Source: Oidiodendron maius Zn
Taxonomy: Eukaryota > Ascomycota > Leotiomycetes > Myxotrichaceae
Reading direction: 5' to 3'
Assembly: GCA_000827325.1 (NCBI GenBank)
Contig: KN832873.1
Coordinates: forward strand, 1,936,245 to 2,000,244
DNA: 64,000 bases
Shown here: one piece after another, positions 1 through 64,000 of the stretch
How positions within the stretch are numbered: position 1 is the first letter of the stretch
How the letters are laid out: the number at the start of each line of letters is the position of its first letter
The notes under the pieces: generated by a model
What the model saw: only the letters and a program-made list of their open reading frames with translations
What the model was told of the DNA's origin: nothing
Databases searched by the model: none
Program-made: the position numbers and the translations under genes

Positions 1-3000
1 AAGGCTGACAAGAACGCCACTGCAGCCAACTTTGGAAGGCATCCCAACTGTAGTCTTGATCACATTTTCAAGTTTGGGTACGAGATCTTTCATGGTTGCT
101 TCATCGAGTTGGTCCAGACAGCGCTCGATTGACTCCATGAGCGGGGACTGTGATACCGCCGTTGTGCGCGCCGAGTCGATTTTCTCCTCAGTAAGATTGT
201 ATTGTGCGGCTCTTAGATAGAGATAGTCGACTCCTTCTGTTTCTAATGTGCTTAACAGACCAATGAGCTCCTCGACCAAGTCCACGACGAACGGCCGAAG
301 CGCTTGCCCCGCACTTTTAATGAGCTTTAGCACCGTGACCGTGGCAAATGCTTGCACTTCTTTTGCAGAGCTCTCGATTCCTTGTCCAGAAAGAAGGAAT
401 GGCAACACTTCTTTCAGCATAGCGTGGGCATGTTTCGAGGATGTTCCTGCCTCAACTTGACGAACAAGGATACCTGTTAAAGCCATGCTGAGTGACAGAG
501 CAGCCTCCCGTACAGAACCTTTGATGTCGTCCATGACTTTGAAAGCCACCTGCCATATTTCGTGCAGATGCTTCTCATACTTCTCAAATTCTCTTCCTTG
601 AACAAGGTCTGCAATGGCAGCACAGCATGCTTGCCGTGTTCGCCATTCTTTACCGAGAATGCTCTTCAGCAAATCCGCCAGAATGTCCTCAAAATACTTG
701 TCCACAGTGATGTTGGGATCCTTTACTAATGCATTCCATATATCATTCATCGATCGCTGAACATTGGGATTGGGATCGAAACGGTAGCGGTATAGTTTCG
801 GGTAGAGTTTTGGATCGATCTCCGAGTCCGAGAGAATGGTGCTCAATCCAAACCTCCCAAATGCGGCGCGAGTGGACCAAGTTGCAGCATTTGACGCAAG
901 TGACATGAATTTATATACTAAACTTTGATCCCCGACCTCATTTGCGAGAGATATAATATCTTTGTACGACGTAACAGACTTCCCTTCGCCAGTTGGTAGA
1001 GCTCCAGGTTCAAATAACTCGGTCTCTTCATCAACCTTGAGCTGGGCATTAGTCCCTGTAAAAGATGCCACGAGATCTTTGACGAGCTTTTCCCTGAGTT
1101 CCTTATCTCCTTGCTCATATACAAGACTAAGCCCACGAGACGCGGTTTCTTGAACAAGCTCATCTCGAGCAGAGAGGAGACCCATGAAAGCAGCTTGGCA
1201 TTCTCTTAATCGGGTTTGTATTTCCTCTAGGTGGCCACAGTTTTGGATAAGTGAGAAGAGCCAAATACCAGACGCTTTTTTAAGTGAGGGTTTGGTCGTT
1301 TTGCAATCTTGCAGGAGCTTGTCTAGTACAGCTCCAAAGGTATGCGGCCGTTTCATACGTCCAACATAGGAGCTGTCGACATCCAGGCCTAATAAAAGTG
1401 CATCAGACTGCCAGCATGCCGCTGCACAGCTTAACGCTTCTCCGATCGTAAAGTGAGTGTCCGCTTGCTTTAATTCAAATAACTCGTACAGACTTTTTAG
1501 TATGATCGAGAGTGGATCTTCGGAGTCCCCATTTGTCTGCTCCTCGAATATAATAGCTAACCGACCTAAAGCTGATATGGCTTTTTCGTTTCCTTTCTTT
1601 GCCTCAGCTGCAAGTATGTCAATAATACCACTAGCTTTAGACATCGATTTTTCGACATATATCCCAGTCAAGGTGCCAGACATACTCATTTGGCCAAGAG
1701 CATTGAAGACAGCTTCTTTCGTCAAATTATCTCTTGTACCGGCCAAAATTTCGAGAAGAAGGGCAACTGCTTCCTGAACAATTGACTGCTCAACTGAGCT
1801 GATGCTATTGTAGTAAGAAGCCCGACTTGTAACATAGCCAAGTGCAAGAATTGAGCCGTGAACTCTGTTCGCATCTGCACCGACTGCCGACGACCACGGC
1901 TGAATATCTATTAGAAGTGACTGGATCAACCTTTGAAGTGAATTCCCTTCGACCACGGGATGTGCAGCGAGAATACCGAGCGCCTGTGCTGCAAGGAATC
2001 GGGTGGCTATATTATTTGACCTTACGGCTATTAGAAGCTCAGCAGCCCGTCCGGAAAGTCGACCAATGACGCTGCTAGGTGTCATAGATGCGATCTCGAC
2101 AAAGCATTTCCCACAGTCTTCAAGGCCATTTCCCTCGTTTCGGAGCATGCCTTCCAAGGCTGCATTGAGAAATATTTCTATCGCATCCTCATCCACAGTT
2201 TTGATATGAGCCTTCATAGTTTCTCGGGACCTTTTATCTGTGCGAAGGAGAACATCCAACTGACGTTCCCAGTCTGCATCAATTGTGAGTGGACTTTCTG
2301 ACTGCTCTAGAGCAGTCAACAAGAGCATTCGCCGGCTGTAACTGATAGCTGGCCCGAATGCAGCGATCTTAGCGCCTGGAAAGTTTCCAAAGACAGATAC
2401 ACCATCTATCTCCATTCCAGTCTTTGTCGCATTTGCTTCATTGGAATTTGCAAGCATGCTATGCCCAGTGAAGAAGACCTTGACCATCTCGCTAAACTCT
2501 GGGAGTGATGTTTTAGTAGCGGAAGGTAACGAATTGAGCAGTCGATACCAGTATGGATCCTATAAAGTGCGAAAGTCAGCTCATATCCACACTAATTTTT
2601 GCGAGTACTCACAAGACCCTTCTTTCCTTCCTCAATGACATCGCTGCGCTCATCGGGACGAGCACCGAGTGCCAGGATGTCTATCCATCTCCCGACGATG
2701 TCGTTGTATTCAAGGCATCTGTTTGCCCAGCGAACTGTTGCAAAACGAGCACTTCTAACAATGCTATCACCTTCTTCTAATGTCATATATTTCAACAGAA
2801 GCAGCCGCAATGCTCCTGTCAAAGTCGGGTCTAAAGGGGGTGCAAATGCGTTCAGTAAACTGCCAAGAGCACTTTCTATGCTTACAAATAGCGCGTCTGA
2901 AGAACCTTCTTCAGTTAATGATCTTAGAAGCCATCGGACTAATGATAGTTTGTGTTCTCGAACAGTGGAAGGAGTAGTCTTCGCTAGAGATCCAAGCGTC

Positions 3001-4362
3001 TCATAGCCTAGCGCCCGTAATGATGCAGCATCTGACGATCTCTCTTCGGGCACTGGCCATCCTTGACCTTCAATAAAGCTTCTCATAAACCCCACCAATG
3101 GCGGAGCAACTTGAGCTAGATCCTCGGCGGAGCTCATTCGGGAAACCCAGTTCATATAGTTGAACAGTGCATTTCGAAACTTCACAGTTTCCAGTCCTTT
3201 GGCCGGCAAGTTCGTACTATCATCAGGTTGTATTCCTTGTCGGACAGTTTTCACGACTTCCAATGTAAAAGTGGTCGAAACAGCTGACTTCGTCAAGATA
3301 GCGAGTAATCTAGTCTGTAAAGCCGGCTTCAGAGTGAAATAGATCTGGAATAGACTCCCAATCCTCTCACGGTCTTCGAGTGATATGGTGGAACGTTTCA
3401 AGAGATCATCACCAATGCTAGATATGCGAGAATTTGAGTCCCCAGAGGCGAAAAGCGCGGGTAAAAAGCGTTCGTCATCTGTGAAGGCACCGCTTGCCAG
3501 GAACGAGAGGACTGTTAATTTACTCTGCGTTAGGTTCAGTCCTTCAGCGGAAGCGGCATTCCATGTCTCCTGTTTGCCGCTCAGAGTCAAGAACTCATAT
3601 TCCGGGACTGAGAGGCCTGGACAAGTCACTCCGGTAGCGTGAGGACGCACGATGCTGAGGAGGAGGAGTTTGCCAAGCCACTCAGCAGTAAATTTGGCAT
3701 CTTCAACATGCTCATCGAGCCCGAGTTGATGCCTCAGCTCTAAATCATCTTTGCTACCACGAGGGGGTATTCGAAGTTTGGGCAAAAGCCGAAGGAATAT
3801 ATTAAACACTGTAGCACAGGTTGGTTTCCCCGCGTCTAGTGAAAGTCCATGAAGCAGCAAAGGAATCAGGTCTATTTGCTCCTGTCAAGTTGTTAACTTC
3901 ATCATTTCCATCTATCTTGGAGAAATTAAATATACCGAGGATGAAAGCTTCCCAATGCTCTGCTGGATAAACATGAGGTCAAAATGGCGTATCATGGAGG
4001 AATCTGGATTGTCCTTATACTGCTTCAACAGAGCGGCAACAGGCAAAATGATTTCCCTGTGGAAAGTTAGTCGTCCTGGCCTTTATATAATAGTGAAACA
4101 TACCGATTACCAGCCAGGCGGACTTTGATATGCTGGCATGTTGAGATGACCTGCAAATTGACGGGTCAGAGCTGTGATATCACATGTTGAGCAGTATCGT
4201 CACCTTGTTGCGCACCGACGGGTGCTCACTGGCAAGCTTGAGGAGCAGAGGCGGCAAGTATACTTTCAAAATGGCCTCCAGCTTGTCATCTTGAGCAAGA
4301 GCTATTTTCATCTCGACCTTGCCAATGAGCTCCAGCTCTCTGGCTTCAGTTGAGTCCGACAT
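1..4362 (-). CDS. ECM29: Proteasome-stabilising HEAT-repeat protein Ecm29 (C-terminus beyond window)
   Basis: The conserved Ecm29 N-terminus is visible: the protein begins MSDSTEARELELIGKVEMK and continues through LPPLLLKLASEHPSVRNK, which is diagnostic of the family. Ecm29 tethers the 20S core to the 19S cap of the 26S proteasome and acts in proteasome quality control. Exons on the minus strand: 4204-4362, 4104-4150, 3936-4056, 2613-3881 and 1-2559, joined by introns of about 47-54 nt in consistent phase. This gives about 1,385 residues; family members have about 1,800-1,900, so roughly the last quarter lies left of the window. The rest is alpha-helical HEAT-type sequence without a catalytic motif, as expected for a scaffold. 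I chose the start at 4362 rather than an in-frame upstream ATG at 4395 because the family's N-terminus starts there. Confidence 0.93.
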
Positions 4363-6660
4363 AGTGAGATTGACTCCAAAATAATGCGCCAGCAATGCAT
4401 TTATTACGATTTGGAAGTAAGAGCGAAAAGGAGATACAGTTTTCGATGGGTATGCAAAGCGTCGACGCAGATAAATATCGCCTCAGAGGCGTGATTACGA
4501 AGATGCGGTGATGCCTCCAGTGCCATTCGCGTCGCTATTTGCCTACACTAGTCCCGCCGTTTCGCCTCTCCATTGTCCAGGGCCGCTCGTTGATTATGGT
4601 CACGTGCACCGTTCCGAACGTACGCTGCTCGCCTGCTTGGACGACCATCCTCTCCTTCTCTGCTCCTCTGGTACTGCAGAGTCCGTTGTTTCCTTCCAGC
4701 AATCGCAGTTGAAGACGAGCGCGTTTGCGCTATAAGGAGGGGAGATTATGTCATCCATTTCTTGCCAGATGACGACAATCTGCTCACGGGATCCCTCCTC
4801 CCGTCTCCAGAGCACTCCAGGCTTCTCGCCGCGGGCTAAGCCAACAGCGTCCTAGAGATATCCAGGAGGGCGGGAAATAAATAACGCCTGGATATAAGAT
4901 GCTCTACGTGTCTGTTCCGCTATCGTCCACCGTTGGCATTCGTGAACAGCCGGATTGGGGAGATTGCCCGGTAATGCGCCTAGACTGGACCACACGAGAA
5001 ACGATTGAGCGTCTGCTGCCTTTAGCGTGCGACGGCACAAGACCTCGCCAGAACGCCATGGCTAGAAGCAAAATCGCCTCTGCCCTCGAAAAAATACTCA
5101 GAGATGGTCTTTTGATTTAGGGTGGCTCTTGGGTAATCACCTTATTTCTAGGCTCGAGCTCTGCTGGGATCGAAATTGCTACCTAGTAGCTTGGCGGTCT
5201 AAAACGTTAGACTGCCCGCCTATGGAATCTGGCCTCCCAGCCGTCTGGGTGGTAAGGACAGCCGAGGAGGATGTCAGCCATGCTCAACGGCAATTGGCCA
5301 GCGCGGTACCAGCTTTCCATGACCCTTGGAATGAGCGTGCGTGATCGCCTCGAGCTTGGACAGCTGGCTCTCGTGTCTGACAGCATATCTACCCATAGGC
5401 GATGGAGATTTAGTAACGGGAATCATTCTACCTCGATCGTCTGGGAAGCGGAGGTTCATGACCCGCCCCCAATCTCGAGTCTGCCCTTCCCGACACAGGG
5501 TGATTCCCAGATATCTCCGGGGCACGGTCGCAGATATCTCGGCTGGGCCGCACCTCCAGGGCCAGGAAGACTGCACGACATTGCCGTCCTAGTTTCCCAT
5601 GTTAGATTATCCAGCCAAGAAATGCTCTGTCCTAGTTACACCACAGGCACCGTCCTTTGGGAAGAAACAGGATGTAACGTTGGGGCGCCCTAGCATGTTG
5701 AAGCCCGAAATCTGTGGAGCATGCCTACAGCATACCTCCGCGGATGAAAGTGATCTACCTCCCCTCATGGATTTTATGTAAAGGAGGGACATGGACATCT
5801 ACTAGCCCCCGGCCGATGGGTCTCTTGGGGGTTGCGAGCCAGCGAAGCCGAAAGGACACTTCTTGTTTGACCGCAAATAGCGACGGCCTCTAAGCAAACT
5901 CAGCCTCAAGGGAAAAGTGACAACTCCTCTGTACCCATGCTCTTCTGACAAAAACTTAGCCGTTAGGTTTATCGCTGCTTTCCACGCTGCCAATAGGAGT
6001 GACTAGTAAATGGGCCCCTCTAGCTACGAAGGAAGTAGTCACGTTAGGTACCTTATAGTACGTGTGTAATTCCAATTCCTAAAGGATTACGCTACGACTC
6101 GTGATTTCTGATGACTTTGGAGTGAACCGAATCCCTCTGCAGTTCGACCGATTCATGGAAGTGCAGAGATTTCGTACCCTTGGATTCCCTAAACGTTCAT
6201 GGCATTTGTGGCTGCATCTGGGCCAGTCTGAGGCTACTACGGCCTCTGCATTGCCACGGTGTCGACCATTCTCGTTGCAGCAGTACAGGGAGCGACCGGC
6301 TCAAGCGGTTGCTCCTGTTTGACAGTTCTCCTGGCTGTTCCTTCCCCGGTGGACGGAACTCGATCATTTTGCAGATGCGAGGTCAACGTGGTGATTCGTC
6401 GAGGCGTCAACAATCTCGATTGCCTCCCATCGCCCCTAGGCAAAAGACAGAAGACGTGCGATCCGAGTCCCGCCCTGCCTCTCCGGTCGAAGATAGTCCT
6501 TCTGGGAGTGGAAGAAATAGACTGCCACCACGGTCTCGAAGTGGGTGTTGGTGGGTATTGGCATAAGAACGTCCAAGACCAACGGCTTACAGATGCTTCC
6601 AGGACATGCAGAACTCGTAGTTCGTTTCCTCGGCTGCCTACTATTTCCCTTCTGACTTGA
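4363..6660. other. Gene-poor intergenic stretch
   Basis: About 2.3 kb without a convincing gene. The open frames on both strands are short, overlap each other, and show no recognisable domain. Composition is not strikingly AT-rich. The left end must hold the ECM29 promoter. A near-perfect inverted repeat lies at 5193-5216. The right end leads into the damaged 5' part of the zinc-cluster regulator. Confidence 0.6.
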
Positions 6661-9051
6661 TATAGAGGTAAAGTGCGATGAGCAGCGACCCACTTGCGGA
6701 GTGCGTTTCTCCCTTACAGTGTTCTAATTCAAGAGCGTTTAGAGGTTAACGATATAGCAGCAATGTCTCCGCTTAGATCATGTCTGGTACTTTAGAGCCA
6801 TCCCCTTATTCGAGTCACAGCTGAAAATTGTTGCAGTGATTATAATCCGCGAGTCCTATTTAAGGACGACACTTCTAGGGTAGTCGAGCGGATGCAAGAG
6901 GTCTCAACAGCAGGAAATTCTGTTTGGGATCGTAAGTTTCCTCTGCTACATACAACAGTTTTCACTAATATCTACGCAGCCAGCGTTCCCCAACGTGAAC
7001 AGTCCCAGGATCGATCCATTGAAGATATACTGCCCCCATTCTCAGCCTTGACCACGGACGAAGAGCGAGAGAGAAAGGCAGAGTTGAAGAACCCCGGAAC
7101 TTACCATGTAGTTGCAAATCTGGACAGCTTTGTTAAATTGCCAGAGTATAGGGAGGATAATGCACCAATTTCAGGCGAAGGAGATGCAGGAAACCTAACA
7201 TCACCAGCTCTAGCAGACGAGGATGATACTCCAAGCAGCTTATCCGCCGATCCCATAGCTGCTGCAGATGATCCAAACGTAGTCATCCTTAGAGTGTTTG
7301 AAGAACCTCCTCGAAAGTCGTCAGCCCAGCTTTCTATTAGATCTACGACCAACCCGGTTTCCCCGGCATCATCTCATGGCTCCTTGGCAACGACCTCGCG
7401 ACAAACCACTCAACGGAGTACACAATATACGGACAGCCAAGGCCTTTCAATGCTCGACGTAGCCCGTAGCGGAGGCCAAGATGCACAGCTATTGCAGCAT
7501 TACCGAACAGCGATATCTCCTTACATACTACGAACTCAAAGGCCTGAAGGAGATGAAGATCTGTTCGAAATACAAGCTAGAAACTATCCTCCGGTAACTA
7601 ACTCTTTCTCTAATATTTACGTCGATCTTCTAGAACCAACATCTTCTAGCTCTTTCATGCCATGATGGCCCTTGCTGCCCTTAGCATGGCCGTGCAGAAC
7701 GGTACGCAAAACGCATATGCTTTGGAACATTATCAGCAAGTAATACCAGCATTGAAGATCATTGTCCAAAGCTCGCAGGATTCATACTCAGATGGAGCAC
7801 TATTTACGCACTTCATCCTCTTGTTGTACGAGGTATGTTCGAAGACTCCATTTATTCCAGTCTCCATCCTGGACTGTGGTGCCATGGATCAGCTCTTAAA
7901 ACCCTGTCTATCGTGCATTACCTGCTACTCTTGCAGTATAAGCTCTAACATGTTGAAGATAGCAGCAGCCGGGCATAAAGAGCATAATATGTGGCAACAC
8001 CACAGGTCAGTAGTCGCCATCCATAAATTACCTTTTGAAGTGCTCTATTCTAACTCTCTACGAAAAGCGACCAACTTCTAAAAATTGTCACTCTGCGACG
8101 ACAAGCGCACGGGGTGGAAGCATATGATTTCCTAGTCTGGTTAGTCTGCCGAATCGATATATACGCTCTACTGTGTGCCAGCGGAAACGGAATATTTGTG
8201 GAAGTCTTGTTGAAGGAAAACATGCTCCCGGTGCCTGAAAGAACGCTACCCCCAATTTCTTTAGACAATGACTCGTCGTTCTATCCGGAAGAGCATCCCT
8301 TCTTTCCAATTCTCCAGAGAATCAGCCAGGAAGTGTTTTTAGTTGCCTTGCAGATGGGTCAGCTAGGTCGAGATCTTAGAGCCGAAGCCAGGACAAGGCA
8401 ATATGACATGCAGAATGTCTCGATATCTGATTCTCTCTTTATAATGAATAGACAAACTCGTATCGAGAACCTTCATCGCGCTTTAGAGCATTGTAGGGCA
8501 TCTTGGAGGATCAGGTTCCCGGAATATTGGACTTGGCTTGCAAGCTTGGAATCTCTGCCCCGCAGGGTCTTCACTTGGGTGCAAAACGTTTGTCCTCCCG
8601 CTTCGTCATACAACATATACTGATGCAACAGCAGTCATACATGCTAGTTCGTGCATGCGTGATCTACGCCCATACAAGCTTGTTTCCTGGGCAATTATCC
8701 CGCCCTGCTCCAGAATCTGATCTCCAAATTAGAACTTGCGTGACGGAAATTCTACAGGCAGCACACATGACGTTTTCTCAGCAGCAAATTGACCCCCGGT
8801 TTATCGTCTTCCCACTATTCATGGCTGGTTTTGCAGCAACCGAGCCTGGGCAGAAAGATATTGCGCTGAACATGATAAGGGCAGTCGAGCAGCACAGTTT
8901 TGGCAGTTCCACTCAGAGTGTCCGGAAGTTACTTGAGGCGATATATGAGAATCAGCGCATCGCCATCCTACAGACCGGCGACTCTGCTCTGGTAGACTGG
9001 GTGGAAGAAATGGAGCTACGAGGGCAGCCCCCGATAATTTATGGCATATAA
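6661..9051 (+). CDS. Fungal_trans_2 (Zn2Cys6-type) transcriptional regulator, DNA-binding end apparently degenerate
   Basis: The regulatory half is clear. Exons about 6837-6931, 6980-7593, 7650-7832, 7959-8005, 8068-8587 and 8632-9051 join in frame. The protein reads DYNPRVLFKDD, then VVERMQEVSTAGNSVWD, a Ser/Thr-rich linker, then FHAMMALAALSMAVQNGTQN and IAAAGHKEHNMWQHH, all typical of fungal Fungal_trans_2 regulators. Such proteins normally start with a Zn2Cys6 cluster. Here only fragments are readable: a CRTR stretch near 6607-6618 and KCDEQRPTCG at 6671-6700. The first and fifth cysteines are not in frame, stops interrupt the segment, and no start codon joins it. I see an intact activation/regulatory domain with a damaged or unusually spliced zinc cluster; the target genes cannot be told. 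The start given is where the first zinc-cluster fragment becomes readable. Confidence 0.75.
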
Positions 9052-9947
9052 TGTTACAACCAAGATCTAAGCTTTATGATCTCTTAACGCTCAAGGAGAG
9101 ATAACGAGGAATGATTATGAGAAACGACCTCGACATAGATTTAATCCATGGCTTCAAAAATTGTAAATTTGCCACCACCACATATAATTTATAGGCACAA
9201 CATAGCTTATTTTATATACTTGCAAACCAGCGTTGGCACTAAAAGCTAGGGAGTAGATACAATGATCTGCCGTAATTATGGCCATACAATAACAACATGA
9301 GTGTCTACCAGCTGAGATATGATAATGGGTTAGTGTCAGAGGTTACAGGGTGAGCTGGTTCATCGTGATGAGTTCAATACTGGTGTGTTGTGTGGAATCA
9401 GTTGTGTTGTCTAGAGTTCCAAAGCTGCATATAACTACACAATATATAGTATGCCGCCATTCGCTACGTTACGAATATACGGATCATCCGTTCGGATCCG
9501 AATGCCCGAATATCCTTCACAGTTGGTATTGTTGTGGAAATCGTTGTTCGAGAAGATGTCGAGAAGGTTCAGCCTTGTAAATCAGCCTTACGACAACAAT
9601 GTCAGCCTTGTATAGTCACGTGTGATTTGCTTCTTATCGTTGGTGGGCCGGAACTTTGGCGAGCACAATCTTCCCACTCCGACAGCAGCACGAAAACATG
9701 TACTCAGAGACAGCACATGATGTTTTCCAGGGAGACTGAATCTTTTTGCTGATATTGCTGACAATCTCAGCCAATCTCCTCTATATCTTCACTCACCCGT
9801 CGCCGTCGGGGTCGCAAGCCAGCGTTTCTCTGCTGGGCGTTTCTACGTCACTTAGCAGCCTTCACACCATTTGTCCAGGGCCTCCCCTCTTCAGACGCCG
9901 AAAACGAAAATCTACAACAACCTTCTTCAATACGACGGCTGCCGAAT
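9052..9947. other. Intergenic region, regulator to UBX gene
   Basis: Roughly 900 bp. The first half is AT-rich and probably the 3' untranslated and downstream part of the regulator gene; the second half must hold the promoter and 5' UTR of the UBX gene. No gene seen. Confidence 0.6.
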
Positions 9948-11652
9948 ATGGATGACGCTGTTGATATGTTTACCGCCTTTACCGGCACCACCCCGGAGAT
10001 AGCGAGGCGGTATTTAGGAATGACAGAGAACAATACTGAGCAGGCAATTCAACTCTTCTTCGACTCCCCAGATCTAGCTTCTGGTATGGATCGACCCTCT
10101 CAACCGCCTCAACCGCCTCAACCACGCGCCCCTTCGATCCCAAGGTCGACTCATCCTCAGCAACGTTCCACCAGCGTCGGTCGAGAAGACGCACAAGGCG
10201 TGGTTCACCTCGACTCCGACGACGAAGTGGAGATGGATGTTGATACAAGTGACGAGCAGTCTGCGGTTCGTGCTGCGGCTGCGGCTGCTGAAATCGAAGA
10301 TGATGAGGCCATGGCCAGGAGGATGCAGGAAGAGCTCTATGCTGGCGGTGATAGTAGTGGCGGCTACGATGCGGACGGAGTTAGGGCTCCCATTGCAAGG
10401 ACAACGGAGACTCTTGTCGGGGGACCTGATGCTGATTACGCAGATGATATGCATGCACAAGCGATGCAGCAGATTCGTGCCAGACAGCAATATCGGTCAA
10501 CTGGTATGGATATCAGCACTTTCCAGCTGCGATTCGGCTGTATTCTGTGAGCTAACATTTTATGTAGTACGTCCTGGCGTTTTCAACCAACGCCCAGTTC
10601 CGTCAATCTGGGACGAGTCGGCAGATCCAGACACTCGCCGTCGAGGTTTAGCACAGGCAACCGGAGGAGCTTCAGAGCACTCTTCCAAAGCTGCTCGTCT
10701 GGCGGAACTCTTCAGGCCACCCTTCGAACTCATGAATCAAATACCTTGGGATGTCGCACGGGACAAAGGAAAGGAAGAGGGAAAGTGGCTTCTTGTCAAT
10801 GTTCAAGATCCATCTATCTTCGATTGCCAGCAGTTGAACCGCGACATATGGAAGCACGATGGCATCCGAGAGCTTGTCAAAGAGAATTTTGTATTCATGC
10901 AATACTCCAAGGATGATCCGCGAGGGAACCAGTACATCCAGTATTACTTCCCCTTAAAAGATAGCGATGCGGCGTATCCTCATATCGCCATCGTCGATCC
11001 ACGAACTGGAGAGCAAGTTAAAGTATGGTCTGGTCCACCTGTGCCAGTTGCTAGCGACTTTTTGATGCAGCTGGTAGAGTTCCTCGATCGATATAGCCTT
11101 GATGTCACAAAGAAGAACCCTGTTGCCAAGCGGAAACCAGAGAAGCCGAAGGCAGTGGATGTGGACCGGCTCACAGAGCAGGAGATGCTTGATCTAGCAC
11201 TGCAAAATAGCCTCGCAAGCGACCACCAAGGTCCGAGAGAACATGATCCAGACGACCTGACCAAGAGTTTTGAGACCTTCGGTAAGGGGAAGGGAAAGGA
11301 ACTTGAGGAGGAGTGTGCCGAGCCTACTAATGGCCACTCTCAGGCGGCTACAACGGCTTCGCCATTCTCCCAGATAATGTCGAACAATCCTCACACGGAG
11401 CCTGCCCCAGGACCAGACGTTACGCGCATCCAGTTTAGGCACGCCGATGGGCGAGTCGTGCGAAGATTTCATACCAGCGATCCGGTAAGACGGATCTATG
11501 AATGGCTCAAAGCCGATCCCTTTGAGGGCAAGGCGGGGATTGAGTTTGATCTGAAGGGGATGGGTAAGGACTTAATCGACTACTTGGATGAAACCATCAG
11601 AGATGCAGGACTTAATAATGGGACGGTCATGGTGGAATTTCTCGAGGATTAG
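9948..11652 (+). CDS. UBA-UAS-UBX domain protein (Ubx5/UBXN7-like Cdc48 adaptor)
   Basis: Two exons, 9948-10503 and 10568-11652, give 546 residues. Residues about 3-40 form a UBA domain (FTAFTGTTPEIARRYLGM, then EQAIQLFFDSP). An acidic, Ala-rich linker carries a UIM-like segment near AMARRMQEELY. The middle has a UAS thioredoxin-like domain beginning at FRPPFELMNQIPWDVARDKG and including KWLLVNVQDPSIFDCQQLNR. The C-terminus is a UBX domain (IQFRHADGRVVRRFHTSDPV, ending NGTVMVEFLED). This order matches yeast Ubx5 and human UBXN7, adaptors linking Cdc48/p97 to ubiquitylated substrates. A second UIM-like helix, QEMLDLALQNSLAS, precedes the UBX domain. The intron is a normal 64 nt. Confidence 0.9.
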
Positions 11653-12844
11653 GTCACGGATTTCTTAGGGTCAGGTCGGGGTCTGCATGGGAAGTAGTTG
11701 AGATGCAGCACAGCAGTCGCTGCAGGATTGCTACAACTCCAGGTGCTTGCTTGCTCGTCGATTTGAAAGTTCCGAGGAACATAGTACTGGCGTTATGCTT
11801 GCTTTTGTGGCTCTTCCACACTCCTCGTCATAGCATTTAGAAGAGGTCCCCCGTGGCCATTGAAACAGAGCATAGAGAATGGAAGACAGGATTCAGACTG
11901 GTGCCATTCTGACCTGCACATGGTCGCTCGCCCACATCCAGCCCTATGAGGAGGTAACTGGCGGTGATCCGCGCTCCGCGCTTCACGATCCGAACCACCG
12001 CGGGCACTAGCACGTCGTCCAGCCGTGCCCCGTACTGTAATGTACCTGCTGCACCACAAGTCGTGGTGTAGATCTCCAGTGTGGCGAGCCGGCCAAATGC
12101 GCGTCCGGGAGAAAGGAGAAAGGCAGTCGCAGTGTTTACGAACCCCTGGCAGTCAACAATCGCGCACACATCAGCGCTGGTTGGACCTGGTGAGAGCACG
12201 ACAAATTTAAAATCTCGCTGCTGCCCAGGGAATTCTTCGCCGTGAAACACGTAAGAGCTGCCCTTTTGACCGCCTAAGCCTGGATCCAATCGTTCCTACC
12301 CCCCCGCAGATGGTCAAAACACCTTCCCCGTCGCCCGCCCCCCTCTGTTCTCTCACCCATCGTCCATCCCCTTGGCAACGCAGCGCCTCTGTTCCGTCTG
12401 CCTTGCTGTACTTTGCCGGTCACGATCTCGACGATGACCACTCGCTGACTCGATAGGCCTTGGTCAATACCGACCCTCCTTTATTGTTGCTAGACATTTG
12501 CTGCTAGACATTTGCTGCGAGATTCACAGTGGTCTTATCTTGTCTCGCAACTAGCACGAGACCCCGCTATCACCACGTTAACGAGGCACGCGAACCTGCA
12601 ACCCCAAACCCTGGCACAACTTCATATTTCCAGGGGCTCTCTCAATTCACCCGATCTCCTTCTTTTGGCTTCTTTTCTCTCTTTGCCTCTTTGCTTGTCG
12701 CTTTGCTGGATTTAAGCCCACCGCTAGAAACGAAAGGTTTGGCAGATACTGCTCGAATCCTTCAACGAGCCGCACAACTTCGTCAGGCCCCACCTCCCTG
12801 TTCACATCTTCGACAGAGGTTTTGGGTTCTATACACGGAGCAAG
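11653..12844. other. Intergenic region and long 5' leader of kinase gene
   Basis: About 1.2 kb. A 150-codon minus-strand frame (11837-12289) starts with ATG but shows no known domain and I do not call it a gene. The last 350 bp are pyrimidine-rich (CT runs around 12650-12710), typical of a fungal core promoter and 5' UTR before the kinase start. Confidence 0.5.
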
Positions 12845-15093
12845 ATGGCCAGTGGGCAGGATATGATGAGCGGTGTAGTGGACCCCGAACTACTTTATAC
12901 AAAGCAAAATTGTATAGGTATGCTGTTTCCAGCTAGACCTCGGGATTACAATGCTTACTCTACGCAGGCGGTGGCAGCTTTGGAAAAGTTTACAAGGGGC
13001 AAGTCTCTCTCGCCTTCTATTTTATTAAATTCGCATGCTAATATCGGGCAGGGTGGATAAGCGGAATGGACAGGCAGTTGCTATCAAAGTGATCGATGTC
13101 GAAAACGCCGAGGACGAAGTCGAGGATATCATACAGGAGATTTCCATCCTCTCGGAACTACACTCGCCGTACGTCACACAGTACCACGGATCATACTTAA
13201 AGGGCTCGGACCTATGGATCGTCATGGAATTCTGCTCTGGTGGAAGCTGTGGGGACTTGATGAAGCCGGGATCAATAGGGGAGGAGTATATTTCCATTAT
13301 AATACGTGAATTGCTGCTCGGACTGGACTATCTTCATGGGGACAAAAAACTCCATAGAGATATTAAAGGTGAGGAGCTTGCCTTACTACCTAAGGTCTTA
13401 CTGATGTCTCTGCAAAGCTGCGAATGTCCTGTTGGGCGCAAATGGGCAGGTCAAGCTGGCCGACTTCGGCGTCTCGGGTCAGTTGTCTGCAACCATGACC
13501 AAGAAGAATACGTTTGTAGGAACACCATTCTGGATGGCGCCGGAAGTCATCAAGCAGTCTGGGTATGACCACAAAGCCGACATCTGGTCACTAGGGATCA
13601 CCGCACTCGAACTGGCAAACGGTGAACCTCCTTATTCAGACATCCACCCCATGAAAGTTTTGTTCCTGATACCCAAGAACCCGCCACCCGAGCTAGAAGG
13701 GAATTTCACAAAAGCTTTCAAAGAGTTTGTAGAGCTATGTTTGCAGAAGGATCCCAGGAAACGGCCTTCCGCGAAAGAGCTGCTAAAGCACCCTTTTGTG
13801 CGGAAAGCTAAGAAGACATCATATCTGACTGAATTGATCGAGAGACATGAGCGGTGGGCAGTCCTGCATAAAAATGAGCACGAGGATTCCGGTGATGAGC
13901 GAGAAGATCAGCCTCGTAAACCACCAGTTAATGAGGACCTGTGGGATTTTGGCACTGTGCGTCCCGCCGGTGGCAGAGGAGCTACAAGGTCTGGCTTAAA
14001 CGCCATGGGAGAATCCGCTACGAATGCAAGATCATCTAGATCATTCGAGAGTGAAGATGACTATGCCGAACGGCCTCGAGAGCCATCTCCTGCCAAGATG
14101 AAGGACTCTGGATATATTTCCAGTGCTGATACCATCAAAGCTACGAACTCCCCTGTTAGCAACCAGTCACGTCAGTCATCACCACAGAGAAGACCAGTTC
14201 CCAATTTACTGCCTCAATCACCTGCTAAAGTACCGTTGCCACCCTCTCCTGGGAAATATCGAGAGGAGGGCCCGGAAACCCCAAAACTGGCCCAGAAGCA
14301 CACCTTGTCTCATAGAACTCCCGAGTCTCCCGACTACGACCGCTCATTACAAGAGCAGCTGCAGAGAGACATGGCTTTTCTTGATCTTGGTGCAACTCCA
14401 TCGCCACAACCAGCAGAGCCTACACTTCACCAGCCTGCCATACAAATCCAGCCTGTCCAACCAGGCCCTCTTCCCCCATCGCAGAAGCAACTACCGAAAC
14501 TTGGACCTATCAAGCTTCCCGAAATTCCTCCCTTCCGCGGTCATTCACAACCGCTGCAGAAAGTTACAAACCAGCCGAACGCAGGTTTATCAAAGCAGCA
14601 GCCAATCCCACCCCCTCAGTCCTTAGCATCACAAAACATAAATCCTCGCCAAATGAGCCCGCAGCCACTACCAGCCCTCCCTTCAAAACTTCGTGATATG
14701 CCTTCGCGGGAGAGTATATCCTCCGAGTCATCTCGAACTCCAAATGCTATGCCATCTCCTGCGCCGACTAACGTCAACGGCGAATTGGATGCGCTAAATG
14801 ATGTGATCTTTCCGGCTCTTGAGGAAGCCCTCATACGCCGGCAATATCGTCTTCAGCAGACCTTCCGTCAGACAGGCACAACGCCTAAACAGCAACGGGC
14901 ACAGGCTGCCCATGAGAAATTGAGGAAACTAGTCTATAAGTTGGCTCACGTGTGCAAAGAAATTGACCACTGGGACAAGCAGGAGCCTGTGGGTATGGGT
15001 AAGGACGTTGATATTTTCTTGGAAGGCTTGCTAGAGGAGATCCTCGTAAGAGTGGAGCCCGCTGACGAAGAGGATGGTGACGATACACGATGA
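12845..15093 (+). CDS. GCK-III/Ste20-like serine/threonine protein kinase
   Basis: Exons 12845-12917, 12968-12998, 13052-13368 and 13418-15093 encode 698 residues. The kinase domain begins near residue 18: glycine loop [16 protein letters not shown]-binding Lys47 in AVAIK, catalytic HRD at 136-138, DFG at 156-158, activation-loop Thr172 in [15 protein letters not shown]. The signature matches germinal-centre kinase group III (MST3/YSK1; fungal Kic1/Sid1/MST-1 relatives), which act upstream of NDR kinases in polarity, septation and cell-wall signalling. The second half is a long Pro/Ser/Gln-rich tail ending in a conserved helical block ([20 protein letters not shown] to [16 protein letters not shown]), as in fungal orthologues. 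Exon 2 is only 31 nt and intron 2 is a GC-AG intron. Which yeast gene is the true orthologue is unsettled. Confidence 0.92.
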
Positions 15094-16097
15094 ATGACTG
15101 AAATAAGGTGAAGCAACAATGATCACTGCATGTATAGACAGAGGCACGGCGTTTGGTTTCAGAGCTCTGACCAGGGAACAATAGGGCTTTATTGGGCCAT
15201 GGTTCGTGACCCGTGTGTAAATATGTTATGGAAACAGATATGACAATATGGTAAGTGAAATACTTTACATTAAATGGAAGTGAACAAATGCTCAAAAAAC
15301 ATGCATCATGACACTGACCTTTGTGCCTCTCTGCACTGTTCAATGAGTGAGAAATAGAGTAGAGAGCAACTGCTTCTGTCAGCGTCGTAAGTTTTTGTGG
15401 TTGAATTGCCGAACCCTCCCCCCCTTCTTCCCTTCACGTTCCCTTAATCTCTCACCTCTTTGCATTGTCCTCCAGTCCTTCAATATATATATATATATAT
15501 ATACCTGCATGATAAGCAACCGCAATGTTTTCTTCACTTCAGTAAGTTCAGGTCTATGTTGCGTTATAATACCCACCTTCATAGATCACATCTATTAATT
15601 TCGTTCAATTTCATACTTCTATTTGTACGTCGACATATATTTTGAATTCCGACTTAATAAAAGAACAAATAGTGACAGAGGAAAATTCAACACTTTAGAT
15701 CCTTAGCTCAAGGACTAGCTGTGTGCAGAAGTCAAGCTGAAGTATTATCTGGTCTTCAAGTTCATCTTAGATGCTTTTTATTTTGGACTTGGTTTCAACT
15801 TTGGTTGCAAACAAGCGATATTGAATACATATTCGAGATGTCATCGCAATCTTATACATGCCAAAACTAAAATTCAACCATACGAATAGTGAATACCTGC
15901 GAGGCATGCCATGAGGTCAAAATAAATAACTGCTCGTTTCCTCTTTTCAGCTTGGAAGTTAACTGCATTCATATCTAATGCAACGCTAGTTGTCGATTTT
16001 TGAAATAGACTCCAAAGCCTAGGCTTTATGGCAAACACCAAGCATTCGAGCATCCGTCTTAATTTAAAGCCTCTGATTACCAAGACGAACCCCAGAT
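15094..16097. other. Intergenic region
   Basis: About 1 kb, AT-rich, between the kinase 3' end and the BTB gene. It contains a TA microsatellite. A 79-codon minus-strand frame at 15874-16113 overlaps the next start codon and looks fortuitous. Confidence 0.55.
15483..15503. repeat. TA dinucleotide microsatellite
   Basis: About ten consecutive AT dinucleotides in the 3' flank of the kinase gene. A simple repeat, likely length-polymorphic. Confidence 0.9.
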
Positions 16098-17976
16098 ATG
16101 GCGGATGCTTCAACTGCAGATGGATCTATGTCACTTGAGGACATCAACGACCCAATCCTACAATCACAAGTCAGAAAGCTCAGCGTACTGATTCCGGAGC
16201 CACATGCCTCTATACGTCAACTAATGAATGCGATTCTCATTTGCAATAGAGACATGGATCGCGCAGCCGAACTGCTCTCTGGCGAAGGTCCCAAAGAGAT
16301 ACGGAGCGCCATTGGGTTGCTCAAAGAGAGATGGCCTCAATGCAGCCTGGACGAAATTATGGAAATCCTAATCCTATGCGCAGGAGACTGCGTCGAAGCA
16401 GAGTCCCGCCTCCGTCAAATCTTCATGAACTCCAAGAACGTTCAACAGCTCGAGCCGAGGCTGCCTAGCTCCGTCACTAATACAACAGAGTTAAATGGTA
16501 CTGAGCAGAGTTTTGGCATTGGCACCGAAACAAGCCATACAGTGCCTAATATTAAAACGGAGCCTGCGGAGGAGAACACCGAAAATATCAGGACGCTAGA
16601 GATAGGCAATGTTGCGAGCAATGTTGACCCTACGAAGATCGAAGTAGAGCTCACGAAAGAGGTATCTGCGAACTCTACTTCAGGAGAGTCATCCAGATGC
16701 AGTATCAAAAAGCTTTATGAGCTATTTGCCTCGAGAGCCTCTGAAGGGGAGTGTGAAAATGCCCTTCAAGTGTGTAACGGCAATATCCACGAGGCTTGTG
16801 AACTATTGCAGAAGAGTTATGGCTTTGAAGGTGCGAGTAATGATGGGGATCGCAATAAGAAGTGCAATGACTGCCATTCAGTTTTTAGTCAGAATGGGCC
16901 TGACCCCCATGGTACCAAGAGTGGAAAATGCGGACTGAAGAGGAGAGCGAGAAGCTTAGTGAGTTTGTTTCCTAGTTTCTTGGTCCAACAGACTACTGAA
17001 TCCTCTACTTGCGCCACATAATCTAACGAAACAAAAGTCCCGGGAGTATCACCCCCTTAAAAGACATAGGTCGCACAATAATGACAACGAAGAAAACCCC
17101 GACGACGAAAACGCCCCTGAGGAGCCAATTTTACTGGAACCGGCAAGTGAATGGGTTAGGTGAATTAAACCTGTTTCCCAAGCTGAAGCTGAGCTAACTT
17201 AAAATTTGTGTAGCAAGTTCTTTCCAAGTGGTAAAAATGCTGTGATCCTCCTAGGGCCGGAAGAGGAACTTCGTGATACCATCCCGAAGAAAACACTTCG
17301 TGAATACTCGACTTACTTCAGCGACCACTATAAGACCGCCGAAGCAGAAGAGCGGGAAGATGATGTCGTCAGACTTCCAGACATCGATCCGCAATTATTC
17401 GATCTTGCCATACAATGTTTGGTCTGCAAAAAATTTACTCTGGAGTTTGATCCTAATAGGTCCAAGTCTTCTGACATCGGAATCATCCTGGAATTGGTGT
17501 TCCTCATCGATATGCTAGGACTGCCTGATCTGAGTGAGCCGATTACTGCAAAGCTCCGAGAGATCATCATAGATGATCGCACAGTTTTAAGGCGCAAGCA
17601 TATCAAAAGAGCTTTCGAACTTGACGAGGGCCATAGCATCCAGAAGCTCTTTGTGCAGGCAGTTGTTTGCGAGTACATGAAGACACGCGGTAATGCCGCA
17701 AACAGGCATGAAATAGACGTCCAAGACACCGATGAAGAGGACGAAGAAATCAAGCACCGAGATATGGCGCATCGATCGTTCTACTTTCTAAATCGATTTG
17801 CATTTCAGAAGCAATTCGAAACCATTCGCGCCTTCAAGTTTCAACTTTTGGAGGAGCAGGACAACGTCTTGAGAGGAGGTGAGAAAGTGCTGGTACGTTC
17901 AGGGACTAGTAAGAAACATGCCGTTTACAATACCACGTACCATGATCCTCTTGATAATAAGGGGTTTCTTCTCTGA
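16098..17976 (+). CDS. BTB/POZ-type protein with N-terminal UBA/CUE-like repeats
   Basis: Exons 16098-16958, 17038-17159 and 17214-17976 give 581 residues. The N-terminal half holds three short helical repeats resembling UBA/CUE ubiquitin-binding folds: around SIRQLMNAILICNRDMDRAAELL, then RWPQCSLDEIMEILILCAGD, and later LYELFASRASEGECENALQV followed by GNIHEACELLQ. A possible small zinc ribbon (KCNDCHSVF, then SGKCGL) precedes a basic/acidic linker. The C-terminal half looks like a fungal BTB/POZ fold (KNAVILLGPEEELRDTIPK, then STYFSDHYK, RLPDIDPQLFDLAIQCLV) followed by a helical region. BTB proteins often act as Cullin-3 substrate adaptors or as oligomerising scaffolds; no substrate can be inferred. 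The BTB assignment is by sequence pattern. Confidence 0.75.
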
Positions 17977-18428
17977 ATTCAATGACTCCTGCCACCTTAA
18001 GTTCATGGCAGATCCGAGGATATTATTTTGTGGTGGGAAAGGCAACTTACTCATATGCGGAGGGTTGATGAACTACATCAAGGGCCTTAGGGGTTGAAGT
18101 TTGCGAACTTAGCATGGATTTTTTCAGACACTGTTTTGGCTGGTAGTTAATGAAACAGAGAAATAAAACCTTCGACCTGGTTGAGAGAAGAGAGTGATCC
18201 TAGGTGGATAATGCCGGACCAGCTTTGAAAATACGATGAACAAAGAGTCACGCTTTCTGCATTGGAAGTCGACTTCAGCTAGTCGTGATACTGGACCTAA
18301 GATAACTCCAAAATTTACTACCGAGTCCGCGTACTTGCAAACTCGAGGACTAGTTTTAACAAATATATTCACACTTCTATGATTTGTGCATCCTTATCGA
18401 CCAAAATGGTAACAAGAATTATATCTTT
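17977..18428. other. Convergent 3' regions of BTB gene and FMP32 gene
   Basis: The BTB gene and FMP32 converge here. No gene seen; presumably 3' UTRs and terminators of both. Confidence 0.55.
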
Positions 18429-19341
18429 CTACATCAACAGCCTCCAAGCGCCGAGAATTAGGGCAGCGGTACCTATTACATGTTAGCACGGATTTGAGCA
18501 TGGTGCGCAGAAGTTGATACGTACCAGTGCATACACCCATAAGCCACTGCAATGTCTGAAATTTGACAGCTTCTAGTTTCTCTCTCAAGCCAGCCACTTC
18601 TTGCTCAATCTTCGTCTCTGTCTCTTTAATCTTCAACTCCTGTACATTCGCCTCCTCCCTTATTCTGCCCTTCTCTAGATTCAAATCCAGCCTCACGGAA
18701 GCCTGCGTTCTACTAACCTCATCCCTTAACCTGCTGTTCAGTTTGGCGAGGTCATTTGTGAGGCGTTCGTGCGAGGCCCTGGTGGTAGCAGTTTCAGTAG
18801 AATCTGCAGAGAGTAGCTCGGAGCGCAGTTTGGCGAAATCAACTTTTTGTGTGTACGTCGCCTTGGCCTGATCTTCGCGGAGGACCATGGTGCGAGTCAG
18901 GTTTCGTATGCTGTTGACTGGTCAGAGGGGTGCATGGGGAGAAGGCTTGGGAGTGAAATGGCACCTTTCTTCGATAACGTCGCTGAGAACCCTCATCATT
19001 GCCACTGATTGCTTCTCTGAGAAGCCCTCATCCTGCAAGCGCTGTACAAATTTGAGGGTATCGAAGTGGTGTTCTTTGCCTTGACGTGCTGTGGCGTGGA
19101 ATGTTCGGCGGAAAGACGGGTTCTGTAGCATGCTCACCTTGGATGGAGCATCGTGCGGTCTTGTATGCAAAATTGATCTGTTTGAAGGCGTCTCTGCATG
19201 CTTCAATGGATATATGTATACCTTAGAGAAGGTGCTCAGTGACCGAGAGGCTTGCCCGTATGCCGGAATAACACGCCAGCTCAACTGCGGGAGCAAGAAC
19301 CGGGGGAGCATTTGGGCAGAGATCAAGCCCGCATTTGCCAT
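18429..19341 (-). CDS. FMP32: Mitochondrial inner-membrane protein, DUF1640/CCDC90 family (Fmp32/MCUR1-like)
   Basis: Minus-strand exons 18965-19341, 18525-18910 and 18429-18472 give 268 residues. The start MANAGLISAQMLPRFLLPQL opens a basic, mitochondrial-type presequence. The core FDTLKFVQRLQDEGFSEKQS, then a long coiled coil (VDFAKLRSELLSADSTETAT to IEQEVAGLREKLEAVKFQ), then a C-terminal membrane segment TAALILGAWRLLM is the CCDC90/MCUR1/Fmp32 layout. Yeast Fmp32 has been tied to mitochondrial proline homeostasis and the human relative to uniporter and cytochrome oxidase assembly. The last exon is 44 nt. The gene is divergent from eIF2-gamma with about 400 bp between the starts. Confidence 0.88.
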
Positions 19342-19748
19342 TGCAAGGGATGCCTCTAATGAGATGGGCGATATGTAAGTGGTAGCTGGTTGCGTCTTGG
19401 AACGGCACACTCCTTGAACACGGACCCAGACATATGGGAGCGCAGTGGAAGGCGCTACGGGAGGCGACTGAGGCTCTGCAACTCGGCTGTGAGTCAACCC
19501 ACTTGAGACTTTGAATATCGAAATAATTATTCAAACCAATCTTCAATCACTGATAACCTATTGAACGACGTCCATAGTTCTCGAGAGAATCTAGATATAC
19601 GGCCACGATTATCTTTTGACTCCTGGACACTGGGGTTAATACCCTTTCGCACCACGAAGGTTGGAGAATCACAAAATTTACCCCGCCACACGCGATCCTC
19701 AATAAAACCCTGAGATCTACATCATCAACCGGACCACAACCACTCAAC
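19342..19748. promoter_or_regulatory. Divergent promoter region FMP32 / eIF2-gamma
   Basis: About 400 bp separate the two outward-facing start codons, so both promoters must lie here. No individual element was identified. Confidence 0.5.
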
Positions 19749-21407
19749 ATGGCAGCGAATGGCGATAGGTATGGGAATGATCTAGAGTCGGATTCTGACT
19801 CTGGACCGGGCTCCCCAGTTTTGGAAGCAAAGGATGACTTTCAAGACAACGACGAGGAGATCGGAGAGAAACCAATCAAATCCGCACTGAAGAAGTCTTC
19901 GCACAAAGAACCAGCGCCAGTCGTTGTACGCCCTATACTACCACCCCAGACAGAGCCAAAAGACCTCGACGTCAAATCCCTTACTCCTTTGACGCCAGAA
20001 ATTATTGCCAGACAGGCAACGATCAATATTGGAACTATTGGCCATGTCGCACACGGAAAATCGACCGTGGTAAAGGCGATATCAGGAGTGCAGACAGTTC
20101 GATTTAAGAACGAGCTGGAGCGGAATATTACTATCAAGCTTGGTTATGCCAATGCAAAGATCTACAAGTGCGACAATGAGGAGTGCCCACGACCGGGTTG
20201 CTTTCGAAGTTACAAGAGTGAAAAGGAGGTGGATCCACCTTGTGAACGAGATGGATGCACGGGTACATACCGCCTGCTCAGACACGTTTCGTATGTTTCC
20301 CTGACGTATTCTACTGAAGAAAGAACTAACCTTTGAAAGCTTCGTCGATTGTCCTGGCCACGATATTCTCATGAGCACTATGTTGTCTGGCGCAGCCGTC
20401 ATGGATGCTGCTCTCCTCCTCATTGCTGGTAACGAGACATGTCCACAGCCCCAGACTTCAGAACATCTTGCAGCCATCGAAATCATGAAACTTGACAAGA
20501 TTATCATTCTACAAAATAAGGTTGATCTGATGAGAGAAGAAGGCGCAAACCAGCATTACCAGTCGATATTGAAGTTTATCCGAGGAACGGTTGCTGGAGG
20601 TGCTCCAATCATACCGATTTCTGCCCAACTGAAGTTCAATATTGATGCAATCAACGAGGCAATTGTCAACACCATTCCAGTTCCTCCCCGAGACTTCTCA
20701 ATGGATCCTCAAATGATTGTTATTCGATCGTTTGATGTTAACAAACCCGGTGCTGAGATTGAGGACTTGAAGGGAGGTGTTGCTGGTGGATCTATCTTGC
20801 ATGGTGTCCTGAAGCTTGGAGATGAGATTGAAATCCGGCCTGGAATCGTTACTCGAGATGAGAAGGGAGAGATCAAATGCACGCCAATCTTTAGCAGAAT
20901 TGTCACACTGAACTCGGAGAACAACGATCTGAAATACGCAGTTCCTGGTGGTCTTATCGGTGTTGGAACAAGGATCGATCCCACGCTTTGCCGTGCTGAT
21001 CGCCTTGTTGGCTTCGTCGTTGGTCTGAAGGGCCGCCTTCCTGATATTTATGTCGAGATCGAAGTCAACTACTACCTCCTCCGAAGACTCCTAGGTGTTA
21101 AGACGGCAGATGGAAAGCAGGCTAAGGTCGCTAAGCTTGCTAAGAACGAGGTTCTTATGGTAAACATTGGCTCCACGGCAACCGGTGCCAAAGTAGTCGC
21201 GGTGAAGCAGGATGCGGCAAAGCTGGTGTTGACAAGCCCTGCCTGCACAAACGTTGGAGAGAAGGTTGCCCTTAGCCGTCGTATTGAGAAGCATTGGCGG
21301 TTAGTACCTTTGACTTGTTCCCCTAAAACCCATTGGCTAATAACTCCAGGTTGATTGGATGGGCCACTGTGGCTGCTGGTGTAACACTTGATCCTAGTAC
21401 CTCATAG
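19749..21407 (+). CDS. GCD11: Translation initiation factor eIF2 gamma subunit
   Basis: Exons 19749-20290, 20340-21299 and 21350-21407 give 519 residues, the normal length. eIF2-gamma is the GTPase subunit that carries Met-tRNAi to the 40S ribosome. The G1 loop GHVAHGKST lies at residues 98-106. A zinc ribbon follows ([11 protein letters not shown], then CERDGC), then G3 DCPGH and G4 NKVD. The beta-barrel domains 2 and 3 follow ([42 protein letters not shown]). The C-terminus [12 protein letters not shown] is canonical. The acidic N-terminal extension with [11 protein letters not shown] is typical of filamentous fungi. Confidence 0.97.
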
Positions 21408-22345
21408 AGAACACTCGCCATTCCCTCTTCAGCCAAGGTCGAAGACCTATGTTCTCCCTTCTCTCAGCAATCTTGATGGCTTTTGCATACTCTAGGGGAG
21501 TTGATAGAATGGGCAAAAAATAAGCGAAATGATCAACAAAGATAACCAGTTCGTCTACGGAAGTTTGAGCGCGTCCTCCTCTCTTGAACTATGTGACTTG
21601 ATTGAACCAATTAACCTTCAGATTTAATTGAGGGGATACGAGTAGCAAAACAAGTGTGAGCGAAAGCAAAATAATTTCCATTTTTGCGCCTGGAGAAGCT
21701 GCAGTGTTATGAGAAATGTAATTAGGCTTTCACAGTAGATGGGAAACGAGAATTTGCATTCGAACCTTAATCTACATACTCCCAAAGCACGTTTGCGCTG
21801 ACATGTTTTTGGTCAACTTGATAAGGGATGATTTGTTCAGAAATAAGACGGTCTTAGATACCGCCTGGAATAAATATGCACATGTACCTAGGTACTTGAC
21901 TATGCTGTGGCATAATATATTTAGAGCAAGTTGATGACGGAAGACAGAATATATCGACCTACTTCCGCTGAACGTAGACGCTTGGCAAGTTTTGTTTATG
22001 CAATGCGTGAACAGCGCGTACAGTAGTGTGCTCGGTAGAATGTGTGGATTCACATTCCGTAGCCCCTTTTCGTAACCTGGGGAGGAAAGGGATACACGCT
22101 AGTCCCTAGACGGCTAGCGACCATGATGGAAGTATTACCTGGCTTCCAGCTCGCGAAAGCAATCTAGAAATCAAACACATCCACACGCTCATCTTCCATC
22201 TCCCAACGCCCACAGCTCTCCCCTTTCTTCTTGAGGGCTTTTGGGACCATTCCATTCTTTCACGTCCTTCTCGCATTGTCTGTAATTTACTGGTATTGAG
22301 TACGGTTCACGATTGTGGAGCGCCCGTCGCGCAAATACCGCCAAG
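21408..22345. other. Intergenic region before clathrin heavy chain
   Basis: About 940 bp: 3' flank of eIF2-gamma and the clathrin promoter and 5' UTR. The last 150 bp are pyrimidine-rich. No gene seen. Confidence 0.55.
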
Positions 22346-25300
22346 ATGGGTAGCCAGTTACCTATCAAGTTCACGGAGTTGCTCCAGGTATGCCTCGATC
22401 TCGTCTCTGATGCCCTCTCCGATGAATAGAGCTGACTGTTTGATATAGTTGACGAGCATTGGTGTTGATGTATGTACCGTGACTTCCAGCGCTCTCTCAC
22501 CTCATCAGGCGTCAAGGTCTAGTTTACTGACTGTACATCAACTATCTAGCAAGCGTCAATTGGATTCAACTCATGTGTAAGTATTCACATATAGGCGTTG
22601 CTATCTGCAAGCCTGTGGGCTAACAACGATCTAGACACTCGAATCAGATTCCTTCATCTGCGTTCGCGAAAAGAAAGACGAGACCGCTTCACCCGAAGTC
22701 ATCATTGTCGACCTCAAAAACAATAACAATGTAACGAAGAGACCCATCAAGGCCGATAGTGCCATAATGCACTGGACCAAACAGGTCATTGCTTTGAAGG
22801 CACAATCGAGGACCCTCCAGATCTTCGATCTTGCACAGAAGGCCAAATTGAAGTCAGCCACGATGAACGAGGATGTCGTGTTCTGGAAGTGGTTTAGCGA
22901 TACAACCTTGGGCTTGGTTACAGATACAACTGTCTATCACTGGGATGTGTTTGACCCTAATCAAGCAGCCCCAGTGGAAGTCTTTAAGAGAAACCAAAAC
23001 CTGGTGGTATGTGGTTTGGTCCCTACGACAGAGGCATACTAATAGGTCAATAGGGATGCCAAATCATCAATTATCGTGTCAGCGATGACGGTAAATGGAT
23101 GGTTGTGGTTGGTATTACGCAACAACAAGGACGAGTCGTCGGTGCTATGCAGCTATATTCTCGCGACAGGGGCATCAGCCAGGCTATTGAAGGGCATGCA
23201 GCTGCGTTTGGCACATTACGGCTTGAAGGTGCTCCATCGGACACGAAGGTGTTCACTTTTGCGGTCCGCACTGCGACGGGCGCCAAGCTCCATGTTGTCG
23301 AAGTTGATCACCAGCAATCAAATCCAGTATTCCCAAAGAAGGCAGTGGATGTCTATTTCCCGGCTGAGGCGGTAAACGACTTCCCTGTTGCCATGCAGGT
23401 CTCTCAAAGATACAGCATCATTTACCTCGTTACTAAATATGGCTTCATCCATCTTTACGACTTAGAGTCCGGTACCTGCATATTCATGAACCGCATTTCA
23501 AGCGAGACCATCTTCATCACCGCACCCGATTCTGAATCTGCGGGCATAATAGGTATATTATTCATACCTACTTCAAAGAGTGTTATCATAGCTAATATTG
23601 TTGTGTGGAAAAGGGGTGAATAGGAAGGGCCAGGTGTTGTCTGTTGCCGTTGACGAGACGACTATAATCCCATACCTACTTCAAAACCCAGCAAATTCTG
23701 GCTTGGCAGTCAAGCTTGCTTCAAGGGCTGGTTTACCCGGCGCAGACAACCTTTACGCCAACCAATTCGAGCAGCTGCTGAATACAGGTGACTTTGTAGA
23801 AGCTGCTAAGATTGCGGCCAACTCGCCGCGCGGTTTCCTCCGCACTCCTCAGACCATCGAGAGATTCAAGACAGTGCCAGCTGCCCCTGGCCAGTTGTCT
23901 GTCATCCTTCAATACTTTGGCATGCTCCTAGATAAGGGAACCCTCAATAAGCACGAGACCTTGGAGCTTGTTAGACCTGTTCTTGCTCAGAACCGGAAAC
24001 ATCTCCTTGAGAAGTGGATGAAGGAGAACAAACTTGATTGCTCTGAGGAATTAGGTGACATTGTTCGGCCACATGATCTGAATCTCGCCCTAAGTATCTA
24101 TCTGCGCGCAAACGTTCCGGGCAAGGTCGTGGCAGCGTTCGCGGAAACGGGCCAATTTGACAAGATCCTGCCGTACGCGACACAAGTTGGGTATCAACCA
24201 GACTATGTTGTCTTGTTGCAAAACATTGTAAGTCGGATCCTCCCTTTCCTTACTCACCCCTTCCCTCTGGATACCTGGACACGTCGGCAGCTTGAAGGAC
24301 TCATTCAAGATTGTGCCTTTCGCGATTTGACAAAGCTGGAGAGGCACAAGGCGATGACGAAGCACATCGACAAGGCCACAGCGGCCGAATCGATGCAGTT
24401 GAGCTCCTGGCTCGAGCTACCTACCGGATCGTCCTTTTGGAGTCTTACGCTGCATTCGCTAACATACACTAACATTCATTTCTTAGGTTCGCATTAATCC
24501 CGAGAAAGGTGCTGAATTTGCGACTCAGCTTGCAAATACCGAAGGTGGCTCGTTGGTTGATATCGATCGTGTCGTTGATGTCTTCCAGTCTCAGGGCATG
24601 GTCCAACCCGCCACTGCTTTCTTACTTGATGCCCTGAAGGATAATAAACCCGACCAAGGCCACCTGCAGACTCGCCTTCTCGAAATGAATCTCCTCAACG
24701 CACCGCAGGTTGCTGATGCCATTCTTGGCAATGACATGTTCTCTCACTACGACAAGGCACGCATTGGACAACTTTGCGAGCAGGCTGGTCTTTCTCAGCG
24801 AGCTCTAGAGCACTATAGTGACCCAGACTCTATCAAGCGTGTGATCGTCAATATTGTGGCTGCCCCAAACTTTAGCCAAGACTGGCTAACCAACTACTTC
24901 GGCCGTCTGTCGCTTGACCAATCACTGGACTGCCTGGATGCTATGCTGAGAACCAACATTCGCCAGAACCTTGGTGCCGTCGTGCAAATCGCAACTAAAT
25001 ACTCCGATCTGCTTGGCCCAACCAGACTAATTGATCTTTTCGAGAAGTACAAGACTGCCGAAGGTCTCTTTTACTACCTTGGAAGCATTGTGAACCTCAG
25101 TGAAGACCAGGACGTCAACTTCAAGTATATCGAAGCTGCGACGAGGATGTCACAGTTCACTGAAGTTGAGCGTATCTGCCGAGACAGCAATCAGTAAGTG
25201 TTGGGGAGCCCATATTTTCCTTCTCTGGACTGTCTCGAGAGCAAGTTGCGATTGAGACATGTCTTTGGATAAATCTCCCGAAATGCTCCGAATAAAAACT

Positions 25301-28300
25301 ATTACTCACTCCCCCTTAGTTATAACCCAGAAAAAGTGAAAAACTTCCTCAAAGAAGCCAAGCTTACTGAGCTGTTACCACTCATCATTGTCTGCGACCG
25401 ATTTAACTTCGTTCACGACCTCATCCTCTACCTATACCAGAATAAGCAGTTCAGCTCGATTGAAGTCTACGTTCAGCGTGTGAATCCTGCCCGTACACCT
25501 GCCGTGATTGGTGGTCTGCTCGATGTTGACTGCGACGAGTCAGTGATCAAGAACCTCTTGTCTACTGTGAACCCGGCGTCAATCCCAATTGATCAACTGG
25601 TTAGCGAGGTCGAGACCAGAAACCGCCTGAAGATTCTCTTACCATTCCTTGAGGCGACTCTGGCAGCTGGAAATCAACAACAGGCTGTCTACAACGCGCT
25701 TGCCAAGATCTATATTGACTCTAATAACGCACCTGAGAAGTTCCTCAAGGAGAATGACCAGTACGATACTTTGGTAGTCGGAAAGTACTGCGAGAAGCGT
25801 GATCCTAATCTTGGTAAGTTACACTTTCCCTTTCCTTACTCGCTCCTTCCCTCCTAGACTAGCTGGACCGGACCTTCCTCTGGATACCTGAACACGTCAG
25901 CAACATGAAGGGCTACTTCTTCTCCTCGATGCTGTGGCATCAACACAACATCACAGCGGCTCTGATCAACCTCTCCGGACCGTCTGACTGCTCGAAACAG
26001 AGCTGCGAGCTCTGCCAATCTTGGGCCGTTCCAGGCCGTTCGTCTATTGTACTATTCAGAGCATTTGCTAACTCTTTCAAGCTGTTATTTGTTATAGCAA
26101 AGGCCACAATGATATCGAGATTGTTTCGATTACGAATGAGAACTCCATGTTCAAGGCTCAGGCTAGATACCTACTTGAAAGAGCTGATGAGGAGCTTTGG
26201 GCATTCGTGCTTAGCCATAATAACATGCACCGCCGCTCTGTCATTGACCAGATCATCTCTACTGCGGTTCCAGAATCTACCGAACCAGAGAAAGTCTCTG
26301 TCGCTGTTGCTGCACTGCTTAAGGCTGATTTGCCTGCAGAGTTGATCGAGCTGTTGGAGAAGATTGTCCTCGAACCATCTCCGTTCAGCGACAATGAGAG
26401 TCTCCAAAACTTGCTCATCCTCACCGCTACTAAGGCTGACAAGGGACGAGTCATGGATTACATTCATAGGCTTGATGGGTATAATGCCCCTGATGTTGCT
26501 AACATCTGTATTGATGTTGGGCTGTTCGAGGAGGCCTTTGAGGTTTACAAGAAGATTAACGACCATCCGAGCGCTGCCAATGTTCTTGTTGAGCATATTG
26601 TAAGCATCGACCGCGCCCAGGAGTATGCCGAGCGAGTGGAACTTCCAGAAGTTTGGAGCCGAGTTGCTAAGGCTCAACTGGACGGTCTCCGTGTTTCCGA
26701 CTCTATTGAATCCTATATCCGTGCTGAGGACCCTAGCAACTACAACGAAGTCATTGAGATTGCCACTCATGCTGGCAAGGATGAGGACCTTATCAAGTAT
26801 CTTCGGATGGCACGGAAGACCCTTCGCGAGCCTGCTATCGATACCGCTTTGGCCTTCGCCTATGCTCGTACTGATCAGCTTAGCGAGCTGGAAGACTTCC
26901 TCCGAGGCACGAATGTTACCGACATCGAGCAGTCTGGTGATAAGGCTTATGCTGAAGGCTATCACCAGGCCGCGAAGATATTCTACACTAGCATCTCCAA
27001 CTGGGCGAAGCTGGCAACTACATTGGTCCACCTGGAGGATTACCAAGCTGCTGTAGAGTGCGCGCGCAAGGCGAACAACATCAAGGTGTGGAAGCAGGTC
27101 AACACTGCTTGTGTTGATAAGAAGGAATTCCGACTTGCCCAAATCTGTGGCTTGAACCTGATCATTGACGCTGAGGAGTTGCAAGATCTTGTTAAACAGT
27201 ATGAGCGCAACGGTTACTTTGATGAACTTATTGCCCTTTTGGAGCAAGGTCTTGGCCTTGGTACGTTCCTTCCTTTACTTATGTTTTGCTCCTTCCCATT
27301 ACCCCTTAGCATTACCTCATGAACCCAAAATGGTGCGACACCAACAGAGAGGCGTCGATGTCCTCGATGTCCTCGACTTTCTCTCCTGCTCTCTGGTTCC
27401 TCATTCAGTTTCATCTCCACGAATCGACGCCGTCCATTATGAGCACTGTACACGAGTACATCCTGTGGCTCTGCTGGGGCCTCTTGACCCTATGCTACAA
27501 GGAGCTCAAAAACCCGGTGCATGACATGCTCTTTCCCACTGTCGAAGTCATGGAGAAACATCTCTCGAGCATCTCCTTTGCTGCCGGCCTTCTGGAAGTC
27601 TTGCAATCTGATCTGCCGCCTACCATCGACTTCTTCAAGAGCCTTCCCACCGATGTCATAGGACTTTGGGGTATATACCTCATTCTACTCGAAAAAGCCG
27701 ACCACCGCCCCAAGATTTACATTGGCTCTTCAGTGAACGTTGCAGGCATGAATACTCGATTCACTTCTTACAACAACGGCCATTCAATCCCGCAATGGGT
27801 TCAGCATGCTATCGACAATGGCTTCACCATTACGTATAAGGGCGTGCTTTGTTGGTCAACTATCCCACTTCCTTCGAACCGATTTTCAATGCGTTCACTC
27901 CTTCTCGTACTCGAGACTTTCTTCTCTCTTGCGCTCTGGGCTATGAACTCTCGAGCCAAGACTTATGGCATGCCTTCCTTGCTGTCCTGGTCTTTGGACG
28001 ACGTCCAATATGATGGTTGCTGCGGTCACGTCGCTATCTCGGAAATGGTCAGGGGCGAAGAAGATTACCTCACCGTGGACCAAATTGCTGCCAAGGAAGC
28101 AGAGATGGAGATTCGACGCAAAGAGCAAATAATCGCTGGAGGTCAAAGATATTATGCCAAAGTCAAAGCTGGGGAATTCGAAGGCTGGTACGAAAGGAAG
28201 CGAGCCACCACCAAGAAGAGCCACGCCAATGTCAAAAAGTCGAGGAAATGGTCCTGTAAACCTTGTGGCAAGGCCTTCTTCAGCCAATACGCCTTGAACG

Positions 28301-29761
28301 ACCACAAGTCTCGATCGCTTCATCTCAACAAAGTCAAAGGTTATAACTACAGTAGACCCGACAAGAAGCGCAGAGACGATGAAATCAAAGCTGCTAAAAC
28401 CTTTCACTGCAGTCTCTGCAACAGCTCTGGCGCCTCAGAATCTAAGCTGAGAAGACATAACGAGGGCCCGAGACACATCAAGAAGGCTGCTGCTGCTGCT
28501 GCTCAGGCAGCTGAGACTGGCTAAGCGCCAGTCTCATATCACTAACACAATCATTTCTTGGAGTCATGCATCATTCTCTCATTACTTCATACTCTTCGAC
28601 GCTGTCTAACTAACTACATCCTTAGAACGCAGCCACATGGGCATTTTTACCTCTCTTGGAGTTGCTTTGTCCAAATATCATCCAGACCAAGTTATGGAGC
28701 ATTTGAGACTGTTTTGGGCCCGCTCAAACATTCCTAAAATGATCCGTGCCTGTGAGGACGCCCATCTCTGGCCCGAGCTTGTCTTCCTGTACTGCCACTA
28801 CGACGAATGGGACAACGCAGCTCTTGCCATGATGGAGCGTGCTGCTGATTCGTGGGAGCACCACTCTTTCAAGGACATCGTTGTCAAGGTCGCCAATCTG
28901 GAGATCTATTACCGCGCTCTCAACTTCTACCTCCAGGAGCAGCCATCTCTCTTGACCGATCTCCTCCAAGCCTTGACTCCTAGGGTTGATGTCAACCGTG
29001 TGGTCAAGATGTTTGAGAAGTCGGACAATATCCCTCTCATCAAGCCCTTCCTGCTCAACGTTCAATCGCAGAACAAGAGAACTGTCAACGTCGCTATCAA
29101 TGATCTCCTGATCGAAGAAGAGGACTACAAGACACTACGTGACTCGGTTGAGAACTACGATAACTATGACCCCGTCGAGCTGGCCCAACGATTGGAGCGC
29201 CATGAGCTCGTCTTCTTCCGTCAGATCGCAGCCAGCATCTACCGCAAGAACAAGCGCTGGGAGAAGTCCATCGCCCTCTCTAAGCAGGACAAGCTGTTCA
29301 AGGATGCCATTGAGACTGCAGCTATCTCTGGAAAGACTGAGGTCGTTGAGGAGCTGCTCAGATATGTAGGTTAATACGATTCCCGCTGTCGTTACAATGC
29401 TAATCCCATGCAGTTCGTCGATATCGGTAGCCGGGAATGCTATGTTGGCATGCTGTATGCCTGCCATGACCTGATCCCGGTCCACGTAGTGATGGAGATC
29501 TCATGGCGCCACGGCCTCACGGACTTTACCATGCCCTTCATGATCAACTACCTGGCGCAGCAGAGCCAGACCATCGAGCTGCTAAAGAAGGACAACGAGG
29601 AGCGGAAGAATCGCGAAAAGTCGCAGGAGAAAGAGGAGAGCAACGCGCCCATCCTCGGAGGAAACCGGCTAATGATTACCGCTGGCCCGGGTGTGGGAGC
29701 GTCTCCTGCCCCTTACACAAACGGGTTCGCGCCACAGCCGACCGGTTATGGGGCATTCTGA
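22346..29761 (+). CDS. CHC1: Clathrin heavy chain
   Basis: Eleven exons (22346-22387, 22449-22469, 22550-22576, 22635-23006, 23054-23552, 23614-24227, 24487-25193, 25320-25813, 26082-27260, 28626-29365, 29414-29761) join in phase to 1,680 residues, the family's usual length. Clathrin heavy chain forms the triskelion of vesicle coats at the Golgi, endosomes and plasma membrane. The N-terminus [20 protein letters not shown] opens the seven-blade propeller ([20 protein letters not shown]); the leg is made of repeated helical CHCR blocks ([40 protein letters not shown]); the C-terminus holds the trimerisation region and a Gly/Pro tail ending PQPTGYGAF. Exons 1-3 are only 42, 21 and 27 nt. Introns 6, 8 and 9 belong to an unusual intron family described separately; intron 9 carries a nuclease gene. 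Confidence 0.97.
24228..24486 (+). repeat. Family-related clathrin intron 6 with decayed zinc-finger relic
   Basis: A 259-nt spliceosomal intron (GTAAGT donor; CTAAC branch motifs; TTCTTAG acceptor), far longer than most introns here. Its 5' part shares CCCTTTCCTTACTC and a diverged block of about 36 nt beginning CTCTGGATACCTG with clathrin intron 8. In the host frame the intron has no stop codon along its whole length, and this frame reads [20 protein letters not shown] followed by KATAAES. That lines up with the last finger of the intron-9 nuclease ([20 protein letters not shown], then [12 protein letters not shown]), keeping the H-x5-H pair but only one cysteine and missing two residues. 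I interpret it as a deletion derivative of the nuclease-bearing intron. Confidence 0.7.
25814..26081 (+). repeat. Family-related clathrin intron 8, non-coding derivative
   Basis: A 268-nt intron that starts GTAAGT and ends TTTGCTAACTCTTTCAAG. It shares with intron 6 the 14-nt CCCTTTCCTTACTC near the donor and the diverged block at 25878-25913 (CTCTGGATACCTGAACACGT against CTCTGGATACCTGGACACGT), plus a short ACAGCGGC match further in. It also holds CTGGACCGGACC, a motif resembling the CTGGACCCGGACC and CTGGACCTGGACC of the pyruvate carboxylase intron. No finger is readable. Splicing to CTGTTATTTGTTATAGC restores the clathrin frame (L-A-V-I-C-Y-S-K-G). Confidence 0.65.
27261..28625 (+). mobile_element. 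Spliceosomal intron carrying a GIY-YIG nuclease gene (clathrin intron 9)
   Basis: A 1,365-nt intron with ordinary spliceosomal ends: donor GTACGT at 27261 and a CTAACTACATCCTTAG acceptor ending at 28625. Removing it joins the clathrin residues GLGL and ERSHMGIF in phase 1. Nearly all of it is a 401-codon ORF on the same strand. The 5' leader (CTTCCTTTACTTA, then GCTCCTTCCC) resembles the 5' modules of introns 6 and 8. No group I or group II ribozyme core was recognised, so removal should be by the spliceosome. There are no obvious terminal inverted repeats. The layout is that of a homing intron, but in a nuclear protein-coding gene. Confidence 0.8.
27319..28524 (+). CDS. GIY-YIG nuclease with two C-terminal U1/JAZ-type zinc fingers (intron-encoded)
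   Basis: An uninterrupted 401-residue frame inside clathrin intron 9. The GIY-YIG signature is GIY at residues 118-120 and YIG at 134-136 ([11 protein letters not shown], then KIYIGSSVN). Candidate catalytic residues are retained: Arg147 in [11 protein letters not shown] and Glu199 in [13 protein letters not shown]. Two C2H2 fingers of the CxxC-x12-H-x5-H type follow: Cys313/Cys316/His329/His335 and Cys364/Cys367/His380/His386, then an Ala-rich tail. Nuclease plus DNA-binding fingers is the plan of a homing endonuclease; DNA cleavage and homing are inferred. The absence of stops and intact motifs suggest recent activity or selection. The ATG overlaps, as ATGA, the stop of the clathrin frame read into the intron. 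A later ATG could also be used. Confidence 0.85.
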   Translation: MNPKWCDTNREASMSSMSSTFSPALWFLIQFHLHESTPSIMSTVHEYILWLCWGLLTLCYKELKNPVHDMLFPTVEVMEKHLSSISFAAGLLEVLQSDLPPTIDFFKSLPTDVIGLWGIYLILLEKADHRPKIYIGSSVNVAGMNTRFTSYNNGHSIPQWVQHAIDNGFTITYKGVLCWSTIPLPSNRFSMRSLLLVLETFFSLALWAMNSRAKTYGMPSLLSWSLDDVQYDGCCGHVAISEMVRGEEDYLTVDQIAAKEAEMEIRRKEQIIAGGQRYYAKVKAGEFEGWYERKRATTKKSHANVKKSRKWSCKPCGKAFFSQYALNDHKSRSLHLNKVKGYNYSRPDKKRRDDEIKAAKTFHCSLCNSSGASESKLRRHNEGPRHIKKAAAAAAQAAETG

Positions 29762-30900
29762 GGGCGAGGCGGGTGAACTGGGGGAGAGGGGTCTATATCA
29801 TTTAATGACGGGTCTGCTGGGGCATCTCGGGGTCCCATGCTCATGGAGTGGCTTTCGCTTGTGGAAGGGGAGGGGATGGGGTGATGGACAGTCTCTATCT
29901 CGCCCCATCAAGGTGTAGCTGTATTGCATTTGGGTGGCTTTCGGTGTCAGGGACGCGAGGTCTCTGCACGCGTGTACACGATAGCAGCGTTCTTACCTTG
30001 AGTTACTAGAAGATTCTCATGTATTTTGAAGGAAGTGCCGTTTTACTAGCATGAAAGTGGTTTGTATTATTGCTCTGAATCAAGGCATGTGCCACACCCT
30101 AATATCATGCTTGCGAGAAAGGATGAGGCCCGCACCCCAAGAGATATCTTAATGCCCTAGTTGGGTAAATATATATGTTTTATCCATCACACGGCCGGGC
30201 ATCTCCTGACCAGCCACCACTGAATTGGGCGTCAGGAAAAAGCAACTCCCCTTTCGTCTCACACGACCCTCAGGTAAGGCGATGTCATTGACGGTGCACA
30301 TATATCGCATGCCGTGGGGGAGGGCGAGAGATAGACACGGAGCGGTTATCGAAGGAGGACGGTTTCTCCTGGGAGAGGGGATTGAGCCCAATTGCCCCGT
30401 CGCTCCGATGCAATTTTCCCCCCCTGTATCATATGAGCTTCTATTCCACCGGGCAAGCTAACTTCTGCTTCCTCGGCCGGGCGCAAGAACCGCAAGAACC
30501 GCAAGTACCGCAAGACCGGCGTCACCCCTCCGACACCGTCACTACCCCCACCACGAGTCAGATGCGAGCGAAAGCTTCCTGCCGCCTCGCCCTAAAACCC
30601 GGCGAACGAAAAGCTGTCCCTCTTCTATCTCTCTCCTCGCCCTCCTCCTCCTCCTCCTCTCTTCCAATTCCCAATTATCCCCAATCCTTCCCCATCCATC
30701 CCTTCTCTCTCTCTACATTAGCTCTCCTGTCTCATCAGCCCTTCGTCAATTGCTCCGCCGTCAGGGTGTGTCCGCACCTCTGACTCCCATTGCCGAGGGC
30801 CTCTCCCTCGCCCAGCTCTGTCCGGCTCAACAGGTGGATATCCTCTTTCCTCGCCCTCCTGCCCGACCTCGACGCTTGACCGTGCCTCTCAGCATTCACC
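29762..30900. other. Intergenic region, clathrin to pyruvate carboxylase
   Basis: About 1.1 kb: the clathrin 3' flank, then the pyruvate carboxylase promoter and 5' UTR. From about 30480 it becomes CT- and C-rich, typical of a strongly expressed fungal gene, and includes a short 9-bp minisatellite. No separate gene seen. Confidence 0.6.
30482..30517. repeat. Four-copy 9-bp minisatellite upstream of pyruvate carboxylase
   Basis: Four head-to-tail copies of CGCAAGAAC or close variants (CGCAAGTAC, CGCAAGACC), about 385 bp before the pyruvate carboxylase start codon. They sit in the likely promoter or 5' UTR. Confidence 0.8.
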
Positions 30901-33900
30901 ATGTCGGGTGATCACGGCCCCAATGGCGCCTACAGCGAGGTCTTCGAAGAAGGCACCCTCGAGTCCCGGCCCTTGCAGACCGTCCACCGCATCCGCGCCA
31001 ACTCAACCATCATGCAGCTGAAGAAGATCCTCGGTATGTCTGCTGCCCCTCAGCGCAATTGGCCCCCCCCCCTTCCCCCAAGGCGGCGCTGCTCACAGTC
31101 TGCTAACATGTGTGTTCTCTGCTCTCACAGTGGCGAATCGAGGGGAGATTCGTAGGTCCTCCCTTTCTATCTGACTCGAACGCTACGGGATCAAATACTA
31201 ACTTTGGATGTAGCCATCCGTGTACGTGCTGGATGTGCCTCACATGAGACAATGAAGCTTGCTAACATGTCGGCGATTGGGTAGATCTTCCGTACGGTGA
31301 GTAGCCAAGACTCTCTGTCCGGAAAACACAAATCATCCAGCACCGAATTACTAACTACGTGCAGGCCCACGAGCTTTCGCTACAAACGGTCGCCGTCTTC
31401 AGGTAACATTGGCGCAGGCGGTGCAAGTGGAGTAATATACTGATGATCCGGCAGTTATGAGGACCGACTGAGCATGCACAGGCAGAGTAAGCTCCCATCT
31501 CCGCTCCCATCTCCGGCATTTCACTAATCAGGCGGAACTGTAGAAGCCGACGAGGCCTACGTGATCGGTAAACGCGGCCAGTACACACCAGTTGGAGCTT
31601 ACTTAGCAGGAGACGAGATCATCAAGATTGCTCTGGAACATGGCGTTCAGATGATACATCCTGGTAGGGGCTCGAAGGGTCTCTAGATACTGCGGTCTAA
31701 TTCCATCATAGGATACGGCTTCCTCTCCGAAAATGCAACTTTTGCCAAGAATGTTGAGAAGGCCGGTCTTATCGTAGGTTGACCGCATTGCCTACATTGT
31801 GTGACATATCTGTGTAGCAAAACTAACTGGATTGTGGTAGTTCGTCGGTCCCTCGCCTGAGGTTATCGACGCCCTTGGCGACAAAGTGTCGGCCAGAGCC
31901 ATCGCTATCAAGGCTGGAGTTCCTGTTGTCCCAGGTACCGAAGGCGCTGTGGACAAGTTTGAGGACGTCAAGAAGTTCACAGACCAATACGGCTTCCCCA
32001 TTATCATCAAGGCTGCTTATGGGGGTGGTGGGCGCGGCATGCGAGTCGTGAGAGAACAATCCAGCTTGGAGGACTCCTTCAACCGGGCTACATCTGAAGC
32101 AAAGTCCGCCTTTGGCAATGGAACTGTCTTCGTGGAGAGATTCCTTGACAAGCCGAAGCATATCGAGGTCCAGCTCTTGGGAGACAACCACGGAAATATT
32201 GTCCACCTGTACGAGCGTGATTGCTCTGTCCAGCGAAGACATCAGAAGGTTGTTGAGCTGGCTCCTGCCAAGGATCTCCCTGCTGAGGTTCGCGATGCTC
32301 TCCTGATTGATGCTGTCAAACTTGCGAAGTCAGTCAACTATAGAAACGCTGGAACTGCAGAGTTCTTGGTCGACCAGAAAAACCGTTACTACTTCATCGA
32401 GATCAACCCTCGTATCCAGGTCGAGCACACCATCACAGAGGAGATCACCGGCATTGATTTGATCGCAGCTCAGATCCAGATCGCAGCTGGCGCCACGCTG
32501 CAGCAGCTTGGACTTACTCAGGACCGTATTTCCACAAGAGGTTTCGCTGTTCAGTGCCGTATCACAACAGAAGACCCTGCGAAGCAATTCCAGCCAGACA
32601 CCGGAAAGATTGAGGTTTACCGCTCGGCTGGTGGCAATGGAGTCAGATTAGACAGCGGCAGCGGCTTTGCAGGCTCAGTCGTCACTCGTTAGTTGTCCCT
32701 TCCTTCTACTGGTCATTCCTTCCTACTATTCTTTCCTCAAGTCATATTGTTATTTCCCCAAATGTATTCTTTCTTTCTTCCTTCTTCCGGTCATCTCTGG
32801 ACCTTCAGCTGGACGGTCTTCTGGACATTTCCGGAACTTTCTGTCTTCAGAAGACTATGCAATCTGACTGCGCACTACCTCACCAAGAAGCATGTCGACA
32901 GGGTTAGAGGCATTGCTCACAAAGTCTCCAAGACCCCTGAGTATGCCATTTGGGCCCAAAATAACATTGACGAAAAGAAACACTACTGCGAGCCTTGCGA
33001 TTTTACCACCAGCACGAAACAGAAGTTAAACTCCCACCTGACGTCGCAGAGGCACAAGAAACGTGCTGCTGAGGCCGCCGGGTCGAGCTTACGCTCGAAC
33101 CTGGCATAACTGGACCCGGACCATTTTTGGACCATTTTGGACCATTTTTAGACTCAAATACTTACCGCTTCATTGCTCGATTGATGATATCCTTGCTCAT
33201 AGGCTCGAACCTGGCATAACTGGACCTGGACCATTTTTGGACCATTTTTGGACTCAAATACTTACCGCTTCATCGTTCGATTGATGTTATACTTGCTAAC
33301 AGTCCTTTTGACAGCATTTTACGATTCCATGCTTGTGAAGTGCACTTGCCATGGATCTACATATGAGATAGCACGACGAAAGATGCTCAGAGCGTTGGTC
33401 GAGTTCCGAATCCGTGGTGTCAAGACCAACATTCCGTTCCTAGCTTCTCTGCTGACGCACCCAACCTTCGTTGAGGGCAATTGCTGGACCACCTTTATCG
33501 ATGATACTCCCGAGCTCTTTGACCTAGTTGGCAGCCAGAATCGTGGTCAAAAGCTATTGGCATACTTAGGAGACCTTGCAGTAAACGGTAGCAGCATCAA
33601 GGGACAGATTGGAGAGCCGAAGTTCAAGGGCGATATCATCATGCCAGAACTTTTTGACGCGTCTGGAGCGAAGATTGACACCAGCTTGCCTGCCACGAAA
33701 GGCTGGAGAAACATCCTTCTCGAGCAAGGCCCCGAAGCCTTTGCTGCTGCTGTCCGAAAGAACAAGGGTTGTCTCCTCATGGACACCACCTGGCGTGACG
33801 CTCACCAGTCGCTCCTGGCTACTCGTGTGCGAACAGTTGATCTCTTGAACATTGCCAAGGAGACCAGTCATGCTTACAGCAATTTGTACAGTCTTGAGTG

Positions 33901-36079
33901 CTGGGGTGGGGCTACTTTCGACGTTGCTATGCGTTTCCTCTACGAAGATCCTTGGGACAGACTGCGAAAGATGAGAAAGCTCGTTCCCAACATTCCATTC
34001 CAGATGCTTCTGCGTGGTGCCAACGGAGTTGCATACTCGTCCTTACCTGATAACGCCATCTTCCATTTCTGCGAGCAAGCCAAAAAGCATGGTGTTGATA
34101 TCTTCCGAGTCTTCGACGCTTTGAATGACATTGACCAGCTTGAGGTTGGCATCAAGGCTGTCCATAAGGCTGGAGGTGTTGTGGAGGGTACCGTGTGCTT
34201 TAGTGGCGATATGCTGGTATGTTCATTTGTTCATTCGATGCTCTCTTCCACTTTTGCTCGAACCCTTTCGTGCGGCCTCCAGTTTATTCGTGTTCTCTTC
34301 GCACGATCGTTCCTGCCTTTTGTACGCCATCAAGTGTAAATCGGCGCCTGCCATTTCCTACCAAGGGCCTCGATGAGGAAGGCAGCAAGTGCTACAACAG
34401 TCTTCTTGCAGTCATGGAGCTGCTCTTCACTTCTTCCGACCTTCATCTCACCTCTCCCGACCTGGGCCACTCGTTTTACGACCTTCGTCATTCTAGCTTC
34501 GTCTTCTAGCTTCATCATTCCATTTGAACAGTATGATAACCATTTACTTACTAATTTCTCAAATCAGAACCCAAAGAAGAAGTATAATTTGGAGTACTAC
34601 ATGGACTTGGTCCAGAAGCTCGTGGATCTCAACATCCACGTCCTTGGGATCAAGGATATGGCGGGTTTAAGTCTCTGGATTACTCCCAAAACAAGCTCGA
34701 TCAAAGGCTAACTACTTGAGCAGTGAAACCCAGAGCAGCGACTATCCTCATCGGAGCGATTCGCAAGAAGTATCCGGATCTTCCAATCCATGTGCACACA
34801 CACGACTCGGCTGGTACTGGTGTTGCATCAATGGTTGCCTGTGCTGTAGCCGGTGCTGATGCTGTCGATACTGCAACGGACAGCATGTCTGGCATGACTT
34901 CTCAGCCAAGCGTCGGTGCTGTCCTCGCTTCCCTGGAGGGTACCGATCTTGACCCAGGTTTGAACGTTCATCATGTCCGAGCTATCGATACCTACTGGGC
35001 TCAGCTCCGTCTACTCTACTCTCCTTTCGAGGCTTCTTTGTTAGGCCCCGATCCTGAGGTCTACGAGCATGAGATCCCCGGTGGCCAATTGACGAACATG
35101 ATGTTCCAGGCTTCTCAGCTTGGTCTTGGTGCTCAGTGGGCCGAGACCAAGAAAGCATATGAGCAAGCCAACGAACTGCTTGGTGACATCGTCAAGGTCA
35201 CACCAACATCTAAAGTCGTTGGTGACCTGGCTCAGTTCATGGTTTCCAATAAGCTCAACTTCGCAGATGTTCAGCGCAGAGCTGCGGAACTTGATTTCCC
35301 TGGCTCAGTGCTGGAGTTCTTTGAGGGATTGATGGGTCAGCCATACGGAGGATTCCCTGAGCCCCTCCGTACGAATGCCCTACGTGGTCGTCGCAAGCTG
35401 GATAAGCGACCTGGGCTGTTCCTGGAGCCTCTGGATCTTCTGCAGATTAAGAAGGATCTACACGCTAAATGGGGCAGCGTCACTGAGTGTGATGTTGCCA
35501 GTTACGCCATGTATCCCAAGGTGTTCGAGGACTACAAGAAGTTCATTCAGAAGTACGGCGATCTCAGCGTCCTTCCCACCAAGTACTTCCTCTCCAAGCC
35601 GGAGATCGGTGAGGAGTTCCACGTTGAGCTCGAAAAGGGCAAGGTTCTCATTCTCAAGCTGCTTGCCGTCGGACCGTTGTCCGATACTACTGGGCAACGC
35701 GAGGTGTTCTACGAGATGAATGGGGAGGTTCGCCAAGTAACAGTTGATGACAAGACGGCGGCTGTGGAGAATACCAGCCGACCCAAGGCTGATCCCGGAG
35801 ACAGCAGCCAGGTTGGGGCTCCTATGTCTGGTGTTGTGGTTGAGCTTCGCGTTCATGATGGTACGGAAGTCAAGAAGGGTGATCCTCTCGCAGTGTTGAG
35901 CGCTATGAAGATGGTAGGCGGCCCCTTCAACTACCCACAGAGAATGACAGCTAACAGATGAGCAGGAAATGGTGATCTCTGCACCCCACGCTGGTAAGGT
36001 ATCGAATACGCAGATCAAGGAGGGTGACTCGGTTGCTGGGTCCGACCTCATCTGCAAGATTGTCAAGCCGAGCGAGTAG
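30901..36079 (+). CDS. PYC1: Pyruvate carboxylase
   Basis: Thirteen exons encode 1,193 residues, the family length: 30901-31033, 31131-31151, 31214-31221, 31285-31296, 31365-31402, 31455-31486, 31544-31663, 31712-31773, 31841-32687, 33315-34216, 34568-34670, 34724-35913, 35966-36079. The enzyme carboxylates pyruvate to oxaloacetate using ATP, bicarbonate and biotin. The biotin carboxylase domain shows [31 protein letters not shown] and [11 protein letters not shown]. The carboxyltransferase domain shows [17 protein letters not shown] and [10 protein letters not shown]. The biotin attachment motif AMKM ends at the last intron, followed by [13 protein letters not shown]. No mitochondrial presequence is seen, matching cytosolic fungal enzymes. 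Exons 3 and 4 are 8 and 12 nt. Intron 9 carries a decayed zinc-finger insert. Intron 11 uses a weak GTCTCT donor, chosen because it gives the conserved DMAGLMKP. Confidence 0.97.
32688..33314 (+). mobile_element. Decayed relative of the nuclease-bearing intron (pyruvate carboxylase intron 9)
   Basis: A 627-nt spliceosomal intron (GTTAGT donor, TTTTGACAG acceptor; joins SVVT and PFYDSML in phase 1). Within it, about 32863-33082 encodes [13 protein letters not shown] (the H-x5-H end of one finger), a linker, then [34 protein letters not shown]: a complete CxxC-x12-H-x5-H finger and Ala-rich tail like the C-terminus of the clathrin intron nuclease. The GIY-YIG part is absent. The 5' part is pyrimidine-rich with CCCTTCCTTCTACTGG, resembling the 5' modules of the clathrin introns. 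The 3' part is a tandem duplication. I read this as an internal-deletion derivative of the same intron family. Confidence 0.75.
33093..33302 (+). repeat. Tandem duplication of ~110 bp at the 3' end of pyruvate carboxylase intron 9
   Basis: Two direct copies begin with GCTCGAACCTGGCATAACTG at 33093 and 33203. Copy 1 is 110 bp and copy 2 about 100 bp; they differ by a few substitutions and one extra GGACCATTTT unit in copy 1. Copy 1 ends TTGCTCATAG and copy 2 TTGCTAACAG, both like branch point plus 3' splice site. The true acceptor used by the gene lies 12 nt further downstream. Confidence 0.88.
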
Positions 36080-37593
36080 GAGCACGAGGAGACAGGCTGA
36101 GACGGGAAGGATTCTGGGGTGTGCGAAATACCGAGGAGTAGATAGAGAGCGGAGGAGTTTTGCGATTCCGAGAACGGGAGTGTATGCGTCTCGTGTCACC
36201 AGTGTATGTCGAACAGTTCTACGTTATAGTATAGAGACTACGAATCATCCACATGAGCCCCTCGAGCCCGCCAAGCAGTGCCTCTCGTGGATAGCCGTTA
36301 CCCGTGAGTGCCGCGTCTGCCTCTGAACGCCCGGCACAGCCTGAAGTGACATCACACCTCGGAGCAGCGACCGACGAAGGACGAGGCCGCAGACAGAAGA
36401 CCTTTATTTTCTGCTGCAGCAAGGCGGGATGTCAACCCAGCCGCCCGTCAAGCTCGGTGGTCGTTGGAGGGGCATCCAGACCTACACCGCAAAGGGAATG
36501 CGAGCCGGTTCTACCGCGCCGGAGGACACTGCCAACTGGAGATGTGGACGAATTCGACTGTTTGTCCGGCAGGACTGCGACGTGCAACAAAATCCGAATC
36601 TGAAGTTTTCAGAGGTCGTTCCTGCGGGTTGCAGCTCGTCCAGCTGGTCCTACCGTGCGCCTGCTGGCTCCGGCATGCAGCAGCACGATCCTCCCGGCCG
36701 GGCGTGAGTATCAGAGAGGAAATGGACGTCCGCGTTCAGTCGTGTTGCACGTGACCTGTGCATAAGCTGGCCGGAGCATGACATAAGGGGGGCTAGTGCA
36801 TTTTGGGTAAGTTGGCCTGAGGTAAGAAATCCCAGGGAGCAACACGTCCGGGAGCAGCAGCCAGAAGGAAAGCAATAGCATCAGCAACAGACGGGACTAA
36901 ATACCTTTACCACCCCATCCCACAGGCGATCTTCCAACAGGGGGGCCTTATACTTGAGAGAGAGGGGAACGGGGCATACACGCGGGCACGGCCTACAACT
37001 GTACCGTAGATGAATATCCCCACTATCGATTACTGTACGCAGTACAAATACTCATACCAACAGCCCGACGGCGCGCGCAAAGGAACTCGGCGGCCCCGCA
37101 TGCACAGCGCGTGGTAATTTTACGACGAGAATGCTACCCCAGAAGGTCGTCAGCACTGCCCTCTGCGCCGGGCCCACGGCCTGCCTGGGAAGATTCCAGA
37201 CGGAGATATCTCGCCAGCCTTCCTCTTAGAGCGGTTCGCCGGGGGCTGCGCCCAAATCCTTCCACCGTGGACAATCTTTTCGATACCCCCCTTCGCCGCG
37301 TTGTCTGCGTTCCCTTTGGGGAGGGAGTAGTTTGGCATGGTAGGACCGGCTCTTTTTTCCTGACGACGACGGGGGGAGGGGGCGATATGTAAGGTACCAA
37401 TGTCTCCTAGTTACGACGTTGCGTTACATTTCCCTAAGCTCTGTCTCACTCGCACCCCATTCCTATCTTTCTACCTACCGTCTCTCCGTTTCGTAAACTT
37501 TTGCCGCTCTTTTCTCGCATGTCGTCCTCGTCCTTCCCTCTTTAAAATTTCGATATATACCTTTCTTATGTTTCGCTTGCAGGTGGTCTGTCC
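36080..37593. other. Intergenic region
   Basis: About 1.5 kb after pyruvate carboxylase. Only short overlapping frames without domains are seen. The stretch near 37400-37590 is pyrimidine-rich and probably the 5' UTR of the next gene; an upstream coding exon with a signal peptide may be hidden here. Confidence 0.5.
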
Positions 37594-39017
37594 ATGATGA
37601 AGGCCCGGATGCCCCCATGCGCGGCCGCGATCCGTGCTGCGGATATGCCTCGAGGGGGGGTCGCTGAGGCTCTGGATGCCGGCGTGATTGATCGCCTCCC
37701 GTCATGTGCCGTAGGTACCTCCTGTCTCGAGAAACATGTTTTGAAACGCCAGACTCACGCGAAAATGGATAGCAAAGCTGTGTTTCTTCATCCCTTTCTG
37801 GATGGTGTTGCGAGCGGGGCTCGGGTTGCGTGTGTGAAACGCAGGAGTGTGTGGAGAAGTTGACCTGTTGCTTCTCGTCGAGCTGCGGATTGAATGAATT
37901 TCCGCTCGCCATTAGCGTATTGGCCAGAGAGATATGCCCATCTGATGCGGCGCGAGATATAATAAAGTCGGCCAGATGGGCCTCCGTCGATGCGTCTTCT
38001 GAACTCCGCCGTCGCCTGGAGAGGCGGAACACCTTGCCTGGGAATGCGGCGAGAACGATGGCTATTGCAAGCAGAGATAGCTCCGAGAAAGGAAGCTCTG
38101 GTCTCTCGACCGGCGCAAAAGCTGGCATCGCCATCGCCGCAGTTTTGGGCGTGGCGATCATCGCAGTGGGAATCTTCTTCTACCTGCGCCAACGCAGACG
38201 GGCTCCGCAGAGGGCTCGCAAGAACTCTTCTGTAGAGGCAGGAAGCAGGCAAATGTCTAGACAGGAACGCCAACGTCAGAAACAGATAGATAAGCAGCAC
38301 AAGAAGGAACAAGAACAGCTGCAGCAACAGCTCCAACAGATGCAACAGCAGCTGCAGAAGGAGAAGCTGCAGCAACAGGAGGCGAGGCAGAAACAGATCG
38401 AGAAAGAACAGAGAGAACAAGCTGAAGAAAGTAAATATGTGGCAGAGCTATTCGAACTTCCGGGTTGGATGCCAGAGCGCCGCACGCCAGTGAACGAGTT
38501 GGCCGACACTGGACACCAGAGGTACGAGATGATGACGGAAGCAAACACCGCAGAGCTAGGCGGAGGCTCTCCCGAGATGGATATCGAGGACGACCACCCG
38601 TACGGGCACTTTACCCGTCGATCTCGTTCCTTCACAGCAGAGCTATCAGCCGCTCCAAGGCTGGACTCCTCGAGGGATGACGAGGAACTGTTGCCCCTGA
38701 AACGGTCCCAATCAGATGGCGGACCGATCATCTCGCCAGTAGACCACTTAGCTGGACGAGTCCTGTCACCGTTTGACGTCTCTCCTCCCACTGCAACGAT
38801 GCCTGGACTGGTCTTCTCGGGGGGCGACTGGCGTTCGGGCGGAGGTGCCCAGGTACCATCATCCTCTGTGAACGCCCACCCGGCGGTACCTCTAGGGCTG
38901 ACTCTCGACACCGGGAGTCCGAGACCCGCAACTGGGAAGAGGACAAAAGGACAGGGCATAGGCCCGAAGATACCGGGTGACATCGCCTCTGAGAAGAGAC
39001 GAGAGGTGTGGGCATAA
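37594..39017 (+). CDS. Cysteine-rich single-pass membrane protein (CFEM-like ectodomain, Gln-rich cytoplasmic tail)
   Basis: The main part is open from 37830 to 39017. Cysteines in CETQECVEKLTCCFSSSCG and LAREIC precede a transmembrane helix KAGIAIAAVLGVAIIAVGIF with a positive stop FYLRQRRR, then a Gln/Lys-rich coiled coil around QQQLQQMQQQLQKEKLQQQE, then a Ser/Pro-rich tail. An upstream exon from about 37594 ends VIDRLPSCA and probably splices (donor GTAGGT near 37710; acceptor AACGCAG) to ECVEKLTCC. LPxCA followed by spaced cysteines recalls CFEM membrane proteins, but only six cysteines are seen and the spacing is not classical. No signal peptide is visible, so the first exon may lie further upstream. 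Role unknown; a surface sensor or wall protein is possible. Confidence 0.6.
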
Positions 39018-39745
39018 CCTACCTGCAGGAGAAAATGTTAGTATGTAAATTTTATATGGACAATATATGGGTACATTGGAGTTTCCAGGCGCAAAACGAG
39101 ACTAGCATTGGTCGGCCGGATGCAAAGATACTAGGGATACTACTTCCGGGAAGGAGGTGTTGGTCTTGGGAGCATCGATATAAATGGGAAGAGGGGATGT
39201 GGTAGGTAGATACGATATCATATTAAAACGTGTTAAACTGAACATGCCACGGCAGCTTGTGCAATGTCAACCGTAACACAAGGGAGCCAGGAAACACCAG
39301 GCCGATGCTCACGTGCCAGACTGCTGTTTGTAATTCCAGCCCCGAGTCGCATAATACCTGGGGCAAGCCATCTTGATAAGGCTTATTGAGCAGATCGGAC
39401 AGCTGAAGTAACAGCGAAAGACGGGTTCCAGAGCGCAGGCAGGCTGTTGGCTGGAATGTGCGGGGAAGCTGCTGCTGGATTATGAAGTATGGGTATGGTT
39501 GGTCGAGTGTCGTGTGGCAAGCTGAATCCCTCTTTCGCGCGAACAGTGCGGGCGACCAGACGGATGGCCGGCCTGTTGCACAATGGATGCGGGGACTGGA
39601 CTGGTGAGGGGGTTTGGTTCGCATGAGCTCATATTACCAGAGGTCTTCTCACGGAGGAGGCAAGATTCTCTCTTGTCTATTGACCGTCGATATAAGTCTA
39701 CTGTATCCCTACAAGCCATCCTTGATCGACACGCCACTAGACGAT
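39018..39745. other. Intergenic region
   Basis: About 730 bp. Frames on both strands are short and overlapping. It probably holds the 3' UTR of the membrane protein gene and the promoter of the small downstream gene. Confidence 0.5.
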
Positions 39746-40205
39746 ATGGCATCGCAGGACAAGACCCCAGAAGTAGGACCTGCTACGTTGCCCACCAGCA
39801 AGCCCAAGTCCCCCACTATCCACGGGGGCTTCGCGACGATAGCTACGCCCGCCAACAATATCGGCGGGGACCCAATCTCCGCGTATCGAAGAGTACGCTC
39901 TCTCCTCGCTCTACCCTCTCGTGGTCAAGTGCAGTATCTGACGAGGGTTTGAACACAGCGATCTTCGAACTCTACTGCAGCCTCGTCCAGCCCCGGCACG
40001 CTCTTCGCGGGCCTTATGAACCATAAACGCGGCAGCACTGATGCGGAGGCCATGGCTCGACGCCAGTCCTTCCACGACCAGAAACCCGCGGCCGGGTTCT
40101 TCGGGGCGTGGTGGAATAAGTAAGTTCATTTCTCGATGGCTCGGGCTGGAGGGCGCTTCAGAGCTGATGGCTTTTTGCTTTTGCAGGTACACCACGGGCC
40201 ATTAG
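39746..40205 (+). CDS. Small Ser/Gly-rich fungal protein of unknown function
   Basis: Three exons (39746-39892, 39959-40119, 40187-40205) give 108 residues with clean splice sites and consistent phase. The product starts MASQDKTPEVGPATLPTSKP, has a central HGGFATIATPANNIGGD, a Ser-rich stretch, then GTLFAGLMNHKRGS and a C-terminal FFGAWWNKYTTGH. The final exon is only 19 nt. The soluble, low-complexity layout with a conserved-looking aromatic C-terminus resembles small uncharacterised proteins of filamentous fungi. No domain recognised. Placement is supported by the exact joining of WWN and KYTTGH across the last intron. Confidence 0.65.
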
Positions 40206-40460
40206 TTAGTACGAGGAAAAGGCCACGCAGAAAGATTGTGACTGGGAACTTCATTGGTGGGGAGTCTTGGATATGCAGGGCAAAGGTGTTTGGACCGTGT
40301 ATTGATATCACAATTGTATTGGATGGGCTCTCCACTCTGCGCGAACTGACCGTGACACGAAACTTCGTGCCTATCTCCAGCCTTGCAAATTGGGCCTTGC
40401 CCATGGTGTAGCAAGCCACAATATAATCTGATTTGACGTGCTTATTCAAGGTGAGGGGTC

Positions 40461-40496
40461 GGAAGAGAGCGGCCGAGAGGAAGAGAGCGGCCGAGA
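40461..40496. repeat. Tandem 18-bp duplication
   Basis: Two perfect head-to-tail copies of GGAAGAGAGCGGCCGAGA, followed by the start of a third, between the two small genes. Confidence 0.9.
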
Positions 40497-40716
40497 GGAA
40501 TGACGTGGAGCCCCAAAATGCAATCCGTCCTATAGAAATCTGGTTCCTAGGGATAACGAGACCCCCTTTTTGAACCGAGGGGGAACCCTTCTCGCCACCA
40601 CAGAGTAGCATTTTCGCATAAATAGAGATAGAGAGGGCGGAGCCTCACCTTATATTCTCTGGATCGCTCGAAGACGCCCATTCAGAGAGCCACTACCACA
40701 GCTATAGATCAGAATC

Positions 40717-41040
40717 ATGGCAGACACCGAGCCAACCGACCTGAACCACCCCCACCCGGGCCAGCGGGTTAACATCGAGGAACTGACGTCGAGAAACTAC
40801 TCCGGCGCGAGCAACTGGAGCAGCACATCCTCGAAAAGGCCCTCGACGGCGAACAGCACCGGCTCAGCGGCTAGCCCGGGTGAGAGGACGTGGAAAGATT
40901 TCACCACATCGGAGACGTGGACCCAAAAAGGACAAGGGGTGGCGGTGCGTGGTTCTGCAGATGCCAAGAAGGGCGTGGGAAAGTCCAAGGTGGAGATCGA
41001 GAAGAGTCGACGTATGTTGGAGAAGAGTTCACTGATGTGA
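40717..41040 (+). CDS. Small Ser/Thr-rich hydrophilic protein of unknown function
   Basis: A 107-codon frame, MADTEPTDLNHPHPGQRVNI to IEKSRRMLEKSSLM, with a TATA-like ATAAATAGAGATAG about 100 bp upstream. It is rich in Ser, Thr and Lys, lacks hydrophobic segments and has no known domain; a WKDFTTSETWTQKGQGVAV core looks protein-like. A donor-like GTATGT lies within the last codons (near 41012), so the true C-terminus may be spliced differently. It follows another tiny gene on the same strand. Confidence 0.5.
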   Translation: MADTEPTDLNHPHPGQRVNIEELTSRNYSGASNWSSTSSKRPSTANSTGSAASPGERTWKDFTTSETWTQKGQGVAVRGSADAKKGVGKSKVEIEKSRRMLEKSSLM

Positions 41041-41456
41041 GAGATTTGGTTTATATAAAGGAGAGAATATTTGTATTGGATGGAAGGAGATGGAGTCTAT
41101 ATAAGGGCGTCTAGAAAAGTTGGAAGCGCGGAGGAACACTTCCTCAGGACGGAATTGAATTCGGGATATTTGGATAGAGGACGGGAATGAGAGCGCAGAC
41201 ACTCATATGAGCTACGTCACTCGAATCATATACCTACGCAAGACCTAAATCGTTCAGACTAATTTTTCAGCACTTGCAAGAAGCCGGCAAGCCGGTCGGT
41301 CTCTGAGGCCGCAGCTGATTCGTAACGAGTCAAGCTGACAGTTTGAGGAACTGCTTCATTTTATCTGCTCCCGTGGGTGTAGTAAAGTACAGCCAAATAA
41401 CACTCCTTTCGTCCCTCATGTACTCCTGATGCCGCATGCAATTGAACCAGAAAAGT
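41041..41456. other. Intergenic region, 3' side of RPL11
   Basis: About 400 bp between the convergent small gene and RPL11. No gene seen; expected to contain both 3' ends. Confidence 0.5.
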
Positions 41457-42090
41457 TTATCGGACAATGCCCTCGAAGCGGCCCTTGAACCATCTGCGGT
41501 CGGGTTAGCAGCGTTGCAGCAGTTACGGGCAGGACTGATCACATACTTGACAGTCTCATCACGCTTAATCTTATGCGAAGAACCGACGTGGGTCTTGCAC
41601 CGGCGGCGCTTGGCAACACGCTCACCTGGTCTGGTCATGCAGCAGTAGAAGTCCATTCCGTAGATACCAATGGCTGGGTCGTACTTGATGCCGAGATCGA
41701 TGTGCTCGCTGATACCGAAGCCGAAGTTGCCAGTCTCTGAGAAGTTGCGCTTGCGTAGCTCATATTCCTTGACCTTGAGGCCACGCTCCAGGATCTCCTC
41801 GGCCTTGGGGCCACGGACAGTAACGTGCACAGCAATCTTCTCGTTACGACGAATACCGAAGGTTCGGACGGTGTATCTGGCCTTGCCTATCGAGAGAGGA
41901 TTAGAACTTGCCAATTACATGTTTATAAGATGGGAATCTTACTGTAGACTGGGGTTTGACCGCTCAGCTGTTCCAGCACTTTTGCGGCACGAGTGAGTCT
42001 GTCACCAGACTCGCCGACGGAGATGTTGAGCACGAGCTTTTGAATGCGCAGCTCCCGCATGGGGTTGTTGCTCTTGTCTCCTTCCGCCAT
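41457..42090 (-). CDS. RPL11: 60S ribosomal protein L11 (uL5)
   Basis: Minus-strand exons 41943-42090, 41547-41886 and 41457-41493 give 174 residues, exactly the family length. The start [20 protein letters not shown], the core [40 protein letters not shown] and the C-terminus [11 protein letters not shown] are all canonical. uL5 lies in the central protuberance of the large subunit next to 5S rRNA. Reading through the second intron would add an unrelated tail, so splicing at GTATGT is required. The start is 324 bp from that of SmB on the other strand, so the two share a divergent promoter. Confidence 0.97.
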
Positions 42091-42414
42091 TTCTGTGGAT
42101 GTCGAGAACAGTGGTCGGGGAGGAAGGTTTGGGTGTTGTGTCGTGGTTGTGGTCGTCGAAATTTCGAAGATGGAATTCGGAAATTCTGTGGTGGGTGCTC
42201 GCTACCCTAACGAAGCAACGCTAAGCCACTTTCGACCAAGGCCCATGAATTTATCGAAGCCTGTGAGCCGCAAAGCTTCAACCTCCTCTATAGACTCCCA
42301 AGTCGCGAACTCTGCACGCTTGTAACAGAGCTAAAGAGTTTATCTGAAGTCGAAGAACTTCAGAGCTATTTTTGAAACCAGAGAGAAGCCGTGCCATCGT
42401 GCATCTCACCCAAC
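42091..42414. promoter_or_regulatory. Divergent promoter region RPL11 / SmB
   Basis: 324 bp between two outward-facing housekeeping start codons. It contains ACCCTAACG near 42203, similar to AACCCTA-type elements found in fungal ribosomal-protein promoters; the assignment is tentative. Confidence 0.45.
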
Positions 42415-43276
42415 ATGGCGAACAAACAGGGAAAGATGGTGAGTCCAGTTCTTCTCTCCTCACATAGAAGCTCTTCTTGACGGCATCAACTGACTTTTAC
42501 TTTGTTTCTAGGCTGGTCTCGTACGTTGATCCCGATCCGAAATACGTTGAGCTTGCTCCTTTACCACAAGGTGGATACTGACGGGCGATAGATCAACTAT
42601 CGGATGAGAGTGACCATGAATGATGGGCGCCAAATGGTTGGACAGATGCTGGCCTTTGATAAGGTATGCTACGACGGACTGTACGACTGTTGTCCAAACT
42701 AACTGTATGATAGCACATGAATCTTGTCCTCGCAGACACCGAAGAGTTCAGACGCGTCAAACGAAAGGCGACTAAGTCTGCAGCGGCTCCTGGCGCCAGC
42801 AACGCCTCAGCTCCTCTGGTCGAATCCGAAGAGAAGCGCACGCTCGGCCTCACCATAGTTCGAGGCGCCCATATCGTCTCCCTCTCCGTTGAGTCCCCAC
42901 CCCCTGCCGACGCTTCTGCGCGTCTGGGAGCCAGTGCGCCGGGTGGCGTGGCCGCGGCGCTAGCACCAGGTGCTGGAATCGCGAGACCAGCTGGAAGGGG
43001 AGCTCCGGTTGGTTTGGCTGTATGTCTTTAGAAGATTCTAGTGTGGGATAACTGGCTAATATTTTTAGGGTCCCGCTGCTGGAGTTGGCGGCGCACCACC
43101 AGCGTTCGGAAGCTTCCCTGGCGCCCCTCCGTTTGGCAGAGGAGGTAACAACTGTCCCTTACCGTATTAAAGTTGTACTGAGCTAAGAATACTTAGGACC
43201 GCCTCCAAACTTCCCAAACTTCCCTGGGCAGGGATTCCCGCCAGGACCGCCTGGCTTCACCGCACCAAGGAGATGA
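42415..43276 (+). CDS. SMB1: Small nuclear ribonucleoprotein SmB
   Basis: Six exons (42415-42438, 42512-42520, 42592-42663, 42714-43019, 43069-43144, 43197-43276) give 188 residues. SmB is one of seven Sm-ring proteins on spliceosomal snRNAs. The Sm1 motif reads INYRMRVTMNDGRQMVGQML, followed by AFDKHMNLVLADTEEF; Sm2 is LGLTIVRGAHIVSLSVESPP. The C-terminal tail is Gly/Pro-rich (GPPPNFPNFPGQGFPPGPPG) as in SmB of animals and fungi. Exon 2 is only nine nucleotides, encoding Ala-Gly-Leu. Confidence 0.95.
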
Positions 43277-43674
43277 GCGGGGTAATGCTGATGATGGTTG
43301 TATAGGCGGTATCGAGATTGTTGACACGGAACTGAGTAACTTCAAACACAGTATCGGCGTTGAGGGGAGTTGGGTCCATATCAAAAACATCAGAGTGTAG
43401 CATAGAAATCGCGCCAACGCAGGCCAAAAGAACTATTATGTCCACCAATTGCAATTACCTAATCTTCGTAATGTCCCCATTGAATTATTTGTATTTCCGG
43501 CCAATATACGGACATCTTTTCCCTTTTTGTAGCTGTGGTAAGTCGCAGATGGATATTGGGCACGTGACCGCCGCAAGCTCCGGCAGCGGAAGTGGAAACT
43601 CAACATAACTTCCTGACTCCCCTTTGCCCCCGAAGACACCGCAGCTCCCTAACAACTTCACAAATCCACCCACC
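43277..43674. other. Intergenic region, SmB to MPC1
   Basis: About 400 bp: SmB 3' flank, then the MPC1 promoter. No gene seen. Confidence 0.5.
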
Positions 43675-44362
43675 ATGGCCGCTTTCATCAAAGCCGCCAA
43701 CGCGAAGATCCGGGCGAATCCCATGCTGAGCTATATCTGCTCCACGCGTACGTTGCCCATTCTCCCTCAATCCGCGCAAAAAGTCCGAAGAGTTTCTTGT
43801 TTCCTCTCTGCAAGCGCCCACTTCGGGGAACGGGAAAGGATTCAATGGAGTGATAGTGAGAGAATCAGAAGGAGCTGATTTGATATTGTATACAGACTTT
43901 TGGGGTCCAGTGTCGAATTTCGGTATCCCTATTGCCGCGGTCATGGATACGCAAAAGAGTCCGGAGCTGTGAGTTTTGCCCTCTCTCCTCATTCCCCATA
44001 TCCCGGAAGCTTCTTTTCTCCCTCCGTCTCAGCTCCTCTTGGCCCCCGGAGGATTCCCCATTCCCAATTACGGCATTCCGACGAGAGCTAATTCGGGCGC
44101 CCGCAGAATCTCCGGCACGATGACCGGCGCTCTCATAGTCTATTCCGCGACATTCATGCGCTATTCCTTGGCCGTCACGCCCAAGAATTACCTCCTCTTC
44201 CTGTGCCACTTCGTCAATGAGGGATCGCAGCTCACGCAGGGCTACCGGTGGATGCAGTACCACAAGTGGGGTGGGAAGGAGAAGATGGAGGGGGAGAGGA
44301 GTCTTATGGGGGTTGCGAGTGGCGAAGCGGAGAAGGTTAAGGATGCAGTTGTGAGGAATTAA
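43675..44362 (+). CDS. MPC1: Mitochondrial pyruvate carrier subunit 1
   Basis: Exons 43675-43747, 43896-43968 and 44107-44362 give 133 residues. MPC1 pairs with MPC2/3 in the inner mitochondrial membrane to import pyruvate. Diagnostic sequence: YICSTHFWGPVSNFGIPIAA, DTQKSPELISGTMTGALIVY, SATFMRYSLAVTPKNYLLFL, CHFVNEGSQLTQGYRWMQYH. The C-terminal tail is charged. Pyruvate carboxylase, another user of pyruvate, lies about 8 kb upstream; this may be coincidence. Confidence 0.96.
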
Positions 44363-45015
44363 GGGGAAGGGGAGAGCGGATATGGTGAATAGGCTGGAAA
44401 AAGGAATATGCTCGTCGTTGTGAAGATGAAATAGGCCTAGAGCTTGGTGGCTTGTTTACCTAGGTACGGGTGCGGGTTTTTGTGCAAAAGATTCGCATGC
44501 ATGCATTGGGATCATGTCAAGATGCCATGGAATATACATAAAGTTATGTAGCCTGTCAACTGGGTAGATAGACTAATGAAGGACTTCTCTTCCGTTATCT
44601 GCATTCCGCCTCAAGCTTTTGGTGTCTTAGAGAGTCGTTAATCTCGGACGGTTGTCAAGGTGCTGGGCGGTTACAGTATCCGCCGTCTCGAAACCCAGGA
44701 GATCTTGTCAGACGGGGAGTATTGCAGAGATGTTAAACGTTTTACTATTGCTACGGGCTTATTCAAGACGTGAAGTGTTGCAGCGTCGGTCTCTTTTCTA
44801 GTCTCTACCTCTCCTCACTTGAACTGGCATCACGGGTCCTTCAATAGAGATGATCATAGTTTAAATGGTGGGGTATATGCATATATTAATTTTTAAACCC
44901 ATGAAATCCCAAGGAGTGACGTATACATCATAACGGTATCTCATCCTACTCCATGCCGCAAAATATCCGCTCCGCTGAATATCAAACAAAAGAAAGCAAA
45001 ATGCTGCAGTCTAAT
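44363..45015. other. Convergent intergenic region
   Basis: About 650 bp between the 3' ends of MPC1 and the four-TM gene. AT-rich around 44880-44900. No gene seen. Confidence 0.5.
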
Positions 45016-46630
45016 TTATCGCTTCCAGGGCATTGGGCTCCCTGGCGGGCTCTCAATGCGCTGCTCGCTCGTCATCGCCTGTCCCACCGCCGGGCCTGGG
45101 TTCCCAGTCCCCCGTTGCGGGTAGGCGCCGGGGATAGGCACGGCTTCGTAGGTCTGCTCACCAGGGGCTGCTTCCATGTGGGCTTGACGGCGCTCGGCAA
45201 GAGGAGTTTGTGGTGGCGCCTGGGAGATGGCGGGAATTGCTTTGGTGGGAGGTGCTTGGAGGGCGAAGGGTTTGGAGTTGAGGATGGCGTTAGACTTAGC
45301 CTCGACGAACTGCACGCCGGCGAGCGCCTCCTCGTCGTCAACAGAGTTCGTGTATGTGGAAGGTGGGAAACGAGGAGATTTCATATGCATAGAGTAAGAG
45401 GGAGACATGGGGCCGAAGCCGGGAGTGTTAGGTGCAGATTGGGTGCGGAGCTGGGCGAGGTAGAGGTCGGAACGGGCCTTATCTCGCATGTCCATGGTCT
45501 TCCGCAGGCGCTGCTTCGAGTAGTATCTGTAGAAGACGACACCGTATAGGATGATAGTGATACATTCCAGGATGACCTCAATGAGGCAGCAAACTAGAGA
45601 CCAAGACTATTGATATTGTTAGCATGTTTCTAGCAGTTCAGTAGACCTGGGGGGACCAACCTGCAATCTGCAAACCAGTGCATAATTGACCTGCTGGGAG
45701 AATAGTACCCGTCTCTGATTATCCGCACACGACCAACCCCACACGTCTTTGCCATTGCCGTTTGCTCTGCTCCCTTGGAGGATGCCAGCTGCGAGAGCCC
45801 ACATGACAGTGCTAAACATGAAAAAGCCAACCGCGAAGAGAGTGTAGTAAACCGCGACCTTCTCAGCGCGTCTATGGCCACCTCTACAGTAGCCCCAGAA
45901 GACGACCACACATAATGCCAAAGACGCACTGGAAGTGCCGAGAACTACCCATTGCGGCCACGTCTTTGTTCCCACGGCCCAAGCCGGGAGGTTGTTCCTG
46001 GCGGGCAGTGTCTTAGTGGCATGGAAGATGGTCATGGTCATCGACAGCATCGAAAGGACGATGAGACTGCAGCTGAAGTTGACGCCTCGAAGCAAGAATT
46101 TTGCTACACGGACTCTGGTTTTGATTTTCTACCCTTTGTTAGTCCTTGCTATAGCTATGCGTCTGATGTTCCCGACTTACCAGGTCCTTTGCCTGCTCCT
46201 TTTCCGTTAGTTGCTCCTTCTTCTCTAAAACTTCCTCCTCGCGGAACGTCGGGCTCAGTGGGTTCTCCACCCACCGCGAGGTCGCTCCGGGCATCTTCAT
46301 GGCGCTCTTCAAAGGGGAGGCCGGTGTCATAGGGACCTCCACGTGTTCGTCATTCTGAGCGATATAGCCGAAGCCGATATCTGAGGGCTGGGCCTGTGCC
46401 ATGACGGAGGTCGTCTTGCCCTGCACTGGGGGGTCCGCAAACGGCGATACCTTGTCTATGGGAGAGTAGACAGAGGTGGCCTCCGCAAAGCGCGGCGTCC
46501 GTGGCTGCTTGAGCGAGGAGTCCGAGGACGAGCTGGACGACCGCGTGCGGACCAGAGGCTCTGGGCGCTTCCTGGCAAAGTTGGGAGCTGTGAGGAGGTC
46601 AGCGTCGGCTAGGAAGTGGCTCATTGCCAT
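45016..46630 (-). CDS. Four-transmembrane fungal membrane protein (MARVEL-like topology)
   Basis: Minus-strand exons 46181-46630, 45661-46128 and 45016-45606 give 502 residues. A cytoplasmic Ser-rich N-terminus (RTRSSSSSSDSSLKQPRTPR) precedes four hydrophobic helices: LLRGVNFSCSLIVLSMLSMT, WVVLGTSSASLALCVVVFWG, VAVYYTLFAVGFFMFSTVMW and SWSLVCCLIEVILECITIIL. A long Pro-rich tail follows (SMHMKSPRFPPSTYTNSVDD). Topology is MARVEL-like, but no family motif lets me name a function. Similar single-copy proteins occur across filamentous ascomycetes. Phase agreement at both introns supports the model. Confidence 0.8.
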
Positions 46631-49600
46631 GCTCACCAGACATTGGTAGGAAAGACAAGAAAGATATATGTATATATGCAAGGTGTTTGTAAGTATCGAG
46701 GGAACAGTCGCAAGTCCGCTTCGGGTAGAGCAGTCGAGGACGCTTTCGAATGTGGCTTTCTTGCAGAGAAGAAGCTTGGGAGAAAAGTATACAGAAGACG
46801 GAGGAACGAGGGGAATTATTACAGATAGAGACCAGCTATCGAGAGAAATCCAGAAGGAGGAGACCGTCGAGTGGATGGGCGCGAAGCAGGCCTTTTAGAA
46901 GGCGCCTGGCCGAACACACTAAGATGTGGTGTTCTAAGTTAAGACAGCAGTGTCAACGCCAGTGTCAGCGAGCGGGAGGAGGAGCAATAATATGAGATCG
47001 AGGAGCCTGGGGATGCTTGCTGGATTCAAGTATCCATGGGTGGAGGGGGCGAGGCGCCGGGCAGTCGAGCTCACGGCACTGATAGGATGCCGGGTGTATT
47101 GGAGACCGTTACAGGCGGGTCCACGATCACATCGAGCCGGAGGTAGACGCCCAGAGGGGACAATGGTGAAGGGTCATTACTGCAATCAGCAGAGAAGAGG
47201 CCTCCATGGGCGCCAGGAAGCCGGACGACTCGCACCTTCTCAGGCTTTGGGGACGATGGCGTTGGCCTGTCTCTGTTCCTCGCCGGCGGGGGTCCGGGGC
47301 CGTACCCCAATCGCAGGCAGCACCTTCGCGCCCAGGTCTGGGAGGTCGTCGCATGCAGCAGAGGGCGAGCATGGCGCCTTGGAGTGCCATTGGCGGGAGT
47401 ACCGGGAGGACCAGAGGGGCTGGAAGGTGATCGGGAGGGACATCTGCAGGTGATGCTGGCGGTGACGGCAGTAGAGGCGATGTGGTTGGATGGTTGCGCA
47501 CACAGAGCAGACAACGGGCGCTCACTCCACACCCAATCGGCACCCGCAGCCCGCCACAGCTTCCCGCCGCACCAGGACGTCGGCGGCTACAGCAGAGCAA
47601 CAAATCCTTGGCGCTGCTGGGGCAGATCTTGTACTGGTCTACAGTGGTGAGTCGGGACGACCATGACTTTAGGGTCGTGCTGCTAATTAAAGAGTGAAGG
47701 TTGCATATGTCAGGTACTGCGCTGTACTTCCCGAGCCACAGCAGTGGCTGTTGAAGGAGAACGCACGACGAGATGAGGAGGAGCCATACCGTCTGCCAAG
47801 AGTGCGGGACTATCGGCGGGGGAAACGAAAAGAAGCTTATCGCGGCGGTCTCCAACAAACCACAAATCACAGCCACCCTTGCCTGCCTCAATCCTCTAGT
47901 CTCTGGCAGCCGGGTTGTGTGGTCCTCTGCATACCGACTCGGGGAACACAAACCAACACAGCAGCAGTTTGCAGCGATGATCCACTCTTGCCAAAGCCAG
48001 TCTGAGGTGTGATTGTGTGCCAGATAACGCCGAAGTTATTGTAGCAAGCGTTCCTTCGTACTTTCATACTGTACCGGAGGTGCAAAGATACATCGAGATA
48101 CGACTCAGATGATTTCCTCCGGCCAGCCTTCGACATCTCTTCCCGTCGACCCCTACGTCTATCTTCGGTTATCTATCTGGTCTCATCGTTTCCCCCCTCA
48201 CCACCAAAAGACGCTTAGTGGTGGAAGAGCCGGATGCTCTGCTTGCCGAAGCCAGATTTTGGACTCATTCTGGCCGCCCCTCCTGAAGCTCGAAATGGCA
48301 CATTATGCTCAACCAGGTCTTTTAGCAAGGCCGAGCAAGCTTGTCTTGTTTATACACAGAGAATGGCTCAGGAGTATCAAGCCTGGCAACTTCAGCCAAG
48401 ATTATTTGTTTGCACAATACCTGTCTTCCGAGGCTCAGACATCTTTAGGTTCTGCTCAGGAGAGTGGAAATTTCTATCGCTGTAGGGTTTCAATGAGAAG
48501 ACCACTAACAGATATACCCCGTCAGGGTATTCGGCGCAAGTTTTCTCTTACTCATCTGGCGATGTCACATTCGGCCATTGCGGGGCCACAGATTTTTCGT
48601 AACGAAAGTTGCGATGTCGGGCAAACATCGGCAACGCCTCCTCGATGCCCCAGGCCACAAGGCACCCAATAACAAGCGATTTTCAGGTCATAAAAATTTC
48701 TCGTCGGGCGCATAGAGAACTTTCTTCTCCAAAATGAACAACGCAAATTATTCACGTTCTCAATAAAAGCATTTAGGGTGAGAAACCCGTTGCCCTCGTG
48801 GCGATGTGAGGTTTCCATGACCTTTCCGAATCGTCAAGAGAATGGAGAGGGAGTTTACATGGCCAATCTTGGGTGCAGCGCTCTTCCTCTCTTCCATGAA
48901 GAGGGCTGCAATGATTGGCTATACATTCTATCGCACGTAGCTTTCAGCTTTGATCGATGGCACAGGCACTGGCCGAGGATATTCCTGCGAGGAGGTCAAG
49001 CAGAGCATCTTGGGTTGCCGTAGATACTCTGTCTTGGAACATCTTGCACTGATAACCGGCTCGGGCGTGGTCGCGATGCTCTTTCTGGGCAGGCGAGACA
49101 CCTGACGACATTGTGCTCGTACCAAGCCAATAGCCAAGGTACCGTTCAAGCCCTATATTGCCCGATGGAGCAGGTTGGAGGCTGCTCAGCGTTCGCCATA
49201 GCTACGTTGTATTTGAAACATTCAATTTTCTGCTTGATGGATCTCTTCACGCCCCTCTGGGACCCGGCTCGCAGTGCAAGAATGGGGAAGTTCAGAGCGG
49301 CGAGCCCGCCGGTGGTTGGCCCGATCACCACCACGACAGAATAAAAATAGGCTTAGCTCTGGGTAAATGATGACCAGAGGCGCCTCCACTCATCTCGCTG
49401 TGTTCCCCTTATATTGTTGGTTGGCTGGGACCTGGGTTGTGGCCGCGGATCTCGTCTGTTGCGGCCCAGCAGCGGCGTGCCCCGGGAGATGAGGAACGTC
49501 AGGGCGGTACTGTATCTGGTTCGCCTGAGGAAAAGAATCCAGGATTGTGTGGACGGTGTGTTCCCGCCTTCCCTTCCTTCCTGCCAGGTCCACCTAACAG

Positions 49601-50330
49601 CGGAGTTCCTGTATGCAGCGCGGAGGCAGGTACGCTGCACAGCGCCTCCTTGTGATTTCGTGGGCACGACAGGTATTGACGACAGATCGTGACCCATCCG
49701 AGTCGCCACCGTGCTATTTGGAAGCCGGCCGTACAGAACTCTTAATCGTGCGTATGACCATCGACCGCGAGTATTCGTGCCTCCCTGTAGTATTGGCCAC
49801 GCTCGATTTCCCGCCTCGAGGGCTTCGAGACGCGCTTGCTGGGAGCTGGACATTGAGCAGTGCTCCTGCGCGACCTCTCCACATCGGCTTAATTTTGTTT
49901 GCGGCAGTCCTAGCGACCAGTCCGCCAATGGGCGCGGCGGCTCCTCGCCATGGGAATATCCAGGGTGGGAGATAGAGTGACCGTCGCGTGGGGTACAAGA
50001 CCACTTGCTCGATGCAGCCGGCGCGTTATCTCGCCTGATCCTGGCAGCCTCAATCTCCGCAGGTGGGTCGGCAGCGACCTGCTGGCGTAGGTGGACCCGT
50101 TGATAGGGGGAGTCTCACGCTGCCCAAGTACTGGTACATATATGGGCAAACCTCGTCCCATGCCCGTCTTCTCCTTCTCTCCTCTCTCCATCCCAGATCA
50201 ACTTACACTCTTTTCAAACAAGAAAACACAGTCACTCGCTGAATCCAAACCTCCCAAGCCAATCTTCTTTTCTAAACACAAACTTCAACTAAACTCAACC
50301 CCCTTAAACAAAAACTACTCTACCGTCAAC
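46631..50330. other. Long stretch with no supportable gene
   Basis: About 3.7 kb. Several frames exceed 150 codons (for example minus strand 47127-47951 and 49353-49928, plus strand 48109-48672), but they overlap on both strands, lack domains and have Pro/Arg/Ser-heavy composition typical of GC-rich noncoding DNA. The left part probably contains the promoter and 5' UTR of the four-TM gene, the last 200 bp the A/C-rich 5' leader of the GPI-type gene. A lineage-specific gene or a long noncoding transcript cannot be excluded. Confidence 0.5.
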
Positions 50331-50693
50331 ATGCAGTTCAACCTTCTCGCTCTTACCGTCGCCGCCATGGCTGCTGTCGCATCCGCAGGGGAGTGAGTGG
50401 TTATAGAATCTGGAGGTTGATATTAGCTTGCTAACAGTATCCCAGTGTCGTCACCGTCTACGCTTGCTCTAGCACCTCCGCCCCCTCCGGTGTTGCTTCC
50501 CCAACCGTTGCCTCCACTGGCGGTGCTACCCCATCTGGTCCTACTGGAAGCCCAATCCCATATGCTAACGGTGCTGGTTCCGCCAATGGCGTATCCGTCC
50601 TCGGTCTGATCGTTGCTGGTGGTGTTGCTCTCGTGAGTTTGATGTGAACTCTCCATCGTGTACTGGTGCTAACTCCTTATTTAGTTCCTTTAA
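50331..50693 (+). CDS. Small secreted GPI-anchored-type cell-surface protein
   Basis: Exons 50331-50392, 50446-50632 and 50685-50693 give 85 residues. A signal peptide MQFNLLALTVAAMAAVASAG, a short Ser/Thr/Pro/Gly-rich middle (ACSSTSAPSGVASPTVASTG), and a C-terminal hydrophobic segment NGVSVLGLIVAGGVALFL after GAGSANG form the pattern of a GPI-attached fungal wall protein; the omega site is probably among the small residues around Gly-Ser-Ala-Asn. The last exon is 9 nt (Phe-Leu-stop). The A-rich leader (AACAAAAACTACTC) before the ATG is typical of highly expressed fungal genes. No enzymatic role is implied. Confidence 0.8.
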
Positions 50694-51411
50694 GCAACCA
50701 ACCTTTCTCATTTTGAGCCGGCATGATCTTAGCGTTGGCGCGGTAATCTTTAATTCTATGGGCAAACTTCCGATTCACTGATCGTTGTGGGATGGCCCAT
50801 GGTCTAACACTTGCAACAAGGTGATTGACGAGAGAGACGTTCAGAGGGTGTGGTGTTTGAGATGCTGGATGGGCTTTGACATCTGCATTCTCTGTACATA
50901 GGAGACTCATTGCAGCATGCTGTAGATCCCAATAGATCGGCAATAATACCATTGATACCAATAAAACCATCTTTAAAACTGAGACAAATATGATGTGATG
51001 TGACACCATGACTTGACTATGCTCGGTCATAATTCAGTAGTCTAATTATCGGTATACCGGGAGCTGTAGCTTCTTGATCTTTCTATCCTTGGAAAGTTCA
51101 GTGCCGCGACGTCGCGACGGGTTTCGCAGTATTCACGTAGTGCAGATTCCATGGTGGGAGAACTATACACTGCCTAAAATAACTCTGAGTACTTGGCTAG
51201 GTATCGAATGAGAGGCTGAGAAGACGGTCATCTTACTGCTGGCAGTTAGGTTTTTGATGGTGAATTGTAAATTCGTTTGAGTAATCACGGCGCGTCACGT
51301 TAGCCGCCTAGAGCTCGGTAGCTTCACTGTCGCCCTGGACTTCATCGTCACAAATATCAACAACTTCACCGCTTCAGCACCTCCACGACCATACCAACTC
51401 ATCTCCCAAAA
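50694..51411. other. Intergenic region
   Basis: About 700 bp between the GPI-type gene and the thioredoxin-like gene. A 117-codon minus-strand frame at 50677-51030 has no domain and overlaps the preceding gene's 3' end. Promoter of the thioredoxin-like gene expected at the right end. Confidence 0.5.
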
Positions 51412-52617
51412 ATGTCCAAGACGGTGAAGATAAACTCCCCGTCGCATTTCAATGACGTCTTGAAATCCTCGAGAATTGTGGTCACAGATTGTAAGTCAAC
51501 CCCCACCAACCCCACTACTAAGCCATATACTCTCTCGCACCGCATTTATTACAACCATACCCAGTTTGCACTGACTTGAGTCCAGTCTATGCAGACTGGT
51601 GTGAACCCTGCAAGGCTATTGCGCCGGTTTATGAGAAGCTCTCTATGAGTCTGTCCCGCGCAAATCATATTACCTTCACCAAAGTCGACACAGATGCGCA
51701 GGGAGAAATAGCGTCCAAGTACCAGATCACTACGTGCGTCCCTGTTCCTTCCTACAGCTGGGATACCCCATTGACCTGCGGAACTCTGGCTAACGTTGTT
51801 CTTAGCTTGCCCACATTCGTCATCTTCAAGCAGGGTAAACCTATCGAGAAAGTAGGACCAGATCCGCGAAAACTACAAGAGATCGTCAAAAAGCTGTCGG
51901 CCGAGGCAGATGGGGCCTCAGGGTCCGGGTTTGGTGGATCAAGCAGCGACAGCAGCTGGCGCGGCGCAGAATTGCCAAAGGGATATGACGACGTGACCGA
52001 TCAGCTGGAGGTCAAGGGCCTGGATCTTCTCAACGCGGATAGCGACTTTGGCGGCGTGAGGGTGCTCTTCGATAGCAGCAAGCCATCAGGACTACAGAAG
52101 GACAAGTCTCCAGAAGGACAGGCTAAGGATTGGGTAGAAAGCGATACAGATGAACAGCTAATGTTGTTCTTACCCTTCCAATCTATGCTGAAAGTGTTCT
52201 CATTTCAAGTATGTGTCTGCGCCTCCAACAGGGTTCCTGCTGATATCAGCTTCTGACTGTGATCCCCTTTAGATCACCTCCCTACCATCTGCGTCGGAAA
52301 ATGATGCGCCAATGCGCCCAAAGACCATTCGATTATACTCCAATCGCCCACATATCCTCGGGTTTGAAGAGGCAGATGATATCGAACCTACACAGTCCAT
52401 AACGATTTCAGCCAAAGACTGGGATTCTACTGGTACTGCTACAATCAATACGCGTTTTGTTAAATTCCAGAGCGTCTCAACATTGGTCATGTACTTTGTG
52501 GAAGGTGATGGAGAGGAGGACAAGGTGCGCGTCGACCGGATCCGGATTATCGGCGAGGCTGGCGCGAAGAGGGAGGTTGGCAAACTGGAAAAGATTGGTG
52601 ATGAGCATGGGGAGTAG
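51412..52617 (+). CDS. TXL1: Thioredoxin-PITH domain protein (TXNL1/Txl1-like, proteasome-associated)
   Basis: Exons 51412-51490, 51586-51733, 51806-52208 and 52273-52617 give 324 residues. The N-terminal thioredoxin domain carries the redox motif Cys32-Glu-Pro-Cys35 (FYADWCEPCKAIAPVYEKL) and the cis-Pro loop LPTFVIFKQG. After a Gly/Ser linker comes a PITH domain (LMLFLPFQSMLKVFSFQITS, RPKTIRLYSNRPHILGFEEA, FVKFQSVSTLVMYFVEGDGE). This is the layout of TXNL1 and yeast-type Txl1, which bind the 19S proteasome cap. The catalytic pair is WCEPC rather than the classical WCGPC. Confidence 0.94.
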
Positions 52618-54591
52618 GGGCGGGAATTTGAGATCAGAAAGGATTTCATGAACAAAGCTAGTGGTCAAACCACGGATAGCGTTTACAACATGGGCTTTTT
52701 GCATTCTTGGGTCCACCTGGGAAAGGCATAGAGGGCCACTATTGTAGATATGCCATCAATGATAGACTATGGGGAAGGTAGAATCGCTTTTATCACTTGC
52801 AACATGGACAAGCAGCAAAGAATACAACCTGGGAACCAAATCTCTCGATACCGCAACTAAATCTCCTCGCACATCCCAAACCCCCCAAAACTTTTTAATA
52901 ATATTCATATGTAAAATGTCCAACCCTCCATCCAGCCCCCAGCCCTGCAAAACCTACGAGCCCGTTAAGACAAATCGCAAGCGCGAACTCGGCTCGGGGG
53001 CTCCAAAATAGAGTGGTCGTCTTTGCAATTGGAGTTCGCTCTGTGGTACAACTGACGCTCAAGGTTTTAGTTTTGACATGCATCATAGAGGCAGGCCACC
53101 CAGCACCCAGAGGGTTAAATCCCCGGGTGCTGAAGAGAGCCTTGGATGTTCGAGCAACACGGGTTGTGGTCGTACCGCCGCACGAATTTCAAAAGAGAAG
53201 AAGAAGAAGCGAATTTTGCGTGTGCTTGGTTTCGTAGTTTCGCGAGATTTTTTCCTTACTAGCGTGAATTGGCATCACGTGAGCAGTTGAGAGCTGGAGA
53301 AGTGAGGAATGGATAAGCCTTCTACCATCTGCAGTCTAAACAAGGAGGTGAATATTTCTAGCTTGGAATACCATTTCCTTCGCCTGGGAGTTTGATATAT
53401 CTCACGAGGCCTGCAAATTGGGCTGAACTCGTTCAATCCCTATTAAAGACAGACTAGAAAGCCATGTAACGTTTTCGCAAAAAAAACACTTTTAAGGTTT
53501 GCACATATAATTATTCACGTATAGTTCGTTCTAATTTTAGGGTCAGTGGGCCTGTCCAGGCTATCCGGGGGATATTCTACTTCTAGGCATTCAAGTTCTT
53601 GGACGAAGCTTTGGTAATAACCCTGCCGACTAATTCTCTGACATCATAAACTCGAAATGATCACGATCGTGACTTTTCCTGGTAGAGGAGTTACGTCTCA
53701 AGGTATTCTTCTCCATGTATGGGCGACATCCAAAAACATATTCGGAACGTAGGAAGATCAATTTGGCGCAGCAACGCGGAAATGACCTCAGGACTGCTAG
53801 GCTCGCCCGCCGTACAACGCATCGTCGCAGGATCCAGGCCTGTCCCCTATCGCTAGAGATCGGACGGGCACCCGCACCAGCTGGGATCCAACCCGGCGAT
53901 GGCGGTAAGACGGAGCTTGGCCAGGCTAGATAGAGCTTGTTCGTCCGGGAGCTTGACCATGAAACTGTAACCCGAATGGGGGCCACAGCCAACGAGAGAA
54001 TGGAAGGGGAAGAGGAGAGCAGTTCTCAAGTCCCTAGAAGGAAGGAGAAATGCGACGCAGGCGAGGAAGAAACATTGCAAGAGAAAAAGCACCAGTGAGA
54101 CCGGCGCAACGTCTGTAGAGTTCCCGATTGGGGAGGATGGGGTAAACAAAGGCAAAAGCAAAAGGGCTGTTGATGACGGAGGAGCAGCGGTCTGGTCAGG
54201 GGAGGGGGCATGTCTCTGATGGCTGGCGGCGGTGGTTCTCTCGTACTTCTTGTGCCTCGAACACCAGACCGTCCTCCTCTCCCTCCACTCCTCACAGCAT
54301 CTCCTTCGCTGTGTGCCCTGCTCATGGTCAATTAAAGCCTTGCTGGGAACATTTCAGAGGCCAATGGCCCGCCCAGAACAGAGTGACTAGAGCTCTCTTC
54401 ATCTCTTCGAAGAACGCATTGTCGTGGCCCCGCTAGCAAGCAGGGTTCGCTGGGGCGCCCGGGCAGCGCATTTGCCAGTATTATTATTATTGAGAGGCAA
54501 ATAAACAACCCATACAGACGGAAAAAAAGGTCGGCGCGCGCTTAGGGGGAACGTTCTCCTGGCGACCCGCGACCACCACCACCAACAACCG
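52618..54591. other. Intergenic region before CLIP-170-like gene
   Basis: About 2 kb without a convincing gene. A hairpin-forming sequence lies at 53101-53132. The part just before 54592 is C-rich with CCACCACCACCAACAACC repeats, likely the 5' UTR. Confidence 0.5.
53101..53132. repeat. Inverted repeat, hairpin potential
   Basis: CAGCACCC and GGGTGCTG form a perfect 8-bp outer stem around a 16-nt interior that itself contains GGG and CCC able to pair. Isolated in an intergenic region; function unknown. Confidence 0.7.
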
Positions 54592-57149
54592 ATGTCTTCC
54601 GTCTTCACACCTCGCAGAGCCCTTGCACGACCACGACCGTCCCTCAAGAACTCCATCAATACCGCTTCCACCCCGAACCTCGCGGCCTCCTACAGCGCGC
54701 TGCAACCGCCCGCCCTCCGACCGAGTGCTCTCGCCCGCAAGTCATCCCTGAACGCCCTTACCTCTGGCTCCCTAGCCACCATCCCCGATGCCAGCGAGGG
54801 CTACGGCTTGAGTACGGTGCTGGACGAGGACTCGCCCACCACGGGAAGGATGCCGCCCTTCACGCCCGCCCGCCGGAGCGGCGACGATCTCGAGGTCGGT
54901 GACCTGGTCGACGTCCCGGGAGGCATGCATGGCATCGTCAAGTTCATCGGCAATGTCCAGGGCAAGAACGGCGTTTTTGCCGGCGTCGAGCTGGCCGAGG
55001 AGTTCCCTGGCCGAGGGAAGAATAGCGGAGACGTGGATGGGTAAGGCTTGCGAACGGCGCTGTTTACGCTGTCCTGTATTTACTAACTAAATATTGTAGG
55101 ATTTCGTACTTCGCAACGACGATTCCTGGTGCAGGCATCTTTCTCCCCATCAACAGAGCCATACGACGAGGCTCGCCTTCCTCACACGAAGGGTCGGTCC
55201 CTCTCACACCTACAACCCCATCTATAGGCGGAAGCGTTAAAGTTGCAAGCCAAGGCCCGACCGCCATAACCCCCCCAACTCCATCCCTCCCAAAGTTTAG
55301 TCAGTCAGTCGGCCCTGGCAGAGCCCCTAGCCCCCAGTATAAAAAATCAAGACCTTCTCTGCCACGGCCAGAGTCCCCATTACGAAAACCACAAATCGGA
55401 GGCCGGCCATCCATAGGCACACCTGCTGCGGCCAAAGCGCCCCCTCGATATGCGAGCCCGGCTCCTAATAAATTTGGACAGAGTGTCAGAGGCACTCAGG
55501 ACTCTCGCGATCCAAGCAAGAAACCCACCTTCACCCCTAAAAATGGTATGAAAGCTTCTGTTGGGCCGCGCAGCGCCTCCGCCCTTGGGACCAATCCCAT
55601 GGGCTATAGCGATGATGAGACCACGCCGGTAGGGGTCGCCCGTACGACAAACGGGAGCTTCGGCTCTGTTGCCTCGTTCAACTCGAAGATGCGGCCGCCA
55701 TCCCGCGCAAACGATGACGAGATTGAGCGATTACGCGCACAGTTGGAAGAGCGAGACAAACAGCTCAGAGAGCAGGCCTCGACCCTTGCAGAGATGGAGA
55801 GTAGTCTAAATGAGGTGCAATCACTAATGGGCGCGGCTGAGCCGAGTAGTAAACACAACAGAGGTAGCATTGAAGACAAAGATGCGGCACAACTGCGAGC
55901 TCTACTACGAGAGAAGAATGAGAAGATTGCTATGTTAACAGCGGAGTTTGATGCGCATAGAGCAGACTTCAGAAGCACTATTGACACTTTGGAGTTGGCA
56001 AGTACAGAAACAGAACGTGTTTATGAGAAGCGGGTGGAAGACTTGTTGCAAGAAGTTCGAGATTTACAGGATAGAAGCGAAGATGTGGATAGCGTTGCCC
56101 GGCAGCTGAAACAGCTAGAAGAGCTTGTCCAAGAACTCGAGGAGGGACTCGAGGATGCTAGACGAGGAGAAGCCGAAGCCCGAGGCGAGGTTGAATTCCT
56201 GCGCGGCGAAGTGGAAAGGACTCGTTCAGAACTTCGTCGCGAGAAGGAGAAGGCTGCGGCCTCCACAAACGGAGGATCAGGCCCGGACGCAGCATCTATA
56301 TCGAAGGAGGTAGCACAGAGAGATGATGAGATTCGTGGCCTGAAAGCTATAATCCACTCTTTGAGCCGAGACGCCGTACCAGATGTTGGGTCGCCTAATT
56401 CGGACCCTCAAAAGACACCGACAAACAGACATGGTGGTCGGCAAACTAGCAATGGGGCTGACTCTATTGCGGAACGTCTTGCGCGAGAGAAACTTGAACG
56501 AGAAGTCAAGGAGCTCCGTGCGGTTGTTGACTCGAAGTCTAGCCGGGAGGACGAGCTCCAGGCGGAGATTGAACGGTTGCGGAGAGGGAGCATGGGACAG
56601 CCGCCTAGCCAGCGCACGAGTGGCGTGACTGTTGGCAGTATCGGGACTGTGACCCAGGACCACCGCTCCAACCGGGACTCCAAAAGCACCGTCGTCAGCT
56701 GGCGCGATCGAGAACCCCGATCCCCTGAGACTCACCGACGAGGCACGCTCGAAACCATGCCGGAGAGCGATGCCTACTCGTCTACCAACGAGAGTTTCTG
56801 TGAGCTGTGCGAGACATCCGGTCATGATATCCTAACCTGTACGAACATGTTCAGCTCAAACGCGAATGGTAGTGCCGGTGCCGCTCCCCCGGCACCTCAG
56901 CGAACGGCCAAGGATATCGCTAAGGAAGGTGTCCACTCGCCTGTTGCTCACTATGATGATAAGCCAGCTCCTCTGTCCCCTGCTAGAAAATCGCCTGCCC
57001 CCACCTCTGTTCGCATCATCCCCAACCCCATGGAGTCCGGTCCCGTAGCTGGCAAGGAGAGCGGCGTCATCAATATGGACAAGTGGTGCGGTGTGTGTGA
57101 GCGCGAGGGCCATGATAGCATAGATTGCCCGTTCGAGGATGCGTTTTAA
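54592..57149 (+). CDS. CAP-Gly microtubule plus-end tracking protein (CLIP-170/Tip1/ClipA-like)
   Basis: Exons 54592-55040 and 55100-57149 give 832 residues. After a Ser/Pro-rich N-terminus, one CAP-Gly domain (LEVGDLVDVPGGMHGIVKFI, NGVFAGVELAEEFPGRGKNS, GISYFATTIPGAGIFLP) binds microtubule ends; the usual GKNDG reads GKNSG here. A basic Ser/Pro region precedes a long coiled coil (from DDEIERLRAQLEERDKQLRE to about SREDELQAEIERLRR). Two CCHC zinc knuckles end the protein: FCELCETSGHDILTC and WCGVCEREGHDSIDC, as in CLIP-170, where they recruit dynein/dynactin and LIS1 partners. Filamentous fungal ClipA has the same plan. The intron joins DVDG to ISYF within the CAP-Gly domain. Confidence 0.93.
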
Positions 57150-57766
57150 GGCATAATGATGGGATAGACTTTCCTTTCTTCCTTCCATAGGGTGGCATTG
57201 CGAGGGTGTCCTGTTACTGTGCTGCGATGATACCATTCCTGATTTTCTTGCCCTGATGAATTTTGTAACGCAGTTGGGCGGATACTGGTGGGTTAGCACG
57301 AGAGACATGAGCATAGTCGTCTAATAAACTTAATGAATGACTATAACTTTGGCCAGTAGTTCTAGGAAGTTGACGGAGGAAGCTTGAAAAGAAGACTAGG
57401 GGGACCTAGTTTCCATAAGTTCAAGCTTGCGCACGTTGCTATGAAGATGAGCAACTGAGAGGTGCCGACTTATTATTCGACACCTTGCTAAGATTTTTAC
57501 GTTTCCTCGATAGATGTTGTTACAAAGCAGGACATTAAGCAAAAAGTACTTTTCTCTTTCTCCTTCATGTTCCAGTGAAAAAATCACCACAATGTACTGT
57601 GCATCGAATAGATATTAGGGCCACCTCGCTTACGGCTCACTTAAAATACTCTCGCTTCAGCGAGAGTATCTGCACAAGTCCAAAATCACGACACAGATTT
57701 CAATTCAATTTATCTCTCATCCGGTACGTCAAAGAAAGAAAAAAAAAATTGCATCACGACACGTGA
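57150..57766. other. Intergenic region with a perfect hairpin
   Basis: About 600 bp, AT-rich, containing the 3' UTR of the CLIP gene. At 57646-57669 ATACTCTCGC and GCGAGAGTAT form a perfect 10-bp stem with loop TTCA. No gene seen. Confidence 0.55.
57646..57669. repeat. Perfect 10-bp inverted repeat with tetraloop
   Basis: ATACTCTCGC, loop TTCA, GCGAGAGTAT. About 100 bp beyond the 3' end of the minus-strand tRNA candidate and 500 bp after the CLIP gene. Could be a structured RNA or terminator; no family match recognised. Confidence 0.75.
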
Positions 57767-57878
57767 TACTCCAGGTGGGTGTCGAACCCACGACTTTCGC
57801 ATTTCTGAGAGAAAGATCATATTAATCGGTTGCCCGAAGAATATAAGAACGACACGCTAACCACTCTGCCAACAAAAT
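57767..57878 (-). tRNA. Probable intron-containing tRNA-Ile (anticodon UAU)
   Basis: Read on the minus strand: D-arm region TGGCAGAGTGGTTAGCGTG, then TCGTTCTTATA, whose loop gives anticodon TAT, an intron of about 37-40 nt, the 3' side of the anticodon stem TGCGA, a short variable region, then a perfect T-arm GTGGGTTCGACACCCAC and acceptor 3' strand CTGGAGT. Eukaryotic tRNA-Ile(UAU) genes normally carry an intron, and TCGTGCTTATAA of the yeast gene is similar. Problems: the acceptor 5' strand ATTTTGT pairs only through several G-U pairs and one mismatch, and the D-stem is weak. It may be a diverged or decayed copy, or my ends may be slightly off. Confidence 0.5.
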
Positions 57879-58107
57879 TAGCCTCTGATTTTAGATCATA
57901 GGCAGCGACGAATCACTTACGCGTCACTGGAGTTTGGCATGTTTGAAATGAAAAATCGCTTATTTCAATACTTACGACTGCCTTTATCTCCGGCCAGGGT
58001 TTTCCCGACTTCCACAGAATATAAATTTATCAGTCCTGCCTAGACCACCCTGCAATCACAACTTACAGCTGATATAGTGGGTTTGGTTTGTTGTCATCGC
58101 ACCAGAA

Positions 58108-59112
58108 ATGGCTACGCAAGACCCTTCATCCCGCAATGGCTCGGAAGACCAGGAGGAGGACTACATGAACATGGTCATTACCGAGCCAGACAAGCATAGA
58201 GAGAAGGAAACGTATACCCAGCGCCGTCTGCGCAAGGAACGCGAGTCTGAAGCTCGGGGACGAGTTAAGTCAAAGGCCGAGCGTGCGGCTGACGAGGCAG
58301 CAGCTCGAGAAGCTGCACTCTCGGCGTCCCTCTTCACGGATCCAGAGGCTGCAGCCAAGAATAAAGGCCTGGCCATGATGGCCAAGATGGGGTTCAAGCC
58401 CGGTGCGGCACTAGGGAGTGAGGGCAATACCTCGGCGATGACAGAGCCAATTGGAATCAGTATGAAGGATGACCGGGGCGGGGTGGGGTTGGATGCGGAG
58501 AAGAAGAGGAAATTCAGGGAGGCCGTCGAGAAGGAGGGGAAGAGGATTAAGGCGGAGGAGGGGGATTACAGGGAGAGGGTGAGGAGGGAGAGGGAGGAGG
58601 TTAGGCTAGATGGTATGGTTGGCGCTGCTATGAGGGTTGCGGAGCGCATGGATGCCGAGAGGGAAGAGCAGAGAGCGGTAGATGCTCTGGGGTGTGTTGA
58701 TGAGAGTGCGGAGGATCCTAAGAAGTCCGCGGTCTCGACGAAACCTCTCAAGTCGATTAATGTTCTCTGGAGAGGACTGGTGAGAAAGAGGGAGGAGAAG
58801 GAGAGAGATCAACGGATGCGTTATGATTTACAACAGAGCCTCTCGCGGCTTCCCACGTACGACGACACCAATGAGGATGCGGATGACAAGAGAGCCTTAG
58901 GCAAGGTGCCTACTCAGCATAGGTTTATAGAGGACATTGAAGAGGAAGATCCAGAGCTTGATGAGTTTAATGCATTGGATCCGGCTGAGCGACTGCAGAA
59001 GCTGGTGGAATACTTGAGGGAGGAGTACAATTACTGTTTCTGGTGCAAATTCAGCTACCCTGATAAGGAGATGGACGGCTGTCCGGGTCTCACTGAAGAA
59101 GACCACGACTGA
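58108..59112 (+). CDS. G-patch protein GPATCH11/CCDC75-like
   Basis: A single-exon gene of 334 residues. The G-patch lies at about residues 86-130 (NKGLAMMAKMGFKPGAALGS, GISMKDDRGGVGLD). It is flanked by charged coiled-coil sequence (REKETYTQRRLRKERESEAR; EEKERDQRMRYDLQQSL). The C-terminal block LREEYNYCFWCKFSYPDKEM, DGCPGLTEEDHD is the DUF4187 module of GPATCH11, with a CxxC pair. G-patch proteins commonly activate DEAH-box helicases in splicing or ribosome biogenesis; for this family the partner is not established from sequence. Confidence 0.88.
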   Translation: MATQDPSSRNGSEDQEEDYMNMVITEPDKHREKETYTQRRLRKERESEARGRVKSKAERAADEAAAREAALSASLFTDPEAAAKNKGLAMMAKMGFKPGAALGSEGNTSAMTEPIGISMKDDRGGVGLDAEKKRKFREAVEKEGKRIKAEEGDYRERVRREREEVRLDGMVGAAMRVAERMDAEREEQRAVDALGCVDESAEDPKKSAVSTKPLKSINVLWRGLVRKREEKERDQRMRYDLQQSLSRLPTYDDTNEDADDKRALGKVPTQHRFIEDIEEEDPELDEFNALDPAERLQKLVEYLREEYNYCFWCKFSYPDKEMDGCPGLTEEDHD

Positions 59113-59269
59113 TCAGTAAAGCGGTGCATTTCTAACTATAGATTCATGATACCCCTATGATACACGAGCGTGTTTCCCACCCGATGCTCCTTGAATGCTA
59201 ATTTACAATAAACTTTCGAACTCTACTGTTATAGGGTGGTGATATCTTCAATATAATACACACTGGCCA

Positions 59270-61973
59270 TTAGCCCTCTATCTGGTCAGCCCATGGATTG
59301 CAATTAGGCACGCCCATTTGCTCTGCTGTGAGCCTCGACATCTCACTCGCGCTGGGCGCTTCTAGTCCGCTCATCTTTGCCTGGTAGACATACCGTAGCA
59401 GATTTGACAATAAAAGCAGAGATTCCTCTAGTTTTGCTTCTTCTGACAATTCGTCAAACTTGATACCATGCTGCAACAACTCTTCAGCCCGTTGATCCTT
59501 GAACGCTGCTAAGACTTCTGTGACCTGAGCAATTCGGGCTTTGGTGGCTTTATTCAAGTCAAGTCGTCGGGGCCGCGATCCAGCTGCATTTCGGAGTCGA
59601 AAGCGAGTAAGCTGGAGTACAACTGTGCGAACTGTGCGCTCCGTAGGATACAGGTTGAACAGTTGCTGCAGAGCTCGCAGAGCAACTGCAGTTCCCACCT
59701 GATCCTCTGAAAGACTAAAGCATAGGATTATCTCGTCATATAGTTCCCGGTGCATCTTATCCCCCTTGTTGAGATCCGGTGCCCGCTTCACCATCTCAGC
59801 AAATAATGATCTGCACGTGGAGAACGTTCTGTGAGATCCTTTAGAGACGGGATCTGTTGCCTTTTTCATGAGATGCCAAAGAAACTCGAATGTCTCAAAA
59901 TCTGGAAGGACACCATACGTATCAACAAGAGAAAGGTAAGTGTCCCATGCCCATTGAGATTGGTGAGATTTGGTGTCTACCATAATCAATTGGTTCATAA
60001 ATATTGTATTCGGGGGAATCTGGGCCTTTTTGAGCGTACGGAAAAGATCCACAAGTTGGTCCTGTTTCTGTCGCCGTCTATACTGTTGTACCAAGATAGA
60101 AAAAGTTTCGATTGTTGCTCTTGGAGCCAGGAAGAGAGTCTTGTGACCCTCTCTCCCACTTACCGGTACCGCTCGAAGCGGGCTCTCGAGCTCAATCTGC
60201 ACGGCACGCTGCTGAACGAACTGGAGTCTCGCGGCTATCATCTTCCAAGCTAGATCCTCCGCTATGGTTTGGTCCCGCACCGTTCCAGTGCGGTACAGGG
60301 CACCCACGAGACCATTCATATGCTTAGCGTCAGGTTGTATACCCCGCTCAATCATGAAATCCATAACTTTCTTCGCAGCCTCGAGCTCGTCTTCTCCGAT
60401 GAGTTTCTTGATCCATTTACCGAAGAAAAACTTGTTGTTAAATTGAGGGGGAAGTTTGGCAAGAGTGCGAGAATCCGCCCAATTAATCTCAGCATTATCA
60501 ATCGCGACCATCTCTAAGCTATCACCAATGCCCGTGGCTCTTTGGTATAGCGCTTTTGAATCTTGTTCTGCAGCGGATTTATTTCCAGTAAGCATCATGT
60601 CCCTGAAAGCGCCCAGAGCCAAATCTGGCTGGTTGGCCGCTAAGAAGATAGAAGTGACTGCATCGTAGTCCGTCATATTCATTTGAGGGCCGAGTATAGC
60701 CCTCAAACGCATATATAGGGCCCAAGAAATATTATTTTCGGCCTCAGTGCGTAGAGTAAGACAGGCTTCAATAATATGCAGTAACATTCGAGAGTCGGTG
60801 ACATCATCCGTCACATTAAGAAGACGACTAGTTGTCTTCAGCGCCTGTTTGATTTGACCACTCTGGCATAACATTTGAATACCGAGTTTCAAGTAATCTC
60901 GATGGGCATTCTTATCCTTATTGAATGACTCTTCTGCATTTCCCCACATCTCGAGAGCATCTTTATGGCCTCTCTCTAGAAAACAGGCCTCCATATATAA
61001 GAGTTGCTGTGCTGGGTCAAGAGGCACACCAGCCTGGATCATATCTCCGCCCAGATAATTGATATGCGCCAGACGGTCGAGGTTTGCTCTCTGCTCATCT
61101 GAGAAGATCGTCCAAAGCGTGGTCCAAACTCCGAGAGGAATATCTGCCGGCTCTGATAAGAGCATATGTCGGCACAGCAGGTAGGCCTTCCATGCTTGTT
61201 TCTGAATATCTGGTACAAGCTTTTGGCCATCTTGTATCCTCTTTGAAGCTAGTCGAAGAGCAGTATTTAAGGACTGTAGACGCCGGCGAAATGCTATCGG
61301 GTAACTTGTTGGGTTAATGACCACAGACGTGGACAGGTTCAACGCAGGCGTCAGGTCGGAAGCAGCGCTAGTGCAAGGTCCTAGAGGCATCGTATCCGGT
61401 ATGGATTCCACTTGTGAGTCCTGGGTGGGTAGAAGCACGGCTATAACGACATTAACGAGAGATATCTCAAGTAGAGAGATTCCACATACCCTCCGCGCCA
61501 AAGTTCAACAGCCGGTTTCGAATATTAGTTCGCTCCTCTTTTGACAAGTGTTCCAAGTTGGAGGTAATTTCCATCTGAGCTTCCATCTCTTGTATAGTAG
61601 ACCTCATACTCTTCGGCATTTCAAACTGCTCCCGAAGGTCCTCCAGAGGGTTTTCTGGCTTCTCGACTTCTTCCGCAAACATGCCCTCGTCCTCCTCGAG
61701 AAGTCGAATCTTCTCTTCGACATCCTTTAGCATAGTAGCTACCTCTGGGTCATCAACTGCCTCTCTTCGCCGGCCATCGGGCGTTTGGTCAAAATATCTA
61801 ATAAGCGGTTCTTCCTTCTTGCCTTTCCGTGGTTTTGCATTCGAAGGTCCATTTGCAACACTTCGTGCGAGCCATGGGGTTGGTAGCCGTAGTGGTCTTC
61901 GTAGCCGTAATAAACATGATCTGCAGACGAAGCCACGGATGCTGGACGACACAAATGGCTGGGCGGGCGGCAT
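59270..61973 (-). CDS. Mitochondrial pentatricopeptide-repeat (PPR) protein
   Basis: Minus-strand exons 61490-61973 and 59270-61440 give 884 residues. The N-terminus FVCRSCLLRLRRPLRLPTPW is Arg-rich and lacks acids, a mitochondrial presequence. The rest is made of degenerate helix-turn-helix repeats (KKVMDFMIERGIQPDAKHMN; VDLFRTLKKAQIPPNTIFMN), the PPR pattern found in fungal organelle RNA-processing or translation factors such as Cya-5/Pet309-type proteins. Which mitochondrial transcript it serves cannot be told. The 49-nt intron joins FGAE to AVLLPTQDSQVES. The start is only 113 bp from that of ORC3. Confidence 0.82.
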
Positions 61974-62086
61974 AAGTGTTGATGTTCTGGTGTTTGTAGA
62001 ACTCGCCTCTGCGCCTAAACTTTTTCTCGGATATCGATAAACTCGCGTCTCCCCGAGCTACGCTCCAGACGAGTCAAACAGCCCAT
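61974..62086. promoter_or_regulatory. Compact divergent promoter PPR gene / ORC3
   Basis: Only 113 bp separate the two start codons, so both promoters and 5' UTRs must be compressed here or overlap the coding exons. Confidence 0.55.
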
Positions 62087-64000
62087 ATGTCAGTCAATGG
62101 GGATGCCAGCAGTGCTGCTGGCTTTGATGGCAGTGATCATCAAGTAGGACATAAAGGTTAATTGTTCGAACAACAGACTGACGTTCCACAGCCTGCCTAC
62201 ATATTCAGACCTGCCGACGACGCGCCTGAAAGGCCTCCAAAACGCCGAAAGGCTCAAAAAGCCGCCACAATAGGGCCAGCAGAGCATGCGCCAGCATCAT
62301 TCGACCCTTTATTAAATGGCCTGGAAAATGCTGCATGTATTAGCGTACGAGAGGAGCTATTCAAGAAGCACTGGGCAAAGACGGAAGAGAGCATCCAGGC
62401 AAGAGCTGAGAAGGCGAGATTGTTTCTGATACTGACCAAGAGTACAGTCCATTTTAGGGGAGTCGAATGAAGACACGCTTGTGAGCGTCACATCATTTAT
62501 ACATGATACACCGACGATACAGTATTGCAGTCTCTCCCTGCGCTTGAGCAAGAGCTAATATTTGTGGCAGGGGGAGGGTTCCAACTGCATTCATCGTTAC
62601 TGGTCCCAATATTGCGTCACAGGGTCTCCTCTTCCAGCAGCTATCAGAGCGGCTCAAAGCAGAAATTAGTGGACCAGTTATCACTCTTCGCTCAGGCGGT
62701 GCTTCGAATCTGAAAGCAGCCCTTAAACAGCTTATTCGAGATGCGACGAACCAGAGATGGACTGATGAAGTCGACGAGGTATCCTTTGACAAAGATGTAC
62801 GCTTCGCCTGTCTCTTTCCTATTGTGATAAGCTAACTGAATAGGGACGGAAACTTCTCAGCTATGATCTAGAAATTCTCCATAGCTATATCAAGTCTCGT
62901 GGCAGCAAGAAGGCAATTGTTGCGTTTCAAGATAGTGAGGCCTTCGATCCTAACCTACTAGGGGAACTCATTGCATTGTTCAGGTAAACTATGCTATTGG
63001 CTCCCTAGTTATAGCGTTTCTAACTTTACTAGCTCTTGGATGGGCCGGATCCCTTTCGTGCTCTTATTTGGCATTGCCACTTCAGTCGAGCTTTTCTACG
63101 AAAGGCTTTCGCGGTCAGCAAGCCGCTGCCTCTCCGGGATACAGTTTGACGTTGAGCAGACAAGTTCCATACTTGAGAATGTGTTTCTGAAAGTGGTTGC
63201 TGGCGCTAAGGCGCCACTTCGTCTAGGCCCAGGCCTTGTCGCAAGGCTTATGGAAAGACAAAACAACCACGTTCAGAGTATACAGGCTTTTATATCTTCG
63301 TTAAAAGTAAGGACCAACCAGCGGGACATGGCCGTATTAATGCATACTTACAATTTCAGTATGCTTACATGTGTCACTTCTTTGCCAACCCATTCAGCTT
63401 GCTTAACGATAATGAACGGGATCCGAAGTCTCTGCTAGCACTTCTTCAGCACGAGCACCTAGAGGCACTTCGAATTCTGCCGTCGTTTGCCAAATTAGTC
63501 GAGAGACTGCTCGAGGATCGCAACATCGCTCTTGCTCACAGGATACTAGAAGACGACGAAGTACTTCTGAATGAGGTCGAAAAGGCTCTCGATTCAAACT
63601 CTCAGAGAATCACAACTCTTTTACGGACACTGCATGTTTTATCGGTTGCAGTCAGCGGGCCTGTTGATAAGGTTGACCTCTACATCAAAGCATTCCGGGG
63701 CACCTTAAATGGCTCGGAGGTTGTAAGGGGCGTTCTGGATTCTGTCAAACGTATGACTCCTGATGCCCTGGTAGCATTCATCAAAGGGATAGTAGAGGCA
63801 ATAGAATACGGAAGCGCTGTCCTGGATCTTGAAGGCTGGCTCACTCCGGAGGACGAAACTTCCAGAGAGCTAGCAGATCTTCTAGCCGAAGTTACCTCTG
63901 TTGCAGAGAAATCTGCTGAGGCGAGGAAACCTGTTCGGAGTCAATATGCGATTCAAAATCAAGGTCTCCGAACTACTGTTGTTGCGCAAAAGGTTCAGCT
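62087..64000 (+). CDS. ORC3: Origin recognition complex subunit 3 (C-terminus beyond window)
   Basis: Exons 62087-62143, 62177-62398, 62448-62521, 62571-62796, 62844-62983, 63033-63306 and 63360 to the right edge. ORC3 is part of the six-subunit complex that marks replication origins. The fungal ORC3 pattern is visible: QPAYIFRPADDAPERPPKRR; VPTAFIVTGPNIASQGLLFQ (AAA-like core); YDLEILHSYIKSRGSKKAIV; SWMGRIPFVLLFGIATSVEL; HVQSIQAFISSLKYAYMCHF, FANPFSLLN. The first intron would be only 33 nt, which is suspiciously short, so the first exon is tentative. The second intron is of the GC-AG class (CAG then GCAAGA). Roughly 535 residues are in the window; the family has about 650-750. Confidence 0.9.

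Follow-up and report, generated by a model that had tools for sequence, protein, structure and literature searches.

Spliceosomal introns that carry homing endonuclease genes have been described in mirusviruses, including 132 with a gene of the GIY-YIG class. They were named shintrons in November 2025, and the accessible text of that report notes that eukaryotic genomes apparently have no counterparts (PMC12768974). The initial annotation of the locus presented here had described GIY-YIG homing endonucleases as classically carried by group I introns or inteins, a statement that needs updating in the light of these published viral cases. Homing endonuclease genes are also found in nuclear group I introns of ribosomal DNA (PMC9548176), and from Ustilago maydis a GIY-YIG gene is described that passed from the mitochondrion to the nucleus, where it is located at a telomere and reported inactive (PMC7593156). 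The origin of new spliceosomal introns is a long-standing question in which ascomycete introners stand out: according to the accessible text of Gozashti and colleagues, these families display neither inverted repeats nor target-site duplications, and that text names no nuclease gene as their mobiliser and does not contain the word endonuclease (PMC9860276). A homing endonuclease in a spliceosomal intron of a cellular protein gene does not appear among the matches listed for the open-licence literature, a collection without bioRxiv. Besides these systems, fungal mitochondrial group I introns carry GIY-YIG genes, and Penelope-like elements combine a GIY-YIG domain with a reverse transcriptase.

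Here, we analysed a window of 64,000 nt (the whole stretch of DNA under study, to which all positions refer), which is fungal nuclear DNA by its gene content; a frame at 8497-9048, for example, matches a fungal-specific transcription factor domain (E 1.6e-9), and most introns of the clathrin gene are short and of GT-AG type. From its sequence, the longest intron of a clathrin heavy chain gene, intron C, is rather likely to be a spliceosomal homing intron. Introns A and D, and by way of A also intron B, would then be family members of reduced length located elsewhere. As far as the accessible description of mirusvirus shintrons goes (PMC12768974), they and intron C have in common GT-AG borders, the lack of group I or II features, a gene of GIY-YIG type (probable in intron C) and a conserved host gene. 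The present case differs by its fungal nuclear location in housekeeping genes, by the two-finger tail of the predicted protein and by the shortened relatives nearby. With the ascomycete introners, as portrayed in the accessible text of PMC9860276, these introns share two traits: similar introns occupy multiple sites, and neither inverted repeats nor target duplications were observed. They differ by the probable nuclease gene present here. The ribosomal DNA group I introns, in what is accessible of PMC9548176, likewise place a homing gene in a nuclear intron, but here the intron is spliceosomal and the host is a protein gene. What would be new is thus the occurrence of the spliceosomal homing intron type within cellular housekeeping genes, the type itself being known from mirusviruses. 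Mitochondrial group I introns with GIY-YIG genes would be alike in nuclease class and selfish logic, yet theirs is a self-splicing ribozyme in an organelle. Penelope-like elements also bring a GIY-YIG domain into nuclear mobile DNA; this identity was rejected for the 401-codon frame of intron C, for which Pfam lists no reverse transcriptase.

The host gene and its longest intron are placed as follows:

22346..29762, + strand: clathrin heavy chain gene, the host (11 exons and 10 introns; spliced model of 1,680 aa)
27261..28625, + strand: intron C, a GT-AG spliceosomal intron of 1,365 nt in phase 1 (GTACGT...TTAG borders, CTAAC-like sites, gapless junction)

Placement of the exon borders was initially guided by the yeast clathrin and pyruvate carboxylase sequences. 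The borders were then tested against PDB proteins, splicing being judged from DNA and protein alignment. Residues 3-1676 of the spliced clathrin product align as a single stretch to solved clathrin heavy chains. All ten modelled clathrin introns have GT-AG borders; seven of them measure 47-126 nt and the other three 259, 268 and 1,365 nt. Exon joins are gapless against solved proteins at introns A, B and C of clathrin and at intron D of the pyruvate carboxylase gene. For intron C, the initial description of a 1,365-nt, frame-restoring intron with ordinary spliceosomal borders agrees with the borders, length, phase and gapless clathrin junction of our model. CTAAC-like sites begin 20 and 16 nt before its end, and the spliced junction reads LGLERSHMG compared with LGLERAHMG in solved clathrin, within a stretch that is much alike between fungal and bovine clathrin.

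A search of Rfam at a permissive threshold found no group I or II RNA in 24100-34700, the sole match being a microRNA family (E 1.7) outside intron C. With no ribozyme core matched, the candidature of intron C as a group I or II intron was rejected. Of the traits of a spliceosomal homing intron, intron C thus displays, by sequence and protein alignment, GT-AG borders, a host gene restored upon removal and no group I/II match. At the borders of five introns, no flanking direct repeats longer than 2 nt were found, and inverted stretches at their ends gave best match scores of only 5-7, a range that carries no shuffle control. Read by eye, the exon flanks of the introns have no evident shared target, a point against the homing reading. 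The lack of group I/II RNA, taken together with the lack of flanking repeats or strong inverted ends, fits homing.

Intron C is nearly filled by an ORF, which leaves 58 nt upstream and 101 nt downstream. Its features are:

27319..28524, + strand: 401-codon ORF for a probable GIY-YIG nuclease with two zinc fingers (motifs, codon use, fingers)
27670..27726, + strand: GIY...YIG motif, residues 118-136 (motif; Pfam PF01541 below cut-off on a fragment)
27757..27759, + strand: R147, candidate catalytic arginine (place in the motif; role presumed)
27913..27915, + strand: E199, candidate metal-binding glutamate (place in the motif; role presumed)
28255..28323, + strand: zinc finger 1, residues 313-335, C2H2 with H-x5-H (Pfam and pattern)
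28408..28476, + strand: zinc finger 2, residues 364-386, C2H2 with H-x5-H (Pfam zf-met, 21.9 bits for a cut-off of 21.2)

The intactness of this frame, as first announced, stands out against chance: the longest stop-free run of the intron reaches 404 codons, compared with a maximum of 241 among 1,000 dinucleotide shuffles. Moreover, its synonymous codons track the clathrin preference with a score of 0.076, whereas random synonymous redraws average -0.148 and none of 500 reaches the observed value; on the same scale, clathrin itself scores 0.136 and a pyruvate carboxylase exon 0.19. This agreement with clathrin codons suggests past translation of the ORF in the present nucleus or in one like it. 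The remnant in intron D scores -0.016 and displays no host-like preference. As for the recent mobility put forward initially, we infer it only from the intact frame. If intron C were retained, the clathrin frame would stop at TGA 27320-27322, which overlaps the ATG of the ORF at 27319 (ATGA). Reinitiation of ORF translation at this overlap is speculation, and a fusion of the ORF with clathrin was rejected as their reading frames differ.

The GIY-YIG signature (GIY 118-120, YIG 134-136), R147 and E199 were already recognized in the initial annotation and are indeed present as motifs in the ORF; N210 follows, in the order that we take to be expected of the class. Catalytic roles of the conserved arginine, glutamate and asparagine are presumed by analogy with GIY-YIG enzymes. 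Among 200,000 protein shuffles, the strict GIY-x13-YIG motif with its arginine turns up 4 times and a relaxed form 105 times. Both zinc fingers, also correctly called at first, have the form C-x2-C-x12-H-x5-H; this type, named U1/JAZ, also suits RNA binding. Similar proteins combining GIY-YIG and fingers occur in filamentous fungal genomes.

On these grounds, the ORF product probably belongs to the GIY-YIG nuclease class. The family search of the product that had been suggested as a check gave a divided answer. With a 109-aa fragment, GIY-YIG (PF01541) is the sole family listed by Pfam, at E 0.026 and 15.3 bits, which lies below the curated cut-off of 22.6; it appears for none of ten shuffled fragments, one of which matches an unrelated family at E 0.16. 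With the whole protein, GIY-YIG is absent from Pfam matches up to E 10, where only zinc-finger and weak unrelated families are found. NCBIfam yielded no match for the ORF protein, and PHROGs yielded three families of unknown function for the whole protein (E 0.036 to 0.25) and none for the fragment. Among PDB sequences, no GIY-YIG protein was matched; the hits were zinc fingers, none better than E 0.17, plus one unrelated protein (E 1.1). AlphaFold2 run without relatives reached a pLDDT of 35 for the whole protein and 51 for the domain, and these weak models have the element order strand, strand, helix, strand, helix. When the same poor models were used as queries against the PDB, Foldseek returned no match at E 0.001 and no GIY-YIG fold. 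A profile comparison with T4 GIY-YIG proteins gave a probability of 0.9%, using the two of seven T4 loci that passed the motif filter. The central proposal of the initial annotation, i.e. a homing endonuclease gene in a nuclear spliceosomal intron, is retained as probable with good sequence support, but its class match stays below threshold (Pfam 15.3 versus 22.6 bits).

The follow-up also found what the initial annotation had missed, namely related remnants in nearby introns (A and D), listed here together with introns B and E:

24228..24486, + strand: intron A of clathrin, 259 nt, with a finger remnant at about 24330-24386 (protein similarity; gapless junction)
25814..26081, + strand: intron B of clathrin, 268 nt, with a 5' part akin to intron A (shared blocks; gapless junction)
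32688..33314, + strand: intron D of the pyruvate carboxylase gene, 627 nt, with an internally shortened relative of the ORF (gapless junction TPFYDS against solved pyruvate carboxylases)
32693..33106, + strand: open 138-codon remnant in intron D, covering the second half of finger 1 and the whole of finger 2 (protein similarity)
33090..33297, + strand: 3' part of intron D, duplicated in tandem over about 110 nt (identity 84%, with gaps)
34217..34567, + strand: intron E of the pyruvate carboxylase gene, 351 nt, pyrimidine-rich at its 5' end (borders read by eye)

Introns A, B and D were compared with the ORF protein in six frames each (18 tests) under shuffle controls. Two frames are clear cases, and the other 16 have scores reached by 12 of 300 shuffles or more. 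In intron D, the alignment to the two-finger tail encoded in intron C spans about 72 residues and scores 66 (0/300 shuffles, top shuffle 63), and in intron A the finger remnant on the sense strand scores 48 (0/300, top shuffle 43). The length of the open frame in intron D is unremarkable, being reached by 24 of 1,000 shuffles. A plain phmmer search of the window with the ORF protein reaches intron D at no better than E 0.0076 and leaves intron A unlisted; a profile built from C, D and A recovers these three by construction and no fourth above the inclusion threshold. All three complete fingers of introns C and D conform to C-x2-C-x12-H-x5-H, and H-x5-H, the sole spacing searched in the half fingers, suits those of both D and A.

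Two blocks with about 86% identity are common to introns A and B (blastn among introns, E 2e-9 and 8e-8; 0/200 shuffles); they overlap in intron A, and the first starts 14 nt from both donors. Intron B bears no trace of the nuclease in six frames, so that its tie to the family runs solely through intron A. The DNA of intron C is not clearly akin to that of A, B or E (5/200, 39/200 and 12/200 shuffles reach the score), and its similarity to D is borderline (2/200). Sequence comparison thus establishes kinship of intron C and the remnants at the level of the ORF, and kinship of whole introns only between A and B. An introner family is recognized by two or more similar introns placed at separate sites of one genome; A and B are such a pair, both within one gene. 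The initial idea of a route for intron gain is strengthened by the related remnants in A and D (B via A), but outside the ORF the DNA of intron C has no clear likeness to either A or B. For intron E and the 126-nt clathrin intron, membership of the family found no support: 10 of 200 shuffles reach their best DNA comparison, and none of three sense frames stands out. The 5' pyrimidine fraction is 0.70-0.80 in the five longest introns (A-E) versus 0.44-0.61 in the other 7 of the 12 modelled (10 of clathrin, D and E); this richness is not diagnostic of the family, intron E having the same trait with its kinship unsupported.

Two side observations concern the borders and frames of these introns. 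The duplicate copies in intron D end in CATAG and AACAG; since the modelled acceptor lies 12 nt past the second end and in frame with it, alternative acceptors are possible at the 3' end of this intron. In addition, the remnant frames share the frame of the upstream exon, continuously in intron A (24228-24486) and after a single TAG in intron D (32688-33106), and the ATG in intron C overlaps the upstream stop. Such a placement may point to a coupling of translation with intron retention, or to chance alone.

Relatives were also sought beyond the window, in collections of viral, prokaryotic or plasmid origin that say little on fungi. Protein-based scans of viral contigs with the whole protein and a 127-aa fragment detected no relative; the one confirmed match of the fragment, at E 4e-5 over 36 residues and among viral-looking long frames, was taken as chance. 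With the fragment as query, 60 stretches of genome contigs fit a pattern and none was a relative. In phages, tblastn with the 109-aa fragment detected no relative, its two matches (E 8-9) being ascribed to chance. A degenerate pattern scan returned 12 loci, and the surroundings of all 12, once read, disclosed no relative.

Intron structure, the intact host-like frame, the motifs, the fingers and the related remnants are all visible in the DNA itself. From them, we infer that the protein cuts DNA and drives homing, that intron and gene moved together, and that they spread to other sites. Intron C would be a major-type nuclear intron, and the two zinc fingers of its product would bind nucleic acid. 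Clathrin alleles lacking the intron would be cleaved by the protein in the coding sequence at the place of intron C or close to it, and the break would be mended with the intron-bearing allele as template, which copies the intron. The spliceosome would then remove it from the mRNA, leaving the host gene unharmed. The presence of related introns at four places, spread over two genes, would require that copies occasionally reach new sites. A broader proposal, which is tentative and falls short of even chances, is that of a nuclease-driven spliceosomal intron lineage in the fungal nucleus, whose intact members spread to sites in coding sequence, not only in the home allele, then lose the nuclease and stay as ordinary introns.

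The main rival to a homing intron, unlikely in our estimation, is that a free-standing mobile nuclease gene entered old spliceosomal introns as a safe harbour and that the introns themselves did not move. The little kinship of intron C to A or B outside the ORF and its ordinary splice signals speak for such an entry. The sequence around the ORF speaks against it, with only 58 nt before and 101 nt after, even if both parts together still amount to an ordinary short intron, as does the A/B shared block starting 14 nt from both 5' splice sites. An intact frame with host-like codons would also be expected of a nested gene adopted by the host to process DNA or RNA in the cell, a function with which the finger type would presumably be compatible through RNA binding. 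However, the decayed relatives in other introns better suit a selfish element, which makes adoption quite improbable.

About as little credit can be given to the notion of a misleading motif, in which the intron would carry a non-nuclease zinc-finger protein and be an introner of unknown mechanism. The sub-threshold GIY-YIG match and the unconfirmed fold leave room for it, but the motif and its spacing are rare in shuffles and the weak models do present the strand, strand, helix, strand, helix order. GIY-YIG genes are common in fungal mitochondria. A recent transfer of such a gene to the nucleus, comparable to the Ustilago maydis case as accessible in PMC7593156, is nonetheless the least probable of these explanations and very improbable in itself. 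Against it stand codons that follow the nuclear clathrin gene, a zinc-finger tail, no group I RNA at 24100-34700 and kindred remnants in other nuclear introns.

To conclude, the reading of intron C as a spliceosomal homing intron joins an intron with its own probable nuclease to shortened neighbours, and so offers a testable DNA-based route to intron gain, all the more interesting as the nearby introns resemble later stages of the same element. If true, spliceosomal homing introns would extend from giant viruses to cellular housekeeping genes. Besides, the family of intron C is a candidate source of the ascomycete introners that lack transposon signatures, for which a nuclease-driven lineage, if it exists, would supply the mobilising mechanism.
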